This document shows positions 1-64,000 of a DNA stretch of 64,000 bases, in pieces. The translations under genes and the position numbers were made by a program. The stretch is from Ruminiclostridium cellulolyticum H10. Its GTDB lineage: Bacteria > Bacillota > Clostridia > Acetivibrionales > DSM-1351. Position 1 is the stretch's first letter. Each line of letters begins with the position of its first letter. A model generated the notes under the pieces. That model had not been told where the DNA came from and made no database searches. It saw nothing but the letters and a program-made list of their open reading frames with translations. The stretch lies in NCBI RefSeq assembly GCF_000022065.1, contig NC_011898.1, forward strand, positions 2,038,501 through 2,102,500, in the 5' to 3' direction.

Positions 1-1
1 A

Positions 2-154
2 GCTTTGATTGGAGATGAAGCTACATGTAAAACCTTTTACCGCGAAAAAGATCATATAAGGCTTCAACCGCAGAATAGCAGTATGGAACCCATTGTTGTA
101 AAAGATGAGTTGTCAATTCTAGGAAAAGTAATTGGTGTATTCAGACGCATGTAA
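2..154 (+). CDS. lexA: LexA repressor, C-terminal fragment (5' end outside window)
   Basis: The window opens inside this gene; 50 codons and the stop remain. The translated tail contains [10 protein letters not shown], where the Lys matches the catalytic lysine of the LexA Ser-Lys self-cleaving peptidase, followed by [13 protein letters not shown] and [10 protein letters not shown], which are typical LexA C-terminal segments. LexA represses SOS genes and cleaves itself when RecA is activated. A bidirectional terminator follows before the convergent hfq gene. The presence of lexA is relevant to the LexA-box-like site at 32,917. The family call is secure even though the DNA-binding half is not visible. 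Confidence 0.93.
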
Positions 155-178
155 TATAAAATTTTACATATAAAATTA

Positions 179-219
179 AAAACGCAAAAGGAATTGATGA
201 TATGTTCCTCTTGCGTTTT
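179..219. terminator. Bidirectional terminator between lexA and hfq
   Basis: A 15-bp stem (aaaacgcaaaaggaa paired with ttcctcttgcgtttt, one mismatch) with an 11-nt loop is flanked by A-rich sequence on the left and T-rich on the right. It can therefore end both the rightward lexA transcript and the leftward hfq transcript. Confidence 0.8.
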
Positions 220-247
220 ATTATTTACATATTTAATATATGTAGTA

Positions 248-490
248 TTATTCTTTTCCCTGCTCATTAAAAATAAGGTTCACTGATTTCATAGGACTTA
301 TAGTTGAAATCGCATGCTTGTATACCAACTGCTGCTTTCCGTCGGTGTCCAGAACAACTGTAAAATTATCAAACCCCTTAACTAAACCCTTCAGTTGAAA
401 ACCATTTGTAAGATAAATAGTAACAGCAATGTGTTCCTTTCTTACCTGATTTAAAAAAATGTCCTGCAAATTAATAGTATTCTTTACCAA
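248..490 (-). CDS. hfq: RNA chaperone Hfq
   Basis: This 80-residue protein has the Sm fold of Hfq: an N-terminal helix ([14 protein letters not shown]), Sm1 ([21 protein letters not shown]) and Sm2 with YKHAISTI, which carries the conserved YKHA RNA-binding motif. Hfq forms hexamers that bind sRNAs and mRNAs. The start is a TTG with AAAGGAG nine bases upstream. It lies downstream of miaA on the same strand, the common miaA-hfq order, with a 153-bp spacer that may hold its own promoter. The length is normal for Firmicutes. Confidence 0.95.
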
Positions 491-643
491 AGTAATTCAC
501 TCCTTTGTTATATATATATTTACCCATAAGCTTTCCCAAAAAAATCGGGCTTAACTTAAATTTGATACACTAAAACCATTTCTTTTTTTATTTTACTAGA
601 TAATGCCATTTGATGCAACAAGAATATAGTTCTATCAAGGTTT

Positions 644-1570
644 TTAGCCTTTTATGTATTCATAAATCTCATTAAATACATTTATATTATTTCCAGAATT
701 ATCTAGGTTAAACCACTTGATTCCATTTATTCGTTTAAACCAGGTAATCTGTCTCTTTGCATATCTCCTTGTTCCCTGTTTTATATTTTCAATTGCTTGC
801 TCCAGAGTGTAGGTATTCCTTAGGTATTCAAGTATTTCTTTGTATCCTATACCCTGCATGGAAATTATACTGTCTGCATAACCAAGGTTTACAAGCTTTT
901 TCACTTCATCTACAAGTCCGTTTTCAACCATAATATCAACTCTTCTGTTTATTCTTTCATACAACACCTGCCTGTCCATAGACAGTCCCACAAGAATAAA
1001 TTCGTATTTAGGCGGTGTTTTTCTGGAGATTTCATTGTGATATGAAATCGGCTTATGAGTCTGGTAATAAACTTCTAGAGCCCTTATTACTCTTTTGATG
1101 TTATTCGGATGAATATTTAAAGCTGAATCCGGGTCGACTTCCTGTAATTTTTTATGGAGGTGCTCAGGGCCCAATTCGTCTACCTCTTTTTTTAAAGCTT
1201 CGCGAAGTTCCCAGTCACTTTCACTTTCACTAAAATTAATATTATTTATCAAAGAACTGATATAAAGTCCTGTCCCCCCTGCTACTATCGGCTGTTTGTT
1301 CTTTTCAAGAATTTTGACTATATATTTTTCTGCCAGCTCCTTAAATCTGACAACATTAAAATCCTCACTTGGAAGTACTTCATTAATAAGATAGTGTTTT
1401 ATACCCTGCATTTCGTCCTTAGTAGGTTTAGCAGTTCCAATATCCATATATTTGTATATTTGCATGGAATCGGCAGATATAATTTCTCCATCCATTGCTT
1501 TTGCCAGTTCAATGGATAAATTTGTTTTCCCCGACGCAGTAGGACCAACTATAACAATAATACGGTTCAT
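644..1570 (-). CDS. miaA: tRNA dimethylallyltransferase MiaA
   Basis: MiaA transfers a dimethylallyl group to N6 of A37 in tRNAs reading UNN codons. The 308-residue protein begins with the P-loop GPTASGKT, followed by the conserved SADSMQIYKYMDIGTAKPT segment, VAGGTGLYISSL and KRVIRALEVY, all MiaA signatures. The product of its reaction is the substrate of MiaB, whose gene lies upstream in the same leftward cluster. The start follows AGAAAGGAAACAGA. Only 12 bp separate it from mutL, indicating co-transcription. Confidence 0.97.
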   Translation of the reverse strand: MNRIIVIVGPTASGKTNLSIELAKAMDGEIISADSMQIYKYMDIGTAKPTKDEMQGIKHYLINEVLPSEDFNVVRFKELAEKYIVKILEKNKQPIVAGGTGLYISSLINNINFSESESDWELREALKKEVDELGPEHLHKKLQEVDPDSALNIHPNNIKRVIRALEVYYQTHKPISYHNEISRKTPPKYEFILVGLSMDRQVLYERINRRVDIMVENGLVDEVKKLVNLGYADSIISMQGIGYKEILEYLRNTYTLEQAIENIKQGTRRYAKRQITWFKRINGIKWFNLDNSGNNINVFNEIYEYIKG

Positions 1571-1582
1571 TCTGTTTCCTTT

Positions 1583-3580
1583 CTAGACAATTCTTTTAAA
1601 CATTTTTTCTATCTCGTTTTTTGTCAGACGTATAACAGTAGGACGTCCATGAGGACAGGTATATCGTCTTCCGGTATTGGAAAGCTCAGTCAAAAGCTGA
1701 TGAACCTCTTTTTCATCAAGTTTTTTATTTGCTTTTATAGCAGCCTTACATGCAATGGTATGAATTATTTCATCAGCTAAAGGTGTGCTGACAGGTTTTA
1801 TTGATTCTTGAAGTTTTTGTGTCAATTCAATAAAAATATCTCTGGGCGAGTAGTCTCCTACCATATATGGAATTCCTCTGATAATAATGGTATTATTTCC
1901 AAAATCCTCATAAACAAATCCAATACCAGTCAGCAACTTTTCCTTTGCTTTTATTGTATCAATTTCAAAAGGCTGGAGTTGAATAACTACCGGCTCCAAT
2001 AACAGCTGAGTTGTGTTTTCCTGTGAATCAAATTTTGCTCTGAGTTTTTCATATATTATTCTTTCGTGTGCTGCGTGCTGATCTACCATTACAAGCTCAT
2101 CATTATTTTGTAAAAGAATATAAGTGGAAAAAGCCTGCCCTATGTATTTCATGTCAGCTAGTTCAGTATAAACCCTTTCTTTATTTACTTCCTGATCTTG
2201 TTTATTTATTGTTTCATCAAAGTTCTGAGAGGAATCATCCTCCCTGATTCCGGGAGAATTATTTTTAAGCTCATCAGAATTTTCCTGCTTAACATTCGTG
2301 ATTAGATTCTTTGGTTGTCCGACATTATAGTCTTCAGACCTTGTAAAAGTAAAGGAGGAAGTATCCGCCGGTTGTTTTTCCGCTGCTGTACTTACTTTGT
2401 GTACATCGACCTTTGCCAATGGCTCCAGAGCTTTTGTAAACAAACGTATCTCATCGGCTTTTTTGTTTTCCTCCTGCTTATTATTTAATTGTATTTCATT
2501 CTGGACATATTCCTTTTTAGGTTGGGAATTATCTGCAAACTTGAACAGCTCTCTGTCTTTATCAGGAACTGATACAGGATTAAACAGGCCTCCCCCTGTA
2601 GTAAGAGCATTGGAAACAGCCATATATATAGTTCTGGATAAATAGCTTTCGTCAGCAAACCGTACCTCGATTTTTGCAGGGTGTACATTGGCATCTACCA
2701 ATATAGGATTAATGTCAATATTTAATACAAAAAAAGGAAACCTGTTTTTCATAAGTATGCTTGAAAAGGCTTGTTCAACTGAATATGATACCAGTTTGCT
2801 TTTCACATATCTTTTATTTATATAGAGAGATTGATAGTTCCTGTTTGATCTGGCAGCTTCCGGTTTCCCTATATATCCGCTTATCTTTACCTTGTCGTCA
2901 GCGTACTCTATATGAACAAGGTTTTTTATAATTTCTTTTCCGTAAATACTGTAAATAACACTTTTCAAGTCATTATTTCCCGGGGTATGAATTAATGGTG
3001 TTTTTCCGTTTGTCAGTTTAAAAGAAATATTCGGATTACCCAAAGCTATTCTCGATATTGTATCAGAAATATATCCTGCTTCGGTAGAATCCTTTTTCAA
3101 AAACTTGTAACGAGCAGGAGTATTGAAAAATAAATCCTTAATAATAAACGTTGTGCCGACAGGACATCCTGTCTGCCTTACGTCTTGTAAAACTCCTCCT
3201 CTTACATGTACATACATTCCGTAGGCACTTGCAGCTGTCTTTGTCATAAGCTCAACAGATGCAACCGAGGCTATACTTGCCAGAGCCTCCCCCCTGAACC
3301 CCATTGTTATAACGGAATCAAGATCCTCCGCCCTTTTAATTTTACTGGTGGCATGACGTTCAAAGGCAATTTCCACATCGTCCTCATCCATGCCGATTCC
3401 GTTGTCGGCTATTTTAATATAAGATATACCGCCATTCTTTATATCAACTGAGATGCTGGTTGCACCTGCATCAATAGAGTTTTCCACCAATTCCTTTACA
3501 ACAGAAGCTGGCTTTTCAACAACCTCTCCAGCAGCTATTTTATTTGAAGTATTTTCATCCAGTACAATTATGCGTCCCAT
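1583..3580 (-). CDS. mutL: DNA mismatch repair protein MutL
   Basis: This 665-residue protein has an N-terminal GHKL ATPase with KIAAGEVVEKPASVVKEL, DAGAT, DNGIGM and GFRGEALASI, a variable acidic linker (about residues 345-470), and a C-terminal dimerisation and endonuclease domain. The endonuclease motif DQHAAHERIIYE matches DQHA(X)2E(X)4E, and CPHGRPT is near the end. This is therefore a nicking-type MutL, as in organisms lacking MutH. It lies 25 bp downstream of mutS and is presumably co-transcribed with it. Confidence 0.97.
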   Translation of the reverse strand: MGRIIVLDENTSNKIAAGEVVEKPASVVKELVENSIDAGATSISVDIKNGGISYIKIADNGIGMDEDDVEIAFERHATSKIKRAEDLDSVITMGFRGEALASIASVASVELMTKTAASAYGMYVHVRGGVLQDVRQTGCPVGTTFIIKDLFFNTPARYKFLKKDSTEAGYISDTISRIALGNPNISFKLTNGKTPLIHTPGNNDLKSVIYSIYGKEIIKNLVHIEYADDKVKISGYIGKPEAARSNRNYQSLYINKRYVKSKLVSYSVEQAFSSILMKNRFPFFVLNIDINPILVDANVHPAKIEVRFADESYLSRTIYMAVSNALTTGGGLFNPVSVPDKDRELFKFADNSQPKKEYVQNEIQLNNKQEENKKADEIRLFTKALEPLAKVDVHKVSTAAEKQPADTSSFTFTRSEDYNVGQPKNLITNVKQENSDELKNNSPGIREDDSSQNFDETINKQDQEVNKERVYTELADMKYIGQAFSTYILLQNNDELVMVDQHAAHERIIYEKLRAKFDSQENTTQLLLEPVVIQLQPFEIDTIKAKEKLLTGIGFVYEDFGNNTIIIRGIPYMVGDYSPRDIFIELTQKLQESIKPVSTPLADEIIHTIACKAAIKANKKLDEKEVHQLLTELSNTGRRYTCPHGRPTVIRLTKNEIEKMFKRIV

Positions 3581-3605
3581 AATTCACCCCATACCATTTC
3601 TGAAA

Positions 3606-6239
3606 CTATTCCCGGTTGTTCATCTTCCTTTGAAGTTCATATAAAATATTCATTGAATCAATTGGAGTCAGCCTTGATATATCAATTTTTCTTATTTCCT
3701 CAAGTATTTCAGCATCAGCAGATGCCTTTGCGGCTTGTGCAAATAAATCCAGCTGCCCGTCAACCTGCTTCTTTATCCTGCGTGCCTTTCCGCTCCTGTT
3801 TATATCGGCATCATCCAGATTTGAAAGTATTTCCTTTGCCCTGTCGATTACGGACTGAGGCACGCCTGCCAGCTTGGCAACCTGTATACCGTAACTACCG
3901 TCTGCACCACCTCGTATTATTTTTCTGAGGAATATCACATCCTCTCCTTTTTCCTTGACTGTTATGCAGTAGTTCTTGATGCCAGGCAGCTTTCCTTCAA
4001 GCTCGGTTAGTTCGTGGTAATGGGTTGCAAAAAGTGTTCTACACCCAAGCTGCTCCTTGTTAACAATATACTCAATAACAGCCCACGCAATACTTAATCC
4101 GTCAAAGGTACTTGTCCCCCTGCCTATCTCATCCAACACCAGAAGACTTCTTTTTGTTGCATTAATCAATATATTCGCAACCTCTGACATTTCAACCATA
4201 AATGTACTTTGTCCCGAGGCTAGGTCATCTGATGCCCCAACCCTTGTAAAAATCCTGTCAACCAGACCGATTTTTGCAGTAGCAGCAGGGACAAAGCTGC
4301 CAATTTGAGCCATTAATACAATAAGTGCAGTTTGCCTCATATACGTTGATTTACCTGCCATGTTGGGGCCTGTTATTATAGCAAGCCTATCCTCTTCCAT
4401 GTCAAGCACCGTATCATTTGGAACAAATCCGCTTTTATCAGTCATCTTTTCTACAACAGGGTGCCTGCCTTCAATTATTTCGATCTTGTCAGATAAAGAA
4501 ACCTCCGGCTTGCAGTAGCCTTCCCTATCAGCCACTTCCGCCAACGAAGCAAGCACATCAATTTCCGCAAGGGCTCTGGCGGTGGATTTTATTCTTGACA
4601 GCTGTTCTGCAATCTTCTCCTTAATTTCAACAAACAGGCTGTACTCCAGCTGTATTATCTTTTCTTCTGCTCCAAGGATAGTATCCTCGATTTCTTTAAG
4701 CTCAGGAGTTATGTACCTCTCACAGTTGGAAAGCGTCTGTTTTCTGATATATTCCTCAGGTACAAGAGAAAAATACGATTTAGTTACTTCGATATAATAG
4801 CCGAATACCCTATTAAATCCTACTTTTAGGTTTTTTATGCCTGTTTTTTCACGCTGAGAAGCTTCAAGAGCTGCTATCCAGTCCTTACCCTGTATTGAAG
4901 CCATTCTGAGCTTGTCTACCTCAGGATTATATCCGTCTTTGATTATTCCTCCTTCTTTTATTGTTACAGGAGGCTCATCAATTATTGATACCTCTATAAG
5001 ATTACACACATCCTCAAGGCAATCCAGCTGTTCACCGCAATTTTTTATATACTCTGCTTCAAAGCCGTTAAGTAAACTTTTTATGTAAGGTATCTGACAC
5101 ATGGAATTTTTCAAGGCTATTAAGTCCCGACAATTTACACTGCCAAGTACTACCTTTCCCATCAGTCTTTCTATATCATATACTCTTTTGAGCAGCTCTC
5201 TTGCTTCTACTCTTACCATAAACTTGTTTTTCAGCTCTTCCACAGCGTCAAGGCGAAGAGAAATATCACCATGATTTATCAATGGCTGTTCAATCCATTT
5301 TCGAAGCAACCTGCCGCCCATTGAAGTCATGGTTTTATCCAGAACCCACAGCAAGGAACCTTTTTTTGATTTCTCTCGCATGGTTTCTGTCAACTCAAGG
5401 TTTCTTCGTGATGAAGCGTCCAAAATCATGTATTCTTCAAGTGCGTAGGAATTAAATTTCTGTATGTGACTCAAGTTAACCTTTTGAGTACTTTCCAGAT
5501 ATTTTAAAAGAGCTCCCGAAGCATTTACGGCAATATCATATTCTTGAATATTTAATGTCTGTTTTTCAAAGTGATTAGCCAGAATATCCATTGAGTTTCC
5601 GTACTCAAATGAAGTTTCTTCAAAGGTCGAAACATATGTATTGAATCGCTGTTTTATTTCTGATGTAAGCTCATTATCACTATTTAACTCATTATTAACA
5701 ATAATTTCCGAAGGAAGGTATTTTGCTATTTCATCAAGAAGTTTGCCTCTTGTGTTCCCCCAGGTTATTCTTGTTGCATAGAAATCTCCTGTTGTTATAT
5801 CTACAGAAGCCAACCCGTAAAAATTACCGTTTTTATAAACAGACATAAGATAATTGTTCTTTCTTTCATCCAGCATGGTAATGTCAGTAACAGTGCCGGG
5901 TGTAACTACCTTTACTACATCCCTCTTCACAATTCCCTTTGCCAGTGCAGGGTCCTCAACCTGCTCACAAATTGCAACCTTGTAGCCCTTTGATACCAAA
6001 CGGGCTATATAATTGTCGGCAGCATGAAAAGGAACACCACACATTGGTGCACGCTCCTCAAGCCCACAATCCCTTCCGGTTAATGTAATCTCCAGTTCCC
6101 TGGACGCCAGCTCCGCATCTGAAAAAAACATCTCATAGAAGTCTCCCAGACGGAAAAATAAAATACAATCCTTATATTGTTCCTTTATATCCAGGTACTG
6201 CTGCATCATTGGCGTAACAGTTCCCATTTTATCCTCCAT
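3606..6239 (-). CDS. mutS: DNA mismatch repair protein MutS
   Basis: MutS recognises mismatches and passes the signal to MutL. The 877-residue protein contains the N-terminal mismatch-binding domain with FFRLGDFYEMF (the Phe-X-Glu mismatch wedge), the lever/clamp region, and the ABC-type ATPase with Walker A GPNMAGKST, the Q-loop/signature region and Walker B LLVLDEIGRGTSTFDG. The length is standard. The ATG follows GGAGGATAAA. A hairpin lies just upstream, between ricA/ylbF and mutS. Confidence 0.98.
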   Translation of the reverse strand: MEDKMGTVTPMMQQYLDIKEQYKDCILFFRLGDFYEMFFSDAELASRELEITLTGRDCGLEERAPMCGVPFHAADNYIARLVSKGYKVAICEQVEDPALAKGIVKRDVVKVVTPGTVTDITMLDERKNNYLMSVYKNGNFYGLASVDITTGDFYATRITWGNTRGKLLDEIAKYLPSEIIVNNELNSDNELTSEIKQRFNTYVSTFEETSFEYGNSMDILANHFEKQTLNIQEYDIAVNASGALLKYLESTQKVNLSHIQKFNSYALEEYMILDASSRRNLELTETMREKSKKGSLLWVLDKTMTSMGGRLLRKWIEQPLINHGDISLRLDAVEELKNKFMVRVEARELLKRVYDIERLMGKVVLGSVNCRDLIALKNSMCQIPYIKSLLNGFEAEYIKNCGEQLDCLEDVCNLIEVSIIDEPPVTIKEGGIIKDGYNPEVDKLRMASIQGKDWIAALEASQREKTGIKNLKVGFNRVFGYYIEVTKSYFSLVPEEYIRKQTLSNCERYITPELKEIEDTILGAEEKIIQLEYSLFVEIKEKIAEQLSRIKSTARALAEIDVLASLAEVADREGYCKPEVSLSDKIEIIEGRHPVVEKMTDKSGFVPNDTVLDMEEDRLAIITGPNMAGKSTYMRQTALIVLMAQIGSFVPAATAKIGLVDRIFTRVGASDDLASGQSTFMVEMSEVANILINATKRSLLVLDEIGRGTSTFDGLSIAWAVIEYIVNKEQLGCRTLFATHYHELTELEGKLPGIKNYCITVKEKGEDVIFLRKIIRGGADGSYGIQVAKLAGVPQSVIDRAKEILSNLDDADINRSGKARRIKKQVDGQLDLFAQAAKASADAEILEEIRKIDISRLTPIDSMNILYELQRKMNNRE

Positions 6240-6244
6240 GTATT

Positions 6245-6278
6245 AATGTACCTGATGTATACAACCATCAGGCACATT
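6245..6278 (-). other. Hairpin in the ricA-mutS spacer
   Basis: A 13-bp stem (aatgtacctgatg / catcaggcacatt on the + strand) encloses an 8-nt loop. In leftward RNA the one non-Watson-Crick pair becomes G-U, so the stem is fully paired only in that direction. No U-tract follows and the mutS ribosome site begins a few bases later. This suggests an mRNA processing, stability or attenuation element rather than a terminator. Confidence 0.5.
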
Positions 6279-6305
6279 GGCAAATTTAATCTTTTTTTAA
6301 AAGCA

Positions 6306-6692
6306 TTAGCCTCTGCATCCCCCACCGCAGCTCTTGCATTTATCATCTGAACATTCTGACTCTCCGGTTATTGAATAAACTAATATGTCATTTACCTTTT
6401 TCATTAAAGCTTCAAGATTTCCCTTGGCTGTCAGATAATTCATAGTAACAGAGTATGAGTTGATTTCAAGCTGTTTTGCAAGGAGTTTTTCCTTTGTTTC
6501 TTCAATTGCCTGTGTTTCAGCTTCACCTCTTGTAAGCTTGACCATTTCTATCTGAAGCTGCTTGTACTCGCTCATAAGTGTATTAGATTTATCATCTGAT
6601 TTCATTGCAGCTTCTGTTGTATTGTACTCTTGCATCTCTTTGGATTTTGCCAACAATTGTCCCAGTTCTCTTGCTTTTTCTATAATATCCAT
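6306..6692 (-). CDS. YlbF/YmcA (Ric complex) family protein with Cys-rich tail
   Basis: This 128-residue, largely helical protein belongs to the Com_YlbF family (N-terminal IIEKARELGQLLAKSKE). In Bacillus subtilis YmcA, YlbF and YaaT form the Ric complex, which binds Fe-S clusters and promotes RNase Y-dependent maturation of mRNAs, affecting competence, biofilm and sporulation. The last 16 residues hold four cysteines (CSDDKCKSCGGGC), consistent with metal or Fe-S binding. The position between miaB and mutS matches ymcA (ricA), although B. subtilis has cotE between ymcA and mutS and this window does not. Which paralogue it replaces is not settled. Confidence 0.82.
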   Translation of the reverse strand: MDIIEKARELGQLLAKSKEMQEYNTTEAAMKSDDKSNTLMSEYKQLQIEMVKLTRGEAETQAIEETKEKLLAKQLEINSYSVTMNYLTAKGNLEALMKKVNDILVYSITGESECSDDKCKSCGGGCRG

Positions 6693-6710
6693 TTTAATTA
6701 CCTCACTAAT

Positions 6711-8147
6711 TTATTTGTTTATTTTACCTAACAGAGACCAAGTCTGTATTTCTTCAATTTTTACTTTCACAAGCTTTCCTACCATATCAGGACTTCCTTT
6801 AAAATTGACTATCTTATTTTCTCTGGTTCTTCCGGTGTATGTGGTTTTACTGCTTTTGCTTAGTCCCTCCACCAAAACTTCTAGTTCCTTGCCAAGAAGT
6901 CCGTCATTTATTTCCTTACTGATTTTGTTTTGAAGCTCCAATAGTCTGTCAAATCTTTGTTTCTTAACTGTTTCTGGTATCTGCTCAGGATTTTTTGCAG
7001 CGGGAGTACCTGTTCTCTTTGAATAAAGAAAGGTATATGCCATATCAAATCTGGCTTTAGCAACAACATCCAGAGTTTCATTAAAGTCTTCTTCGGTTTC
7101 ACCGGGGAATCCGACAATTATATCGGTAGTCAATGCAATACCCGGAATGTTACTTTTAACCTTTTCAATAAGCCCAAGATACTGCTCCTTTGAGTACCTT
7201 CTGTTCATTTCATCCAGTATTTTCGAACTTCCTGCTTGCACAGGCAAATGCAAATGTTCGCATACTTTCTCACAATCTCTCATAGCATATATTAATTCAT
7301 CGGACAAATCCTTTGGATGAGAAGTCATAAATCTGATACGCTCAATTCCCTGTACTTTGTTGAGTTCTCTTAACAGTCCTGCAAATGTTAAGTCTCCCTC
7401 AAGATCCTTGCCGTAAGAATTAACATTTTGACCCAACAGTGTTATTTCCTTACAGCCATCTTTAGCCAGCTTTTCAACCTCATTTTTTATTTCTTCCAGA
7501 CTTCTGCTGCGTTCCCTGCCCCTGACATAAGGAACAATGCAATAGGAACAGAAATTGTTGCAGCCATACATTACGGTAACCCATGCCTTTATATTCTCTT
7601 TTCTTGATATCGGCATATTTTCCGCTATTGAACCGGTGGAATCCCATACGTCAATAACCGTACTTCTTGTTGTAATAGCCGTATTCAGTAATTCAGGAAA
7701 TTTATACAGGTTATGAGTTCCGAACACTATGTCAACGTGCTTGTAGGTCTTTTTTATATGCTCAACAACATCCTTCTGCTGCATCATGCAGCCGCATATG
7801 GCAATTATAAGGTTTGGATTTGTCTCCTTTAGTTTCTTTAAAGCCCCAAGATGTCCATATACCTTTTGTTCAGCATTTTCACGAACACAGCAGGTATTAA
7901 ATATTATAAGGTCGCTGTCCTTTCTTTCTGAACACTCTGAATAACCCATTCCAGAAAGCATTCCCGACAGTCGCTCGGAATCATTTTCATTCATCTGGCA
8001 TCCAAAGGTTTCAATAATGTATCTGACAGGCTTTCCTATGCTGGATATAACACCCTGATTGTACTGCTTTATTGTTTCTATATATTTGTACTGCTGATTG
8101 ATTTCTTCCGCAGATACTTTTGTAGTAATTCTCTTGCCCTCGCTCAA
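6711..8147 (-). CDS. miaB: tRNA-2-methylthio-N6-dimethylallyladenosine synthase MiaB
   Basis: MiaB is a radical SAM methylthiotransferase that converts i6A37 to ms2i6A37. The N-terminal UPF0004 domain contains [12 protein letters not shown] plus two further cluster cysteines (NTCCVRE, CGCMMQQ). The radical SAM domain has [20 protein letters not shown] (CxxxCxxC), and a C-terminal TRAM domain ends near [16 protein letters not shown]. An ATG exists at 8174, but GGAGGA lies inside that extension, seven bases before TTG at 8147. I therefore place the start at the TTG (478 residues). It is followed by ricA/ylbF. Confidence 0.94.
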
Positions 8148-8213
8148 ATAAATTCCTCCATTGATATAAGCCATATGTGTTTTTTATACAAATGCTATTA
8201 TAACATAAAATTA

Positions 8214-8768
8214 TTAAATTAATATATAATTGAATTTTTCCTCTACAATATCCCTGCCACCGAGATTTACAGCTGCGAACGTTTTTGTACTGTTGAAGCC
8301 AAATCGTCTATAAAATTTTTTTGCACGTTCATTATCTTTTATAACCCAAAGATAGCAGTCCTTAAAGCCTTGCTGTCTTAGCCTTTCAACTGCAAACCTT
8401 GTCAGCTCGTAGCCCTGCTTTGAATTCCAATATTCGGGTAAAACATAGAGAGATATTATCTCACCTGAGTTTTCGCCAGAACAGCTGCTGTTGTCAGAAA
8501 CAACCGAATCTGACATGGCACAGGTCTGACCAATTCGCCCCCTGCCATAGGTTATACAACCGGTAATCCTGTTGTTTAGCTCAAATACTGCAACCTCGTG
8601 TATATTTTTGACAATAGACCTTTTGAAAATTTGAATCCATCCTTCATCGGTTATGTTGTCTAGATATTCCTGAGAAATAAATTCCTTATATGCGGCTTTC
8701 CAGGTTCTTGAATGTATATAACTCATTGCAGCCGCATCATCTGACATTGCTGGTCTGATTACTCTCAT
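8214..8768 (-). CDS. GNAT-family N-acetyltransferase
   Basis: This 184-residue protein has the GNAT fold: N-terminal RPAMSDDAAAMSYIHSRTWKAAY, a central strand with EIISLYVLPEYWNSKQGYEL where the acetyl-CoA-binding loop lies (the usual Q/RxxGxG/A is degenerate as NSKQGYE), and WVIKDNERAKKFYRRFGF, the classic late helix. It would transfer an acetyl group from acetyl-CoA to an unknown amine. It is a single gene with a good ribosome site (TAGGAG), divergent from the thioesterase and upstream of the miaB cluster. The substrate cannot be predicted. Confidence 0.83.
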   Translation of the reverse strand: MRVIRPAMSDDAAAMSYIHSRTWKAAYKEFISQEYLDNITDEGWIQIFKRSIVKNIHEVAVFELNNRITGCITYGRGRIGQTCAMSDSVVSDNSSCSGENSGEIISLYVLPEYWNSKQGYELTRFAVERLRQQGFKDCYLWVIKDNERAKKFYRRFGFNSTKTFAAVNLGGRDIVEEKFNYILI

Positions 8769-8857
8769 ACGTACTCCTAGGCCGTAAAATTTAACTTCTT
8801 GCTTATTGTATCAAAGTAGTTTGCTTGTATCAACTAACCTTGATTACAAAATCAATA

Positions 8858-8885
8858 TTTACTTTTTTAGTTATTAATGTATAAT
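8858..8885 (+). promoter_or_regulatory. Sigma-A-like promoter for the thioesterase gene
   Basis: TTTACT, 16 bp, then a perfect TATAAT lie about 40 bases before the start codon at 8925. The -10 box is strong and the -35 box is partial. Confidence 0.5.
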
Positions 8886-8924
8886 TAACTGTAATTAATT
8901 CCCTAAATCAAGGAGTGTAGTTAT

Positions 8925-9353
8925 ATGGAAAAAGAGATAATTAAATTTTTTGAGAAAGACAGATTTGCTCATTTTGTCGGAATTGAACTTACCAAAGTAG
9001 GTGCAGGTTTTGCTGAAACAAGTCTTGATTTATCTGAAAAACATATGAACGGGCTGGATATTGTTCAGGGTGGAGCAATATTTACTCTTGCGGATTTTGC
9101 TTTTGCAGCCGCTACAAATTCAAATGGATTGGCTACAGTTGGAATTAATTCCAATATTACTTACTTCAAGGCCCCAAAAGGTAAAAAAATAACTGCAGTG
9201 GCTAAGGAAACATCCGCAGGAAATAAAATCTGCGGATGCGATGTGGATGTCTTAGATGAAGACGGCACCCTGATAGCAAAATTCAGCGGAACAGGTTACA
9301 GAAAAGGCCTAAAAATAGATTTTTCTACAGGTATTCTAACAAAAATGAAGTAA
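8925..9353 (+). CDS. PaaI-type hotdog-fold thioesterase
   Basis: This 142-residue protein has the hotdog thioesterase pattern: an amphipathic N-terminal helix (FEKDRFAHFVGIELTKV), the motif HMNGLDIVQGGAIFTLADFA (substrate-binding helix with catalytic Asn/Gly and Asp positions), and the long strands GINSNITYFKAPKGKKI and GCDVDVLDEDGTLIAKFSGTGYRK. Such enzymes hydrolyse acyl-CoA or aryl-CoA thioesters. AAGGAGTG lies upstream of the ATG. It is a lone rightward gene facing ylzJ, with no pathway partner beside it, though a phenylacetate-CoA ligase lies at the far end of the window. Confidence 0.87.
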   Translation: MEKEIIKFFEKDRFAHFVGIELTKVGAGFAETSLDLSEKHMNGLDIVQGGAIFTLADFAFAAATNSNGLATVGINSNITYFKAPKGKKITAVAKETSAGNKICGCDVDVLDEDGTLIAKFSGTGYRKGLKIDFSTGILTKMK

Positions 9354-9376
9354 TTTATTTTTTAAACTTAAACAAG

Positions 9377-9595
9377 CTACTTAGGAATTGTTGTGCCGGG
9401 CTGAATCATTGGGTTTAAAAAATCATAGGGATTGGTACTAATTATTCTCTGAATCTGGTAATCGGAATTTCCACAACGGGATACTTGAACTTGTACCCCA
9501 TTAATATTCATTTCACTATAGCCAAGTTCATTCTCCGCATTGCCAGACGTGCTTCCCATTACAACGCTATGATCATATATAGTATAAAGAATCAT
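9377..9595 (-). CDS. YlzJ-like protein
   Basis: This 72-residue protein resembles the YlzJ family of spore-formers: N-terminal [14 protein letters not shown], a middle [27 protein letters not shown] and a Pro-rich end. The function is unknown. Its ATG overlaps the stop of tepA (ATGA), so the two are translationally coupled, as in Bacillus where ylzJ follows ymfB/tepA just ahead of spoIIIE. No spoIIIE is present downstream here. Confidence 0.75.
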
Positions 9596-10356
9596 TGAAG
9601 TCTCCCTTCCGGCTGCTGTGCAGGATTTTCTGCATTTTTCTTTCTGTTGATTTCAATAAGCTCATTAAGTTTCTTTATCGCATCAGATAGACCGCCTACC
9701 TGATTAATTAAACCCGTTTGTGTAGCCTCTTCTCCAAACAACACAGTTCCTACATCATTTGCAAGTTCACCGGTTTTCAGCATAAGTTCACGGAATTTCT
9801 CTTTTTTTATTCCCGAATGGGAACAAACGAAGTTCACTACCCGTTCCTGCATTTTATCAAAGTACTCATAGGTTTGGGGGACACCTATCACCAGTCCATT
9901 CATCCTTATAGGATGTATTGTCATAGTTGCAGAACTGGCAATAAAAGAATAGTTTGCAGATACTGCCATAGGAACGCCAATACTATGACCGCCTCCCAGG
10001 ACCAATGATACCGTTGGTTTTGACAAACTGGATACCATTTCTGATATGGCAAGTCCGGCTTCAACATCACCTCCTACAGTATTAAGAACCAAGAGAAGGC
10101 CCTCTATCTGTTTACTTTCTTCAATAGCAACCAATTGTGGAATTATATGCTCATATTTTGTAGTTTTATTATGTGGAGGTAATAATATATGTCCTTCTAT
10201 TTGCCCTATAATTGTCAGGCAATGTATATTAGTTTCCTCTTTAGGAATTTCAGGTGTTCCCAGCTCTTTCAGCTGCTGAAGTTCAGGAGCTGGTTTACTC
10301 TGTTCTGCTGGTTGTGTCTCTGGCCCTTGGTTATTTTCATAGTTTTTGTTATTCAC
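9592..10356 (-). CDS. tepA: ClpP-class serine protease, translocation-enhancing protein TepA
   Basis: This 254-residue ClpP/crotonase-fold peptidase contains [21 protein letters not shown] (oxyanion-loop region), the nucleophile motif [11 protein letters not shown] (Ser near residue 125) and the His region [11 protein letters not shown]. The first 45 residues are a low-complexity, Gln/Pro/Glu-rich extension. In B. subtilis TepA (YmfB) is linked to secretion and to degradation of small acid-soluble spore proteins. The start is GTG after GAGGTATAAACC. It lies downstream of dpaB and is coupled to ylzJ. Confidence 0.85.
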
Positions 10357-10442
10357 GGTTTATACCTCAGTTTTTATATATTTTGTCTTTCTTATTATTT
10401 ATTAATTTTTAGAAAAAATACGTAATTCAAGGGAATATAAGA

Positions 10443-10490
10443 ATTGCCAACTTTAATCGTACTATAATTAATCTGATTAAAGTTAGCAAT
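10443..10490. other. 16-bp stem-loop between dpaB and tepA
   Basis: The arms attgccaactttaatc and gattaaagttagcaat differ at one pair and enclose a 16-nt loop. In the leftward direction no U-run follows, so it may be a partial terminator or a 3'-end stabiliser for the dpaAB transcript. Rightward it is followed by aataaaatttttt, but no rightward gene ends here. Confidence 0.5.
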
Positions 10491-10504
10491 AAAATTTTTT
10501 CATT

Positions 10505-11092
10505 TTAGTTGTTATGTATTAAAATAGGCTGAATTTGCTTGTTTTTCAGAGCTTCAACAACAGTAGGAATAGTTTTTTCAAAATCAGCTACCAAGGAAGT
10601 ACATTTCTTAGTGGGATCATCCTGTCCGAATGGAACCATGTATATATTTTTTGTATTTAGAAGTACCCCGATATTTTTAGCATTGGCACTCAGACCATCA
10701 TTAGTTGAAACTCCTATTACAACAGGCCTTGCATTTCTCAGGTGTGCCTTGCAGGCCATTGTAACGGAAGTGTCAGTAACAGCGTTGGCAATTTTAGCAA
10801 TGGTGTTTCCCGTACATGGGGCTATTACAAGTATATCCAATATTTCTTTAGGTCCGAACGGCTCAGCTTCTATAATTGTGCATACTGGAGCCTTTCCTGT
10901 AATTTGCTTCAATTTAGCTTTCAAATCTTCGGCAGTTCCAAAACGAGTATCAAAATCATTAACCACTTGTGAGATTATTGGAAAAACTTCGGCACCCTCG
11001 TTAATCAAATTTTCAATTTGCGGTACTGCTTTATTAAAGGTACAAAAGGAACCCGTTAATGCAAATCCGACTTTAATTCCTTCCAGTAACAT
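10505..11092 (-). CDS. dpaB: Dipicolinate synthase subunit B (SpoVFB)
   Basis: DpaB is the flavoprotein subunit that, with DpaA, makes dipicolinic acid from a dihydrodipicolinate-pathway intermediate in the mother cell for export to the spore core. The 195-residue protein has the flavoprotein (Rossmann-like) fold: IKVGFALTGSFCTF at the start, ILVIAPCTGNTIAKIANAVTD and ARPVVIGVSTNDGLSANAKNIG. It begins two bases after the dpaA stop and is clearly co-transcribed with it. Confidence 0.95.
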   Translation of the reverse strand: MLLEGIKVGFALTGSFCTFNKAVPQIENLINEGAEVFPIISQVVNDFDTRFGTAEDLKAKLKQITGKAPVCTIIEAEPFGPKEILDILVIAPCTGNTIAKIANAVTDTSVTMACKAHLRNARPVVIGVSTNDGLSANAKNIGVLLNTKNIYMVPFGQDDPTKKCTSLVADFEKTIPTVVEALKNKQIQPILIHNN

Positions 11093-11094
11093 GC

Positions 11095-11970
11095 TTATAC
11101 CCCCAACTCTTCAATAATGTTATATGTAGTATCTTTAATAAATATTGCTGCTGTTACAGGGGCAACTTTTCCCGGAAGTGAGAGAGCCCAGATAGCTTTA
11201 ACTCCGAGGTCTTTAGCCTTGTTAAAATCAACTCCCCCAGGTTTGGATGCAAGATCTATTATAAGACATTCGGGATTCAATAATTTTAAAAGCTCGTAAT
11301 TAAGCACCATGGATGGAATAGTATTAAAGATAACATCAATTTTTTTCAAAATATGAGATAAATCGCTCAGCATTACTGGACTGTACCCTAAACTCTTTAT
11401 CCAAGCCAAGTCAGCATACTTACGTGCTTCTACATAAACATTAGAACCTATACCATGCAGCATCTTTGCAAGAATTTTACCTATTCTTCCGTAACCCAAA
11501 ATCAGTGTATTGCTGTTATGTAAAGTTATTGGCATTTCTTCCATTGCAATTTGAATAGCTCCTTCAGCGGTGGGAATACCGTTTAATACCGCCATTTCCT
11601 CTCTCTCTAATAAATCAATCGTATAAACATTACATACCTGAGCCAAGTGGGCTATTTTATCACTTATTCTTCCTGCGAGGAAAAGTTGATTTTTATTCAT
11701 AACTTTAAAGAGCTCATTTATATGGATACTCTCATTATGGAAAGGAGCATTTATAAATTCGTTATCATTTGAACAAGGTATGGGGCCTATTACTACATCT
11801 GCGTCTACTACAGCCTCTGTCAATGTTTTGCTTTGTTCAAGCATTATTTCAAAACCTGCTGTTGTAAAGCCATATATATTAACGGAATTACCATCTTGTG
11901 CGATTAATTCTGCCAACTTTACACTTCTTAAATCTCCCCCTATAATGCTATAACTTTTTCCTCTCACCAT
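11095..11970 (-). CDS. dpaA: Dipicolinate synthase subunit A (SpoVFA)
   Basis: This 291-residue dehydrogenase-like subunit of dipicolinate synthase carries two nucleotide-binding regions: the N-terminal SYSIIGGDLRSVKLAEL and the Rossmann motif LILGYGRIGKILAKML at about residues 155-170. GIPTAEGAIQIAMEE is also characteristic. The ATG follows GTGAGGAGGGCTT. It is the first gene of a dpaA-dpaB transcript. Unlike Bacillus, asd-dapG-dapA do not follow; tepA-ylzJ do. A sigma-K-like promoter precedes it. Confidence 0.95.
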   Translation of the reverse strand: MVRGKSYSIIGGDLRSVKLAELIAQDGNSVNIYGFTTAGFEIMLEQSKTLTEAVVDADVVIGPIPCSNDNEFINAPFHNESIHINELFKVMNKNQLFLAGRISDKIAHLAQVCNVYTIDLLEREEMAVLNGIPTAEGAIQIAMEEMPITLHNSNTLILGYGRIGKILAKMLHGIGSNVYVEARKYADLAWIKSLGYSPVMLSDLSHILKKIDVIFNTIPSMVLNYELLKLLNPECLIIDLASKPGGVDFNKAKDLGVKAIWALSLPGKVAPVTAAIFIKDTTYNIIEELGV

Positions 11971-12016
11971 AAGCCCTCCTCACAAACGAAGAATAAACTA
12001 ATTATGACGACTAGTA

Positions 12017-12044
12017 TATCTTATGAAACAAACATATACCGAGT
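12017..12044 (-). promoter_or_regulatory. Candidate sigma-K promoter for dpaA-dpaB
   Basis: Read leftward, CATAAGATA fits the sigma-K -10 consensus CATANNNTA exactly. An AC dinucleotide 17 bases upstream fits the minimal sigma-K -35. It lies about 46 bases before the dpaA start. spoVF is sigma-K dependent in B. subtilis, which supports the reading, but the -35 is too short to be decisive. Confidence 0.5.
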
Positions 12045-12080
12045 GCCTGTACAAAATATACTAATCAATATTTAGACATA

Positions 12081-12150
12081 AAAAAAAGACCAACTGCTTA
12101 TGAAGTTCATCTTTTGAAAGGTGCACTTCACTAGCTAATCAGTCTTTTTT
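12081..12150 (-). terminator. Terminator after the pnp-M16 peptidase genes
   Basis: A long imperfect hairpin pairs aaaaaaagac...tgaagt with acttca...agtctttttt. It lies just past the peptidase stop, with U-rich sequence at its 3' side in leftward RNA. Confidence 0.6.
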
Positions 12151-12165
12151 GATTTTAATGATATT

Positions 12166-13401
12166 CTATAACTTGTTTTTAATGTTTCCAACTGCTGAAA
12201 TACTCATTTTTTCAAAGTTAAACACTCTTTTGATCATTTCATCTATACTGTCCATATCAACCCTGTCAATCTTCTGTAATATCTCTTCAGGAGTTTTTAT
12301 TTTACCGGTCAAAAGCTCGGATTTTCCTATACTGTTCATTCTGCTACTGGTACTTTCCAACCCCAGAATATAATTGCCCTTTAACTGTTCCTTTGTTTTA
12401 GCGAGTTCATCCTTTGTTATGCCCTCTTTAATTATAGTCTCCAACTCTGCTTTTGTTAGATCAATTACAGTTTGGAAGTACTCCGGATTCATTCCTGCAT
12501 ATACTACGAAAAGACCTGACCCCTGATAAGTAGAAGGGTACGAATAAATGGAATAAACCAGACCCCGTTTTTCTCTGATGTTCTGAAAAAGGCGAGAACT
12601 CATTCCGCCTCCCAGTATATTATTTAGAGATAACAGTGAATACAGCTTGTCGCTTCCATGTCCGATGCCCTCAAAGCCCATACATAAATGGACCTGTTCA
12701 GTGTCCTTTTCACGCACAATTTTATTAACCTTATATTGTGCAGGAGAAAAATTATTATTATAGGTTTCTTTAGATTTCCAATTTTGAAAGTAATTGTTAA
12801 CAAGTTCAATAAGCTTTCCTTCGTCGAAATTACCTGCAACAGATATTACTGTATTATAAGGTGTATAAAACTCCTCCATGTACTTCAATATCATATCTTT
12901 GTCAAACTTGTTGATACACTTTTCTGTACCAAGTATCGGGTAACCTAACGGATTCCCGTCCCAAACCATTTCCGAAAAAATGTCATGTACAAGTTCCTCG
13001 GGGGTATCCTCATACATACCTATTTCTTCAACTACAACACGCTTTTCTACGCTTATATCATCACTTGCAAATGATGAGTTGAAAAACATATCAGATAATA
13101 CATCCATGGCAATGTCAAGATGAGTATCCAATGTTTTTGTATAATAACAAGTACATTCTTTTCCTGTAAATGCGTTAATTTGCCCCCCAATAGAGTCTAT
13201 ACATTCTGCAATATCCTTTGCCGACCTTTTAGCAGTACCTTTAAAAAGCATATGCTCAATAAAATGGGATATACCGTTATTTTCCGAAGTTTCATTTCTG
13301 GAACCGGTGCCAACCCATAAGCCTACTGAAACTGACCTAACGTAGGGTATTTTTTCGTATACAAGTCTCAACCCGTTACTTAATTGTACTTTTTTAAACA
13401 T
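12166..13401 (-). CDS. M16-family zinc peptidase (processing-peptidase-like, YmxG/MlpA type)
   Basis: This pitrilysin-family protease of about 411 residues has the inverted zinc motif HFIEHMLFKGT (HxxEH) near residue 50, the distal Glu in VVVEEIGMYEDTPEELVHD, and the second-half signature GGGMSSRLFQNIREKRGLVYSIYSYPS. Family members are cytosolic zinc peptidases, usually next to pnp in Firmicutes, with peptide or regulatory substrates. A longer reading frame begins upstream, but GGAGGACTTG directly precedes the ATG at 13,401 and the upstream codons run through a hairpin, so I use that start. Confidence 0.92.
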   Translation of the reverse strand: MFKKVQLSNGLRLVYEKIPYVRSVSVGLWVGTGSRNETSENNGISHFIEHMLFKGTAKRSAKDIAECIDSIGGQINAFTGKECTCYYTKTLDTHLDIAMDVLSDMFFNSSFASDDISVEKRVVVEEIGMYEDTPEELVHDIFSEMVWDGNPLGYPILGTEKCINKFDKDMILKYMEEFYTPYNTVISVAGNFDEGKLIELVNNYFQNWKSKETYNNNFSPAQYKVNKIVREKDTEQVHLCMGFEGIGHGSDKLYSLLSLNNILGGGMSSRLFQNIREKRGLVYSIYSYPSTYQGSGLFVVYAGMNPEYFQTVIDLTKAELETIIKEGITKDELAKTKEQLKGNYILGLESTSSRMNSIGKSELLTGKIKTPEEILQKIDRVDMDSIDEMIKRVFNFEKMSISAVGNIKNKL

Positions 13402-13427
13402 CAAGTCCTCCGATGAATAATCTTTAA

Positions 13428-13466
13428 ATAATCTGGGCGTAAACAAAATGTCTACGCCCAGATTAT
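13428..13466 (-). terminator. Hairpin / attenuator between pnp and the M16 peptidase
   Basis: A perfect 14-bp stem (ataatctgggcgta / tacgcccagattat) has an 11-nt loop. It follows the pnp stop and precedes the peptidase ribosome site. Leftward RNA has only a weak U-run (tttaaaga), so it may reduce rather than block readthrough. Confidence 0.6.
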
Positions 13467-13486
13467 CATTTCGCAGCAACTACAGT

Positions 13487-15598
13487 TTATTTTTCTTCAG
13501 TAGTATTTTCCTCTGCCATGGCATCTTTTCTTGACAAATTGATTCTTCCCTGCTTATCTATCTCAGTAACTTTTACAAGAATTTCATCACCTATACTAAC
13601 AACATCTTCAACTTTTTCAACTCTCTTCTTATCGAGCTTTGAAATATGAACCAAGCCGTCTTTACCCGGTAATATTTCAACAAAAGCACCGAAAGTTGTT
13701 ATTCTTACGACCTTACCAAGGTATACCTCACCCGGCTCGATATCCTTTGCTATTCCCTGAATTATTTTCAATGCCTTCTGTGCGGCTGCACTATCAGGTG
13801 TTAATATATAAACTCTTCCGTCTTCTTCAATATCTATCTTTACACCCGTTTCAGCAATTATCTTATTAATCATCTTTCCGCCCGGACCAATAACATCACG
13901 GATTTTTTCAGGATCTATATTCGTTGTTATTATTTTAGGAGCATACTCAGAAAGCTCTTTCCTGGGCTGAGGTATTGCCTTTAATATTACATCGTTGATA
14001 ATCTGTAAACGGCCCATTCTGGTCAATTCAAATGCCTGACGTATAATCTCGTAGCTGAGACCATCAACCTTTATATCCATCTGGATAGCAGTAATACCTT
14101 CTGTAGTTCCTGCAACCTTGAAGTCCATATCGCCGAAAAAGTCTTCGATACCCTGGATATCCATGAAGGTAACAAAATTGTCCGGGTTTTCTTCGTCAAT
14201 AACCAGTCCTGCTGATATACCTGCTACAGGTGCCTTGATAGGAACCCCGGCATCCATGAGTGCTAAAGTACTACCGCATACGCTACCCTGTGAGGTTGAA
14301 CCGTTTGACATCAATACTTCTGATACAAGCCTGAATGCATACGGAAATTCAGTTTCTGTAGGAATAACCGGTACAAGAGACCTTTCAGCCAACGCACCGT
14401 GTCCGATTTCTCTTCTTCCAGGACCTCTTGAGGTCTTTGCTTCGCCGACACTATAACCCGGGAAGTTGTAGTGGTGCATATATCTCTTTGTTTCTTCGGT
14501 GTCAATACCATCCAGCATTTGAACATCACCCATTGCACCTAATGTTACTGTAGTAAGCACCTGTGTCTGTCCTCTCTCAAAAAGTCCGGAACCATGTGTT
14601 CTTGGAAGTATGCCTACTTCAGCAGAAAGTGTTCTTATTTCATCCAAACGTCTGCCGTCAATACGTTTGCCTTCCTTCAATATATATTCACGAACTACCT
14701 TCTTTTCAAGCTTGTACAAAGCATCATTTATTTTACTTTCCATTTCAGGGAACTGTTCAGCCAAGGCAGCCTGGGTTTCTTCTGTCAATTGTGAAACCTT
14801 GGCATCTCTGTCCTGCTTGTCCGTTGCCAGAACTGCAATACGCATTTTATCGTATGCAAATTCTTTTACAACTTCGAATAGGTCCGCAGGAACATCAGCT
14901 GATTCATAAGTAAATTTTGCCTTACCAACCTCTTTTACTATTCCATTTATAAAGTCACAAATCTTCTTTATCTCTTCATGACCCTTCTTAATGGCATCAA
15001 ACATAACATCGTCAGGAACTATGTCAGCTCCTGCCTCAATCATTGTTATCTTTTCCTTGGTTCCGGCAAGGGTAACGTACATTTTACTTTTTGCACGCTG
15101 TTCTTCATTTGGATTTATAATTACTTCACCGTCAACTAAACCAAGCACAACTCCACCGATTGGCCCATTAAATGGAATATCGGATATACTTATTGCAACG
15201 GATGCTCCTATCATTGCAGCTATTTCAGGTGAATTATCCTGTTCTACCGACATTACTGTATTTACAACAGCTACATCGTTTCTCAAGTCCTTAGGGAAAA
15301 GAGGTCTGATTGGTCTGTCTATAACTCTTGAAGTCAATATTGCTTTTTCAGAAGGCTTTCCCTCTCTCTTGATAAATCCTCCGGGAATCTTTCCTACTGC
15401 ATACAATCTTTCTTCGTAATCTACACTAAGCGGGAAAAAATCAATCCCATCCCTGGGAGCAGCCGAAGCGGTTGCCGATGACATTATTACAGTATCTCCA
15501 TACCTTATTAATGCTGACCCGTTGGCCAATTGTGCAAGCTTACCTGTTTCAACTGTAAGTGTTCTGCCTGCAAGTTCCATACTAAATGATTTAAACAT
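13487..15598 (-). CDS. pnp: Polyribonucleotide nucleotidyltransferase (PNPase)
   Basis: PNPase is a phosphorolytic 3'-5' exoribonuclease and degradosome component. The 703-residue protein has two RNase PH-like domains (first containing [16 protein letters not shown], second [14 protein letters not shown] and [15 protein letters not shown]), then a KH domain ([15 protein letters not shown], about 555-615) and an S1 domain ([28 protein letters not shown], about 625-695). It lies downstream of rpsO, the near-universal order, and shares a leader with a large inverted repeat. Confidence 0.98.
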
Positions 15599-15648
15599 AA
15601 TACGTCCTCCTAAGTCTTTTAATAGTTTTACATATGCTATTTTAAAAC

Positions 15649-15717
15649 TATAGACTGTAGCATGTAGATTCTACGCCAAAGTAGTTTTGACGCACAATCT
15701 ACCTTCTACCGTCTATA
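15649..15717 (-). repeat. Long imperfect inverted repeat in the pnp leader
   Basis: A 22-nt left arm (15,649-15,670) and right arm (15,696-15,717) pair with about four mismatches, leaving a 25-nt loop that holds a small ctac/gtag hairpin. Outer flanks acatatg / catatgt extend the symmetry with a bulge. It lies in the 261-bp rpsO-pnp spacer. In E. coli a stem-loop cut by RNase III in the pnp leader mediates PNPase autoregulation; this could serve the same role, or be a small repetitive element. Confidence 0.5.
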
Positions 15718-15814
15718 GCCATATGTGCTTTATTAGTAGTATTTCATATTTTAGTTAACTTATTTCCTATAAATTATGATTAAATATTTCCACAACAAAA
15801 TATGTACACTGTAT

Positions 15815-15857
15815 GTATATAAAAGCAGGCAGGCGGTTAGCCTGCCTGCTTTTATAT
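15815..15857 (-). terminator. rpsO terminator
   Basis: A GC-rich, perfect 13-bp core stem (aaaagcaggcagg / cctgcctgctttt) with a 7-nt loop is extended by AT pairs. It directly follows the rpsO stop, and leftward RNA ends in a U-rich tract. Confidence 0.85.
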
Positions 15858-15859
15858 GA

Positions 15860-16123
15860 TTATTTTCTAAGACCAAGTTTTTGAATAATTGCACGGTATC
15901 TTTCGATATCATTCTTTTTAAGATAGTTTAACAAGCTTCTTCTTGCACCAACCATTTTGAGAAGTCCTCTTCCTGAATGGTAATCCTTTTTATGAATCTT
16001 TAAGTGTTCATTGAGGTGGTTGATCCTTTGGGTAAGAATAGCAACCTGAACTTCAGGTGAACCAGTATCGCCTTCATGCAGCTGATACTTTGTAATTATT
16101 TCCTGTTTTAAATCTTTAACCAT
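15860..16123 (-). CDS. rpsO: 30S ribosomal protein S15
   Basis: This is the canonical 87-residue S15: [34 protein letters not shown] is split here by its diagnostic [11 protein letters not shown] motif, then [16 protein letters not shown], LVGxRR-like [14 protein letters not shown] and a C-terminal KLGLRK. S15 binds helices 20-22 of 16S rRNA and nucleates the platform. A longer in-frame ATG lies upstream at 16,231, but TTTGGAGGTATTAAA immediately precedes the ATG at 16,123 and the family length agrees with that start. Confidence 0.97.
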
Positions 16124-16221
16124 TTTAATACCTCCAAATATTTGTCGAATCGCCATAAACCAGGTAATTGGATGGAGTAACCCAAAAACATAGTTAATGG
16201 TTATAAATTTCATACCTGTAT

Positions 16222-16250
16222 ATATTAGCACAAATCATATTTATTGTAAA
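16222..16250 (-). promoter_or_regulatory. Sigma-A-like promoter for rpsO
   Basis: Read leftward, TTTACA, 17 bp and TAATAT lie about 100 bases upstream of the rpsO start. The untranslated leader of roughly 90 nt is long enough to hold an S15 autoregulatory structure, which is common for rpsO, though I cannot define one by eye. Confidence 0.5.
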
Positions 16251-16396
16251 TAAATTGTTTGTCCTATATGGAAAAGGTAATGAACTACCTTGAAATTAAA
16301 TAACTATTTACAATAATATTAAAAATTTTTAGAAATTATGGATTATATTAACTTAATCTTATATACTTAATACGTTATATATTTTATCGCAAGGAG

Positions 16397-17362
16397 ATGG
16401 TTTATATTATTAATAATTCTGCCCAATTAAAAAAAATAGTCGATAATGTTGAAAATGTAATCGTGGGAAAAAGAAATTCCATTGAATTAGCAATTATAGC
16501 ACTTATTAGTAATGGGCATGTTCTTTTGGAGGATGTTCCGGGTGTGGGTAAAACCAGCCTTGTTTCAGCCCTGTCAAAGTCCATTTCTGCATCTTTTAAG
16601 AGAATTCAATTTACCCCTGATGTACTTCCTTCAGACATAACTGGTTTTTCAATATTCAATCAAAAAACAGGAGAATTTGAATTCAGACCCGGAACGGCTA
16701 TGTGTCAAATTCTTCTCGCCGATGAAATAAACAGAACCTCTCCAAAAACCCAGTCCAGCTTGCTGGAAGTAATGGAAGAAAATCAGGTTACGGTTGACGG
16801 CACTACATATAAGCTTCCAAAACCTTTCATGGTTCTGGCAACCCAAAACCCAATCGAATATATTGGTACATATCCTCTTCCAGAAGCACAAATGGACAGG
16901 TTCTTTATAAAAATATCTCTTGGGTACCCTCAACAGGGCGAAGAAGTTTATATATTGTCAAGATTTCTTGAAGACAATCCATTGGAAACCTTGGAGGCAG
17001 TTGCAACAAGTGATGATATTCTGCAAATCCAAAAGGATGTAAAACAGGTTTACATAGATAAAACCTTGAAAAACTATGTCGTTGATATTGTAAGTATGAC
17101 AAGAAAGAACCAGTATATTGCGCTGGGTGCAAGTCCCAGAGGCTCCATTGCAGTATGTCGTGCGGCACAGGCATGGGCATATTTCAACGGCAGGGATTAT
17201 GTAATTCCTGAAGATATAAAGAAAATGCTTTTGCCCACACTTTCACATAGGATTGTTTTAAAGCAGGAAGCCAAACTCAAAAAAATGTCCTCCTCTGACA
17301 TACTAACTTCAATAATTGAAAAGGTATATATACCTTTGGTAGATAACTATGAGAAAAAATAG
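16397..17362 (+). CDS. MoxR-family AAA+ ATPase
   Basis: This is a MoxR ATPase of about 320 residues with Walker A DVPGVGKTSL near residue 47, Walker B LLADEINRTSPKTQSSLLEVMEE, sensor 1 region ATQNPIEYIGTYPLPEAQMDRF, and the C-terminal lid ASPRGSIAVCRAAQAWAYFNGRDYV. MoxR proteins act as chaperone-like ATPases, usually with a VWA or DUF58 partner. It begins a rightward operon with DUF58 and transglutaminase genes and overlaps the next gene by 14 bp. The ATG at 16,397 directly abuts AAGGAG, which is too close for normal initiation. ATT at 16,406 has ideal spacing, so the exact start is uncertain. Confidence 0.92.
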   Translation: MVYIINNSAQLKKIVDNVENVIVGKRNSIELAIIALISNGHVLLEDVPGVGKTSLVSALSKSISASFKRIQFTPDVLPSDITGFSIFNQKTGEFEFRPGTAMCQILLADEINRTSPKTQSSLLEVMEENQVTVDGTTYKLPKPFMVLATQNPIEYIGTYPLPEAQMDRFFIKISLGYPQQGEEVYILSRFLEDNPLETLEAVATSDDILQIQKDVKQVYIDKTLKNYVVDIVSMTRKNQYIALGASPRGSIAVCRAAQAWAYFNGRDYVIPEDIKKMLLPTLSHRIVLKQEAKLKKMSSSDILTSIIEKVYIPLVDNYEKK

Positions 17363-18554
17363 AATTACCTTTATATTTTTATTTATATTATCAATAGTTT
17401 TTTTATACAACTTCGGCGGTTTTGTATCCTATTTCTTTTTTAATACTTTTTTGGCCCTATTGATTTTATCCATTGCATATACCATATTTATTTTTGTAAG
17501 AATCAAATTTATACAGGAAATAGACAAAAGGGTGATTATCAAGGGTGAGAACGTAAAACTTGTTGTAAAAATCTCAAACGAGGATATTTTATTATATCCT
17601 TACGTTTTTGCATCCTTTTATTCTTCACATTCTGCACTAAAGGGCGAGAATTCTTCGCAAAGCTTGTCAATAAATCCTAAGTCTCATAAGGAATTTATTT
17701 TTGATATGGAATGTAAATTCAGAGGTGAATATGAGGTGGGTCTAAGAGAAATTTATATTGAAGATTTTCTGGGTTTGATAAAATTAAAATATAAAATACC
17801 GGAACCTAAGAAAATTATTGTTTACCCTAAAATTGAGCATCTTTCAAATTTCAGTATTCTGTCCTCCGGCAGTTCCGATTCTCAAAGTGTTGAAAACGGT
17901 ATACAGGATAATATGAATAACATTAAAGATATACGTGAATACATTGATGGCGACAGTTTCAGAAAGATACACTGGAAGCTTACAGCCAGAAATGACAAAC
18001 TTATGATTAAAAACTACGAGGGTTCTATAGATGCAAATGTTAATATTCTTCTTGACCTAAGAAAAAACGTCTATAATGATGAAGAAAATATAATTATAGA
18101 AGATAAGCTTATTGAGGCTGTAGTTGCAGTATTGTATTTTTATTTGTCCAAGAGTATTCCGGTTAATTATGTATACTTTAGCGAGAAACTTGAGGTATTT
18201 AAGGCATCCACTATGATGGACTTCGAACAAATCTACAAAACATTATCATGTGTAAACTTCGATCAGCAGGTAGCTATGCCCGATATTCTGAGACTGCATT
18301 CGGAATCCTGTTCAAACTCATCGGATATGATTGTTTTTACCAGTATACTGGATATTGATTTGTATAATGAAATGTACAAATCACAGATGGCAAACCATAC
18401 TGTCACTCTTATTTATGTATCACCGGACAGTTTCGGAAATGTTAAATCCAGCATCATCGAAGATATAATGGATAACCTCCCCGAAATAGGTATTAAAGCA
18501 TATTCCATACATCCAGACGATGATATAAAAATCTTACTTGGAGGTTCGGACTGA
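17349..18554 (+). CDS. DUF58 domain-containing membrane protein
   Basis: This 401-residue protein has two N-terminal membrane segments (ITFIFLFILSIVFLYNFGG and FLALLILSIAYTIFIFV), a beta-rich stretch, and the DUF58 core with DIREYIDGDSFRKIHWKLTAR at about residues 195-215, the family hallmark, followed by a VWA-like fold (VNILLDLRKN). It is encoded between moxR and a transglutaminase gene, overlapping both, so the three proteins likely work together. The trio is widespread in bacteria and its cellular role in clostridia is not established; a link to cell envelope or protein assembly is inference. Confidence 0.9.
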   Translation: MRKNRITFIFLFILSIVFLYNFGGFVSYFFFNTFLALLILSIAYTIFIFVRIKFIQEIDKRVIIKGENVKLVVKISNEDILLYPYVFASFYSSHSALKGENSSQSLSINPKSHKEFIFDMECKFRGEYEVGLREIYIEDFLGLIKLKYKIPEPKKIIVYPKIEHLSNFSILSSGSSDSQSVENGIQDNMNNIKDIREYIDGDSFRKIHWKLTARNDKLMIKNYEGSIDANVNILLDLRKNVYNDEENIIIEDKLIEAVVAVLYFYLSKSIPVNYVYFSEKLEVFKASTMMDFEQIYKTLSCVNFDQQVAMPDILRLHSESCSNSSDMIVFTSILDIDLYNEMYKSQMANHTVTLIYVSPDSFGNVKSSIIEDIMDNLPEIGIKAYSIHPDDDIKILLGGSD

Positions 18555-20974
18555 TGGTGCGTGAAAATAAATACGGTGTATTTGCTAACTTAATATTAGT
18601 AATGCTTTTATCCCTGTCTGTTTGCCAGACCTTGTACACCTCTCTTTTTATGACATATAAATGGAGCATAAACATATTTCTTTACGTAATACCATTAACT
18701 TTTGTTTTTTATCTTATGCTAAAAAATAAAGTTACCTGTATCGTATCAGGTATCATATTATTTTTGCTTTCAGGTTTTGCTTTTGTAATAATGTATATTT
18801 CAAATAGCCTTAGCTCTTACTCTATTTGGCTTATTGATACAATGCAGGGATACCTTGACGAGCCAAACTTTAGCTATCAAGCAATAACGGTATTTTTTAT
18901 AACCTTTTTTGTTACGCTAATGGTATATATTTTCGCCATAAAGCTATATAATATCTACTTAGTCAGCTTTGTAACCTTCAGCTTGTTCTTTGGTCAGGCA
19001 TATGCAAATATATTTGTAAGTAAACCGGCTTTTGTACTTTTCCTTTTTTCATTTTTGCTATATTACTTTTTTTACATATTGAAGGGAAGAACGGAGGAAA
19101 AATCTTACGATCCTGGTAACAGACTCAAGTATCTGCTGTACATAATCCCTGTATGTATAGCTGTACTAATTGTCAGTTTAAACTTTCCAATAGGCAATAA
19201 AAGAATATCCTGGCACTGGCTGGATAATAGGTTGGACAAAGCAATTGAGAGCTTTTCTCAAAAAAATACCTCCTCGTTTGATTTCTTTTCTTTAAACGCT
19301 ACAGGTTTTGGAAGCAATGACATTCTGGGAGGTAATATAAGTCCTGACAAAACCCATGTTATGGATGTAAAATCAGAGTATTACAATCTTTATTTAAAAG
19401 CATCCTCAAAGGCATATTATAACGGTCACGGATGGTATGACAACGATTCTGTTTATATTCCTGTCTTTGAGAACCCGGGTCAAGCTTTAAACAATATAAA
19501 TATGGATGCTAATCAGCTTGAAGCAGGAACCATGATTAACAATTCCAATGCTAATAATGAATTGTATAAAAGTTCAAAAATCGAGGTCAAATTTAAAAAT
19601 ATAAAAACAAAATCACTTTTCATACCTGCAAACACCTTGCAGATAACACCTAAAAAACAACTGGGATTGTTCATAGATAATTACGGAATGATTTCTGCCG
19701 AAAAACCCCAAGGCAGCAATTTTGAGTACATTGTCAATTATAATTATTTGTTTCTTAACAGTGAAAAATTTAAAAACAGTATCAGAAAAAGTTATAAAGG
19801 CTATCTAATGAACAATATAGACGCTTATGAAAAAAATCAATACAAGCTTTTATTTAATATTGACATTGATAATTTATCGGACGAGGACAAAAATGTCATT
19901 GCTAACATAGACTTATTCAATGGCATTCAGGATCAATTACTTGACATTAATACAAAATATGTTTCATTGCCAAGTACGGTGACGAAAAGAGTTCGGGATT
20001 TGGCTGAGAATATAACTATGAGTAAAGACAATAACTATGATAAAGCAAAGGCAATAGAAACATATCTGGCAACAAACTATCCATATACATTGAAACCGGG
20101 AAAACCTCCCCTTAAAAAGGATTTTGTTGATTTTTTCCTTTTTGAAGGCAAGAAAGGCTACTGTACATATTATGCAACCGCTATGACAGTATTGCTAAGA
20201 TGTATAGGCATACCTGCCCGTTATGTGGAAGGCTATATCCTACCTCCAGACAACAGGAATGGTGTATTCAAGGTAACAAATCAGCAGGCTCACGCATGGG
20301 TCGAAGTATATTTCGAGGGATTCGGATGGATTCCCTTTGAGCCTACCTCCCCCTTTGTTGCTGCAATGTATCAGGATAACAATATAAGGCCCGTTATTGC
20401 CAGTAATATGAATGGTCAATACTATGACGAATATCGAAAAATGATGGAGAAATATCAAAGAGAGGGTAAAAATCAACCTTTAGATCTTTCCGAAAATTTA
20501 CCCGTGGGCAATAAGGAAAGTACTACACCCCGTGTAGCTTTTATAGTAGCTGTGTCGTTGATTTCTTTAATTCTGCTGGCTTTATTATCCGTTTGTTTGT
20601 TTAACAGGATAAGGTTTTACTGTCTTTTAGGTAAAATAAGAAAACAAAATACAAATGAGGCAGTTCTGACTGCTTACAGGTATCTTCTTAAGCTATTCAG
20701 AATACAGGATGTGTCTATTTCAGCAGGAGAAACCCCGTCACAATTTGGAATGAGGGTTGAAAAACTAATGGATTTTAAGGGATATAGCTTTAATAAATAC
20801 GATTTCAATATAATAACGGAATATTATGTTAAGGCAAGATACAGCAGGGATAATCTTCCTGATAAAGCAAAACAGGAAATAATTGATTTTATTGACACTG
20901 TTCTAAAGCTCACTTCTGAAAAAGTGAGTAGAATCAAGTTTAATATCTACAAATATTTTTTAGGTAAAGTTTAA
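18554..20974 (+). CDS. Multi-pass membrane transglutaminase-like protein (TgpA type)
   Basis: This 806-residue protein has an N-terminal bundle of about six membrane helices (residues 10-215), an extracytoplasmic region, a transglutaminase-like core, one more membrane helix (ARVAFIVAVSLISLILLAL-like, about 655-680) and a cytosolic DUF4129-like tail with ETPSQFGMRV. The catalytic core shows Cys in KGYCTYYATAM (about residue 536), His in NQQAHAWVEVYF, and an acidic residue in GWIPFEPTSP. It overlaps DUF58 by one base. Such proteins are predicted cysteine-dependent peptide-processing or cross-linking enzymes facing outside. Confidence 0.9.
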   Translation: MVRENKYGVFANLILVMLLSLSVCQTLYTSLFMTYKWSINIFLYVIPLTFVFYLMLKNKVTCIVSGIILFLLSGFAFVIMYISNSLSSYSIWLIDTMQGYLDEPNFSYQAITVFFITFFVTLMVYIFAIKLYNIYLVSFVTFSLFFGQAYANIFVSKPAFVLFLFSFLLYYFFYILKGRTEEKSYDPGNRLKYLLYIIPVCIAVLIVSLNFPIGNKRISWHWLDNRLDKAIESFSQKNTSSFDFFSLNATGFGSNDILGGNISPDKTHVMDVKSEYYNLYLKASSKAYYNGHGWYDNDSVYIPVFENPGQALNNINMDANQLEAGTMINNSNANNELYKSSKIEVKFKNIKTKSLFIPANTLQITPKKQLGLFIDNYGMISAEKPQGSNFEYIVNYNYLFLNSEKFKNSIRKSYKGYLMNNIDAYEKNQYKLLFNIDIDNLSDEDKNVIANIDLFNGIQDQLLDINTKYVSLPSTVTKRVRDLAENITMSKDNNYDKAKAIETYLATNYPYTLKPGKPPLKKDFVDFFLFEGKKGYCTYYATAMTVLLRCIGIPARYVEGYILPPDNRNGVFKVTNQQAHAWVEVYFEGFGWIPFEPTSPFVAAMYQDNNIRPVIASNMNGQYYDEYRKMMEKYQREGKNQPLDLSENLPVGNKESTTPRVAFIVAVSLISLILLALLSVCLFNRIRFYCLLGKIRKQNTNEAVLTAYRYLLKLFRIQDVSISAGETPSQFGMRVEKLMDFKGYSFNKYDFNIITEYYVKARYSRDNLPDKAKQEIIDFIDTVLKLTSEKVSRIKFNIYKYFLGKV

Positions 20975-20980
20975 TTTTGT

Positions 20981-21130
20981 AAAAGGGGCTATTGCAAAAC
21001 AAAGATTTCTGTTTTAACACCAGTACTCCCGTATAAACTGTATCAATGGCTTCCAAGCTTCCATTGATACAGTTTATACTCTAAGTACAAGTTAAAAGAA
21101 TAAAAACTAATTTTGCGATAACCCCTTTTT
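20981..21130. mobile_element. MITE-like element, copy A
   Basis: The element is about 150 bp with 19-bp terminal inverted repeats (aaaaggggctattgcaaaa at the left; the right end matches at 17 of 19 positions). It has a perfect internal 19-bp palindrome (21,031-21,049 with 21,061-21,079) and no coding capacity. A diverged copy lies at 35,139-35,290 in the opposite orientation. Both copies sit between convergent genes. The right end covers the last codons and stop of the EamA gene. It is probably a non-autonomous derivative of an insertion sequence and may also act as a bidirectional terminator. Confidence 0.8.
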
Positions 21131-21979
21131 ATCTTTTTTTAGAAAAGATAACTTTGTTTCCGAAATTATAACCGCAATAAATATAAATAGAAAACCCCAT
21201 GCCAACCTTAATGTCAACTGCTCACCATAAAAAATAATTGAAAACATGACACCGAATACTGATTCTAAGCTTAATATGATTGCAGCAGCAGAAGGATGGG
21301 TGTACTTTTGTCCGATATTCTGGAACAGTAATGCTACTGCCGTCGCAAATATTGCCAGATATAAAAGCCCGGTGACATTTTTTATACTTACTTCAGTTGG
21401 AAAATATTCTGTGGTAAGACCTATTATCCAAGAAAAAACTCCGGCATACCCAAACTGAATTATGGTGAGTATTATCGGGTCCTTCCCTCTACCCAGTTTC
21501 GCAACTGCAACAAGGTGAGTAGCATATATAAAACCGCCAAGTAAAGTAAAAGCGTCGCCAATTCCTATAGTAAAGCTTCCAGTAAGAGAAACAAGGCCAA
21601 TTCCTGTAAGGCATATAACTGCAGCTGAGTAATTATAAATATCAGGTTTTGACTTATCAACTATCCAGAATAAAAACGGTACGATTACACAATAAATTGC
21701 GGTCAGAAATGCATTTTTCCCGGGTGTAGTATTTGTTATACCAATGGTTTGAGTACTATATCCCAAAAACAAAAAAAGACCAATGACTCCACCTTTCCAT
21801 AGGTATTCAAAATTTATATTTTTGAGCCTTCTGTAAAATACCACACTCAGCAGAATACATGCTATGGTAAAACGGAACCCCAATAGAATATGTGGCGGAA
21901 ATACGTCAACAGTATCCTTCATTATAAAAAACGAACTGCCCCATATAAATGCAGCAAAAAAAAGAGCCATTTTTGGCAT
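21107..21979 (-). CDS. EamA/DMT-family transporter
   Basis: This 290-residue protein has ten predicted membrane helices in two EamA repeats: FFAAFIWGSSFFIMKDTVDVFPP and LLGFRFTIACILLSVVFYRRL in the first, SLESVFGVMFSIIFYGEQLTLRLAWGFLFIFIA-type sequence near the end of the second. It is a drug/metabolite-type exporter of unknown substrate. No strong ribosome site precedes the ATG; AAGGAATG lies about 40 bases upstream. The last eight codons and the stop (DKKGLSQN) fall inside a MITE end, so the native C-terminus has probably been replaced. Confidence 0.88.
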   Translation of the reverse strand: MPKMALFFAAFIWGSSFFIMKDTVDVFPPHILLGFRFTIACILLSVVFYRRLKNINFEYLWKGGVIGLFLFLGYSTQTIGITNTTPGKNAFLTAIYCVIVPFLFWIVDKSKPDIYNYSAAVICLTGIGLVSLTGSFTIGIGDAFTLLGGFIYATHLVAVAKLGRGKDPIILTIIQFGYAGVFSWIIGLTTEYFPTEVSIKNVTGLLYLAIFATAVALLFQNIGQKYTHPSAAAIILSLESVFGVMFSIIFYGEQLTLRLAWGFLFIFIAVIISETKLSFLKKDKKGLSQN

Positions 21980-22199
21980 AAATGATTTGATATGTAAGTT
22001 GGGGATTTTGAATCATTCCTTTCAGGTATCAATTATGTAACATATTTTATTTCAAAAACATTATGTGTACTAAAAGTACTCCCCTATTCTATCATTTTAA
22101 TATTTAAAATAGAAGTAACTTTATAAATAATTATTCAGGGTCAGTATTAAATACCTTGATGTCAAGATATTTTAATCCAAAAATGTATATCAAATGAAT

Positions 22200-23594
22200 T
22201 CATTTAAGAAGTTTCGGAACAGTAAAAATAAATTTGGTACCTTTACCTGGGTTGCTCTGTGCATAGATATCACCGCCGTGAGCCAAAACAATTGATTTAC
22301 ATATAGTAAGGCCTATTCCCGAGCCGCCTGTCAGCCTGTCCCGTGACTTATCAGCTCTGTAAAACCTCTCAAAAATGTAAGGTAAATCTTCTTCTGGTAT
22401 ACCTAGGCCGTTATCCTCTACAGAAATCTCGATAAAATTATTATTATCCTGAATATGCAACTCGACCGATCCTCCTTTGGGAGTATATTTCAGAGCATTT
22501 GAGAGTAAATTTACAAATACTTGACTTATTTTATCCTTATCAGCATACACCAGGCAACTTGGACCTGTAAGTTCCAATTCCAGCCCTTTACATAAAAACT
22601 CAGTTTCAAAATTCTGAACCTGCCTTTTTGCCAACTTGGTAATATCAAATGTATCCATGTTCAGTGTAATATTTTCACTTTCATACTTTGCAAGCCTTTC
22701 CAGATCGCCTACCATTTTACTTATTCTTACAATTTCTTCATGACAGCTTTTAAGTCTTTCCGAATCCGCTGACCATATTCCGTCTATCATTGCTTCCATA
22801 TGGCTCTGAAGAGTTGCTAGGGGTGTTCTCAGTTCATGTGCAACGTCACCGGTAAGCCTTCTCCTTAGTGTTTCCTGCTTTTCCATGTTCTCTGCAAGAT
22901 CATTTATGCTAACCGTAAGCTGATTTATTTCTCTGGTATTTGATTTTTCTGTAATCCTGTCTGAATAAAAGCCTTTCGATATGGATTTTGCGGTATTTAT
23001 TACCCTTGCTATGGGCGAAACCAGTCTTTTTGACATGACTGTTCCGAATAATAAAGAGAGAATCAAGGAAAAAAGTCCCACAGCCCAAAGTAATTTATAT
23101 AAATCATTAATAAATGCAATGTCATGCTCATTAAGATAATTGTCTCCATATGTTCCAATTTCTACAGTACCTATCTTTTTCAGGTTGTGGTTTATAGAAT
23201 ATGGAACCTCTGTATAAACCGCTTTTTCTCCACCAGGTATTTTACTTGCATTTTGGGACATATGCTCTATTATCCTTTGACACATACCGTTGTTATGGGC
23301 TCTCGCGTCCCATATAATATTACCGTAAATGTCTCTGACTCTTAAAATAATCCCATTCTCCAACGAACTTATACCGATAGTTTCTATTACTTTGGAATTC
23401 CACTGTCCGTTGTCCATATACTGGCCTGCAAGTGTAGTAACAATTTCCCTGTTTTTATGTTCAGTATTTTGTTTTACATATTCTTCAAAGTGTTTGTGTA
23501 TAAATAATGTTGTAAATATGCTTATAAGCAATATACATATTAATGCTATCATAACATAGGAAATTGAAAGCTTGGTTCTTAAACTGGAACTCAT
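22200..23594 (-). CDS. Sensor histidine kinase (HAMP, HisKA, HATPase)
   Basis: This membrane kinase of about 464 residues has TM1 near residues 8-30, an extracellular sensor of about 130 residues, TM2 (LWAVGLFSLILSLLFGTVM), HAMP (RLVSPIARVINTAKSI), the H-box DVAHELRTPLATLQSHM with the phospho-acceptor His, the N-box FVNLLSNALKYTP, and G boxes VEDNGLGIPEEDLPYIFERFYRAD split around GSGIGL. It pairs with the OmpR-type regulator 29 bp upstream. The ATG at 23,594 has GAGG eight bases away and is preferred to a GTG three codons earlier. The signal is unknown. Confidence 0.94.
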   Translation of the reverse strand: MSSSLRTKLSISYVMIALICILLISIFTTLFIHKHFEEYVKQNTEHKNREIVTTLAGQYMDNGQWNSKVIETIGISSLENGIILRVRDIYGNIIWDARAHNNGMCQRIIEHMSQNASKIPGGEKAVYTEVPYSINHNLKKIGTVEIGTYGDNYLNEHDIAFINDLYKLLWAVGLFSLILSLLFGTVMSKRLVSPIARVINTAKSISKGFYSDRITEKSNTREINQLTVSINDLAENMEKQETLRRRLTGDVAHELRTPLATLQSHMEAMIDGIWSADSERLKSCHEEIVRISKMVGDLERLAKYESENITLNMDTFDITKLAKRQVQNFETEFLCKGLELELTGPSCLVYADKDKISQVFVNLLSNALKYTPKGGSVELHIQDNNNFIEISVEDNGLGIPEEDLPYIFERFYRADKSRDRLTGGSGIGLTICKSIVLAHGGDIYAQSNPGKGTKFIFTVPKLLK

Positions 23595-23623
23595 GTCCGA
23601 CACCTCAGTTATTAAAATAAAAA

Positions 23624-24328
23624 CTATTCTCCCGCAAATCTATATCCTACTCCGTGAACTGTCACCAGATACTTGGGGGCTTTGGGGTCATCTTCTATTT
23701 TTTGCCGCAGGTTTTTAATATGTGTATCAACCGTTCTGTCAAAGCCTTCGAAATCATCACCAAGTGCCATACTTATAAGCTCTTCACGTGTAAATGTTTT
23801 TTTAGGATATCCTGCCATAGTAATCAGAATCCTGTATTCATTAGGGGTCAGATTTATTATACTGCCTGCTTTTCTGATTTCATGTACAAAGGTATCTATT
23901 ACAAGATTTCCATTGTCGAAAATAATTTTACTTTTATTATCTTCAGAAGATTCCTTCACAGTTCTTCTAAGCACCGCTGCAACCCGTGCCAGAAGCTGTT
24001 TTGGACTAAAAGGTTTTAAAACGTAGTCATCGGCTCCAATGTCTAAACCTGTTATTACTTCATCATCAGAGACTTTAGCTGTTAACATAATTATCGGAAC
24101 CAAAGAAATTTTTCTAATTCTTTTACATATTTCTTCCCCTGAAATATCGGGCAGCATCAAATCAAGTATTATTAAATCAGGATTAAACTCATTGTACCCA
24201 TTCATAGCCTGTTTTCCGTTAAAAGCTGTGTATACCTTATAACCCTCATGTTCAAGATATGATTTTACAACTTCAGTAATTTTTGTTTCATCATCCACAA
24301 CCAATATTTTTCTTGCAGAATCAGTCAA
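23624..24328 (-). CDS. OmpR/PhoB-family response regulator
   Basis: This 234-residue protein has a receiver domain (acidic pocket VVDDE, phospho-acceptor Asp in LIILDLMLPDISG, Thr in MLTAK, Lys in VLKPFSPKQL) followed by a winged-helix DNA-binding domain ending VDTHIKNLRQKIEDDPKAP and VHGVGYRF. The start is TTG, eight bases after GGAGG. It is the first gene of the two-component operon. The DNA target is unknown; the copper-chaperone-like and DUF2318 genes upstream are on the same strand but separated by a terminator-like hairpin. Confidence 0.95.
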   Translation of the reverse strand: MTDSARKILVVDDETKITEVVKSYLEHEGYKVYTAFNGKQAMNGYNEFNPDLIILDLMLPDISGEEICKRIRKISLVPIIMLTAKVSDDEVITGLDIGADDYVLKPFSPKQLLARVAAVLRRTVKESSEDNKSKIIFDNGNLVIDTFVHEIRKAGSIINLTPNEYRILITMAGYPKKTFTREELISMALGDDFEGFDRTVDTHIKNLRQKIEDDPKAPKYLVTVHGVGYRFAGE

Positions 24329-24368
24329 GCCTAAATCCTCCAGTCCATAATTAATCTATATAAAGATA

Positions 24369-24399
24369 CCCCGTTCCACCTTTTTACAGTGGAACGAGG
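24369..24399 (-). terminator. Terminator-like hairpin after the HMA gene
   Basis: The arms ccccgttccac and gtggaacgagg form an 11-bp stem with one mismatch and a 9-nt loop. It lies between the HMA-domain gene and the response regulator, with moderately U-rich sequence downstream in leftward RNA. Confidence 0.55.
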
Positions 24400-24430
24400 T
24401 TTATCTTACTTCGGACTTGTTTATAATTGC

Positions 24431-24664
24431 TTATACAAAATTAGTATGTTCCATAGTAACATCATAACCCTGATCTTCAATTGCATCCTTAATCTGTTTT
24501 CCCTTTACAACTTCAGGATCAAATTCAACAGTTACCTTTTTAGTAGCAAGGTCCACATCCACCTTTTGGACCCCATTCAGCGAGCCTACAGCATTTTTAA
24601 TGCTATTTACACAATGAGTACAGGACATTCCTTCTACAATAATATCAGTTATTTCCTTAGCCAT
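24431..24664 (-). CDS. Heavy-metal-associated (CopZ-like) domain protein
   Basis: This 77-residue single HMA domain has the metal-binding loop GMSCTHCVNSIKNAV (CxxC) and the ferredoxin-like pattern ending DAIEDQGYDV. Such proteins carry Cu(I) to copper ATPases or sensors. A clear GGGAGGTATATTT ribosome site precedes the ATG. No copper ATPase or CsoR is in the window; the upstream neighbour is a DUF2318 cysteine protein. Confidence 0.92.
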   Translation of the reverse strand: MAKEITDIIVEGMSCTHCVNSIKNAVGSLNGVQKVDVDLATKKVTVEFDPEVVKGKQIKDAIEDQGYDVTMEHTNFV

Positions 24665-24795
24665 AAATATACCTCCCTTTTATAATCCTACAATGATATT
24701 ATTTTTTAGTTTTAATTCTTTATGTATTCAACTTTTGCAAATATATATCAATCAATGTTGTCATGTAAACTGCAAAAGTTGATTTTTACTTAATT

Positions 24796-25275
24796 TTACT
24801 CTGTTTTCCAATTAGCGGTAAACAGACCCTTGTTATTTTCAATAAAGTTTTTTGTTATAGTAATATTTTCAGCATCTTCATTTCTGTTTTCACTGTATAT
24901 TGGGATAGGATTACATCCGCCTCTTTGCTGCTCAATCATATCCGTTGAGAACCTGTTTCCGCAATTCTGACAGACAATAACCTCACCTTCCTGCTTATAA
25001 TAAGCTCTTGGTGAACCGTTGCACACCTGACATGTATTAAATGCGGTTCTTATTGTACCATCACTTGCCTTTACTGCAAGAACTTCCATATTGGTCTTAC
25101 CTGTTTTTAAAGGGTAAAAAGTAACTTTATCTGTGATCTGACTCTTGGGTATTACAATATCTGCAACAGCAGTATTTTGTGAATCATTTCCTGAAAATTT
25201 AACTATTAAAATCACGGCCAATACTACTATTATTGCTCCGATTATGGTAAAAGTTAACTTATATGAGTTTTTCAA
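24796..25275 (-). CDS. DUF2318 (FtrD-like) membrane-anchored cysteine protein
   Basis: This protein of about 159 residues has one N-terminal membrane anchor (LTFTIIGAIIVVLAVILIV) and an outer domain with three cysteine groups: CQVC, CQNC and GGCNP. The layout TAFNTCQVC ... IVCQNCGNRFS ... GGCNPIP is that of DUF2318, described as a membrane Fe-S-containing domain linked to iron or metal transport. The start is TTG, preceded by AAAAGGAGGTAAC; an upstream in-frame ATG would bury this ribosome site. Its proximity to a CopZ-like gene suggests a metal-handling role. Confidence 0.82.
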   Translation of the reverse strand: MKNSYKLTFTIIGAIIVVLAVILIVKFSGNDSQNTAVADIVIPKSQITDKVTFYPLKTGKTNMEVLAVKASDGTIRTAFNTCQVCNGSPRAYYKQEGEVIVCQNCGNRFSTDMIEQQRGGCNPIPIYSENRNEDAENITITKNFIENNKGLFTANWKTE

Positions 25276-25380
25276 TTTGTTACCTCCTTTTACATTTAAT
25301 TGTATTAATTTATAGATTACAGCCAAATACTATCAATAAGATGTGTAGATTTTATGAAGGTTACAAATTTGCAATGTTTA

Positions 25381-25408
25381 TTTACTTATTTTACTATGTT
25401 AATATATA
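25381..25408 (+). promoter_or_regulatory. Candidate promoter for the LCP gene
   Basis: TTTACT, 16 bp and TATATA lie about 35 bases before the ATG at 25,441. The region is very AT-rich, so the -10 box is not unique. Confidence 0.35.
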
Positions 25409-25440
25409 TTTTATATATAAAATATACAGGAGTGTGTCAA

Positions 25441-26580
25441 ATGAAATCAGCCAGGATATCCTTTTTTAGTTGCCTTTTAAGTGGAATCATTTTATTTATA
25501 ATAGGTACTGTTTTAGTGTTTAATACTAATACTAGGCCTTCTCCTCAGCAAAAGCATGATACAGCTTTGCCTTCCAATAATTTTAAGAACTCTGTAGACG
25601 TAACTGAAACGCATACAAATAGCGGTGACCCTATAAATTTTCTTGTTCTTATAAAAGAAGCGTCCGGTGCAAACACCGATTCAATGATTGTTGCAAATTA
25701 TGAGCCTGTAACTAATCAAATCAGCCTTCTGACCATACCAAGGGATATAAAGCCTACTGGTAAAGGGACCTATAAAATAAATTCCGTGTTTTACCTTGGT
25801 ACAAAAAAATATGCTAATTTATCTCCATCTGAACGTAAGTATAAAGCTACTGAATATACAGCACAAACAATAAGCAATCTTACAAATATCCCTATTGATT
25901 ATTATGTTTACCTTGAAATAGACACAATCAAGGAAATCGTAGATATGCTCGGTGGTGTATATTTTGACGTACCCGCTGACTTGAGATATTTTGATCCGTC
26001 TCAAGATCTGAATATTAACCTTAAAAAAGGATATCAGCTCCTTGACGGCGACAAGGCAGAACAACTGCTGAGATTCAGGAAAACACCATACAATATAAAT
26101 AAAGCATCCTCGGATATTAGGAAGTATTATGACGGTTCAGACCTTAAAAGAACAGAAATGCAGATAAGGTTTGTTAATGAACTTATTAAACAAAAAGCAA
26201 CTATTCTGAACCTTCCCAAGCTTATTCCTGTAATAAATTATACCTTCAGCAATGTGATTACAAACATTTCACTATCCGACACCCTCAACCTTGTTAGTGG
26301 ATTTACAAAGGCTAGCAGACCGGAAATGAACACATTTCAGTTGTGCGGTGTGGATAGAACAATAAATGATATCTATTATTTCATATACAATAACAAAGCG
26401 GAAGATCTAAAAACAAATGCTCAGTATGATACTCAGGATATAATTGATAAATATTTTCAGGCAAAAACTGGTCTGTTTTCGCCTGACCCTGATAAAAAAT
26501 ACAATTTTCGCTCAGTCCTTGCCGAAAACCCTTCAAACAGTGAAACCGAGACACGTAGCAACGGTAAAGACAAGCCTTAA
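25441..26580 (+). CDS. LytR-CpsA-Psr (LCP) family protein
   Basis: This protein of about 379 residues has an N-terminal anchor (FFSCLLSGIILFIIGTVLVF) and an LCP domain: NTDSMIVANYEP, the Arg-Asp signature in LLTIPRDIKPTG, MLGGVYFDVP, and GDKAEQLLRFRK. LCP enzymes transfer undecaprenyl-linked teichoic acid or capsule-type polymers to peptidoglycan outside the membrane. A longer reading frame starts at 25,354, but CAGGAG lies just before ATG 25,441 and the signal-anchor begins there. It is monocistronic with its own terminator. Confidence 0.9.
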   Translation: MKSARISFFSCLLSGIILFIIGTVLVFNTNTRPSPQQKHDTALPSNNFKNSVDVTETHTNSGDPINFLVLIKEASGANTDSMIVANYEPVTNQISLLTIPRDIKPTGKGTYKINSVFYLGTKKYANLSPSERKYKATEYTAQTISNLTNIPIDYYVYLEIDTIKEIVDMLGGVYFDVPADLRYFDPSQDLNINLKKGYQLLDGDKAEQLLRFRKTPYNINKASSDIRKYYDGSDLKRTEMQIRFVNELIKQKATILNLPKLIPVINYTFSNVITNISLSDTLNLVSGFTKASRPEMNTFQLCGVDRTINDIYYFIYNNKAEDLKTNAQYDTQDIIDKYFQAKTGLFSPDPDKKYNFRSVLAENPSNSETETRSNGKDKP

Positions 26581-26582
26581 AG

Positions 26583-26621
26583 AAAAAGGATAATAGCCTA
26601 AAACGGCTATTATCCTTTTTT
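26583..26621. terminator. Terminator after the LCP gene
   Basis: A perfect 16-bp stem (aaaaaggataatagcc / ggctattatccttttt) is followed by T-rich sequence. It lies between convergent genes and can act in both directions. Confidence 0.85.
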
Positions 26622-26633
26622 AATATCGTATTA

Positions 26634-28538
26634 CTATTTCAAGGTGAAACTGTTCCATATGGAGCTTACTATTTCTTTATTCTTACTGCCATAGTAGAAA
26701 CTATTTGCAGTTAAGGTAACCTGTATGGCTTGGTTTCCTTTAGTCAGTACATATATTTCCTGGCGGTATTGAGTGTCGTTTGTATTCAAATTAAGTACAT
26801 ACTTGTAACCAAAGGTACCTTTTTCATTAATAGCTGTTTTACTTTCCAATTTTAAATTCTTATTAACCAAACTGTTAAAGTATTGGTCAAGGCCTGCAAA
26901 AAAATCCGAAGACGGTAATTTCATGTCAACTGTTGTAATAGCTAAAGATAAATACCCATCGCTACTGTAATATTGTTTAAAATCATCAGTATTATCTTGA
27001 CTTGTTTTCCAGCCGGAAGGCAGCTTAAATGAATAATAGTCGTCATCAAATGTACGGGTTTTTGTTGAGGAGGTTATCTTTGAAGGATCCATAAGCTTAC
27101 CGGTTGCTTTTAAATCAAGCTGTTCAAATCTGAATGAATTAACCATTCCTTCCACCATCATTCTCTTGCTAGAATCATTATATGATTCCTCCGAAAGCTC
27201 GTAGCACAATACATATTTATAGTTTTTACCCACGAAGAAAATATCACAGCCATATATAGGTTTATCTGATATATTATATTTATAATATATCTTGCTACAT
27301 TTTACTCCTCCTATAACAGCACTTTCCTGCCTCTCAAACTTAAATATTTCAGGATTGTAATCACACTCATAATTCTTGATTGCTGATGATGTTATTGAAT
27401 CCAAGGTCTCTCCTTTTTCAAGGGAATAAATTTTTACAGAAAAGATCTCTCCGAAAAGACCATCAAACTGAACTTCATTATGAATGTTATCATCCTTATA
27501 TTCTCTCCAGTAAGGGAGAATCTTTGCTGACCATTTTAGCTGAGTGTCCTGATACTTTCTGTATCCTGTGGCTGATACATCTGACAAGTCCTCTGTACTT
27601 CCGTCTTTGCTGAATTTAAACTGAAATGAATCAATCAAATCCTGATATTTGTTATCAAGATAAGATTTGTCGTTTTCTAAAAGGAGCAATAGTACGAATT
27701 CCTTTGTATCAGTCATATAAACTCTCTTTACAAAAGTAACATCACTGCCTTTATAAACTATTTCTGCATATTCGATCCCGTTTGACTCATAAATTCCATA
27801 ATCTATAAGTGTTGAATCCTCTGCTTCTTCACGAAGATTTTGCTGTTCATCCTCCAGAGTTGCATCCTTATCCTTGTCTTTGATTGCAATCATTATTCCA
27901 TAGGATTCATCCTGTGAAATGAAAAAATTATTGTCTCCGTTAAAGGTTCTTGAACTCAGGGTAAGCTCACGTGGAAGCTTCATAGACCATTTATAGTAGC
28001 TGTCTCCGACTTTTGTCTTATTGGTATTTTTTATTATAGTACCAAAGTCCTTGATACTATTTGGATTTGCAATTTCCTTTGTAAAAGTAACCTTTCCTCC
28101 GCTGTTTTTAAGATCAGCTCCAAAGACATCCGCCAGGAAAGTAACGGATGCCATAAAAGACGAATTTTTTATGTACGGAGCAGCATCCATTTTTGTTTTC
28201 TTGCCCGCTATTACAGCCTCTTTCTTTTTATCTGTAATCTTGATTTCCACATCATTATATTTAATTACAGCGGTCTTTTTCTTTAAATCAGGCGTAAATG
28301 AAGCACCCAAGGCATCTGTTATGACCTTGACCGGAACAAAAGTTTTTCCTTGCACAACAGCACTTGCTTCTGCTTTTACTGCCTTACCGTTGACAGTATA
28401 GCTTGTAGTACCTGCCTTAAAAGAAACGGTTATTATGGTTGAAGTATTCTCATCCAGAAGATCTTCTGCTGCGAACACACTTACCGAACTTACAATCAAA
28501 CAAATAATTACACTGAACAGTACAAATAACTTTTTCAT
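26634..28538 (-). CDS. Exported copper-amine-oxidase N-domain (stalk) protein
   Basis: This 634-residue protein has a signal peptide (LFVLFSVIICLIVSSVSVFA) and then a copper-amine-oxidase-like N-terminal domain, a beta repeat common in clostridial surface proteins: VVQGKTFVPVKVITDALGAS and ASVTFLADVFGADL (residues about 35-145). The remaining 480 residues contain at least three related beta-rich segments, each with an SFQFKFS / SFRFEQ / SIWNSFTL-like close, suggesting repeated lipoprotein-like modules. No enzymatic motif is seen. It lies 43 bp downstream of a serine protease gene bearing the same type of N-domain. Confidence 0.75.
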   Translation of the reverse strand: MKKLFVLFSVIICLIVSSVSVFAAEDLLDENTSTIITVSFKAGTTSYTVNGKAVKAEASAVVQGKTFVPVKVITDALGASFTPDLKKKTAVIKYNDVEIKITDKKKEAVIAGKKTKMDAAPYIKNSSFMASVTFLADVFGADLKNSGGKVTFTKEIANPNSIKDFGTIIKNTNKTKVGDSYYKWSMKLPRELTLSSRTFNGDNNFFISQDESYGIMIAIKDKDKDATLEDEQQNLREEAEDSTLIDYGIYESNGIEYAEIVYKGSDVTFVKRVYMTDTKEFVLLLLLENDKSYLDNKYQDLIDSFQFKFSKDGSTEDLSDVSATGYRKYQDTQLKWSAKILPYWREYKDDNIHNEVQFDGLFGEIFSVKIYSLEKGETLDSITSSAIKNYECDYNPEIFKFERQESAVIGGVKCSKIYYKYNISDKPIYGCDIFFVGKNYKYVLCYELSEESYNDSSKRMMVEGMVNSFRFEQLDLKATGKLMDPSKITSSTKTRTFDDDYYSFKLPSGWKTSQDNTDDFKQYYSSDGYLSLAITTVDMKLPSSDFFAGLDQYFNSLVNKNLKLESKTAINEKGTFGYKYVLNLNTNDTQYRQEIYVLTKGNQAIQVTLTANSFYYGSKNKEIVSSIWNSFTLK

Positions 28539-28581
28539 TATTTAAATCCTCCAAGTGCCTCTACCGGGCATATTTTAACTG

Positions 28582-29706
28582 CTATTTTAATTCGTCCATA
28601 ACCACATTGATGCTCTGTGTCTTACCATTTCTTCTTACTCCAACTTTGACTTTATTTCCGGGTAATACGGATTTATATGCTTCATTAAGATCCACAAGTG
28701 TATTTACATATACACCGTTTATACTGTAAATAAAATCATCTTTTTTTAATCCATATTTTTCGGAACAAGAGCCTTTTTTAATGCTTGTTATTTTTAAACC
28801 ATTTTTACTCGGTAAGCCGTAAAGGGCGACATAGTCCTCTTCAAAATCAGCCCCCAATGTAACTCTTTTTACTTTTCCATATTTATAAAAGTGGTTTAAT
28901 ACATACTGAACAGTATCTATGGGTATGGCATAACTTAACCCTTGTGCATTAACGGTTGTCATTGAGTTAATACCAATTACCTCTCCCTTTGTGGTAAGAA
29001 GTGGCCCGCCGCTGTTACCGGGGTTTATGGCAGCATCAGTTTGAATAAGCTTGTATTGATAAAAGCCGTCAACACTTCTGTTAAGTCCGCTGATTACACC
29101 AACTGAAGCAGAATTCCTGTTTTGGAACGACATAGGAGTTCCAATAGCTATAGCAGTCTTTCCTATTACTATATCCTGCATTTTGCCCAGTGTGGCCGCT
29201 GTAAGTCCAATCCTGTCAATCTTTATTACAGCAAGGTCGCTTGGCTTATCAATGTACTTAATTCTGGCCTCATATCCTGTGCCATCGTTTAACACGACGA
29301 TAATTCTGCTCATATTCTCAACGACATGAGCGTTTGTAAGGATATCTCCGCCAGATTTGATTATTACGCCTGTTCCCAGCACAACTCCATCGGCAGTGGA
29401 ATTCCCAGAGTCAATATTACCAATAATACCAACTACTGATGGACTTATTGATTTAATTATGTTTGGAATGATATCATCATTTTTAGTTGATATGTTGATA
29501 GAATTGCTTGTTTTACTTGCACTTAAACCTAATTGATTTGCAAATGCTTCTGCATCTACGTAAACCTTATTGTTTACCGTTGCCGTTCCTATGTCGGTTT
29601 GGAAACCGTTTATAGATACCTTTAACTGAGTAGCACCAGAAACAATAAAATTAAAGCTTAAAAGTAACATTATTGCTGCTAAAAATATTAAATACCTTTT
29701 TTTCAT
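28582..29706 (-). CDS. Exported S1C (DegP/HtrA-like) serine protease with stalk domain
   Basis: This 374-residue exported protein has a signal peptide (residues 1-25) and a short copper-amine-oxidase-like N-domain (TATVNNKVYVDAEAFANQLG). The trypsin-like protease has the triad His in TNAHVVENM, Asp in SDLAVIKID and Ser in NPGNSGGPLL. A C-terminal PDZ domain follows (GLKITSIKKGSCSEKYGLKK). HtrA-type proteases degrade misfolded envelope proteins. Fusion of the protease to the stalk domain in place of a membrane anchor is noteworthy. It lies just upstream of the stalk protein gene on the same strand. Confidence 0.9.
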   Translation of the reverse strand: MKKRYLIFLAAIMLLLSFNFIVSGATQLKVSINGFQTDIGTATVNNKVYVDAEAFANQLGLSASKTSNSINISTKNDDIIPNIIKSISPSVVGIIGNIDSGNSTADGVVLGTGVIIKSGGDILTNAHVVENMSRIIVVLNDGTGYEARIKYIDKPSDLAVIKIDRIGLTAATLGKMQDIVIGKTAIAIGTPMSFQNRNSASVGVISGLNRSVDGFYQYKLIQTDAAINPGNSGGPLLTTKGEVIGINSMTTVNAQGLSYAIPIDTVQYVLNHFYKYGKVKRVTLGADFEEDYVALYGLPSKNGLKITSIKKGSCSEKYGLKKDDFIYSINGVYVNTLVDLNEAYKSVLPGNKVKVGVRRNGKTQSINVVMDELK

Positions 29707-29800
29707 ATTTTGACCTCTATTGGGATTAATAATATAATTTTAACACTATTTAGCAGCGAAATACAATATAAAAAATGTTTTATGTCGAATTATTATGCAA

Positions 29801-30193
29801 TTAAAAAGGCCTTATAAAATTTCTTACCACAAAATAAACGGAAGAAATAACAACCAATGTCCACCAAAAGGTACGGTTTCGCGGAAATATCTTTCTATGC
29901 CTGCCAAATACGTAAGTAATCAACTCAATATATGCTAATATACTTAAAATAATTCCAAGCAATGGTATTGGGTTAAACCTTATGGAGCCTAGAATATCAC
30001 CTTTGAGTAAATGCTGTACACTTCTTGTATTACCACATCCCGGGCAGTATATATTTAGATAGGTATAACTTGGACACGAAGGGAAAAGAGTCCCTAAATA
30101 TATAAGCTGATTTCTCAGGAAATAAGCTATAATAATTATTGCTAAAGGAAAAATACAAACCGCAGCCTTTTTCCATTTTAAATTGTTTGTCAA
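29801..30193 (-). CDS. DUF2752 membrane protein
   Basis: This 130-residue protein has three predicted membrane segments (AVCIFPLAIIIIAYFL, PIPLLGIILSILAYIELITYVF, TLVVISSVYFVV) and the DUF2752 hallmark YCPGCGNTRSVQHLLKGD between the first two. The function is unknown; the CPGCG motif suggests metal or redox chemistry at the membrane. The start is TTG after AAAGGTGAGTAGATC. It lies 23 bp downstream of the nitrilase gene and may be co-transcribed with it. Confidence 0.83.
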   Translation of the reverse strand: MTNNLKWKKAAVCIFPLAIIIIAYFLRNQLIYLGTLFPSCPSYTYLNIYCPGCGNTRSVQHLLKGDILGSIRFNPIPLLGIILSILAYIELITYVFGRHRKIFPRNRTFWWTLVVISSVYFVVRNFIRPF

Positions 30194-30216
30194 GATCTAC
30201 TCACCTTTCACTTATT

Positions 30217-31020
30217 TTAGTCTATAATCTTATTAACCGGAATTTGACTGCGCACGCTGTTTACCATATTCAGGTCAATATCCGCTATCAGTATTCCCTC
30301 TTTTTCGTCTGCCTTTGAAATAACTCTTCCCCAAGGGTCACATACCATAGAATTGCCATAAGAGATATAAGTATCACTTGTATTCCTTGCAGAAGAAACT
30401 GCTGCATGAAATATCTGATTGTCAAGTGCTCTTGCCCTCACAAGCAGCTCCCAGTGGACAGGGCCTGTGGTCATATTAAATGAAGCAGGTGTAATTATAA
30501 TCTTTGCTCCCGCCTCAGACATTTGAGAGTAAAGTTCTGTAAACCTCATATCAAAGCAAATGGCCAGTCCAATACGTCCAAATTCCGTTTGTGCAACAGT
30601 AACTGACCTTCCTGCTGCCAAAACATCGGATTCCCTGAATGAAACACCGTCTTTAATATTTACATCAAATAGATGTATTTTTCTGTGTTTTGCGATTATC
30701 TTTCCTTGTCTGTCAAACATTATGGATGTATTGTAAATGCAGCCGTTGGAAAATTCGGGAATGGTTCCTGCTACAATATACATGTTATTATACTTAGCAG
30801 AATCTGAAATGACTGATAACGTTTTGCTATTTTCAAAATTCTCAGCATATAAAGGAAATAGCTTTGTGTCATACGGACAATTGAACATTTCAGGGAGCAC
30901 AGCTATGTCTGCACCTCTTTTACAACACTCTTCTAGCATAAAGACCGCTTTTTTCACGTTTTCATTCTTACTATCAGTTACAGCCATCTGACATAAACCG
31001 AGCTTAATTTTTGAGTTCAT
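30217..31020 (-). CDS. Carbon-nitrogen hydrolase (nitrilase superfamily, omega-amidase-like)
   Basis: This enzyme of about 267 residues has the nitrilase triad: Glu in AVLPEMFNCPYD, Lys in KHRKIHLFDV, and Cys in GLAICFDMRFTELY. The pattern and length are closest to the omega-amidase / Nit2 branch, which hydrolyses alpha-keto amides or deaminated glutathione. An ATG at 31,038 is in frame, but AGGAGG lies between it and the ATG at 31,020, so the latter is used. The exact substrate is inference. Confidence 0.9.
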   Translation of the reverse strand: MNSKIKLGLCQMAVTDSKNENVKKAVFMLEECCKRGADIAVLPEMFNCPYDTKLFPLYAENFENSKTLSVISDSAKYNNMYIVAGTIPEFSNGCIYNTSIMFDRQGKIIAKHRKIHLFDVNIKDGVSFRESDVLAAGRSVTVAQTEFGRIGLAICFDMRFTELYSQMSEAGAKIIITPASFNMTTGPVHWELLVRARALDNQIFHAAVSSARNTSDTYISYGNSMVCDPWGRVISKADEKEGILIADIDLNMVNSVRSQIPVNKIID

Positions 31021-31098
31021 ATGATGCCTCCTAATCATATATTAGCGTATTTTTGTGGTAAAAAGCAACATATTCACCAATCATCCCCAAAAAGCAAA

Positions 31099-31138
31099 AA
31101 GGTGGTAGATTACCCGTTAATCGGTATCCGCCACCCTT
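31099..31138 (-). terminator. Terminator after the UPF0210 gene
   Basis: A hairpin pairs aaggtgg...gat.acc with ggtatc..ccaccctt. Leftward RNA continues into tttttgctttttgggg, a U-rich tract. It lies 21 bp past the UPF0210 stop. Confidence 0.65.
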
Positions 31139-31159
31139 AAAGTACTCTATTTTTATAAA

Positions 31160-32518
31160 TTAGTTTTTCAGGCTATGCATCGGAGCCGGAATTCTTCCGC
31201 CTCTTTTAATAAACTCACTGCTACTGAATGGGTTTACCTTCATTACAGGCCCTGAACCCAGTAATCCTCCGAATTCAACCTTGTCACCGACCTTTTTGCC
31301 CGGTGCAGGAATTATTCTGACGGCAGTGGTTTTGGTATTAACCACACCTATTGCCGCTTCATCAGCAATTATTGCAGAAATGGTTTCAGCACTGGTATCA
31401 CCCGGAACAACAATCATGTCAAGTCCTACTGAACATACACATGTCATTGCTTCAAGCTTTTCCAGAGATAAGGCACCTGACATTGCAGCTTCAATCATTC
31501 CAGCATCTTCGCTTACGGGAATAAATGCACCGCTAAGACCTCCAACGTAGGAAGAAGCCATTACCCCTCCCTTTTTAACTGCATCATTCAAAAGAGCAAG
31601 AGCCGCAGTCGTTCCGTGTGTTCCGCACTTCTCAAGACCCATTTCTTCAAGAATATAAGCAACACTGTCCCCGATTGCAGGTGTAGGCGCCAAAGATAAA
31701 TCAACAATACCAAAAGGAACATTTAATCTTCTAGAAGCCTCCTGTGCTACCAGCTGACCCATTCTAGTTATTTTGAAAGCAGTCTTCTTGATAGTTTCGG
31801 ATACTGTACCAAAATCAGCTCCCTTAACCTTTTCCAAAGCACATTTTACAACACCGGGTCCGCTGACACCGACATTTATAACACATTCAGGTTCTCCGAT
31901 ACCATGGAAGGCACCAGCCATAAAAGGATTGTCCTCTACTGCATTAGCGAACACAACAAGTTTTGCACATGCAAGTGCACCGCTGTCAGCAGTCAATTCC
32001 GCACATTTTTTTATAATCCTGCCCATTTCCGCAACAGCATCCATATTAATACCTGCTTTTGTTGAAGCAACATTTACGGATGAACAAACAAGCTTTGTCC
32101 GGCTTAACGCTTCAGGAATGGATTGAATTAGTCTCTTGTCACCGACTGTGTAGCCCTTGTGAACAAGAGATGAGAATCCCCCTATAAAATCAACGCCGAC
32201 AGTCTGTGCGGCCTTGTCCATAGCTTCAGCAAATTTGACATATTCGTCGCTTTCACTGCTTTCAGCGATAAGCGCAATGGGAGTTACGGATATTCTTTTA
32301 TTAATTATGGGTATACCGAATTCCCTTTCAATATTTTCGCCTGTTACAACAAGCTTTTCTGCATATCTGGTTATCTTGTCATAAATTTTCTTACATGATA
32401 TATCTATATCGGGATGGCAGCAATCCCTTAGTGAAATACCCATTGTAATTGTTCTTATATCAAGGTTTTCTTTTTGAATCATATCAATAGTTTCAAGTAC
32501 TTCAAAAGGACCTAACAT
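31160..32518 (-). CDS. UPF0210 / DUF711 (PFL) family protein
   Basis: This 452-residue protein of the UPF0210 family has [11 protein letters not shown] near the N-terminus, [39 protein letters not shown] and [17 protein letters not shown]. The fold is related to glycyl-radical enzymes in structure databases, but no activity is established. It follows the ACT-domain gene by 11 bp; this pair is conserved together across Firmicutes and archaea, implying a shared amino-acid-responsive function. Confidence 0.9.
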
Positions 32519-32529
32519 TATTGTTCACC

Positions 32530-32799
32530 TCATATTCTATGCATTGAATTAAAAATATCTTCGTGTTGAATCTGTATTTTCAGGCCAATTTCAACGCCCT
32601 TGGATTCCAACTTGTCAGAAAGATCATGAAATGGTATATTGCAATGTGATATATCCACAAGCATTATCATTGTAAACACATCCTGCAGAATAGTCTGGGT
32701 TATATCAAGTATATTAACATTACTCTCTGCTAATATGTTGCTAACGCCTGAAATTATGCCAACTTTATCCTTACCAATAACTGTTATTACTGCTCTCAC
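32530..32799 (-). CDS. ACT-domain protein, UPF0237 family
   Basis: This 89-residue single ACT domain (AVITVIGKDKVGIISGVSNI, ILDITQTILQDVFTMIMLVD) is related to the GcvR-like regulators. ACT domains bind amino acids or other small ligands. The start is GTG, preceded by GGGAGGTATTAAC. It is the first gene of the pair with UPF0210, and it is plausibly the ligand-sensing partner of that protein. No target is known. Confidence 0.9.
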   Translation of the reverse strand: MRAVITVIGKDKVGIISGVSNILAESNVNILDITQTILQDVFTMIMLVDISHCNIPFHDLSDKLESKGVEIGLKIQIQHEDIFNSMHRI

Positions 32800-32916
32800 G
32801 TTAATACCTCCCGTAAATGGTTATATATGATGCTATAAAAGTATAAACTTCCTGATGAATTCAGAGTTGGTTTATATTATATATCTTTAAAATACAAATA
32901 TCAATCAAAATCAACT

Positions 32917-32930
32917 CGAACATATGTTTG
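32917..32930. promoter_or_regulatory. LexA (SOS) box upstream of the radical SAM gene pair
   Basis: CGAACATATGTTTG matches every position of the Gram-positive LexA/DinR consensus CGAACRNRYGTTYG. It overlaps the -35 box of the promoter for the gene at 33,016, the classic placement for repression. lexA itself ends at the left edge of this window. The match is exact and well placed, so SOS control is likely. Confidence 0.82.
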
Positions 32931-32956
32931 ATTTATTCTACAACATGTGATATACT
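32928..32956 (+). promoter_or_regulatory. Sigma-A promoter for the radical SAM / DNA-metabolism operon
   Basis: TTGATT, exactly 17 bp and TATACT lie about 60 bases before the start codon. The -35 overlaps the right half of the LexA box. Confidence 0.75.
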
Positions 32957-33015
32957 TTTTTTAAATGTAAAATCTGTTTGATTTTAGGCAAAATAATTTT
33001 ACGGGGAAAACAAGT

Positions 33016-34401
33016 ATGAACTTACATGAAAAATTAGGTATTTTAGCAGATGCGGCAAAATATGACGTTTCATGTTCTTCTAGCGGAGGGACAAGAAAAA
33101 ATAAAAACGGTGTAGGTGACAGTCACGCATGCGGAATCTGCCACACATGGGCAGATGATGGTAGATGCGTTTCACTGCTTAAAATTTTATTATCAAATGA
33201 GTGTATATACGATTGCGTATACTGTATAAACCGATCTTCAAATGACGTGCCTCGTGCAAGCTTTACCGCAGAAGAAGTTATCGAGCTTACCATGAATTTT
33301 TATAGAAGAAACTATATAGAAGGACTTTTTTTAAGCTCCGCTGTTTTAAAAAACCCAAGCCATACCATGGAATTAATGCTTGAGATAGTTAAAAAACTAC
33401 GTACGGAACATGGCTTTTTCGGTTACATTCATATAAAAGCGATTCCCGGTGCTGATGAAAGGCTTATAAATGAAGCCGGAATGTATGTTGACAGAATGAG
33501 CGTCAACATAGAACTGCCGTCTGACAAAGGACTTGAAGTACTTGCACCACAAAAGCCTAAGAGGGCCCTGCTTAAGCCAATGCACCAGATAAACAGTAAA
33601 ATAATTGAAAACAAGGAAAATAGAAGATTATTCAAAAAAGGAGATTCTTTCGTTCCCGCAGGACAAAGCACTCAGCTCATTGTAGGGGCAACACCTGATA
33701 AGGATTTAAGTATTTTAAAGCTATCAGAAGCCTTATATGACAATTTTAACCTCAAAAGAGTTTATTACTCGGCATTTATTCCAACAGTTACTGATCCGAG
33801 GTTACCCGCTCTTATCAAACCTCCTCTGCTTCGTGAACACAGACTGTATCAGGCCGACTGGCTTTTGAGGTTTTACGGTTTCGATGCCGATGAGTTACTA
33901 AGCAAAGCAAATCCCAGTTTTAATCCGGAGCTTGACCCTAAAGCTGATTGGGCTCTGAGAAATCTACATTTGTTTCCTGTCGAGGTGAATACAGCTGAAT
34001 ATGAAATGCTTTTAAGAGTACCTGGTATAGGTGTTAAATCAGCACAGAGAATTATCACTGCCAGAAGGGTCGGCAGATTGAATTTTGACAACCTAAAAAA
34101 AATAGGAGTAATCTTGAAGCGTGCAGGCCACTTTTTGACATGTGTGGGTAAAACTTATGACAGCTACAGCTCCAACGAAGCTATTGTAAAGGAATCCTTA
34201 ATAAGTGCGAAACTACAGCCTAAAAGTAAAAAGTCTGTTCCGGGGCAGTTGTCATTATTCTCTTTTGTAAATGAAACCGAAACACATGAGAATTTGTCAG
34301 AGTTGTTTTTAATTGACTCACCTTCCAACAACGGACAATGGCTTAGCTACTATAATCAGCCGCAGGATGGGAGGCTTTTGTTAAGTGATATACATTTATG
34401 A
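33016..34401 (+). CDS. Putative DNA modification/repair radical SAM protein
   Basis: This 461-residue radical SAM enzyme has the cluster motif CIYDCVYC at residues 63-70 and an unusual set of additional cysteines before it (C20, C39, C42, C51), which could hold a second metal centre. A C-terminal helix-hairpin-helix, LLRVPGIGVKSAQRIITARR (about 331-350), suggests DNA binding. This matches the family described as radical SAM protein linked to uracil-DNA glycosylase. It overlaps the next gene by 17 bp and lies behind a consensus LexA box. The reaction is unknown; repair or modification of DNA bases is inference from fold, neighbours and regulation. Confidence 0.88.
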   Translation: MNLHEKLGILADAAKYDVSCSSSGGTRKNKNGVGDSHACGICHTWADDGRCVSLLKILLSNECIYDCVYCINRSSNDVPRASFTAEEVIELTMNFYRRNYIEGLFLSSAVLKNPSHTMELMLEIVKKLRTEHGFFGYIHIKAIPGADERLINEAGMYVDRMSVNIELPSDKGLEVLAPQKPKRALLKPMHQINSKIIENKENRRLFKKGDSFVPAGQSTQLIVGATPDKDLSILKLSEALYDNFNLKRVYYSAFIPTVTDPRLPALIKPPLLREHRLYQADWLLRFYGFDADELLSKANPSFNPELDPKADWALRNLHLFPVEVNTAEYEMLLRVPGIGVKSAQRIITARRVGRLNFDNLKKIGVILKRAGHFLTCVGKTYDSYSSNEAIVKESLISAKLQPKSKKSVPGQLSLFSFVNETETHENLSELFLIDSPSNNGQWLSYYNQPQDGRLLLSDIHL

Positions 34402-35125
34402 TGGAACATGGGATTGCTTTTTAACAGCAATTCATCATTACTATTATGACAAACAGGATGTTTCAAATATAGAGTCTGTTCTTTGCTACGAGCCAAATCT
34501 TATTGATGAATATAGAACCATAACAACAGATGTGGTAAAGGCCAAAGCCGTTGAAGAGGCAATGCTGCACAAGATTTCTTCGGAAAGCCTTGAAAACCTT
34601 CAAAAATGCTTCTTTTCAGAAATTGAAGGCCGTGAAATGTGGATATTGAAATACATTCGTCTGGGTTTTAAAATTGGCAGTCGTATAGACAGTATGCTTG
34701 GTGATAAAACCGTTTTAGATGTGTTGATTCCTGCGAGAAAAGTAGGTATTGAGTGTCATAGAATGCTTGGACTGCTTCGTTTTGAGCTTTTGGAAGGCAG
34801 TATTTATTATGCAAAAATCCAGCCTGACCATAATATTATTTCTTTTATATCTCCCCACTTTAAAAATCGCTTTGCGGATCAGAACTGGATAATACACGAT
34901 ACAAAACGTAAAATTGCATCTTTATATAACACCAAAAAGATGCTTCTTTCCTATATGGATCTGTCCAATATCCCTGAACTCCATTCAGAAGAACTCAAAT
35001 TTCAAGCACTCTGGAAAAATTATTACAAGCATATAGCAATAAAGAATAGAATAAACCCTAAACTACAAAAGAATTTTATGCCAAAACGTTATTGGAAAAA
35101 CCTTACAGAAAAGAAGCCGGATTAA
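34385..35125 (+). CDS. Probable DNA metabolism protein (TIGR03915-like), partner of the radical SAM protein
   Basis: This 246-residue protein begins MIYIYDGTWDCFLTAIHHYY, the characteristic N-terminus of the family annotated as probable DNA metabolism protein, and includes GRLLGLLRFELLEG-like sequence (CHRMLGLLRFELLEGSIYYA) and HFKNRFADQNWIIHDTKR. In many other bacteria this domain is fused to a uracil-DNA-glycosylase-like domain; here it ends without one. The 17-bp overlap with the radical SAM gene implies translational coupling and a joint role. The biochemical function is unknown. A MITE begins 14 bp after its stop. Confidence 0.85.
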   Translation: MIYIYDGTWDCFLTAIHHYYYDKQDVSNIESVLCYEPNLIDEYRTITTDVVKAKAVEEAMLHKISSESLENLQKCFFSEIEGREMWILKYIRLGFKIGSRIDSMLGDKTVLDVLIPARKVGIECHRMLGLLRFELLEGSIYYAKIQPDHNIISFISPHFKNRFADQNWIIHDTKRKIASLYNTKKMLLSYMDLSNIPELHSEELKFQALWKNYYKHIAIKNRINPKLQKNFMPKRYWKNLTEKKPD

Positions 35126-35138
35126 TATCTTCAATTGT

Positions 35139-35290
35139 AAATAGGGTTGTCGCAAAATTAATTTTTATCTTTTTTAACCTGACCGCCAGTATAAATTGTA
35201 TCAATGGAATCTTAGAAGCAATCATTGATATAATTTTATACCGAAGTATTGGAAAACAGAAAAACTTTCTGTTTTGCAGCAGCCCCTTTA
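35139..35290. mobile_element. MITE-like element, copy B
   Basis: This is a diverged, inverted copy of the element at 20,981-21,130. The ends read aaatagggttgtcgcaaaa and, at the right, the complement of taaaggggctgctgcaaaa. The internal palindrome (35,189-35,206 with 35,223-35,241) matches that of copy A with several changes. It fills the gap between the convergent DNA-metabolism gene and murD, six bases from the murD stop. It encodes no protein. Confidence 0.78.
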
Positions 35291-35295
35291 CTTAA

Positions 35296-36693
35296 CTATT
35301 TAAGGTTATTCACCAATTCTTTAAATACATTCCCACGATGTTCAAAATTTTTAAACATATCAAAGCTTGTGCTTGCAGGCGATAAAATTATACAGTCACC
35401 CTGTTCGGCTTCTGCATGTGCCTTTTGAACAACTTCCTGATAAGTATCACAGTGTATGATTTTTATATCGTTTTCCAAGTCCCTTTGCTGCAGGTAATTC
35501 TTATATGCTTCTTCAATTCTTGAAGCAGTAGCACCTATTAGCAGCAGACATTTTACCTTCTCGGTGATGATTTCACCCATTGAGTCGTATGGTATCCCCT
35601 TGTCCTTTCCTCCAGCTATGAGTATAACCTTGTCCTTGAAGGTTTTTAATGCAGCTATTGTTCTTGAAGGGCTGCTGTCAATGGAGCTGTTGTAGAACTT
35701 AACCCCATTAAGCTCCCTTACCAATTCTATCCGATGCTCAACACCATTAAATGAAGATGCAATCCTTGCGATTGTTTCCGGCTTCACATAATCTATGGTT
35801 GCAGCAGTGGCAGCCATATAATTCTCTATGTTATGAACTCCGGGAATTTTAATTTTATCTCCTTCAATTATTTCAGTTATGCTGTTTTCTTTCTTAACAA
35901 TAATCCTGCCATTTTGATATACAACACCTTCATTAATGTTATTTAATCTTGAAAAATAAACATACTCTCCACGAGCTTCATAGTTAAAGCTCTTTGTAAT
36001 TTCATTGTCAAAATTGAGAACGAGCTTATCATTTTCATTTTGGTTAATAAAAATGTTTTTCTTTGCATCAATGTATTCCTGCAAGGATTTATGAACATCA
36101 AGGTGGTTTGGCGAAATATTGGTTATAACGGCAACTGACGGACAGTCTTTAATTGTCATTAGCTGAAAACTGCTTAGCTCTAATATTACCTTGTCAGTTT
36201 CTGCAACATCATCTATTTTGCTTAGAAGCGGTGTCCCTATATTCCCTCCAAGCCAGCATTTAAAGCCTTCCTCTGACAGTGTTTTATAAATCAAAGTTGT
36301 GGTAGTGGTCTTACCATCACTACCTGTAACTGCAAAAACCTGTGCAGGACATAGCTTTAGAAAAACTTCCATTTCCGATGTAAGCTCCGCACCATTAGCA
36401 ACAGCCTCAACAAGTTCAGGCAAATCAGGTCTCATTCCAGGTGTACGAAAAATCATATCAAATCCGTTCAGTCTGGAAAGATAATCAGGGCCAAGGCTAT
36501 ATTTAACAGGCAATCCCTTTAATTCATTAAAAGCATCAGTAAGTTTTTCTTCCGTTGACTTATCAAAAGCAGTTACATCAACACCGAAACTTACAAGATA
36601 TTTAATCAAAGGAATATTGCTTACTCCTATTCCCATGACAGCAACCCTTTTATTTTTAACGTCTTTCTTAAACTGTTCCAGCTTATTATTCAT
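35296..36693 (-). CDS. murD: UDP-N-acetylmuramoyl-L-alanine--D-glutamate ligase MurD
   Basis: MurD adds D-Glu to UDP-MurNAc-L-Ala in peptidoglycan synthesis. The 465-residue protein has an N-terminal Rossmann-like UDP-binding domain (VAVMGIGVSNIPLIKYLVSFG), the Mur ligase ATP-binding loop FAVTGSDGKTTTTTLIY, NISPNHLDVH with the catalytic His, and the C-terminal domain GVEHRIELVRELNGVKFYNSSIDSSPS-type sequence plus LSPASTSFDMFKNFEHRG. It is separate from the main dcw cluster. A GGAGGTATTT site precedes the ATG. Confidence 0.96.
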   Translation of the reverse strand: MNNKLEQFKKDVKNKRVAVMGIGVSNIPLIKYLVSFGVDVTAFDKSTEEKLTDAFNELKGLPVKYSLGPDYLSRLNGFDMIFRTPGMRPDLPELVEAVANGAELTSEMEVFLKLCPAQVFAVTGSDGKTTTTTLIYKTLSEEGFKCWLGGNIGTPLLSKIDDVAETDKVILELSSFQLMTIKDCPSVAVITNISPNHLDVHKSLQEYIDAKKNIFINQNENDKLVLNFDNEITKSFNYEARGEYVYFSRLNNINEGVVYQNGRIIVKKENSITEIIEGDKIKIPGVHNIENYMAATAATIDYVKPETIARIASSFNGVEHRIELVRELNGVKFYNSSIDSSPSRTIAALKTFKDKVILIAGGKDKGIPYDSMGEIITEKVKCLLLIGATASRIEEAYKNYLQQRDLENDIKIIHCDTYQEVVQKAHAEAEQGDCIILSPASTSFDMFKNFEHRGNVFKELVNNLK

Positions 36694-36789
36694 AAATACC
36701 TCCGTTATTCTCCGTAATTCACATAAAACAAATATTGCCTATTGAAAAAGTAAAATACATATAGTAAAATACTTATGCAGTCAAGTCGA

Positions 36790-36876
36790 GCGGATATGGC
36801 GGAATTGGCAGACGCGCATGGTTCAGGTCCATGTGAAAGCAATTTCATGCAGGTTCAACTCCTGTTATCCGCACCA
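36790..36876 (+). tRNA. tRNA-Leu (anticodon CAG)
   Basis: The acceptor arms GCGGATA / TATCCGC flank a type II tRNA with a long variable arm (tgaaagcaatttca). The anticodon stem-loop CATGG-TTCAGGT-CCATG gives anticodon CAG, and the T-arm contains GGTTCAACTCC. The CCA end is encoded (36,874-36,876). It reads CUG codons. A strong hairpin terminator follows immediately. Confidence 0.95.
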
Positions 36877-36910
36877 AAAGAGTTTGAAAATAAAAATTTC
36901 AAACTCTTTT
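36876..36910. terminator. Terminator after tRNA-Leu, shared with cheR
   Basis: A perfect 14-bp stem (aaaagagtttgaaa / tttcaaactctttt) with a 7-nt loop lies between the tRNA and the convergent cheR gene, with A-rich and T-rich flanks on opposite sides. Confidence 0.85.
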
Positions 36911-36922
36911 ATTTTCTATAAT

Positions 36923-37720
36923 TTATTTCAAATCCTGATAATTAAAATTATCTGACTCTTTTATATAGAAAAATGTCTTTAGTGATTTAAAATTATATTT
37001 ATTTGCCATTATAAGTTGCTCCGTACTTCCAACAAAAAGAATCCCCTGATGGTTTAGTGACATATTAAATTTTTTGTATATGTCGGTTTTTGCTTCCTCA
37101 GTAAAGTAGATTAAAACGTTTCTGCAAACTATTAAATCAATGTTGGCAGGATACGGGTCCCTTAGTAAATTATGCTGCTTGAATTCAACACAGTTTTTAA
37201 CTTCATCCTTAATTTTGTAGCTTTCACCCAAAATTGTAAAATATTTGTTTATATACTCCTTTGGTAAATTCTCGACACTTTTAGCATTATATATACCAGT
37301 TTTTGCTTTCTCAATAGCTCCCATGTCTATATCGGTAGCAAGTATCTTTATAGAGCTAAGGGGCATAAGTTTATTGAGTACCATAACAAGAGTATATGGT
37401 TCATCTCCAGTTGAACATGCTGCACTCCATATTGTCAGCTTTTTCTTTTTGCTTAGTAAAAGAGGAAAAATTTCTTTTTCTAATACAGACCATTGATCCG
37501 GATTTCTGTAAAATTCAGAGACATTTATGGTAAGGTAATTGATAAATTCCTTAAACAATTCCTTATTAACTTTTAATGCCTGAACGTAATCCTTATATGT
37601 ACTATAGTTATTCTTCCTTATAAGAGCATCAATTCTTCTTTTCATTTGTTTTTCTTTGTAAAGAGTAAGATTTATTTTTGTCATTTTGAGAATTTCTTCC
37701 TTAAAGCCTTCGTAATCCAT
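36923..37720 (-). CDS. cheR: Chemotaxis protein methyltransferase CheR
   Basis: CheR methylates glutamates of chemoreceptors using SAM. The 265-residue protein has the N-terminal all-alpha CheR_N domain (residues 1-55, ending KMKRRIDALIRKN) and the Rossmann methyltransferase with SAM motif IWSAACSTGDEPYTLVMVL, LATDIDMGAIEKAK, and VCRNVLIYFTEEAKTDIYKKF. It stands alone here, away from any che operon, with its own ribosome site (GGAGGTTCAA). Such orphan CheR genes may also serve non-chemotactic signalling arrays. Confidence 0.94.
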   Translation of the reverse strand: MDYEGFKEEILKMTKINLTLYKEKQMKRRIDALIRKNNYSTYKDYVQALKVNKELFKEFINYLTINVSEFYRNPDQWSVLEKEIFPLLLSKKKKLTIWSAACSTGDEPYTLVMVLNKLMPLSSIKILATDIDMGAIEKAKTGIYNAKSVENLPKEYINKYFTILGESYKIKDEVKNCVEFKQHNLLRDPYPANIDLIVCRNVLIYFTEEAKTDIYKKFNMSLNHQGILFVGSTEQLIMANKYNFKSLKTFFYIKESDNFNYQDLK

Positions 37721-37798
37721 TTGAACCTCCTCATTGGTAGACTATTAAGTTTTATACAATATTATATTCAGAATTAAGCATAATGATGTTTTACACTT

Positions 37799-37832
37799 AA
37801 ATAAAGGATGTACCAATGTACATCCTTTATTT
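37799..37832 (-). terminator. Terminator after ispH-rpsA
   Basis: A perfect 15-bp stem (aaataaaggatgtac / gtacatcctttattt) with a 4-nt loop lies 32 bp past the stop of the fusion gene. Confidence 0.8.
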
Positions 37833-37863
37833 GAATTATTTAAAATGAAAAGTATTATCAAAT

Positions 37864-39882
37864 TTATTCTTTAATGCTCTCGCCAATGGTGTTTGTCATC
37901 TCTTCAACATGTTCATTAGGAAGTTCTTCCACTTCAGCCGCTGGAATGCTTTCTTCCTTTTTTGCCCCTTCAGGGTCAATTGGATTAACTTCCTTTATAC
38001 TCAGGCTAATTTTCTTTGATTCAGTATCAAACTCAATTATTTTTGCATCAACCTGCTGACCAACCTTTAAAGCATCACCGGGCTTACCCAATCGAACTGA
38101 TGAAATCTGTGAGATATGAACTAATCCGTCAATTCCTTCTTCCAGTTCAACAAATGCACCAAATGGTACAAGCCTAACAACCTTACCTGATACCACATTG
38201 CCTACCTGATACTTTTCCGCAGCTTTGATCCATGGGTTGTCTGACTGTTTCTTATAACCAAGCGAAATACGCTTCTTTTCCTTATCAAAGTCCAGTACGG
38301 AAACTATTATTTCATCCCCAACCTTAACAACCTCTGACGGATGCCTTATCTTGTTCCATGAAAGCTCGCTAAGATGCACAAGTCCGTCTACCCCGCCGAT
38401 ATCAACAAAAGCACCAAAGTCCATGAGACTCTTTACCTGACCCTTGTAAGTCTTTCCTATTTCTATGCTATCCCATATTAGGCTGGATGCAGCTTCCTTG
38501 TTCTTTTCAATTAAAATTCTTGCTGAACCGACTACCTTTCTCTTCTGCTTATTTAATTCTATAATCTCAACTTGTAAAACCTGTTTTACAAATTCAGAAA
38601 GATCCTTAACGAATCTGTCACTGATTTGTGATGCTGGAATAAACACTCTGACACCACTTGCATTGCCAATTACGCCGCCGTTTACCTTTTCAGTAATTTT
38701 GACCTTTACAGGCTGCTTGTTTTCATAAGCTCTTTCGATTACTTCCAATCCTTTAACTGCATCAACCCTCTTCTTGCTCAGAAGAACGTTGCCTTCGCCA
38801 TCGTTAACCCTTACTACAAAAACGTCAATCTCGTCACCAACTTTAAGTGATTTTTCAGGATTAAAGTCCGGATCGTCAGAAAACTCCTGCATTGGAATAA
38901 TTCCGTCTGATTTGTACCCCATGTCAATAAATACTTCATTATTGTTATATCCAATAATTTTACCCTTTGTAATCTGACCCGTAGTCAAAGTTACTAGAGA
39001 GCTTTCAAAAGCATCAGCAAAGCTCATTTCCATATCCTGTCTATCTAATTCACTCATTTTATGAATAACCTCCTTGATTACCCAGTCAGGTGTTGACGCC
39101 CCTGCAGTAATACCAATTTTTTTAATTTTTTTTATATCAACCGGTGGAATGTCATCGGCTGTTTGTATTTTAAAAGTATTATCACAATTTGTCTTGCAAA
39201 TTTGATAAAGTTTGTTAGTATTGGAACTATTATTTCCACCAATAACCAATACCATGTCAACTATTTTAGAAATCTTTTCCGCTTCAGTTTGTCTTTTGTC
39301 TGTCGCATTACATATTGTATCAAATTTTAAAACATTTTCAAACCTTTTATTTAATCTAAGTATAATTTTTTCCCATTTTTCACGAATAAATGTAGTCTGT
39401 GCAACAACACATATCTTTTTTTTGATGTCAGGAAGTTTATCTACATTATACTCATCTTCAATAATAAAAGCACTATTATCGCACCATCCGTTAATTCCTA
39501 TTATTTCAGGATGTGTCTTGTCACCCGCAATTATTATTTGATAACCTTCTTTGTATTTCTTGTTAACCAGGCTGTGTATCTTTTCAACATAACGACAGGA
39601 AGCATCCACCACCTCCAGTCCACGGTTTTTTAACCCTTCAATAATCTTTGGGCCCACACCGTGTGCTCGTATAACCACCTTTGCAGGTGCCACCGCTTCT
39701 TCTGGGTTGTCTATTGTGGTGACTCCGTGTTTTGTAAGCTTTTGTACTACCTGGTCATTATGAATTATTGGACCCAACGTATATATTTTATGATCCGATT
39801 TTGTCGCCAGTTCAAAAACAATTTTAACAGCATTATTTACTCCGAAACAAAATCCGGCTGAATTTGCGATAACCAGTTCCAT
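37864..39882 (-). CDS. ispH: Fusion of IspH (HMBPP reductase) and S1 RNA-binding protein
   Basis: This is a 672-residue two-part protein. Residues 1-285 are IspH (LytB), the 4Fe-4S enzyme that makes IPP/DMAPP from HMBPP: cluster cysteines in NSAGFCFGVNNAV, DASCRYVEKIH and FDTICNATDKRQ, plus ITAGASTPDWVI. Residues from about 300 on hold four S1 domains (for example MDFGAFVDIGGVDGLVHLSEL and VPFGAFVELEEGIDGLVHISQI), like ribosomal protein S1. The fusion is known in clostridia. It follows cmk by 17 bp, so isoprenoid, nucleotide and translation genes share a transcript. Confidence 0.96.
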   Translation of the reverse strand: MELVIANSAGFCFGVNNAVKIVFELATKSDHKIYTLGPIIHNDQVVQKLTKHGVTTIDNPEEAVAPAKVVIRAHGVGPKIIEGLKNRGLEVVDASCRYVEKIHSLVNKKYKEGYQIIIAGDKTHPEIIGINGWCDNSAFIIEDEYNVDKLPDIKKKICVVAQTTFIREKWEKIILRLNKRFENVLKFDTICNATDKRQTEAEKISKIVDMVLVIGGNNSSNTNKLYQICKTNCDNTFKIQTADDIPPVDIKKIKKIGITAGASTPDWVIKEVIHKMSELDRQDMEMSFADAFESSLVTLTTGQITKGKIIGYNNNEVFIDMGYKSDGIIPMQEFSDDPDFNPEKSLKVGDEIDVFVVRVNDGEGNVLLSKKRVDAVKGLEVIERAYENKQPVKVKITEKVNGGVIGNASGVRVFIPASQISDRFVKDLSEFVKQVLQVEIIELNKQKRKVVGSARILIEKNKEAASSLIWDSIEIGKTYKGQVKSLMDFGAFVDIGGVDGLVHLSELSWNKIRHPSEVVKVGDEIIVSVLDFDKEKKRISLGYKKQSDNPWIKAAEKYQVGNVVSGKVVRLVPFGAFVELEEGIDGLVHISQISSVRLGKPGDALKVGQQVDAKIIEFDTESKKISLSIKEVNPIDPEGAKKEESIPAAEVEELPNEHVEEMTNTIGESIKE

Positions 39883-39899
39883 GAATCTAACCTCACAAT

Positions 39900-40580
39900 T
39901 TAGATGTTTGCATAATTATTATAGAAATACAGAATCCTCTCGGCTACTTCCTCAATTGTCATAGAAGTAGAATCTATTTCAACAGCGTCCGGTACTTTTT
40001 TGAGAGGAGCAAAAGCTCTTGACATGTCGTTATGATCTCTATTCATCATATCTTCTCTTACTTCCTCAAGATAAACCTCCTGGCCTTTTAAAACCAATTC
40101 CTCATACCTCCGCTTTGCTCTTTCATCAATATTAGCTGTCAAGAACACTTTTAAATTTGCTTGCGGCAGTACATATGAACCTATATCTCTGCCATCCATA
40201 ACAACATCCTTCTCGCCTGCAATCCTTCTCTGAAGTTCAACCATTTTTAGCCTTACTTCTTTAATAGCCGCTACATCCGCAGCACCTGCGGATACTTGAG
40301 CTGTCCTTATATGCTCTGAAACATCACGACCGTCTAAAAAAATCTTCTGGACATTATCGTCGTGTGTTATAGTTATATTAATATTATCAATTATATTAAT
40401 TAAATCTTCCCTTGATTTTGTGTTAATACCAGTTTCTATTGCTTTTAATGCTACTGCCCTATACATTGCACCTGTATCTAGGTATATAAATCCAAGCTCT
40501 GCTGAAACTTTTTTGGCGATTGTACTTTTTCCGGCACCTGCCGGTCCATCTATTGCTATGCTTTTTGGCATCCCTATCAT
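39900..40580 (-). CDS. cmk: Cytidylate kinase
   Basis: Cmk phosphorylates CMP and dCMP. The 226-residue protein has the P-loop AIDGPAGAGKSTIAKKV, FIYLDTGAMYRAVAL, MDGRDIGSYVLPQA and the lid region RNRDHNDMSRAFAPL-like sequence (MNRDHNDMSRAFAPLKKVPDA). An ATG three codons in (40,571) is an alternative start; neither has a strong ribosome site. The order aroH - cmk - ispH-rpsA on one strand is typical of clostridia. Confidence 0.95.
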   Translation of the reverse strand: MIGMPKSIAIDGPAGAGKSTIAKKVSAELGFIYLDTGAMYRAVALKAIETGINTKSREDLINIIDNINITITHDDNVQKIFLDGRDVSEHIRTAQVSAGAADVAAIKEVRLKMVELQRRIAGEKDVVMDGRDIGSYVLPQANLKVFLTANIDERAKRRYEELVLKGQEVYLEEVREDMMNRDHNDMSRAFAPLKKVPDAVEIDSTSMTIEEVAERILYFYNNYANI

Positions 40581-40613
40581 TCCGTTTCTTTTGTTATATT
40601 AATGATGTTTTTG

Positions 40614-40976
40614 TTATTTTACTAAGTCCGGCCTTAACACTGCGGCTCCATTTAGATAAACATGGTTAATTTCAGCGTTAGTCTTTTCAGTATTTATATG
40701 AATTAACACACGCACGCATTTTTCCAGACTGCCCGGTACATCGATTTCATTTGTACACATCAGTGGAATATCGTTCCAACCTATTTGCCTTGCAGCTACT
40801 GCCGGAAAGGCCGCACTCAAGTCATGTGTAACCGTAAAAATTGCACTTATTATATCCGCATTTTTTAAAGAATTTCTATTTACTATTTCTACAAGAAGCT
40901 CTTTCGTTCCTTCCCAAATTGACTCTTTTGTATTTTCTGGAACTGTTATAGCTCCTCGAACTGCTCTTACAGCCAT
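40614..40976 (-). CDS. aroH: Chorismate mutase, AroH type
   Basis: AroH converts chorismate to prephenate for Phe/Tyr synthesis. The 120-residue protein has the trimeric alpha/beta-barrel type sequence: VRAVRGAITVPENTKESIWEGT with the active-site Arg and Glu positions, FTVTHDLSAAFPAVAARQIGW, and PLMCTNEIDVPGSLEKCVRVLIH. This class is distinct from the helical AroQ class. It lies between the HutP-like gene and cmk, all leftward. Confidence 0.94.
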   Translation of the reverse strand: MAVRAVRGAITVPENTKESIWEGTKELLVEIVNRNSLKNADIISAIFTVTHDLSAAFPAVAARQIGWNDIPLMCTNEIDVPGSLEKCVRVLIHINTEKTNAEINHVYLNGAAVLRPDLVK

Positions 40977-41012
40977 TTCTCTCTCCTTAATTCTTTTAAC
41001 GTATTTTTTAAA

Positions 41013-41432
41013 TTATACAACTCTATGTCCAAGTCCTATTGAAACCTCATTCAAATTCAAGAGACCTATTCCGAAAAACACGGCAACACTCACATGATCC
41101 CTGTATCGTGCTATTCCGATTTTACCACCTACATTCAGACCAATAGCCTTTGGCATTATCTGAGATATGGCCTCTCGGGTTGCACCTGCTACGGCACCCT
41201 GTTCTGCATGGCTTTCACTGATTACTCCCTCACGTTTTGACGATACAACTGCCCTCTCCACAATTTTCATAACTGATGAAATAAACTCTCCGCCGTAGTC
41301 AACAGCCGCAGTACTTATTCCTATTTGTTGAAACTCGGCCTGAAGCTTCTTTTCTGTTGTCCTGTCATTAGTTAGTGAAATCCTTATTGCAGCACTTGCT
41401 ATTTCCTTGCTTCCAAATCCTTCATTAGCCAT
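41013..41432 (-). CDS. HutP-like RNA-binding antiterminator family protein
   Basis: This 139-residue protein resembles HutP, the L-histidine- and Mg-dependent antiterminator of the Bacillus hut operon. It keeps the region SKREGVISESHAEQGA (cf. the ESHA motif carrying one metal-binding His) and the C-terminal GLGH motif (H136), with H113 between. The second His of the Bacillus ESHxxxH cluster appears absent. No histidine-utilisation genes are present; the neighbours are aroH and a membrane protein. The RNA target and ligand are therefore unknown. The ribosome site GCGGAGGTTAAT is strong. Confidence 0.8.
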   Translation of the reverse strand: MANEGFGSKEIASAAIRISLTNDRTTEKKLQAEFQQIGISTAAVDYGGEFISSVMKIVERAVVSSKREGVISESHAEQGAVAGATREAISQIMPKAIGLNVGGKIGIARYRDHVSVAVFFGIGLLNLNEVSIGLGHRVV

Positions 41433-41539
41433 ATTAACCTCCGCTAGTCCGTACTGCGACTACAAATGTATTTATGTATTTTCAACTTAAATATAACTAT
41501 GTTCTAACAGTTATTTCCGTATCAGTAGTTTTCAGTCAA

Positions 41540-41575
41540 TAAAAACCTATACAGTTTAAATTATATAGGTTTTTA
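41540..41575 (-). terminator. Terminator between the small membrane protein gene and hutP-like gene
   Basis: The arms aaaaacctata and tataggttttt flank an AT-rich loop. Leftward RNA ends in a U-run. It lies 48 bp past the stop of the gene at 41,623. Confidence 0.7.
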
Positions 41576-41622
41576 TTATATAAGACAATAATTAAGTTAA
41601 TTTTACAAAGGTCGTACATAAA

Positions 41623-42108
41623 TCATATAAACTGGATTTTAACCAGTTTTTTTAAATTAGATTTAACTGTTACAATTGCATTAAGGCACTTGCCGTTTAT
41701 ATTTAGAGAAGCGTTTTCCACCTTCACAATATGGCTTGTCTGGCTCTCGCTGCCATCAACCTCTACAACATCTCCATCGTTCACATTAACGGGTATTTTT
41801 ATTTTGTCAAATACTGCAACCTCATCCCCGTTCACCAGTATCTTTACCTGCGGATCAGGCTCCTCACTGAGCAATAATAAAGTAACCTTTCCCCTGCCAT
41901 AGAGGTATTCGTCATTTCCCAAGGGTATTCCCATAGTCTTATCCATAATGTTCAGACGAAGCCGGACTGACGGTACTGACAAAGCAACCTGAACAGATAT
42001 AAGTGCTACAAAAAAAAAGATGCAAGTCCAAAATAATATTTTTTCTAACGATGCAGTTTTATCGGTATTATTAAGCTTGTCATTGTTCTTTTTTAAACTT
42101 ATTTTCAT
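41623..42108 (-). CDS. Hypothetical membrane-anchored protein
   Basis: I do not recognise this protein of about 161 residues. It has a charged cytosolic start, one membrane segment (ILFWTCIFFFVALISVQVAL, about residues 24-44) and an outer beta-rich domain with KVTLLLLSEEPDPQVKILVN, VPVNVNDGDVVEVDG-like sequence and SLNINGKCLNAIVTV. A longer frame starts four codons earlier, but GAGGATTTAT precedes the ATG at 42,108. It sits between the flavoprotein gene and the HutP-like gene on the same strand and has its own terminator. Confidence 0.75.
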   Translation of the reverse strand: MKISLKKNNDKLNNTDKTASLEKILFWTCIFFFVALISVQVALSVPSVRLRLNIMDKTMGIPLGNDEYLYGRGKVTLLLLSEEPDPQVKILVNGDEVAVFDKIKIPVNVNDGDVVEVDGSESQTSHIVKVENASLNINGKCLNAIVTVKSNLKKLVKIQFI

Positions 42109-42196
42109 ATAAATCCTCAAATTTGTTTATTTACTGTTAATATGTACAAATTTGAGGCTAAATACACATAATTTCCTGAATATTGTATTTAATAAT

Positions 42197-43423
42197 TTAA
42201 CAATTTAGGCCTGCAAGGTATCCTGTTGAAAATGCAATAGTGAGATTAAATCCTCCTGTATATGCGTCAACATCAATTACTTCACCTGCCATGAATAAAC
42301 CGCCTATCTTTTTTGATTCCATGGTTGAGGGATTTATTTCACTTGTTTTTATTCCACCGGCCGTAACAATAGCTTCCTTTATCGGCCTTGCCCCGACAAT
42401 AGTTATTTTCAGATATTTTAAAAGCGTGACAAGTTTTTTTCGTTCTTCCTTTGTAATCTGATGCACAGGTTTTTCAGGGTTGATTTCCGATAACCTTATT
42501 ATTACAGGTATAAACTTTTGGGGAAGTAAGTCATCCAATGAATTTTTAAACTGCTTTCTGGAATATTTGTCAAAATCTCTTTGAACTCTCTCATCCAATT
42601 TTTCCCACGTCAATGCTGGCTTTAAATCCAAAATCAAATCAACATTTCTAAAATCATATGAAAGCAGATGTCTGCTGGCACTCAGTATTACAGGTCCTGA
42701 TACGCCAAAATGGGTAAAAATCATTTCACCAAAATCATCATATATCACTTTGCCATTGTTATTTTTAAATGAAACAGCCACATTTTTAAGAGACAATCCC
42801 TGTAAATCATGAATCCACTCTTCCCTGGTGATTAGCGGTACAAGTGACGGCTTCAGCGGGGTTACTGTGTGTCCCAGCTTTCTGGCCATTTCATAGCCAT
42901 CACCGGTTGAACCGGTTCCCGGATATGACATCCCGCCTACCGCAAGTATAACTGATTCAGCTTCAAGAGTGCTTCCGTCGGAAAGGCGAACACCTGTCAC
43001 TTTATTCTCCTGTGAAAGAATTTCGGTAACTGCCGCATCTGTATTTATTCTAACACCGTTTGAATTAAGGAAACTCATAAGCGTATTCAGTACATCTCTG
43101 GAAGAATCCGATTCAGGAAAAACTCTTCCTCCTCGTTCTACTTTGGTGCTTAGTCCCTTTTGATTGAAAAAATCAATCAAATCCTGATTTGAAAACGTAT
43201 AAAAAGCCGAGTATAGGAAGTTTCCATTCCCCGGCGTGTTTTCTATCAAACCTTCAACATCCGTATCATTAGTAATGTTGCATCTGCCTTTACCCGATAT
43301 AAGAAGCTTTTTGCCAAGCCTGTTGTTTTTCTCCAATAAAATGACATCTCGTCCTCTTCCGGCTGCAATACCGGCAGCCATCATTCCTGCCGGGCCGCCC
43401 CCAATTACTATTACTTTACCCAT
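42197..43423 (-). CDS. HI0933-like NAD(P)/FAD-dependent oxidoreductase
   Basis: This 408-residue flavoprotein has the dinucleotide-binding motif VIGGGPAGMMAAGIAA, LLEKNNRLGKKLLISGKGRCNITN, the middle motif VILAVGGMSYPGTGSTGDGY and the C-terminal FMAGEVIDVDAYTGGFNLTIAFSTG. This is the BaiN / HI0933 family, some members of which are described as aminoacetone oxidases; the substrate is not determined here. It is the gene following the RpiR-type regulator, 20 bp away, and may be co-transcribed with it. Confidence 0.93.
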   Translation of the reverse strand: MGKVIVIGGGPAGMMAAGIAAGRGRDVILLEKNNRLGKKLLISGKGRCNITNDTDVEGLIENTPGNGNFLYSAFYTFSNQDLIDFFNQKGLSTKVERGGRVFPESDSSRDVLNTLMSFLNSNGVRINTDAAVTEILSQENKVTGVRLSDGSTLEAESVILAVGGMSYPGTGSTGDGYEMARKLGHTVTPLKPSLVPLITREEWIHDLQGLSLKNVAVSFKNNNGKVIYDDFGEMIFTHFGVSGPVILSASRHLLSYDFRNVDLILDLKPALTWEKLDERVQRDFDKYSRKQFKNSLDDLLPQKFIPVIIRLSEINPEKPVHQITKEERKKLVTLLKYLKITIVGARPIKEAIVTAGGIKTSEINPSTMESKKIGGLFMAGEVIDVDAYTGGFNLTIAFSTGYLAGLNC

Positions 43424-43443
43424 AAGTATCCTTTCAGAATAAA

Positions 43444-44337
43444 TTACAGCTTTTCATCACGATAATCGTCTTTTTCATATACATCATACTCGTCCCATAT
43501 TTTTTCGAGCTTTTCAAAGGTATTGTAGACATCATTTTTCCTTCTCATACCTATTTCTACTATTAACGCATTTAAAAGACTCAAAGGAGCGACAAGTGAA
43601 TCTACAAAGGACGCCATATCGCTTCTTGCCAATAAATACTGGTTGGCAGCCTGTGCCACAGGTGATTCTGCACTATCAGTTATGGCTATGGTCTTAACAC
43701 CTTGATCTTTTGCAAACTGTAATGCCTTTATCGTCCTCTTTGAATAGCGAGGATAACTGATTCCAATAACAACATCGCCGGGCTGTGCCTTTATAATTTG
43801 TTCAAACATTTCACTTACACTAGTAGTATGAACAAGTCTTATGTTATCAAATATCAAATTGAAGTAAAACCCAAGAAAACTTGCAAGAGGAGCTGAACTT
43901 CTGACTCCCAGAATGAATATTCTCTTTGATTCCAATATAGTTTCAACTATTTCGTTAAATTTGTTTGTGTCTATCTGTTCAAGAGTTATTTTTATTTTAT
44001 CCATATCCGATTGCAATACACTCTTTAATATATTATCTTCATTGAGCCTGTTTGATGATACCTCAATTCTCTGCACTGAAGTAAGCTTGCTCTTTATAAG
44101 CTCCTGTAAAACTTTCTGCAGCTTGGGATACCCATCAAACCCCAACTCAATTGCAAACCTTACTACTGTTGATTCACTGACACCTACTATCTCTCCAAGC
44201 TTGGCTGCGGTGACATATGCAGCCTTATCATAATGGTTTGAAATATAGTTAGCAATAAGCTTCTGGCCTTTGCTGAAGTTATCATATTTCTGTTGTATTA
44301 AACTCAATAAATCGATATTTTTAAGGCTATTTTTCAT
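43444..44337 (-). CDS. MurR/RpiR-family transcriptional regulator
   Basis: This regulator of about 297 residues has an N-terminal HTH_6 domain (LIANYISNHYDKAAYVTAAKL, GVSESTVVRFAIELGFDGYP) and a C-terminal SIS sugar-isomerase-like domain (RIFILGVRSSAPLASFLGFY, GDVVIGISYPRYSKRTIKAL, TIAITDSAESPVAQ). RpiR regulators usually sense phosphosugars. The start at 44,337 follows TGGAGGAGATT; an earlier ATG lies within that ribosome site. No sugar operon is adjacent, so the target is unclear. Confidence 0.93.
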   Translation of the reverse strand: MKNSLKNIDLLSLIQQKYDNFSKGQKLIANYISNHYDKAAYVTAAKLGEIVGVSESTVVRFAIELGFDGYPKLQKVLQELIKSKLTSVQRIEVSSNRLNEDNILKSVLQSDMDKIKITLEQIDTNKFNEIVETILESKRIFILGVRSSAPLASFLGFYFNLIFDNIRLVHTTSVSEMFEQIIKAQPGDVVIGISYPRYSKRTIKALQFAKDQGVKTIAITDSAESPVAQAANQYLLARSDMASFVDSLVAPLSLLNALIVEIGMRRKNDVYNTFEKLEKIWDEYDVYEKDDYRDEKL

Positions 44338-44519
44338 AATCTCCTCCAAAATGCACTTCGAACAATATAACTTATATATTACCTTTTTGCAGGAAAAAAA
44401 TCAAGCAATTGCATTTTTTTTAGTACATAGAATGTGGAAAAAAACTTTCTAAATATTAAGTACAAAACCTACTAATAATAATTTATATACATAATTAGCA
44501 GGAGGTTAAATTACCGAGT

Positions 44520-45164
44520 ATGATACAAATTGATGATGCGGGCAGTGGCAGTTTTGTTGGCGGCACATGTATAGGTTTTTACAGACCTGAAACAAACGAA
44601 TACTACTTTGATATTATTCCTGTAGAGCTTTATAATACAGATAACTTTAAAAAAAAATTGTATCTGGAGGATGTTGTGGAAATAGCAAAAAAAGCCTTTA
44701 TAGCTCTACGTGTATCAAAGTCTGAATCAATTGAAATATGCAGAGGGTATATGTTTGAAAGGCTGAAAAGCTGGCTGACGGACGAGGGATTTTGTTGGTA
44801 CGTTACACAAATAACAGGACGTATACAGGAAGTTGTGGAAAAGAACTTTGAGCTGTACGCAATCAATCTAGGCCTTCCTAACGATTATATAAAATTTACC
44901 AGATTCCCCTTTCACTTCCATAAACTACTCAGGTGGGTACTGTCTGATTACGAAAATAGAATAAATCTGTGTAAGGTTGGATGGAAGAGCTGGCAAAACC
45001 TCAAAAACGTTACGCCAACATTGAGTTTTACACAAATTCATCAATCAAATTTAATATGTTTGAAATGCGGAAAACATATAAAAAAAGGGTCAGATGTGGC
45101 CGTACTTGAGTTTTATAGCAATAAACAGAATTTTGTATATCTCCACAGAGGGTGTAAAACCTAA
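44520..45164 (+). CDS. Conserved-looking hypothetical protein, possible RNase H-like fold plus zinc motif
   Basis: I do not recognise a named family for this 214-residue protein. The N-terminus, IQIDDAGSGSFVGGTCIGFYR, with adjacent acidic residues followed by a Gly-rich turn and a second strand, resembles the first beta hairpin of RNase H-like folds. The C-terminus has CLKCGKHIKKG ... LHRGC, a CxxC ... HxxC arrangement suited to zinc. GGAGGT lies 13 bases before the ATG, longer than usual. It is monocistronic, rightward, between the RpiR gene and the carboxyltransferase operon. Function is unknown and the fold suggestion is inference. Confidence 0.75.
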   Translation: MIQIDDAGSGSFVGGTCIGFYRPETNEYYFDIIPVELYNTDNFKKKLYLEDVVEIAKKAFIALRVSKSESIEICRGYMFERLKSWLTDEGFCWYVTQITGRIQEVVEKNFELYAINLGLPNDYIKFTRFPFHFHKLLRWVLSDYENRINLCKVGWKSWQNLKNVTPTLSFTQIHQSNLICLKCGKHIKKGSDVAVLEFYSNKQNFVYLHRGCKT

Positions 45165-45166
45165 TA

Positions 45167-45213
45167 CAAGTGCAAAACCCCCCGCAGTATTACAGCGGAG
45201 GGTTTTGTACTTG
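45167..45213. terminator. Bidirectional terminator before the carboxyltransferase operon end
   Basis: A 19-bp GC-containing stem, with minor mismatches, (caagtgcaaaaccccccgc at left) and a 9-nt loop lie directly after the stop of the gene at 44,520, 23 bp from the convergent carboxylase gene end. Confidence 0.8.
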
Positions 45214-45235
45214 TGAAATTTTGGGATTTTATGTT

Positions 45236-46768
45236 TTAAATTTTTGTTCTGAATCTATCAAGCATACCATACAGACTCCATCTGTTCTGATTCTGGTTCA
45301 ACTTAGAGATATTTCCGATTCTGTACTGTGTGCCGTCTCTTTCGCCCATTTCGTTTACTACGGCTGATATTGCCGCTACAACTTCGGGTTTTATTTCGTC
45401 TGATGCGGGTGCAGTAGCCTTATTTCTATCCTCAATACGCTGTTTAAAGAACTTCTCGGCAACCTGAGGAAGCATTGCGTATGAAAGTACATCTTCATCC
45501 TGCTCTATATAATCCTTAACAGCTTCTCTAATCTTTTCAAGCTCAGGTTCAATAAGGTCAGCAGGTCTGCATGTTATAGGCTTTTCATCGCCCAGAATCT
45601 TAGCTTTTATTTCATCACTAATAGGTGCAGGGGTTTTACCGTATTCCCCCTTTACAACGCCTTTTGATTCCTTTGGTACCATCTTGTATCTCTCACCAGT
45701 CAATACATTAAGTACCGCTTGGGTACCAACTATCTGACTTGATGGTGTTACAAGCGGAGGATAGCCGAAATCGGCTCTTACTCTGGGAACTTCCTTGAGA
45801 ACCTCTTCATATTTATCCAAAGCATTTGACTGCTTCAATTGTGAAACAAGATTTGAAAGCATTCCACCAGGTACCTGATAAATAAGAGTGTTAACGTCAA
45901 CACCCATTACCTTAACGTCTAATAGTCCGCTCTCAATATATTTTTCTTTAAGGGGTCTGAAATAGTCTGCAATTTCACTGAGTTTTTCCAAATCCAGTCC
46001 AGTATCGAAATCAGTTCCCTTTAAAGTTGCCACCAAAGGCTCTGTAGGCGGCTGTGACGTTCCCATTGACATAGGTGAAATTGCACAGTCAACAATATCT
46101 ATACCTGCTTCTATAGCCTTCAAATACGTCATAGATGCTACACCGCTAGTATAGTGAGTGTGCAATTGTATCGGTATCTTTACACTTTCTTTCAAAGCCT
46201 TTACCAGTTCATAAGCCTGATACGGCACCAGAAGTCCGGCCATGTCTTTTATACAGATAGAATCTGCTCCCATGCTCTCCAACTGCTTTGCATCTTTTAC
46301 AAAAAGCTCAAGATTGTGAACAGGACTTATAGTATAGCAAATACAGCCCTGAGCATGGCCGCCTTCCTTTTTACATGCCTTAATTGCCGTCTCGATATTC
46401 CTGGCATCATTTAGTGCATCGAATATTCTCATAATGTCCATGCCGTTTGCAACAGCCTTCTGAACAAAGTACTCAACTATATCATCGGCATAGTGTTTGT
46501 ATCCTAAAAGGTTCTGGCCCCTAAGAAGCATTTGCAGAGGTGTTTTCTTTGCAACATCTTTTATTTTTCTAAGTCTCATCCATGGATCTTCATTCAAAAA
46601 TCTCATACATGAGTCAAAAGTAGCTCCGCCCCAAGCTTCCAGTGAATGGTAACCAATATTGTCAAGCTTCTCAACAATTGGAAGCATTTCTTCGGTCTTC
46701 ATTCTGGTTGCTATAAGGGACTGGTGAGCATCTCTTAAAACTGTTTCCGTAATTCTTACGCCTGGCAT
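45236..46768 (-). CDS. Carboxyltransferase subunit (transcarboxylase 5S / oxaloacetate decarboxylase alpha / PycB type)
   Basis: This 510-residue protein has a TIM-barrel carboxyltransferase domain and a PYC_OADA domain. Metal-site and catalytic signatures include RITETVLRDAHQSLIATRM, WGGATFDSCMRFLNEDPW, IKDMAGLLVPYQAYELV and PIQLHTHYTSG. It lacks a fused biotinyl domain, which is encoded by the next gene upstream. It would move CO2 between oxaloacetate/pyruvate and carboxybiotin. Together with the next two genes it forms a complete transcarboxylase-type set. Last gene of the leftward operon. Confidence 0.92.
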   Translation of the reverse strand: MPGVRITETVLRDAHQSLIATRMKTEEMLPIVEKLDNIGYHSLEAWGGATFDSCMRFLNEDPWMRLRKIKDVAKKTPLQMLLRGQNLLGYKHYADDIVEYFVQKAVANGMDIMRIFDALNDARNIETAIKACKKEGGHAQGCICYTISPVHNLELFVKDAKQLESMGADSICIKDMAGLLVPYQAYELVKALKESVKIPIQLHTHYTSGVASMTYLKAIEAGIDIVDCAISPMSMGTSQPPTEPLVATLKGTDFDTGLDLEKLSEIADYFRPLKEKYIESGLLDVKVMGVDVNTLIYQVPGGMLSNLVSQLKQSNALDKYEEVLKEVPRVRADFGYPPLVTPSSQIVGTQAVLNVLTGERYKMVPKESKGVVKGEYGKTPAPISDEIKAKILGDEKPITCRPADLIEPELEKIREAVKDYIEQDEDVLSYAMLPQVAEKFFKQRIEDRNKATAPASDEIKPEVVAAISAVVNEMGERDGTQYRIGNISKLNQNQNRWSLYGMLDRFRTKI

Positions 46769-46799
46769 TTTTCCATCTCCTTTGCGGTAAGTCAGCCTT

Positions 46800-47168
46800 T
46801 TAGGCTATAGACACCATTAGTTCTCCAGCAGTAACAGACTTTCCGGCCTCGACGTTTAACGCCGTAACTTTACCGTCAGCCGGAGCAACTATTTCATTCT
46901 CCATTTTCATAGCTTCAAGTATTAAAAGTACCTGCCCCTTCTTTACTTCATCACCGATAGCAACCTTTACCTTTAAAACAGTTCCCGGCATTGGAGCAGC
47001 AACATCACCTGCTTTACCTGCCTGCGGCTGTGCTGCTTTTGCAGCAGAGGTATGTCCCGGCTTGGTAGCTCTTAGCTTTGGAGCAGCTGAAATGGGCCTT
47101 CCCCCGCCCACTTCTTCAACCTCTACTTCATAAGGAGTTCCGTTTACCTTTATTATATATTTACTCAT
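46800..47168 (-). CDS. Biotin carboxyl carrier protein (1.3S-like)
   Basis: This carrier of about 122 residues has a 30-residue N-terminal strand region, a flexible Ala/Pro-rich linker (residues about 30-55) and a biotinyl domain with PMPGTVLKVKVAIGDEVKKG and the biotinylation motif EAMKMENEI, the Lys being the biotin site. Two in-frame ATGs exist; the first abuts GGAGG directly, so the second (47,168) is preferred. It lies between the two carboxyltransferase subunits and should shuttle carboxybiotin between them. Confidence 0.93.
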   Translation of the reverse strand: MSKYIIKVNGTPYEVEVEEVGGGRPISAAPKLRATKPGHTSAAKAAQPQAGKAGDVAAPMPGTVLKVKVAIGDEVKKGQVLLILEAMKMENEIVAPADGKVTALNVEAGKSVTAGELMVSIA

Positions 47169-47206
47169 TACACTCATCCTCCAGATATTTTGTTTCCTAT
47201 ACTATA

Positions 47207-48757
47207 TTATAGCGGAATGTTTCCATGTTTTTTTGAAGGCCTGTTTTCCCTCTTTGTATCCAGCATTTCCAGAGCAGTTATAATTTTTACTCTGGTTTCA
47301 GAAGGCTCGATAACATCATCAATATACCCTCTTGATGCTGCTACATAAGGATTTGAGAATTTATCTCTATATTCCGCAATCTTTTCCTTTCTGGTTTCTG
47401 CTGGATCTTCCGACGCAGCAATATCCTTTTTAAATATAATATTTGCTGCTCCGTCAGGTCCCATAACTGCAATTTCAGCTGATGGCCATGCCAAAACCAT
47501 ATCGGCACCTATTGTTTTACTGTTCATAGCAATATATGCTCCTCCATATGCCTTTCTAAGAATAACATTTATCTTTGGTACTGTTGCTTCAGAGAAAGCA
47601 TATAGGAGTTTTGCACCGTGACGTATTATGCCGTTATGCTCCTGGGCTACCCCGGGCAGGAATGCAGGTACATCGGTTAATGAAACGACAGGAATATTAA
47701 ATGCATCACAGAAACGAACGAAACGTGCCGCCTTATCAGCCGCGTTCATATCTAGTGACCCTGCCATTATCTTAGGCTGGTTTGCAACAATACCAACACT
47801 TCTGCCATTCATTCTTGCAAATCCGATTATTATATTCTGAGAGAAATAACTCTGAACTTCAAAGAAATCTCCATCATCTACTACTTCTGCTATTACGTCA
47901 AACATGTCATATGGCTTGTTTGACTCTTCTGGAATAATGCTGTTGAGGCTTTCGGCTAATCTGTCGGCAGCATCAGACACTCCGTAGTACATAGTATCTG
48001 ATACATTATTATCGGGAATAAAACTTAAAAGCCTCTTTATATCTTCTATACACTCTTCTTCGCTTGAAGATTTGAAATGTGCTACACCGCTTGTAGCAGT
48101 ATGAACATCTGCACCTCCCAGATTTTCAACTGATACATCTTCACCCGTAACAGACTTTATTACCTGTGGGCCTGTAATAAACATCTGACTTGTTTTTTCC
48201 ACCATGAATATAAAATCAGTTATGGCCGGGGAATATACCGCACCACCTGCACATGGCCCCATTATTACTGATATCTGCGGAATAACGCCTGATGCAAGAG
48301 TATTCCTGTAAAAAATATCTCCGTAACCTGAAAGAGCATCCAGACCTTCCTCAATACGAGCTCCGCCGGAATCATTAATGGCTATGAACGGTGCTCCCAT
48401 TTTCAGAGCCATATCCATAACCTTTGTAATTTTCTTTGCGTGCATCTCTCCCAATGAACCGCCTATAACAGTAAAGTCCTGTGATGAAACAAAGACCTTT
48501 CTGCCATTAACTGTTCCGTAACCGGTAACAACCCCGTCACCTGGAAGTTTCTTCTTCTGCATACCAAAGTCAAAGCATCTGGATTCTATGAATGCATCTA
48601 CCTCAACAAAACTGTTTTCATCAAACAACAAATGGATTCTTTCTCTGGCAGAAAGCTTTCCATCTGCGTGTCTTTTTGCTATTTTCTCTTCTCCGCCGCC
48701 TTTAGCTATAGTTTTTTTCATGTTTTTTAAATTTTGTATCTTTTCAATTTGTGACAT
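47207..48757 (-). CDS. Acyl-CoA carboxyltransferase subunit (12S / MmdA / PccB type)
   Basis: This 516-residue crotonase-fold carboxyltransferase has GGGEEKIAKRHADGKLSARERI at the start, the N-domain acyl-CoA-binding segment FIAINDSGGARIEEGLDALSGYG (oxyanion Gly-Ala) and the C-domain FLPGVAQEHNGIIRHGAKLLYAFSEA with KAYGGAYIAMNSK. This class uses propionyl-CoA/methylmalonyl-CoA. It is the first gene of the operon. No biotin carboxylase and no membrane beta subunit lie nearby. Confidence 0.94.
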   Translation of the reverse strand: MSQIEKIQNLKNMKKTIAKGGGEEKIAKRHADGKLSARERIHLLFDENSFVEVDAFIESRCFDFGMQKKKLPGDGVVTGYGTVNGRKVFVSSQDFTVIGGSLGEMHAKKITKVMDMALKMGAPFIAINDSGGARIEEGLDALSGYGDIFYRNTLASGVIPQISVIMGPCAGGAVYSPAITDFIFMVEKTSQMFITGPQVIKSVTGEDVSVENLGGADVHTATSGVAHFKSSSEEECIEDIKRLLSFIPDNNVSDTMYYGVSDAADRLAESLNSIIPEESNKPYDMFDVIAEVVDDGDFFEVQSYFSQNIIIGFARMNGRSVGIVANQPKIMAGSLDMNAADKAARFVRFCDAFNIPVVSLTDVPAFLPGVAQEHNGIIRHGAKLLYAFSEATVPKINVILRKAYGGAYIAMNSKTIGADMVLAWPSAEIAVMGPDGAANIIFKKDIAASEDPAETRKEKIAEYRDKFSNPYVAASRGYIDDVIEPSETRVKIITALEMLDTKRENRPSKKHGNIPL

Positions 48758-48860
48758 GCAATCACCTCTTTAAAATATATACTAGATAAATTATGCTATA
48801 AATTCAGTATGTTAATTCTCAAATTGATAATTTATCTGGCAGATTTATAACTATTATTAG

Positions 48861-48880
48861 TTATTAGTACCTAGTAATAA
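48861..48880. promoter_or_regulatory. FapR-like palindromic operator candidate
   Basis: TTATTAGTACCTAGTAATAA is a near-perfect palindrome whose core TTAGTACCTAGTA resembles the FapR operator of Firmicutes as I remember it. FapR represses fatty-acid and phospholipid genes and responds to malonyl-CoA. It lies about 100 bp upstream of an acyl-CoA carboxyltransferase gene. The consensus is from memory and no fapR is in the window, so this is a suggestion. Confidence 0.35.
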
Positions 48881-48936
48881 TTATAGTATATCGTTAAAAG
48901 AGTGTCAATACAGCTAATATAGTCCTGTAAATTTAT

Positions 48937-48965
48937 TTGATACAAAATGCTAATTTATATATAAT
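48937..48965 (+). promoter_or_regulatory. Sigma-A promoter for sigI-rsgI
   Basis: TTGATA, exactly 17 bp and a perfect TATAAT lie about 120 bases before the sigI start. This is the best sigma-A match I see in the window and would give basal expression. Confidence 0.72.
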
Positions 48966-49032
48966 GTAATCAATCATTTATGTAAACTTACGTTTTAAAA
49001 TTAATTAATAATTATAGAATTTCTGAGTCTGG

Positions 49033-49062
49033 CCCCTCAAAAACATAATGTGCCTGCGAATA
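49033..49062 (+). promoter_or_regulatory. Sigma-I-type autoregulatory promoter for sigI-rsgI
   Basis: CCCCTCAAAAA, then CGAATA 13-14 bases later, matches the sigma-I pattern known from B. subtilis and Clostridium thermocellum (C-rich -35 followed by A-tract, CGAA -10). It lies 25 bases before the sigI start. SigI genes are typically autoregulated. Confidence 0.65.
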
Positions 49063-49087
49063 TTATTACAAGGAGTGAATATATAAG

Positions 49088-49846
49088 TTGACCATTCTAA
49101 ATCTATTTGGTAACTCCCGGAAAAAGCCACAGCCTATTGAAGAAGCTGTGGTTAGAATCAAGAACGGGGATACTCATTTAAAAGAAGGTTTAATTAATGA
49201 TTATAAGCCATTTATCTTAAAAGTAATATCCTCAGTCACAGGTAAATTCGTTGACACCAAAAACAGCGATGAGCTAAGTATTGGTCTTATGGCTTTCAAT
49301 GAGGCTATTGAATCTTTTAATACTGAAAAAAACGCGGGATTTTTAAGCTTTGCAGAGATGGTTATAAAACGAAGAATTGTCGACCATATGAGGAAGGATT
49401 ATAAAAACAGGAAAGTCTATCCATTTACATATTTCCAAGATAGTGACCATAAAGATAAAAATACTATCGAAAATAAATATATGGTGGTTGATGCTAATAC
49501 TTATTTTGATAATGTAGAACTCAAAGAAGAAATCGATTTATTTAAGACAAGGCTTAAAGGTTTTGGTATAAGCCTGTCTGATTTGGTTGGAAATGTCCCT
49601 AAACACACAGATTCTAAAAAACTGGCCATAAGCATTGCACGGGTTCTATCTGAAAATAAAACGTTATCGGAATTGCTTACAAAAAAGAAAACCATTCCAA
49701 TGTCTGGACTGCTAAAAATAGTAAAAGTAAACCGTAAGACCATCGAAAGAAACAGAAAGTTTATCATAGCAGTATTTCTAATAATAAACAGTAAGCTAGA
49801 AGTATTGCAGGAATATGTATGCAATATAGAGAAAGGAGGAAAATAA
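49088..49846 (+). CDS. sigI: RNA polymerase sigma factor SigI
   Basis: This 252-residue SigI-type sigma factor has region 2 (DYKPFILKVISSVTGKFVD, SDELSIGLMAFNEAIESFN, GFLSFAEMVIKRRIVDHMRKD) and a diverged C-terminal region with MSGLLKIVKVNRKTIERNRKFIIAVFLI, the helix-turn-helix used for -35 recognition. In cellulolytic clostridia SigI factors turn on cellulosome and polysaccharide-degradation genes, and in Bacillus they respond to heat. The start is TTG after AAGGAG. It is coupled to rsgI one base later. Confidence 0.95.
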   Translation: MTILNLFGNSRKKPQPIEEAVVRIKNGDTHLKEGLINDYKPFILKVISSVTGKFVDTKNSDELSIGLMAFNEAIESFNTEKNAGFLSFAEMVIKRRIVDHMRKDYKNRKVYPFTYFQDSDHKDKNTIENKYMVVDANTYFDNVELKEEIDLFKTRLKGFGISLSDLVGNVPKHTDSKKLAISIARVLSENKTLSELLTKKKTIPMSGLLKIVKVNRKTIERNRKFIIAVFLIINSKLEVLQEYVCNIEKGGK

Positions 49847-49847
49847 C

Positions 49848-51089
49848 ATGGGAAATAATACCGGAACAATCCTTGAAATCAAAGGCAATAAAGCTATTGT
49901 AATGACAAATACATGTGATTTTATAGCCATAACCAGAATGCCTGAAATGTTTGTAGGACAGCAGGTTGATTTAAATAACTCGGCAATCAAAAGCAAATCT
50001 AATCCGCTGAAGTATTTTGCTATTGCGGGAATGTTTGTTTTAATCCTTTGTTCTGTTTTAATTTACCAGTTGGTAAAACCATCTGCAGTTTTTGCATATG
50101 TAGACGTTGATATTAACCCAAGCCTTGAATTATTAATAGATAAAAAAGCCAATGTCATTGAGGTTAAAACACTTAATAGTGATGCGGACGCTCTTGTTAA
50201 AGATATAAGGCTTGTAAACAAGTCCTTGACCAATGCTGTAAAGATTATAATAAAAGAATCACAAAATAAAGGATTTATACGTCCCGATACGAAAAATGCA
50301 GTTTTGATTTCAGCTTCAATTAATCCGGGTAAATCGATCAGTTCTGCTGTATCCAGTGAAAAAATACTGGATGTTATTGTTTCGGATCTTCAAAAAACAG
50401 ATTTCAGCATTGGGGCTGTATCTATAAAGGCAGAAGTAGTAAAAGTTGACCCGATCGAAAGGTCCGAGGCTGTTAAAAATAATATTTCAATGGGGCGTTA
50501 TAAGCTGTTTGAAGAAATAACTGAATCAGATGAAAATATAGATATAGAAAAAGCTAAAACCGAAGGTCTTTCCAAAATAATTGAAGAATATGAAACCAAA
50601 GAACAGGAAAAAACAATTGCTAGTGTAGATAAAGACAATAGTTATAAACCTGTTCAGGATAATAAAGAAATCCTTGACAAACCCAAAAATAGCACTACCA
50701 AAGATAATCCTAAAGTTGCGGATAATAAGAAGCCTGAAAATAACAACTCACAAAAATATAGTAATGGGAATTCCAACAGCTCAAAAAGTTCTGCTGTGAA
50801 ACCGAATAAAGCAGAAGACCAATTTAAGGCTTCACGTTCCAACAGTGAAAATAATTCTTCAAATAATCGTGATCAAAGCAAAAATACTAACAAAAAAAGC
50901 TCTGATGAAAAGAAAACTCTTGATCAGGGCTCAAAACCTATTACTACGGACGATGGTACTAAATCTCTCAATAATAAAAACAATAATAAAAATAATGATG
51001 AAAAACCAAAAAACCATCCCGCTAAAGAAAATAAACAAGAAAATGGTAATAACAATCAACAAAAATCAAAAGAGAAGAACAAAAAGTAG
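49848..51089 (+). CDS. rsgI: Anti-sigma-I factor RsgI
   Basis: This 413-residue single-pass membrane protein has a cytosolic RsgI_N domain that binds SigI (NTGTILEIKGNKAIVMTNTC, residues 1-50), a membrane helix (YFAIAGMFVLILCSVLIYQLV, about 56-76) and a conserved outer domain AYVDVDINPSLELLID. This contains the Asn90-Pro91 bond at which RsgI proteins self-cleave during signalling. From about residue 250 on, the sequence is a low-complexity Asn/Lys/Ser/Glu-rich tail with no recognisable carbohydrate-binding module, unlike many C. thermocellum RsgI proteins. It is co-transcribed with sigI. Confidence 0.93.
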   Translation: MGNNTGTILEIKGNKAIVMTNTCDFIAITRMPEMFVGQQVDLNNSAIKSKSNPLKYFAIAGMFVLILCSVLIYQLVKPSAVFAYVDVDINPSLELLIDKKANVIEVKTLNSDADALVKDIRLVNKSLTNAVKIIIKESQNKGFIRPDTKNAVLISASINPGKSISSAVSSEKILDVIVSDLQKTDFSIGAVSIKAEVVKVDPIERSEAVKNNISMGRYKLFEEITESDENIDIEKAKTEGLSKIIEEYETKEQEKTIASVDKDNSYKPVQDNKEILDKPKNSTTKDNPKVADNKKPENNNSQKYSNGNSNSSKSSAVKPNKAEDQFKASRSNSENNSSNNRDQSKNTNKKSSDEKKTLDQGSKPITTDDGTKSLNNKNNNKNNDEKPKNHPAKENKQENGNNNQQKSKEKNKK

Positions 51090-51102
51090 AGTGTATGTTA
51101 TT

Positions 51103-51669
51103 TTACGCATTTTTTTCCATACATACAAATATTGGCGGACAATTAATTTGGTTCACAAATTCAGTTTGCATTACACTGAATTTCTTACAGTCTATTGTTT
51201 TTATATAATTAATAACTTCATTCTTTTCATCGAACCCGCTGTCTCCTCCATAGTATACAACTATGCTGATTATACCGTGAGGAACTACCAGCTCCATTGC
51301 ACTTTTTATGGCCTCAATGGTGGTTCCTCCCCTGGTTCCTATGTTGTGATCTCCTCCCGGAAGGTATCCGAGGTTGAACATAGCCGCCTTTATAGGCTTA
51401 TTTACATATTTCATCATATTCTGATGCCCGTCATGAATAAGGTTAACCCTGTTCAGAAGATTTTCTGCTTCCAATTTGTTTCTAGTGGTGTTTAGTGCCG
51501 ACTCCTGAATGTCAAATGAATAAACCAGTCCTCCTGCCCCAACAAGTTTTGCAAGAAACGCTGTATCATGTCCGTTTCCGGCAGTTGCATCAACTACTAT
51601 GTCCCCGTTGCAGACTACACGGGAGACTATTTCATGGGATTGATATAATGAATTTTTTAAAATACACAT
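51103..51669 (-). CDS. mnmM: SAM-dependent methyltransferase, MnmM/YtqB family
   Basis: This 188-residue Rossmann methyltransferase has VVDATAGNGHDTAFLAKLVG (SAM motif), VYSFDIQESALNTTRNKLE, FNLGYLPGGDHNIGTRGGTTIEAI and VYYGGDSGFDEKNEV. The NLGYLPG.D pattern is that of the former rRNA methylase family now known to include MnmM, which makes the final methyl transfer in mnm5(s2)U34 of tRNA. The assignment to tRNA rests on family knowledge. It converges on rsgI with a 13-bp gap and no clear terminator. Confidence 0.86.
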   Translation of the reverse strand: MCILKNSLYQSHEIVSRVVCNGDIVVDATAGNGHDTAFLAKLVGAGGLVYSFDIQESALNTTRNKLEAENLLNRVNLIHDGHQNMMKYVNKPIKAAMFNLGYLPGGDHNIGTRGGTTIEAIKSAMELVVPHGIISIVVYYGGDSGFDEKNEVINYIKTIDCKKFSVMQTEFVNQINCPPIFVCMEKNA

Positions 51670-51813
51670 TGAAAAACACTCCTTTAATTTAACTTTACTT
51701 AATGTAAATATATTATAATAACGGTTTTTATGCTATAATTTAAAATCATATTATACATTTAAATTGATAAAATGTATAATTACTCTAAAACATGTATTAA
51801 GGAGAAATTAATT

Positions 51814-52299
51814 ATGGATCAATACAATGAACCGGATAATGCTTTACAGGATAATCCCCCATCAGCAGCAACAAACACAGCAGTTTTAAACAATAATACC
51901 TATCACCATGCCCGACCTGACTACCAGTTTCAGCAACAGCAGATACCTCAACCGGGTCTACATAATTCCATTATCAACAGTCTATCCGGCTGGATGAAAT
52001 TTTTAGGAATTTATACTATTGTAGTCGGGGCTTTAACCTGCTTGGGTATTATTACCGCTGCAATAGGTATACCTCTTATTTTTTCAGGTATTTCTCTGAC
52101 TAAAGCATCAAAGGCTATCAAGGAATATATTGGATTCAATAGCCCTAATGTACTGTATAATGTATTTTTTTACTTGAATAAGTATTTTAAAATCCAAGGT
52201 ATACTGGTAATCGTCGCTCTTGCACTATCGGTTCTGTATATTATAATTATACTGGTTGTTCTTGTACTTGGTGCTTACAATTTTATGTACAATTATTAA
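51814..52299 (+). CDS. Small membrane protein, DUF5362-like
   Basis: This protein of about 161 residues has a Gln/Pro/Asn-rich cytosolic N-terminus (residues 1-50) and two or three membrane segments: FLGIYTIVVGALTCLGIITA, IGIPLIFSGISL and ILVIVALALSVLYIIIILVVL. SGWMKFLGIYTI with LIFSGISLTKASKAI resembles DUF5362. Function is unknown. AAGGAGAAATTAATT precedes the ATG at 51,814, so an earlier in-frame ATG (51,772) is not used. Its stop overlaps that of rluB on the opposite strand. Confidence 0.72.
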   Translation: MDQYNEPDNALQDNPPSAATNTAVLNNNTYHHARPDYQFQQQQIPQPGLHNSIINSLSGWMKFLGIYTIVVGALTCLGIITAAIGIPLIFSGISLTKASKAIKEYIGFNSPNVLYNVFFYLNKYFKIQGILVIVALALSVLYIIIILVVLVLGAYNFMYNY

Positions 52300-53003
52300 T
52301 AAAGCATTTTTAGTTCTCTTAAAGAGAGATGTCTCCACTTTCCCACTGGAAGGTTATCAAGAGCTATAGGCCCTATTTGAATTCGCTTTAATGTCAGAAC
52401 CTTGTGGCCTATGGCTTCGCACATCTTTCTCACCTGTCTGTTCTTGCCTTCATGGATGGTAATGCGTACAAGGGTATTAATTCCCTGTTTCTCTAAAACC
52501 ACAAATTCTGCTGGAGAAGTTTGATAATTCTCTATTTTTAACCCAGACTCAAAACTCTTAATTTCATTCTTTTCAGGAAAACCCGAAATTACGGCTTCGT
52601 AAACCTTATTTATTTCATGCTTTGGGTGTGTAAGGCGGTAAGTAAAATCACCGTCATTTGTGAGTAGAATAAGCCCTGACGTGTCATAGTCCAGACGTCC
52701 AACGGGATACAGTCTTTTTCCCGCATCCTTAACCAGATCAACAACCGTCGGTCTTCCGAACTGGTCTTGGCTAGTAGAAACATAACCCACAGGCTTGTGC
52801 AGCATTATATAAACTTTTTCCTCTTCAATTTTAACAGGCTTTCCATCTACTGTTACAAAATCATCATTTGAAACAGTGAACCCCATGTCCTGCACAACAG
52901 TATTATTTACCGCTACCCTGCCCTGTTTTATCATTTCTTCGGCTGTTCTTCTTGAGGCAACTCCCGCATGTGCTATAAATTTCTGCAATCTGATTCCCAA
53001 CAT
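52296..53003 (-). CDS. rluB: Ribosomal large-subunit pseudouridine synthase B
   Basis: This 235-residue enzyme has an N-terminal S4 RNA-binding domain (RLQKFIAHAGVASRRTAEEMI) and an RsuA/RluB catalytic domain: PVGRLDYDTSGLILLTNDGDF with the catalytic Asp, GFPEKNEI and IHEGKNRQVRKMCEAIGH. It modifies U2605-equivalent in 23S rRNA helix 89-93 region by homology. It is close to the scpA/scpB/ytfJ genes, as in other Firmicutes. Its 3' end overlaps the convergent DUF5362 gene by four bases. Confidence 0.94.
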   Translation of the reverse strand: MLGIRLQKFIAHAGVASRRTAEEMIKQGRVAVNNTVVQDMGFTVSNDDFVTVDGKPVKIEEEKVYIMLHKPVGYVSTSQDQFGRPTVVDLVKDAGKRLYPVGRLDYDTSGLILLTNDGDFTYRLTHPKHEINKVYEAVISGFPEKNEIKSFESGLKIENYQTSPAEFVVLEKQGINTLVRITIHEGKNRQVRKMCEAIGHKVLTLKRIQIGPIALDNLPVGKWRHLSLRELKMLY

Positions 53004-53101
53004 TTGTAATATCCCTTATAAAAAAATTAATATACCTTTTATTCTATATTTGATTTTTATTTGAGTCAACAACCTATAGCCGGCGAAGAACTGCGTTAAG
53101 T

Positions 53102-53154
53102 AAAACAACAACTTACATCAAAAGGCATATTTGCCATTTGCAAGTTGTTGTTTT
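53102..53154 (-). terminator. Terminator after ytfJ
   Basis: The arms aaaacaacaactt and aagttgttgtttt enclose a loop with a small ggca/tgcc hairpin. Leftward RNA ends in U-rich sequence. Confidence 0.7.
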
Positions 53155-53174
53155 CTATTACGATAAAACTTGTA

Positions 53175-53642
53175 TTATTCTTTACCCTTTTCATTCTCTT
53201 CTTTTTTTTGTTTGCAGTTATCGCTTTTGGATTTGGACATTTTTTCGTTTATCATTTCATTTGCTTTTTGAACGAGCTCCGGAACCATATCCAGAATTTT
53301 TTCAACTGAAGAATTTACGTTTACAGGGAGCAATTTAACATGATTCTGTCCACAAACCATGAATGCTACAGGATTTATGGATACTCCTGCCCCACTACCT
53401 CCGGCAAAAGGAAATTTACCGTCACTTTTATCCTCACGGGAATTATTGGAATCAGAATCTTCACCATAGTCCCCTCCGCCTGCTGCAAACCCAAAACTAA
53501 CTTTTGATATAGGTATAATTACAGTTCCGTCAGGTGCCTGAACTGCATCGCCAACTATTGTGTTAACATCAACCATTTCCTTGATACTTTGCATTGCTGT
53601 AGTCATGAGACCTTCTATTGGATGACTTGACACCAGCACCAC
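53175..53642 (-). CDS. ytfJ: Sporulation protein YtfJ
   Basis: This GerW-family (YtfJ) protein of about 155 residues has HPIEGLMTTAMQSIKEMVDVNTIVGDAV, IIPISKVSFGFAAGGGDYG and SGAGVSINPVAFMVCGQ, ending in a charged Lys/Glu tail. YtfJ is a forespore protein needed for efficient L-alanine germination in Bacillus. The gene starts inside DUF2953 (74-bp overlap) with clustered GTG codons at 53,642, 53,639 and 53,633; AAAGGGCGG favours one of the latter two. Translational coupling is likely. Confidence 0.92.
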   Translation of the reverse strand: MVLVSSHPIEGLMTTAMQSIKEMVDVNTIVGDAVQAPDGTVIIPISKVSFGFAAGGGDYGEDSDSNNSREDKSDGKFPFAGGSGAGVSINPVAFMVCGQNHVKLLPVNVNSSVEKILDMVPELVQKANEMINEKMSKSKSDNCKQKKEENEKGKE

Positions 53643-54207
53643 CGCCCTTTCTATTTTTTAAGTACAGTATGGCAATTACTTTTCCAACAGTAATAATATT
53701 TACAATTTTTAGGCTAAATATGCAGTCCAAGTTTATTTTAATATATTTACCATTAAAATCGGCATCAACCTTTATTTCTTTATTCTTAATCTTATATTGC
53801 GTAAAAATCAGATTTTCTATCATACCTATGGCACTCCAGATAAAACCATATAAAACAGCGGTATTAAAAGCATCTCCTGTTCCTTGCTGAACATGAAGCT
53901 TGAAATCTTTTATTATCAGGGATCGTCGGAATAATCTCCTTAGTATCTGCAAGCTTCTTCTTAGTTGTTTCAAGTCCCTTTTACCATTTACGGTTTTTCT
54001 CTTTGGTTTTTTATTTTTTTTGGGAACAGGATATATCATTAAGTTTTTAATTACTTTATTTCTGAACGAATAAATGGTAATAAAAACTGAACAATCCTTG
54101 TTTTGTAGTTTTGCTGTAAAACCCAGTGTCATTCTTATATTCAAAATCGTTGTTATGACTATACAAATTATAATAACAACTATTAAAAAAATAACCAAGA
54201 GCATCAC
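53569..54207 (-). CDS. DUF2953 (YtfI-like) membrane-associated protein
   Basis: This protein of about 212 residues has an N-terminal membrane helix (LVIFLIVVIIICIVITTIL) and a DUF2953 region: ILRRLFRRSLIIKDFKLHVQQGTGDAFNTAVLYGFIWSAIG and NGKYIKINLDCIFSLKIVNII. In Bacillus the ytfI-ytfJ pair is sporulation-linked. GTG/ATG start codons at 54,207/54,204 lie in the loop of a 15-bp hairpin whose left arm includes AAGAGG; a TTG at 54,198 is an alternative. The unusual start region is described in the findings. Confidence 0.85.
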   Translation of the reverse strand: MMLLVIFLIVVIIICIVITTILNIRMTLGFTAKLQNKDCSVFITIYSFRNKVIKNLMIYPVPKKNKKPKRKTVNGKRDLKQLRRSLQILRRLFRRSLIIKDFKLHVQQGTGDAFNTAVLYGFIWSAIGMIENLIFTQYKIKNKEIKVDADFNGKYIKINLDCIFSLKIVNIITVGKVIAILYLKNRKGGGAGVKSSNRRSHDYSNAKYQGNG

Positions 54208-54222
54208 CTCTTGGTTATTTTT
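54187..54222 (-). terminator. Terminator-like hairpin overlapping the DUF2953 start
   Basis: A perfect 15-bp stem (aaaaataaccaagag / ctcttggttattttt) has a 6-nt loop, followed in leftward RNA by a U-rich run. It lies 21 bp past the scpB stop, as a terminator would, yet its loop holds the DUF2953 start codon. Confidence 0.75.
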
Positions 54223-54243
54223 GACATATTTTATAATTTTAAA

Positions 54244-54816
54244 TCATTTATTACCTTCTTCATCAAATTCTTCAACCAACTCCTGAAGATTGAGTTCGTT
54301 TAAATCATCAATATCAAGCAAAGGTAAATCTCTAATAGATTTAAATCCAAAACACCTCAAAAATTCATCGGTTGTTTCGTAGAGTCTGGGTCTTCCGGGT
54401 ACATCTAGCTTTCCCGCTTCTTTTATGAGGTTTCTTTCCGTAAGTCTTGTTACTGCACTATCAGAATTAACACCTCGGATTTGCTCAATCTTGGCCCTTG
54501 TTATAGGTTGATTATATGCAATAATCGCAAGCACCTCATATGCTGCTTGGGAAAGAGCCTGTTTCTGCCTTATTTGGTAAAGCTTTGAAACATAATCAAA
54601 GTATTCAGGTTTAGAACACATCTGGTATTTCTCATTGATTTCCCTTATAATAATACCTCTGTTTGAATTGTTATAAGAATCCATCATATTTTTTAATATA
54701 CTTCTTGCAGTCTTTTTATCCAACTCAAGTATTTCACATATTTTATCTAGTGGTAAGGGATCACCGTATGAAAAAATAAGGCTTTCAATTACGCACTCAA
54801 TAGTACTGATTTCCAT
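54244..54816 (-). CDS. scpB: Segregation and condensation protein B
   Basis: This 190-residue ScpB has two winged-helix domains: ECVIESLIFSYGDPLPLDKICEIL and YEVLAIIAYNQPITRAKIEQIRGVNSDSAVTRLTERNLI, followed by GRPRLYETTDEFLRCFGF, the family signature. ScpB forms the condensin complex with ScpA and Smc. It lies 24 bp downstream of scpA. Confidence 0.96.
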   Translation of the reverse strand: MEISTIECVIESLIFSYGDPLPLDKICEILELDKKTARSILKNMMDSYNNSNRGIIIREINEKYQMCSKPEYFDYVSKLYQIRQKQALSQAAYEVLAIIAYNQPITRAKIEQIRGVNSDSAVTRLTERNLIKEAGKLDVPGRPRLYETTDEFLRCFGFKSIRDLPLLDIDDLNELNLQELVEEFDEEGNK

Positions 54817-54840
54817 TTTAGCCTCCGTTTACAACCAGTT

Positions 54841-55644
54841 CTAGAATTCTCTTATATTTTCATCTATTTCATTAAATAATTCGTTGTCTTCCTTTTCGTT
54901 CTGAGTATTGCTTATTACATGAATATCTGAAAATTGCTGATTCTGAACAATCTTAACCTTCTTCATCTTAGCTAGTTCCAAAATTGCCATAAATCCTGTT
55001 ACAACCTCTGTTTTAGACTTAGTCTTAAAGGAAAAAAGCTCTGAAAACTTAAAGGATACCTTATAAATCAGATGCTTTACTACCTCTCTCATTTTACTCC
55101 GAAGTGAAACTTTTTCGTGTTCAACAAGCTTTGTAATATTTTTTGCACCTAAATTCATCTTTTTCTTATTTCTGTCCAATAAAGCCAGGTACTGCTGACG
55201 CAAAAGCTGAGGATCTATTTCCATAATTTCTTCTCTTACAGGTAAATCAAGTGTTTCCGGAAGTCTAAAAGTAACTCGACCCCACTTCTTTTCCATTTCT
55301 TTAAGTTCTTGTGTAAATTCCTTGTATCTTCTATATTCAACCAAACGTCTGACCAGTTCTTCCCTGGGGTCTTTTTCCTCCTGTATTTCTTCCTTTTTGC
55401 TTGGAAGAAGAGTTCTTGATTTAATATGCAGCAAGGTTGCAGCCATTATCAGAAATTCGCTTGCTACCTCTAGGTCGAGCTGCTGCATGGCATATAGATA
55501 ATCAAGATATTGGTCTGTAATAATGCTTATAGGTATGTCATAAATATCCACCTGATTTTTTTCGAATAAATGGAACAATAAATCAAATGGCCCTTCAAAA
55601 TTGTCAAGCTTTAGAGTACAGGCATTTGTAAGGGAGCTCTCCAT
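54841..55644 (-). CDS. scpA: Segregation and condensation protein A
   Basis: This kleisin subunit of about 267 residues has the N-terminal FEGPFDLLFHLFEKNQVDIYDIPIS and VASEFLIMAATLLHIKSRTLLP segments that bind the Smc neck, and a C-terminal winged helix (VVTGFMAILELAKMKKVKIVQ) that binds the Smc head. ScpA with ScpB and Smc compacts and segregates the chromosome. The ATG at 55,644 follows AAGGTGGTAGTTG. First gene of the scpA-scpB pair. Confidence 0.95.
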   Translation of the reverse strand: MESSLTNACTLKLDNFEGPFDLLFHLFEKNQVDIYDIPISIITDQYLDYLYAMQQLDLEVASEFLIMAATLLHIKSRTLLPSKKEEIQEEKDPREELVRRLVEYRRYKEFTQELKEMEKKWGRVTFRLPETLDLPVREEIMEIDPQLLRQQYLALLDRNKKKMNLGAKNITKLVEHEKVSLRSKMREVVKHLIYKVSFKFSELFSFKTKSKTEVVTGFMAILELAKMKKVKIVQNQQFSDIHVISNTQNEKEDNELFNEIDENIREF

Positions 55645-55824
55645 CAACTACCACCTTAATTTTTTATGTAATATCTTTCTTCTTAACCTTTTAATCTTAT
55701 CATAAATCGGGCAATAATTACAATATTATTGCGGTGGTAGACATATCAATAAAGTTCGAGTAAAATTTAAACAGCGATATTACATAGGTTAAAATTAAGT
55801 CAGCCTTTAAGGCATGGAGGAAAT

Positions 55825-56466
55825 ATGCTGTTTTCACGTGAATATATAATGTACAAGCTAATGATTATACCGGGTATACTTTTGGGATTTGTACTGCATG
55901 AATTTGCACATGCAATTACCGCCGACAAACTTGGTGATCCTACTCCAAGGGCTCAGGGAAGAATTACACTTGACCCTAGATCCCATATAGATATTTTGGG
56001 GTTTGTAATGATTCTTCTTGTGGGATTTGGTTGGGCAAAACCCGTTATGACAAATCCACGACACTACAAAAAGCCCAGAAGAGACGACATTCTTGTGTCC
56101 CTCGCCGGGCCTTTCATGAACTTATTGGTAGCAATCGGATTTTTATTGTTGCTAAAATTAGTAGCGGTAACGGGGTTTCTTTCGAGTAATCAGGTTGTAC
56201 TTGGAAATGTAGCTGATCTTCTGCAATTTTCAGCAAAGATTAACGTTGTGCTGTTTGTGCTGAACCTCCTTCCAATACCGTTTTTTGACGGGTACCATGT
56301 TATTGCAAATGTATTCAATACATGGAAGTACAGGTTCTTCACTATACTGGAGCAATATAGCACGGTTATTTTCATTCTTCTGGCATTGAGTGGGGCTTTT
56401 GGAATGATAATAGGAATTCCTGCATCTTTTATTTTTAATTCACTCTTTAAGGCAATTATATTTTAA
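55825..56466 (+). CDS. Site-2 protease family (M50) membrane metalloprotease
   Basis: This 213-residue protein with about five membrane segments has the zinc motif LHEFAHAITADKLGD (HExxH, near residue 25) in the first helix, GPFMNLLVAIGFLLLL and the second-site aspartate motif LLPIPFFDGYHVI. This short form resembles the YwhC/SREBP-type group. Substrates of such intramembrane proteases include anti-sigma factors and sporulation proteins; which one is cut here is unknown. GGAGGAAAT precedes the ATG. It converges on dacF. Confidence 0.9.
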   Translation: MLFSREYIMYKLMIIPGILLGFVLHEFAHAITADKLGDPTPRAQGRITLDPRSHIDILGFVMILLVGFGWAKPVMTNPRHYKKPRRDDILVSLAGPFMNLLVAIGFLLLLKLVAVTGFLSSNQVVLGNVADLLQFSAKINVVLFVLNLLPIPFFDGYHVIANVFNTWKYRFFTILEQYSTVIFILLALSGAFGMIIGIPASFIFNSLFKAIIF

Positions 56467-56481
56467 TAGGGGTAGAGCTTT

Positions 56482-57708
56482 TTATGCTCTCCCTAGGCTG
56501 AACCACCTTACAACCAGTTTTGAAAAAATTCTACCGTAAGATATTTTTTCTATTTTTTCCCTTGCAACAAGCTCAAACCTGCCTGCTTCTTTACCATCTA
56601 TTTTATAAATTACTTCTCCAACCTTTTGATTTATTTCCACAGGAGCAGAAAGTCCCGGAACAAGTGCTACTTCCTTTTCCACCTTACCCTTCTGGCCTTT
56701 TGAAACCATTATACTGGTATCAGTACCGTATACAGCACTAACACTTAACTTATTTCCCTTTTTTACAGGAATATTGCCAACAACATTTCCCTTCTTATCC
56801 AGATTGATCACTTCATAGTTTGCAAACCCATAATCCAAAAGTTTTCTTGACTCTGCAAACCTTGTATTTGAATCTGGTTCACCAAGCACAACTGAAATCA
56901 GTCTCAAATTATTCCTAATTGTAGTAGCAGACAGATTAAAGCCTGCTTTGTTTGTAAAACCCGTTTTAAGCCCGTCACAATTTGCGTAAAATTTTACAAG
57001 CTTGTTAGTATTATACAGGTCAAATGTCCCATTTCTAAAAGTATCATGCCATTTTCCAGTAAATTGGAGAACTTTGGGGTGTTTAATTACCAACTCCCTT
57101 GACATTAAAGCCACATCATGTGCGGTGCTATAGCCGTCATCATTTAGCCCCGTACAATCCATGAATTTTGTATCCTTCATACCCAGTGCTTGTGCCTTAT
57201 TATTCATATCAGTTACAAAGGTTTCCTCGCTTCCGCTGACCTTTTCAGCCAAAGCTACTGCAACATCATTTGAAGAATGTATTGCTAGGGCATTCATCAT
57301 TTCGGTAACGGTAAACACCTCACCCGGCTCCATGTAGGCTTGAGAACCACCCATGCCAGCAGAATATTCAGATACGCTGACTTTTTCATCAAATGTAAAT
57401 CTCCCTGCATCAATAGCTTCCATCACCAGCAGCATTGTCATGATCTTGGTTACACTTGCAATTGCAAGTCTTTCATGGCTGTTTTTTTCCGTGAGAACTT
57501 TTCCCGAAGCCGCGTCCATCAGTACAGCAGACTTAGCCCTTAAATCAAGGACATTTGTTTTGGTCTCCAATTTCGTTACTGCAACATCATCGTATTTTGC
57601 AGATGCCTCAACTGCCGCTTCATTTGTATCTGCTGATACCACAGCCGGAAACATGGCTGTAACTATTGCTATAATTAAAGAAAAAGCTAAAACAGAGTTT
57701 CTTTTCAC
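56482..57708 (-). CDS. dacF: D-alanyl-D-alanine carboxypeptidase, DacF-like
   Basis: This 408-residue penicillin-binding protein 5-type carboxypeptidase has a signal peptide (FSLIIAIVTAMFPAVVSA), the catalytic motifs SxxK (IASVTKIMTM), SxN (HSSNDVAVAL) and KTG (CDGLKTGFTN), a PBP5 C-terminal domain and a membrane-binding C-terminal helix (RIFSKLVVRWFSLG). It trims the terminal D-Ala of peptidoglycan stem peptides. DacF in Bacillus is made in the forespore, and the gene order with pdp/xerD/spoIIM is similar here. The start is GTG after GGAGGGACGTAA. Confidence 0.92.
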   Translation of the reverse strand: MKRNSVLAFSLIIAIVTAMFPAVVSADTNEAAVEASAKYDDVAVTKLETKTNVLDLRAKSAVLMDAASGKVLTEKNSHERLAIASVTKIMTMLLVMEAIDAGRFTFDEKVSVSEYSAGMGGSQAYMEPGEVFTVTEMMNALAIHSSNDVAVALAEKVSGSEETFVTDMNNKAQALGMKDTKFMDCTGLNDDGYSTAHDVALMSRELVIKHPKVLQFTGKWHDTFRNGTFDLYNTNKLVKFYANCDGLKTGFTNKAGFNLSATTIRNNLRLISVVLGEPDSNTRFAESRKLLDYGFANYEVINLDKKGNVVGNIPVKKGNKLSVSAVYGTDTSIMVSKGQKGKVEKEVALVPGLSAPVEINQKVGEVIYKIDGKEAGRFELVAREKIEKISYGRIFSKLVVRWFSLGRA

Positions 57709-57801
57709 TTACGTCCCTCCAGTTAACTATTCGATATTTGAAATACTATTCGTCCTAGTTAATTGTTATGCGGGAAAATATTCGGATATTCTAGTAATTA
57801 A

Positions 57802-59124
57802 TTATTTTTTTATGTTTCCTTCACTGTCGATATACGCCAGAATCAGCGGTTTTCTTTCATGAGGCAGTTCACTTATTACAACCGCTTCTTTTAAAAGGGA
57901 AACAGCATGTAAAAGCGTCTCTTCCCTATTTGTATACAACACTGCAACACTCTCTCCGGCTTCGACCCTGTCTCCGGTTTTTTTATTAAACATAATACCA
58001 GCACTATAGTCGATTTTACTTTCCTTTGTTTCTCTTCCTGCACCAAGCACCAGGGAAGCTATACCTATTTGGTCGGTTTTCATAAATTGTATATAACCAG
58101 GCTTTTCACATATAAAGTCCAGCTTATAAGCAGGCTGTGGGAACAAAGTACTGTCATTTATAACGTCTTTATTTCCTCCCTGATTTTCTATCAGCTCGGC
58201 AAATTTAGATAGTGCTTTACCGCTTTCAACTGCGTTGGAAACTCTGGCCCTGCACTCATCAATATTACCTATCCCGCTAAGCTCAAGCATTCTGGCAGCC
58301 AGTTCAAATGAAACAACTTTCAAATCCTCTGGCCCTTTACTTTTCAGAGTATCAATGACTTCAATTATTTCGAGTGAATTTCCTACTGCAAAACCAAGTG
58401 GTATGTCCATGTCGGTAACTACCGCAATGGTTTTTCTTCCTGTGTTTTTACCTATTTTAACCATTGTTTTGGCAAGTTCCACAGAATCCTCAAAAGTTTT
58501 CATAAATGCTCCGCTTCCGGTTTTTACGTCCAGTACTATCCTGTCGGCACCCGAAGCAAGCTTCTTACTCATAATACTGCTTGCAATAAGTGATGTATTA
58601 TTTACAGTTGCAGTAACATCTCTCAAAGCATATAGTTTTTTATCAGCAGGAGCCAGATTACCTGTTTGTCCGGCTATTGATATGCCTATGCTTTTTACAT
58701 TATCTATAAACTGTTCTGTTGAAAGGCTTGTATTAAATCCGGGTATTGACTCAAGCTTGTCTATTGTTCCGCCTGTGTGCCCAAGTCCTCTTCCTGACAT
58801 TTTGGCAACAGGTATTCCGCAAGCAGCTACAATAGGTGCGAGAATCAGCGTGGTCTTGTCACCTACACCGCCTGTACTATGTTTATCAACTTTTATACCC
58901 GCAATTGAAGAAAGATCTATCCTGTCACCTGAATTTGCCATTACGTTTGTTAAATCAGCCGTTTCCCTTTCATTCATACCCCTAAGGAAAATAGCCATTA
59001 AAAGTGCAGCCGCCTGATAGTCAGGAATACTATTATTACAATATTCCGTAATAAAGAAATTTATTTCATCCAAGCTAAGTTCGAAGCCATCTCGTTTTTT
59101 CTCAATTATTTCGTACATTCTCAT
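57802..59124 (-). CDS. pdp: Pyrimidine-nucleoside phosphorylase
   Basis: This 440-residue enzyme has the thymidine/pyrimidine phosphorylase signatures KVDKHSTGGVGDKTTLILAP, SGRGLGHTGGTIDKLESIPG and DVKTGSGAFMK, plus the PYNP C-terminal domain (AGIMFNKKTGDRVEAGESVA). It splits uridine and thymidine into base and (deoxy)ribose-1-phosphate. It sits where Bacillus has drm-punA, between xerD and dacF. GGAGGTTATATC precedes the ATG. Confidence 0.95.
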   Translation of the reverse strand: MRMYEIIEKKRDGFELSLDEINFFITEYCNNSIPDYQAAALLMAIFLRGMNERETADLTNVMANSGDRIDLSSIAGIKVDKHSTGGVGDKTTLILAPIVAACGIPVAKMSGRGLGHTGGTIDKLESIPGFNTSLSTEQFIDNVKSIGISIAGQTGNLAPADKKLYALRDVTATVNNTSLIASSIMSKKLASGADRIVLDVKTGSGAFMKTFEDSVELAKTMVKIGKNTGRKTIAVVTDMDIPLGFAVGNSLEIIEVIDTLKSKGPEDLKVVSFELAARMLELSGIGNIDECRARVSNAVESGKALSKFAELIENQGGNKDVINDSTLFPQPAYKLDFICEKPGYIQFMKTDQIGIASLVLGAGRETKESKIDYSAGIMFNKKTGDRVEAGESVAVLYTNREETLLHAVSLLKEAVVISELPHERKPLILAYIDSEGNIKK

Positions 59125-59185
59125 GATATAACCTCCATTGGAATTTCTTTGGTTCGTGTAATCGTATATTTAGCATTTTATCATA

Positions 59186-59223
59186 AAAAAAGGACATCTC
59201 ACTAAAAATGAGTGTCCCTTTGT
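59186..59223 (-). terminator. Terminator after xerD
   Basis: The stem pairs aaaggacatctca with tgagtgtcccttt (one bulge). The left flank is a run of seven As, which is a U-run in leftward RNA. Confidence 0.75.
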
Positions 59224-59232
59224 ACAACAAAT

Positions 59233-60117
59233 TTATGCTCTGGGATGAGTTTTTTTGTAAACATCTTTAATTTTGTTTTTAGCTATCTGTGCATATATCT
59301 GAGTTGAAGAAATATCTGAATGACCCAGCATTTCCTGTATTGACCTTAGATCCGCACCATTTTCAAGCAAATGTGCCGCAAAGGAATGTCTTAATGTATG
59401 TGGTGTAATGTCCTTATTTATTTTGGCTTGATTTTTGTAATGCTTTATGATTTTCCAGAAGCCTTGTCTTGTCAGTCTCTTACCGTTTACATTTACAAAA
59501 AGTGCTATTTCCTGACTGTCCTGTATCAAAAAATTACGGGATTTCTCTAGATATTCGTGTACCGCGGCTGTTGATATGGATCCGATGGGAATTGTTCTTT
59601 CACGTGTTCCTTTGTTGCATTTAATCAACCCGAGGTCAAAATTTATATCATCTAAATTTAGTGATATAAGTTCTGAAACACGAATTCCTGTTGCGTACAA
59701 CAATTCAAGCATAGCCTTGTCACGAATTCCTTTAAGATCAAGACACTTAGGCTGATCGAGAAGCAACTCGACCTCTTGGGTTGACAATATCTGAGGAAGC
59801 TTTTTTTCTACTTTAGGTGATTCCAACTCTGAGGTAGGGTCATTGTCAATAACTTTATCCTTATAGAGGAATTGATAAAAGGACCTTATGGATGCAAGGT
59901 TCCTAGATATGGTAGATGTAGCTCTACCCTTTTTCTGTAAATGTAACAAGTAGGCAATTACAGTTGTCTTATTAGTATTTACGATGTTGGTTACATTAAT
60001 TTCTTTCAAGTATGTTATGTATTGTTCTATGTCCCGCTTATAGGACTGAAGCGTATTGAGCGATAATCTCTTATCTCTCTCTAGAAAATTAATAAACTTT
60101 TCAACATTAGCTTCCAT
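59233..60117 (-). CDS. xerD: Site-specific tyrosine recombinase XerD
   Basis: This recombinase of about 294 residues has an N-terminal SAM-like core-binding domain (FINFLERDKRLSLNTLQSYKRDI) and the catalytic domain with Arg in ELLYATGIRVSELISL, the HxxR motif TPHTLRHSFAAHLLENGADLR, GHSDISSTQIY and the nucleophile Tyr in TQIYAQIAKNK. XerCD resolves chromosome dimers at dif. No mobile element boundaries surround it, and it lies beside spoIIM as in Bacillus, so it is the housekeeping enzyme rather than an integrase. Confidence 0.93.
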   Translation of the reverse strand: MEANVEKFINFLERDKRLSLNTLQSYKRDIEQYITYLKEINVTNIVNTNKTTVIAYLLHLQKKGRATSTISRNLASIRSFYQFLYKDKVIDNDPTSELESPKVEKKLPQILSTQEVELLLDQPKCLDLKGIRDKAMLELLYATGIRVSELISLNLDDINFDLGLIKCNKGTRERTIPIGSISTAAVHEYLEKSRNFLIQDSQEIALFVNVNGKRLTRQGFWKIIKHYKNQAKINKDITPHTLRHSFAAHLLENGADLRSIQEMLGHSDISSTQIYAQIAKNKIKDVYKKTHPRA

Positions 60118-60289
60118 CAAACAACGACTCCTTTATTATCTATTTATCCACTTTTATGTAAATGGATAATTATACGAAACCACTTTACAATATTCAGTGG
60201 TTTTATAATAATATTCTAATACAAATTATGTAATTTTGAAAGGATTATTTAGGATTTTTATCAAATTTTAACAAATTGTTCATCTATAC

Positions 60290-60946
60290 CTATAAAAATG
60301 TCAGTAATCTTAATGTAAACGGTGCAATAAAAGCATCCAAAATTGTCATAACCAGTATAAATAAAGAAAAGAATAAAGTAACAAAACAATATGGTAAAAA
60401 TTTGAACTTTAATGTGTCTTCTTTTTTAACAGGCTTTCTAATCCAATTTTTTACTATTCCTTTTGTTAATCTTATACCATTTACTCCAAGAGCAATTATA
60501 AAAGGTATTGTTAAAATTTCTTTAGGGAGAAAACAGAAGATTGAAACTAACACTCCTTTTTCCCCCAGAACTCCCATTATAATACCTGAACTGAAGCCGG
60601 TACTGAATCCCCTTATTCCTATAGTAAGGTAGTAAACAGGCAATCCTATTACAGTAACGCCAAGCAGCCAGAATAGTATTATTACTCTTATACTATCCAG
60701 TAAAGAAATTTTAAGCAAAGATATTCCATTTACATTATTGTTGTTCAACAGCTTTAAAAAGTCATTAAAAAATGTGGTCATTTCGGTTTTCTGGTTGTAG
60801 TCTAGCTCATTTACAGTAAGAGAGCCTGCTACAATTCCGATTATATAAAAAATAAATAAACTCAGGTAAGTATATTTATTGTCTCTTATGTGTTCTTTTA
60901 CAACACTCGCTGTTTTGTGAATCACAATCTTATCCCCCGGCGTCAA
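60290..60946 (-). CDS. spoIIM: Stage II sporulation protein M
   Basis: This protein of about 218 residues has five predicted membrane helices (LSLFIFYIIGIVAGSL, VIILFWLLGVTVIGLPVYYL, STGFSSGIIMGVLG, LTIPFIIALGVNGIRL, LFFSLFILVMTILDAF). SpoIIM is part of the SpoIIDMP complex that drives peptidoglycan remodelling during engulfment. The TTG at 60,946 has AAGGG nine bases upstream; a GTG at 60,925 after GGGGGATAAGATT is equally plausible. Sigma-E control is expected from homology. Confidence 0.9.
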   Translation of the reverse strand: MTPGDKIVIHKTASVVKEHIRDNKYTYLSLFIFYIIGIVAGSLTVNELDYNQKTEMTTFFNDFLKLLNNNNVNGISLLKISLLDSIRVIILFWLLGVTVIGLPVYYLTIGIRGFSTGFSSGIIMGVLGEKGVLVSIFCFLPKEILTIPFIIALGVNGIRLTKGIVKNWIRKPVKKEDTLKFKFLPYCFVTLFFSLFILVMTILDAFIAPFTLRLLTFL

Positions 60947-60973
60947 ATGTTTTAACCCTTGTTGTTTATTAAA

Positions 60974-61000
60974 TATATATGCCGGATAAACATAAGATAT
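60974..61000 (-). promoter_or_regulatory. Candidate sigma-E promoter for spoIIM
   Basis: Read leftward, ATAT, 15 bp and CATATATA loosely fit the sigma-E pattern (ATA-rich -35, CATA-type -10). The match is partial, but its placement about 30 bases before the start and the gene's known mother-cell expression in Bacillus support it. Confidence 0.35.
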
Positions 61001-61025
61001 TACAATAATTTAATAGCTTTTTGAG

Positions 61026-61568
61026 TTACTTTTCACGAAGCATCCTCTCAGCCATCAGAACACCTATTATAGTTTTTCCATCAGTTATTTCATGGTTAAG
61101 AATCATGTCAACCAGCTTTGAAACATGAATTTTCTCCACATCCAGAAACTCGTCTTCATCAGTACATGATTCTCCCTCGATAAGTTCTGTGGCTACATAC
61201 ATATGAATAACTTCGTTACAAAAACCCGGCGTGGTATGTATGCTTATCAAATGCTCAATCTTTCCTGCACGGAGACCAGTCTCTTCCATTAATTCTCTTT
61301 CCGCACAGAGCTTTGGATCTTCTCCGACTGAATCCAGTTTACCGGCAGGAAGCTCGAGTGTAGTCATATCAAGAGGCTTTCTGAATTGCTTAACCATGTA
61401 CAATTCACCCTTTTCATTAATGGGAACAACAACCGACGCTCCCGGGTGCAATACTATATCTCTTGTAGCTTCCTTTCCGTTTGGAAGGCTGACCGTTAAA
61501 TTCTGAACTTTAATTATGTTACCTTTGTATATATCCTCTGTTTTAAGTGTTTTTTCATTGTAATCCAT
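61026..61568 (-). CDS. nudF: ADP-ribose pyrophosphatase, NUDIX hydrolase
   Basis: This 180-residue NUDIX enzyme has the Nudix box around GKLDSVGEDPKLCAERELMEE and T-G-L, with one extra residue in the first loop compared with the standard GX5E spacing, and the upstream MVKQFRKPLDMTTLELPAG typical of ADP-ribose pyrophosphatases. It hydrolyses ADP-ribose to AMP and ribose-5-phosphate. NudF near spoIIM is conserved in Bacillus. AGGAGGAATTGAAAT precedes the ATG. Confidence 0.92.
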   Translation of the reverse strand: MDYNEKTLKTEDIYKGNIIKVQNLTVSLPNGKEATRDIVLHPGASVVVPINEKGELYMVKQFRKPLDMTTLELPAGKLDSVGEDPKLCAERELMEETGLRAGKIEHLISIHTTPGFCNEVIHMYVATELIEGESCTDEDEFLDVEKIHVSKLVDMILNHEITDGKTIIGVLMAERMLREK

Positions 61569-61581
61569 ATTTCAATTCCTC

Positions 61582-62019
61582 CTAGCTGTTTTTCTTAATC
61601 TCATCTGTTGCAAGCTTGTCACATCGATTATTATATTCATTATCTGCATGGCCCTTAACCTTTATCCATTTAATTTCATGAATATCTGCAAGCTTAACCA
61701 GTTCCTTCCATAAATCTACGTTTTTTACTTCCTCGTTCTTATTTCGCTTCCATCCATTTTTAATCCACTTATCCAACCAACCCTGCAAAAAGGCATTTAC
61801 GAGGTAAGCACTGTCACTGTACAAATTCACCCTGCATGGCTCTTTTAGTCTTTTCAGAGCTTCATATGCCGCAGTTAGCTCCATTTTATTATTTGTTGTA
61901 CTCTTTTCGAATCCGGATATTTCAATTTTATGCTCGCCATACATGAGCACTGCTCCCCAGCCTCCTGCACCCGGATTCCCAGAACAGGCCCCATCGGTGT
62001 ATATTTCTATCTGCTTCAT
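61582..62019 (-). CDS. rnhA: Ribonuclease HI
   Basis: This 145-residue RNase HI cuts the RNA strand of RNA-DNA hybrids. The four catalytic acidic residues are visible: Asp in [17 protein letters not shown], Glu in [12 protein letters not shown], Asp in [12 protein letters not shown] and Asp in [13 protein letters not shown]. The basic handle region [17 protein letters not shown] is present. It lies 13 bp upstream of nudF and 28 bp downstream of proC on the same strand. Confidence 0.96.
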
Positions 62020-62047
62020 TCCGCCTCCTGATTATAAGCAAATTCTT

Positions 62048-62860
62048 TTATCCGTAGATCTTACCAAGTTCTTTGGCTTTTTTTGTACACTCGTTCATAG
62101 CTTCCATTATTGAGTTTCTGAACCCGTTCTTTTCCAGGGCAGCAACCGCTTCAATTGTAGTACCTGCCGGTGAGCAAACCTGATCTTTTAATTCTCCCGG
62201 ATGCTTACCTGTCTCCGCTACCATTTTTGCACTACCTGCCACCGCCTGAGAAGCAAGCCTGTACGCAGTCTGTCTTGGGATACCTGATAAAACAGCCGCA
62301 TCTGCCATTGCTTCTATTAACATAAAAATATACGCAGGACTGCTACCAGTAAGTGCTACAACTTCATTCATAAGTTTTTCATCCATACATTCTACTTTTC
62401 CAAGAGAGCTTAGCAAATCCATAGCTTCTTTTACTTCGCTATCCTGAACACAAGAATCAAAGCTTATGATAGTCATTCCTTCACCAATTACAGCCGGTGT
62501 ATTTGGCATAGCCCTTATTATTTTTTTGTCTTGGCCAAGCGTATTCTTGTAGGTTTTGAGGGGAATACCAGCGGCAATACTTATGAAAAGCTTTTCATTG
62601 GAAAATACATCCTTTATATCTTCCAAAACTATCTTTACGACGTTTGGCTTAACCGCAAGAAATACAAAATCGCATTTATTTACAATCTCACGTGAACTTT
62701 CTTCAGCATTTACTCTCAAATCATTGCATAATACTTCAAGCTTTGCCTTGTCCAAATCAAAAACATGAATATCTGAAGGGTTGACAATTTTTGCCCCTAT
62801 TATTCCTTTTATCATTGCTGTTCCCATCATCCCAGTACCTATAAAACCAATTTTTTTCAT
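62048..62860 (-). CDS. proC: Pyrroline-5-carboxylate reductase
   Basis: ProC makes proline from pyrroline-5-carboxylate using NAD(P)H. The protein of about 270 residues has the Rossmann motif IGFIGTGMMGTAMIKGI, FVFLAVKPNVVKIVL, IIRAMPNTPAVIGEGMT, ALTGSSPAYIFMLIEAMADAAV and the family signature around LKDQVCSPAGTTIEAVAALE. An earlier ATG at 62,878 lies upstream of the GGAGG site, so 62,860 is used. Confidence 0.95.
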   Translation of the reverse strand: MKKIGFIGTGMMGTAMIKGIIGAKIVNPSDIHVFDLDKAKLEVLCNDLRVNAEESSREIVNKCDFVFLAVKPNVVKIVLEDIKDVFSNEKLFISIAAGIPLKTYKNTLGQDKKIIRAMPNTPAVIGEGMTIISFDSCVQDSEVKEAMDLLSSLGKVECMDEKLMNEVVALTGSSPAYIFMLIEAMADAAVLSGIPRQTAYRLASQAVAGSAKMVAETGKHPGELKDQVCSPAGTTIEAVAALEKNGFRNSIMEAMNECTKKAKELGKIYG

Positions 62861-62950
62861 AATGTTTCCTCCATTCATATATTTTTCCGTTTTGTCATTA
62901 CTATTATTATATCTTATAAACAGAATTTGAAAAGTTAATATGAAATTCCG

Positions 62951-62985
62951 TTAAAATGGCACAGTACTATTTTAGTACTGTGCCA
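62951..62985 (-). terminator. Terminator after the phenylacetate-CoA ligase gene
   Basis: A perfect 12-bp stem (tggcacagtact / agtactgtgcca) with a 5-nt loop is followed in leftward RNA by attttaa. It lies 22 bp past the gene stop. Confidence 0.8.
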
Positions 62986-63007
62986 ATACAAATCCCAACG
63001 AAATATA

Positions 63008-64000
63008 TTATTTGTTTCTCATGTCAATAACACGCTTTGCTTTTCCCGTTGTTCTTTCAATTGACTTTGGTTCAACAAGCCTTACTTTTGCATCTATCTG
63101 AAGTACAACTTTTAATTCATGCCGTATTTTCTTCTCTAGCTTTTCCAATTCACTGAATTTTTCAAGAAGCTTTCCGTCAATAAGCTCAACAAGTACTTCT
63201 ATTGCATCCATATATCCGTTTTTAGTAACAATTATCTGGTAGTGAGGTCCTATACCTTCCAGACCTATAAGAACACTCTCAATTTGAGAAGGAAATACAT
63301 TAACACCTCTGATTATCAACATATCATCTGTTCTTCCAAGCACCTTGTTCATTCTGACAGTAGTTCTTCCGCACTCACATTTTTCGGGATTCAGAATAGT
63401 AATATCCTTTGTTCTGTAACGAAGCATAGGAATCCCTTCCTTGGTAAGTGTTGTCAGCACAAGTTCTCCTTTGTTTCCATACTCAAAGGCTTCTCCCGTT
63501 TCCGAATTAATTATTTCGGGGTAGAAGTGGTCTTCGTTGATATGCATACCACATTGGCAGTAACATTCACCCGCAACACCGGGTCCCTGTATTTCACTAA
63601 GTCCATAATTTTCTGTAGCCTTTATACCCCATCTTCTCTCTATTTCAGCCCTCATTTCAGGAGTATGGCCTTCCCCACCGAATAGGCCGAGCTTCAATTT
63701 AAGCTTACTTTTGTCCACTCCCAATTCATCAGCAATCTCTGCTAAATAAAGTACGTATGACGGCGTGCCTACAAGAATTGTAGTACCAAAATCCTGCATA
63801 ACCATTAGCTGTCTTTCAGATTGACCGGCAGAAGCAGGAATAACTGTAACACCAACTTTTTCCAGGCCCTGATGCAGTCCAAATCCGCCTGTAAAAAGAC
63901 CATATCCGAAAACAATCTGTGCTATATCATCTTCTCTTCCTCCTGCTGCAATAACAAGCCTTGCTATGTTTTCAGACCAGTTTTCCATGTCATTTTTAGT
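63008..64000 (-). CDS. Phenylacetate-CoA ligase family protein, C-terminal part (5' end outside window)
   Basis: The frame stays open through the right edge, so the first roughly 100 residues are missing. The visible part has the adenylate-forming pattern of PaaK-like enzymes: VGTPSYVLYLAEIADELG, LKLGLFGGEGHTPEMRAEIERRWG, ENYGLSEIQGPGVAGEC, LVLTTLTKEGIPMLRYRTKDI and LGRTDDMLIIRGVNVFPSQIE. These ligases activate aryl acids such as phenylacetate or indoleacetate to CoA thioesters. In clostridia they often accompany indolepyruvate oxidoreductase genes, which would lie upstream outside the window. Confidence 0.93.
   Translation of the reverse strand, partial: TKNDMENWSENIARLVIAAGGREDDIAQIVFGYGLFTGGFGLHQGLEKVGVTVIPASAGQSERQLMVMQDFGTTILVGTPSYVLYLAEIADELGVDKSKLKLKLGLFGGEGHTPEMRAEIERRWGIKATENYGLSEIQGPGVAGECYCQCGMHINEDHFYPEIINSETGEAFEYGNKGELVLTTLTKEGIPMLRYRTKDITILNPEKCECGRTTVRMNKVLGRTDDMLIIRGVNVFPSQIESVLIGLEGIGPHYQIIVTKNGYMDAIEVLVELIDGKLLEKFSELEKLEKKIRHELKVVLQIDAKVRLVEPKSIERTTGKAKRVIDMRNK

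Follow-up and report, generated by a model that had tools for sequence, protein, structure and literature searches.

Where malonyl-CoA originates is a real question in the order of Ruminiclostridium cellulolyticum H10, since the search for biotin carboxylase came up empty for 39 of the 47 genomes examined from the order and for 97 of 146 sampled across the class. Here, we present an analysis of an operon within a 64,000-nucleotide stretch of the H10 genome (the window) that offers a testable answer for genomes without biotin carboxylase and would link lipid synthesis to the PEP-oxaloacetate-pyruvate node. We consider it quite probable that this operon encodes a soluble oxaloacetate:acetyl-CoA transcarboxylase supplying malonyl-CoA for fatty acid synthesis.

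A 12S-carrier-5S operon

Three neighbouring minus-strand open reading frames, at exactly 45236-48757 in the window's ORF list and with gaps of 29 and 31 bp, form the single leftward operon of 12S, biotin carrier and 5S described in the earlier note. Together with the upstream elements, the features are:

48880..48908, minus strand: sigma-A type promoter TTGACA-17-TATAAT, 12/12 consensus positions
48864..48880, no strand assigned: FapR-type palindrome TTAGTACCTAGTAATAA, abutting the end of the -10 hexamer and kept upstream of orthologues
47207..48757, minus strand: 12S-type acyl-CoA carboxyltransferase (P0001), 516 aa; Carboxyl_trans 671.6 bits
46800..47177, minus strand: biotin carboxyl carrier protein (P0002), 125 aa; Biotin_lipoyl, AMKM motif at residue 89
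45236..46768, minus strand: 5S-type pyruvate/oxaloacetate carboxyltransferase (P0003) with C-terminal extension, 510 aa; HMGL-like and PYC_OADA

P0003 contains the motifs LRDAH, IKDMAG and LHTH, which we take to be the metal/carbamyl-lysine site of 5S. The 12S has Ile409 at what is presumably the acyl-CoA specificity position, where, on our assumption, the D422I change of PccB admits acetyl-CoA; Ile was found there in 45 of 45 motif-fitting sequences and, by eye, in L061. All three subunits match solved structures of the Propionibacterium transcarboxylase (1on3, 12S, 654.7 bits; 1rqb, 5S, 485.1; 1dcz, 1.3S, 57.0), and the core motifs of 5S as well as AMKM are retained. The window 5S departs from the Propionibacterium enzyme in that the transcarboxylase 5S gives it a lower score than do solved oxaloacetate decarboxylase (OAD) alpha and pyruvate carboxylase subunit beta, and in that it ends in an epsilon-like domain outside the stretch covered by the 1rqb alignment (query 4-451). 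Further, the 12S resembles the alpha subunit of Na+-translocating methylmalonyl-CoA decarboxylase and the 5S that of Na+-translocating oxaloacetate decarboxylase. Against curated family cut-offs, the 12S stays under that of mmdA (883 vs 999) and P0003 under that of the NCBIfam 5S equivalog NF008984 (604.3 vs 827), while P0003 is above those of 'pyruvate carboxylase subunit B' (780.2 vs 402) and 'oxaloacetate decarboxylase subunit alpha' (869.7 vs 718).

The last score speaks for a soluble oxaloacetate decarboxylase merely helping to convert PEP to pyruvate, as does the entry of Ccel_1736-1738 as oaadc in Table 3 of PMC3561251, and an OAA decarboxylase assay was applied to extracts of Caldicellulosiruptor bescii (PMC8269263). 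We nevertheless regard this function as improbable, as it leaves unexplained the conserved 12S and the FapR-type site that the operon shares with the fab genes, and PMC5414155 gives no detected OAA decarboxylase activity for wild-type Clostridium thermocellum.

Biotin carboxylase, mutase and beta subunit in the genome

No biotin carboxylase adjoins the operon, as judged from the ORFs and from genome-wide PF02785 matches, and in this respect the earlier note was right. Extended to the whole genome the absence does not hold, as there are two PF02785 matches, both of them distant and within one acc operon (accC-accB-accC-accD-accA, 1.110-1.113 Mb) that lies 0.97 Mb from the 12S operon. The presence of two biotin carboxylases makes pairing in trans conceivable, with AccC1 or AccC2 charging the carrier of an ATP-dependent carboxylase complex that has acetyl-CoA or pyruvate as its substrate, and in one relative (G043) accC lies directly upstream of 12S-carrier-5S. 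This we judge unlikely, given that a carrier and AccDA are already encoded in the acc operon, that no FapR-type site was found at it, and that most genomes of the order, G019 and G020 among them, have no biotin carboxylase match. With AccA/AccD and a complete acc operon in the genome, malonyl-CoA in H10 need not depend on the 12S/carrier/5S enzyme. The two systems would share malonyl-CoA as product but differ in composition, the 12S operon having no biotin carboxylase and a 12S-type fused carboxyltransferase replacing AccD and AccA.

Methylmalonyl-CoA mutase (PF01642) likewise gave 0 matches in the genome (control positive in 8/14). The three subunits are those of the classical enzyme and would suit a propionibacteria-like methylmalonyl-CoA:pyruvate transcarboxylase of the propionate pathway. 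In the absence of a mutase match we set this pathway aside, and the FapR-type operator, which also sets the system apart from that of Propionibacterium, speaks against it as well; such a role appears very unlikely. The transcarboxylase proposed in the earlier note is supported at the level of sequence, and of the two acyl-CoA partners that it named, malonyl-CoA is favoured and methylmalonyl-CoA disfavoured by the lack of a mutase match, by the FapR-type operator in common with the fab operon and by the G019/G020 orthologues. In these two genomes, the 12S and 5S are 97% identical to those of the window, with neither a biotin carboxylase nor a beta match.

Across the order, 12S is kept in 46 of 47 genomes and FabD in 45, whereas AccA/AccD were found in two (H10 has both) and had no match in 45. 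Eight of the 47 genomes have neither biotin carboxylase nor beta, FabD being present in seven of these; several of the eight are drafts, G020 being one contig, and four belong to the window's genus, with 12S 88-97% identical.

The absence of a beta subunit, also noted earlier for the neighbourhood, extends to the complete 4.07-Mb genome (OAD_beta PF03977, 0 matches; control search positive in 2/14) and, within the genus, to 9 of the 11 genomes; within the operon there is no membrane-anchored gamma/delta subunit. In both respects the system differs from the Na+-translocating decarboxylases. In other Clostridia, however, a beta gene lies alongside in 46 of 61 fetched loci showing 12S, carrier and 5S, the named relative loci being the best 80 of a longer list, picked by two peptide patterns. 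The gene set alone is therefore no proof of a soluble transcarboxylase. These sets, and the delta-beta pairs that stand apart in 14 of the order's genomes, would be in line with a cytosolic part of a Na+-translocating decarboxylase with an unrecognised membrane part. Because of the missing beta match we set the Na+ pump aside, and a delta-beta pair accompanies 0 of 18 fused-domain clusters (see below); we consider this explanation very improbable.

The epsilon-like domain of 5S

The C-terminal extension of 5S contains one further feature:

45239..45400, minus strand: epsilon-like domain, 5S residues 457-510 (54 residues), unannotated, assigned by sequence homology

Neither this domain nor the FapR-type site is mentioned in the earlier note. 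The domain shares homology with a small ORF that stands free in relatives, as well as with the tail that the delta subunit of Na+-translocating decarboxylases has on the cytosolic side. Among the relatives it is free in 18, fused to 5S in 18 and, in 8, present only within a delta that lies elsewhere next to a beta, two of 46 12S loci (G013, G032) falling outside this classification because the contig ends there. All 11 genomes of the window's genus have the fused form, and a loss of the piece in this genus was rejected, as the piece was found fused to 5S. The free form lies between 12S and carrier in G012. A small protein also occupies this place in the C. thermocellum and C. bescii units, in contrast to the 5S fusion in the window's genus; for C. 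bescii, the small 'hypothetical protein' is equated with epsilon by position alone. By analogy with the gamma tail in the oxaloacetate decarboxylase pump, the domain probably holds the complex together. The predicted 5S structure has a mean pLDDT of 81.9, with blocks of only 36-65 in the epsilon-like stretch.

The delta-beta pair was present in 6 of 18 genomes with free epsilon, 0 of 18 with the fused form and 8 of 8 with neither (Fisher test 1.7e-5, with related genomes treated as independent and G004-G007 being one genus), a broken beta fragment in G010 being left unclassified. A rule by which free epsilon signals a delta-beta pair was rejected, as just those six free-epsilon genomes have one. 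The enzyme is most likely a soluble transcarboxylase that acts between oxaloacetate and acetyl-CoA and has a Na+ pump as its relative, and the shuttling domain provides a handle on the interconversion of Na+ pumps and soluble transcarboxylases. No earlier description of the fused domain was found in the open PMC literature.

The FapR-type site and a proposed malonyl-CoA supply

The promoter is the only 12/12 site among 18 promoter-like sites (15.2 expected), and the adjoining palindrome has 2 mismatches to an ideal FapR palindrome built from the published half-site. In 98,002 bases of the organism's own genome scanned with this ideal, sites with up to 3 mismatches occurred only at the promoters of the 12S operon and of fapR-plsX-fabHDG-acpP-fabF-rnc, each with 2 mismatches. 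The mean over base shuffles was 0.02 sites at 2 mismatches and 0.38 at 3, and the reversed pattern, used as a control, gave two sites at 3 and none at 2. An earlier pattern, written after the window site had been seen, gave hits of which 12/14 had 2 mismatches, which is background level (control 26). The genome also encodes a FapR regulator above the FapR cut-off (257.6 vs 183), so that with fapR in the genome and a predicted palindrome at the promoter the operon is a candidate member of the FapR regulon.

Upstream of orthologues, a FapR-type site was found in 32 of 44 readable regions and in 0 of 440 shuffles, and the eight genomes with the epsilon-like domain only in delta beside beta have none near 12S (Fisher test 3.8e-7, again counting related genomes as independent, G004-G007 being a single genus). 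Exceptions to this pattern, without a site within 350 bp of 12S, are L080 (G038, free epsilon) and L091 (G043, accC upstream). When the search was extended to 4 kb, L080 showed a weak site 1.7 kb away, in the gap that precedes two same-strand genes leading to 12S, and in L068 (G040, in the group with neither free nor fused epsilon) a coding ORF 1.2 kb upstream contains another such site; 220 shuffled upstream regions gave 3 or 4 comparable sites, depending on which of two scores is used.

Parts of this scheme are already in print. In PMC5414155, the C. thermocellum homologue, annotated with the same gene set (Clo1313_1523-1526, putative transcarboxylase), is recruited for malonyl-CoA because that organism has no standard ACC. 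The C. bescii malonyl-CoA unit B5X54_RS07175-07190 (carboxyl transferase, hypothetical, carrier, OAA decarboxylase), likewise sharing gene set and proposed role, is under FapR according to PMC7071700, being derepressed in a fapR deletion and having a predicted FapR site. In the open PMC literature, we found nothing further on FapR and transcarboxylase, no experimental test of a malonyl-CoA transcarboxylase in cellulolytic clostridia, and no precedent for the fused domain, the order-wide pattern or the site at 48864-48880.

In the proposed mechanism, PEP carboxykinase would convert PEP to oxaloacetate with conservation of a nucleoside triphosphate, 5S would take the carboxyl group from oxaloacetate, leaving pyruvate, and place it on the carrier's biotin, and 12S would transfer it from biotin to acetyl-CoA, yielding malonyl-CoA. 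As PEP carboxykinase conserves the nucleoside triphosphate, the carboxylation step would carry no ATP cost, and one ATP could be saved per malonyl-CoA. FapR would repress the operon jointly with the fab genes and release the DNA as malonyl-CoA rises.

With some reserve, we lean towards a joint reading in which membrane lipids of the order are made largely without acetyl-CoA carboxylase, from malonyl-CoA that a FapR-controlled transcarboxylase produces from oxaloacetate. This enzyme would derive from a Na+-pump decarboxylase, or be its ancestor, the membrane parts having been shed and the anchor's cytosolic tail retained, either as a small subunit of its own (some lineages) or joined to 5S (the window's genus), and the acc operon of H10 would be a later, FapR-independent addition.

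Finally, the operon may end at the following feature:

45166..45214, minus strand: hairpin 3' of 5S, a possible terminator

The hairpin, absent from the list of the terminator scan, has a folding energy of -30.8 kcal/mol over 66 nt (z -6.4), and 0 of 200 shuffles were equally good.

The operon and carboxylase genes elsewhere in the genome

In the window (positions 2038501-2102500 of the complete 4,068,724-bp genome), the three leftward genes reported in the earlier note were recovered as ORFs with transcarboxylase-type family and PDB matches, with the 12S, the biotin carrier and the 5S each pairing with their transcarboxylase counterpart, and with gaps of 29 and 31 bp inside the operon.

48757-45236, minus, first gene: 12S, 516 aa (ORF, family and PDB matches)
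48757-45236, minus, middle gene: biotin carrier, 125 aa (ORF, family and PDB matches)
48757-45236, minus, last gene: 5S, 510 aa (ORF, family and PDB matches)
45166-45214, 3' of the 5S gene: strong hairpin (folding; absent from the terminator-scan list)

Among solved structures, the 5S is matched best by the oxaloacetate decarboxylase (OAD) alpha subunit (567 bits), above pyruvate carboxylase subunit beta (541) and transcarboxylase 5S (485). The genes, Ccel_1736-1738, appear as oaadc in a table for C. cellulolyticum H10 (PMC3561251) and are labelled oxaloacetate decarboxylase in parts of PMC3492117, PMC3561251 and PMC4877739. Convergent with the 5S, a 214-aa protein (44520-45164, plus) has no NCBIfam or Pfam match, and several relatives carry ORFs at the same place that are similar by length, the only property compared. 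Divergent from the operon (49088-51089, plus) are a SigI sigma factor and then an RsgI-like anti-sigma factor whose C-terminus is of low complexity and whose Pfam matches are RsgI domains only.

Whole-genome searches returned the window 12S, one AccD and one AccA (PF01039), two carriers, namely the window's and that of the acc operon (PF00364), one pyruvate kinase, and two biotin carboxylases (PF02785), both in accC-accB-accC-accD-accA at 1.109-1.114 Mb; for methylmalonyl-CoA mutase and for OAD_beta, the membrane subunit of Na+-pump decarboxylases, they gave no match. The lack of a beta subunit beside the operon thus extends to the whole genome, while the lack of a biotin carboxylase, claimed together with it, is true beside the operon and not for the genome, since both PF02785 matches lie in the distant acc operon. 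In that operon (locus L008:9162-14216), two different biotin carboxylases of 513 and 458 aa flank one carrier, the second scoring above the AccC cut-off (TIGR00514) and the first under every curated cut-off shown. The same five acc genes occur in genome G018, and G017 retains only a relative of the first biotin carboxylase, beside an IS256 transposase.

Proposed reaction and distribution in the order

In the proposed reaction, the 5S would convert oxaloacetate and carrier-biotin to pyruvate and carboxybiotin, from which the 12S would carboxylate acetyl-CoA to malonyl-CoA; alignment and motif search found the motifs expected for both half-reactions. Ile409 of the 12S lies at what we take to be the position of PccB Asp422, where two solved PccB chains, presumably engineered variants, have Ile and Val, and the change to Ile in PccB admits acetyl-CoA. 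Of 49 12S sequences, 45 fit the motif, all with Ile, and the other four comprise L061, with Ile by eye, and three fragments. As the 1vrg and transcarboxylase 12S chains in the same alignment have Ile and Leu there, Ile409 would permit acetyl-CoA use without proving it. The transcarboxylase idea is in print for C. thermocellum as a model assumption in part of PMC5414155.

Across 47 Acetivibrionales genomes (completeness at least 90), 12S was present in 46, FabD in 45, beta in 34, yet in only 2 of 11 in the window's genus, biotin carboxylase in eight and AccD/AccA in two, both of the window's genus. In three of the eight genomes with biotin carboxylase, the match falls within a frame of ~1200 aa, presumably a length typical of urea carboxylase. 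Eight genomes had no match to biotin carboxylase or to beta; all of them have 12S and seven have FabD, and two (G019, G020) encode proteins close to the window's (12S 97.1%, 5S 97.1-97.3% identical). In these eight, carboxybiotin can be charged only at the 5S or the 12S, so that transcarboxylation, or else plain decarboxylation, is what remains. This order-level argument is tempered by the class sample: 97 of 146 genomes had no biotin carboxylase match, which makes this state widespread in Clostridia and not peculiar to the order. A third kind of Na+-pump beta (~368-430 aa) is solitary in 20 genomes of the order, including G012, with no alpha, carrier or delta (membrane-anchored) subunit gene in the flanking few kb that were retrieved.

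L126, L128, L130-L139 and L141-L148: beta loci with the solitary third-kind beta

Promoter and FapR-type site

TTGACA-17-TATAAT at 48908-48880, upstream of the 12S, is the sole 12/12 promoter match in the region, and its end is touched by a predicted site, TTAGTACCTAGTAATAA at 48864-48880, for FapR, the regulator of fatty acid synthesis genes, for which part of PMC5028935 gives the palindrome TTAGTACCAGATACTAA. A first genome scan gave 14 matches: one perfect, the window's, partly by construction because the pattern was composed after that site was seen; one with one mismatch at 785536, a short way before fapR; and 12 with two mismatches, which are background, given 26 matches in the reversed control against 14 in all. 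To avoid circularity, a second scan used an ideal palindrome from the published left half on 98,002 own bases (window, L008 and the fapR-fab region L178), a non-random sample since L178 was chosen for its fab operon. Sites with at most three mismatches occurred only at the 12S promoter and before fapR-plsX-fabH-fabD-fabG-acpP-fabF-rnc, each with two; base shuffles gave 0.02 sites at two and 0.38 at three mismatches, and the reversed pattern two at three. The regulator heading the latter operon is FapR by NCBIfam, and the genome's acc operon shows no site of this kind.

In C. bescii, where FapR control is in print as experiment, part of PMC7071700 describes higher expression, upon fapR deletion, of the fab genes and of a unit of four genes (carboxyl transferase, hypothetical protein, carrier, OAA decarboxylase) preceded by a predicted FapR site and named a putative malonyl-CoA biosynthesis unit by its authors. 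In B. subtilis, in contrast, the acc genes are placed outside FapR control in part of PMC5052256. Literature searches limited to open PMC papers found nothing on the window FapR-type site, the order-wide pattern or the fused domain described below.

The epsilon-like domain and Na+ pumps

Among 44 genomes with a readable cluster, 18 have a free 52-106-aa ORF between 12S and carrier, 18 a homologous stretch fused to the 5S end (including 11/11 of the window's genus) and eight neither. When run on a small collection of 5S, gamma, delta and epsilon proteins, an HMM from the free ORFs alone matched window 5S residues 457-510 (domain E 3.6e-8), and it also matched 17 other long 5S proteins; profile-profile comparison of the two forms gave 99.6% probability. 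Against all ORFs, it matched the C-terminal half of delta subunits (E 8e-19 to 1e-14), with unrelated ORFs at E >= 0.07. Current libraries do not name the domain: NCBIfam gave no match to the free form, and the sole match to the window's stretch, to OAD gamma, is partial and weak (E 0.0028, 17.9 against a cut-off of 84). In the AlphaFold model of the 5S (mean pLDDT 81.9), blocks of this stretch have values of only 36-65. Delta matches OadG and MmdD, and MmdE only at E 0.15; Veillonella MmdE we take to be a small subunit resembling the end of MmdD.

A separate delta-beta pair was present in 8/8 genomes with neither form, against 6/18 with the free and 0/18 with the fused form, while a FapR-type site within 350 bp of the 12S was found in 0/8, 15/16 readable and 17/18, respectively. 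Cytosolic-looking clusters are thus mostly FapR-linked and those needing to borrow a membrane-anchored delta mostly not. Within 4 kb upstream, weak sites lie 1.2 kb off in G040 (neither form), within a coding ORF, and 1.7 kb off in G038, the free-form exception, where the site could serve a longer operon. FapR still precedes the fab genes in the eight neither-form genomes (site with at most two mismatches in 6/8). Carboxylation of acetyl-CoA by such Na+ pumps running in reverse is reportedly the topic of Dimroth and Hilpert 1984 (cited in PMC7274780).

In G043, accC lies directly upstream of a 12S-carrier-5S cluster with the fused domain (L091:4031-9468), possibly an ATP-dependent version of the same complex, with no FapR-type site in the 4 kb upstream. 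Two equal-scoring clusters in mirror orientation, ~6 kb apart on contig C28 of G039 (L083), are perhaps an assembly artefact. A carrier and a fused-domain 5S 75% identical to the window's (L200:5598-7542), in a record of Alkalitalea saponilacus, which we take to be a Bacteroidota species, may reflect transfer or contamination.

In other Clostridia, a single run often holds 12S, a delta-like protein, carrier, beta and 5S; beta is present in 52 of the best 80 loci of a capped list, selected with two peptide patterns, and in 46 of the 61 of those showing 12S, carrier and 5S. Delta sits there where the free epsilon ORF sits in the order, which suggests, with the reverse direction as an alternative, that the soluble form derives from a pump that lost its membrane parts.
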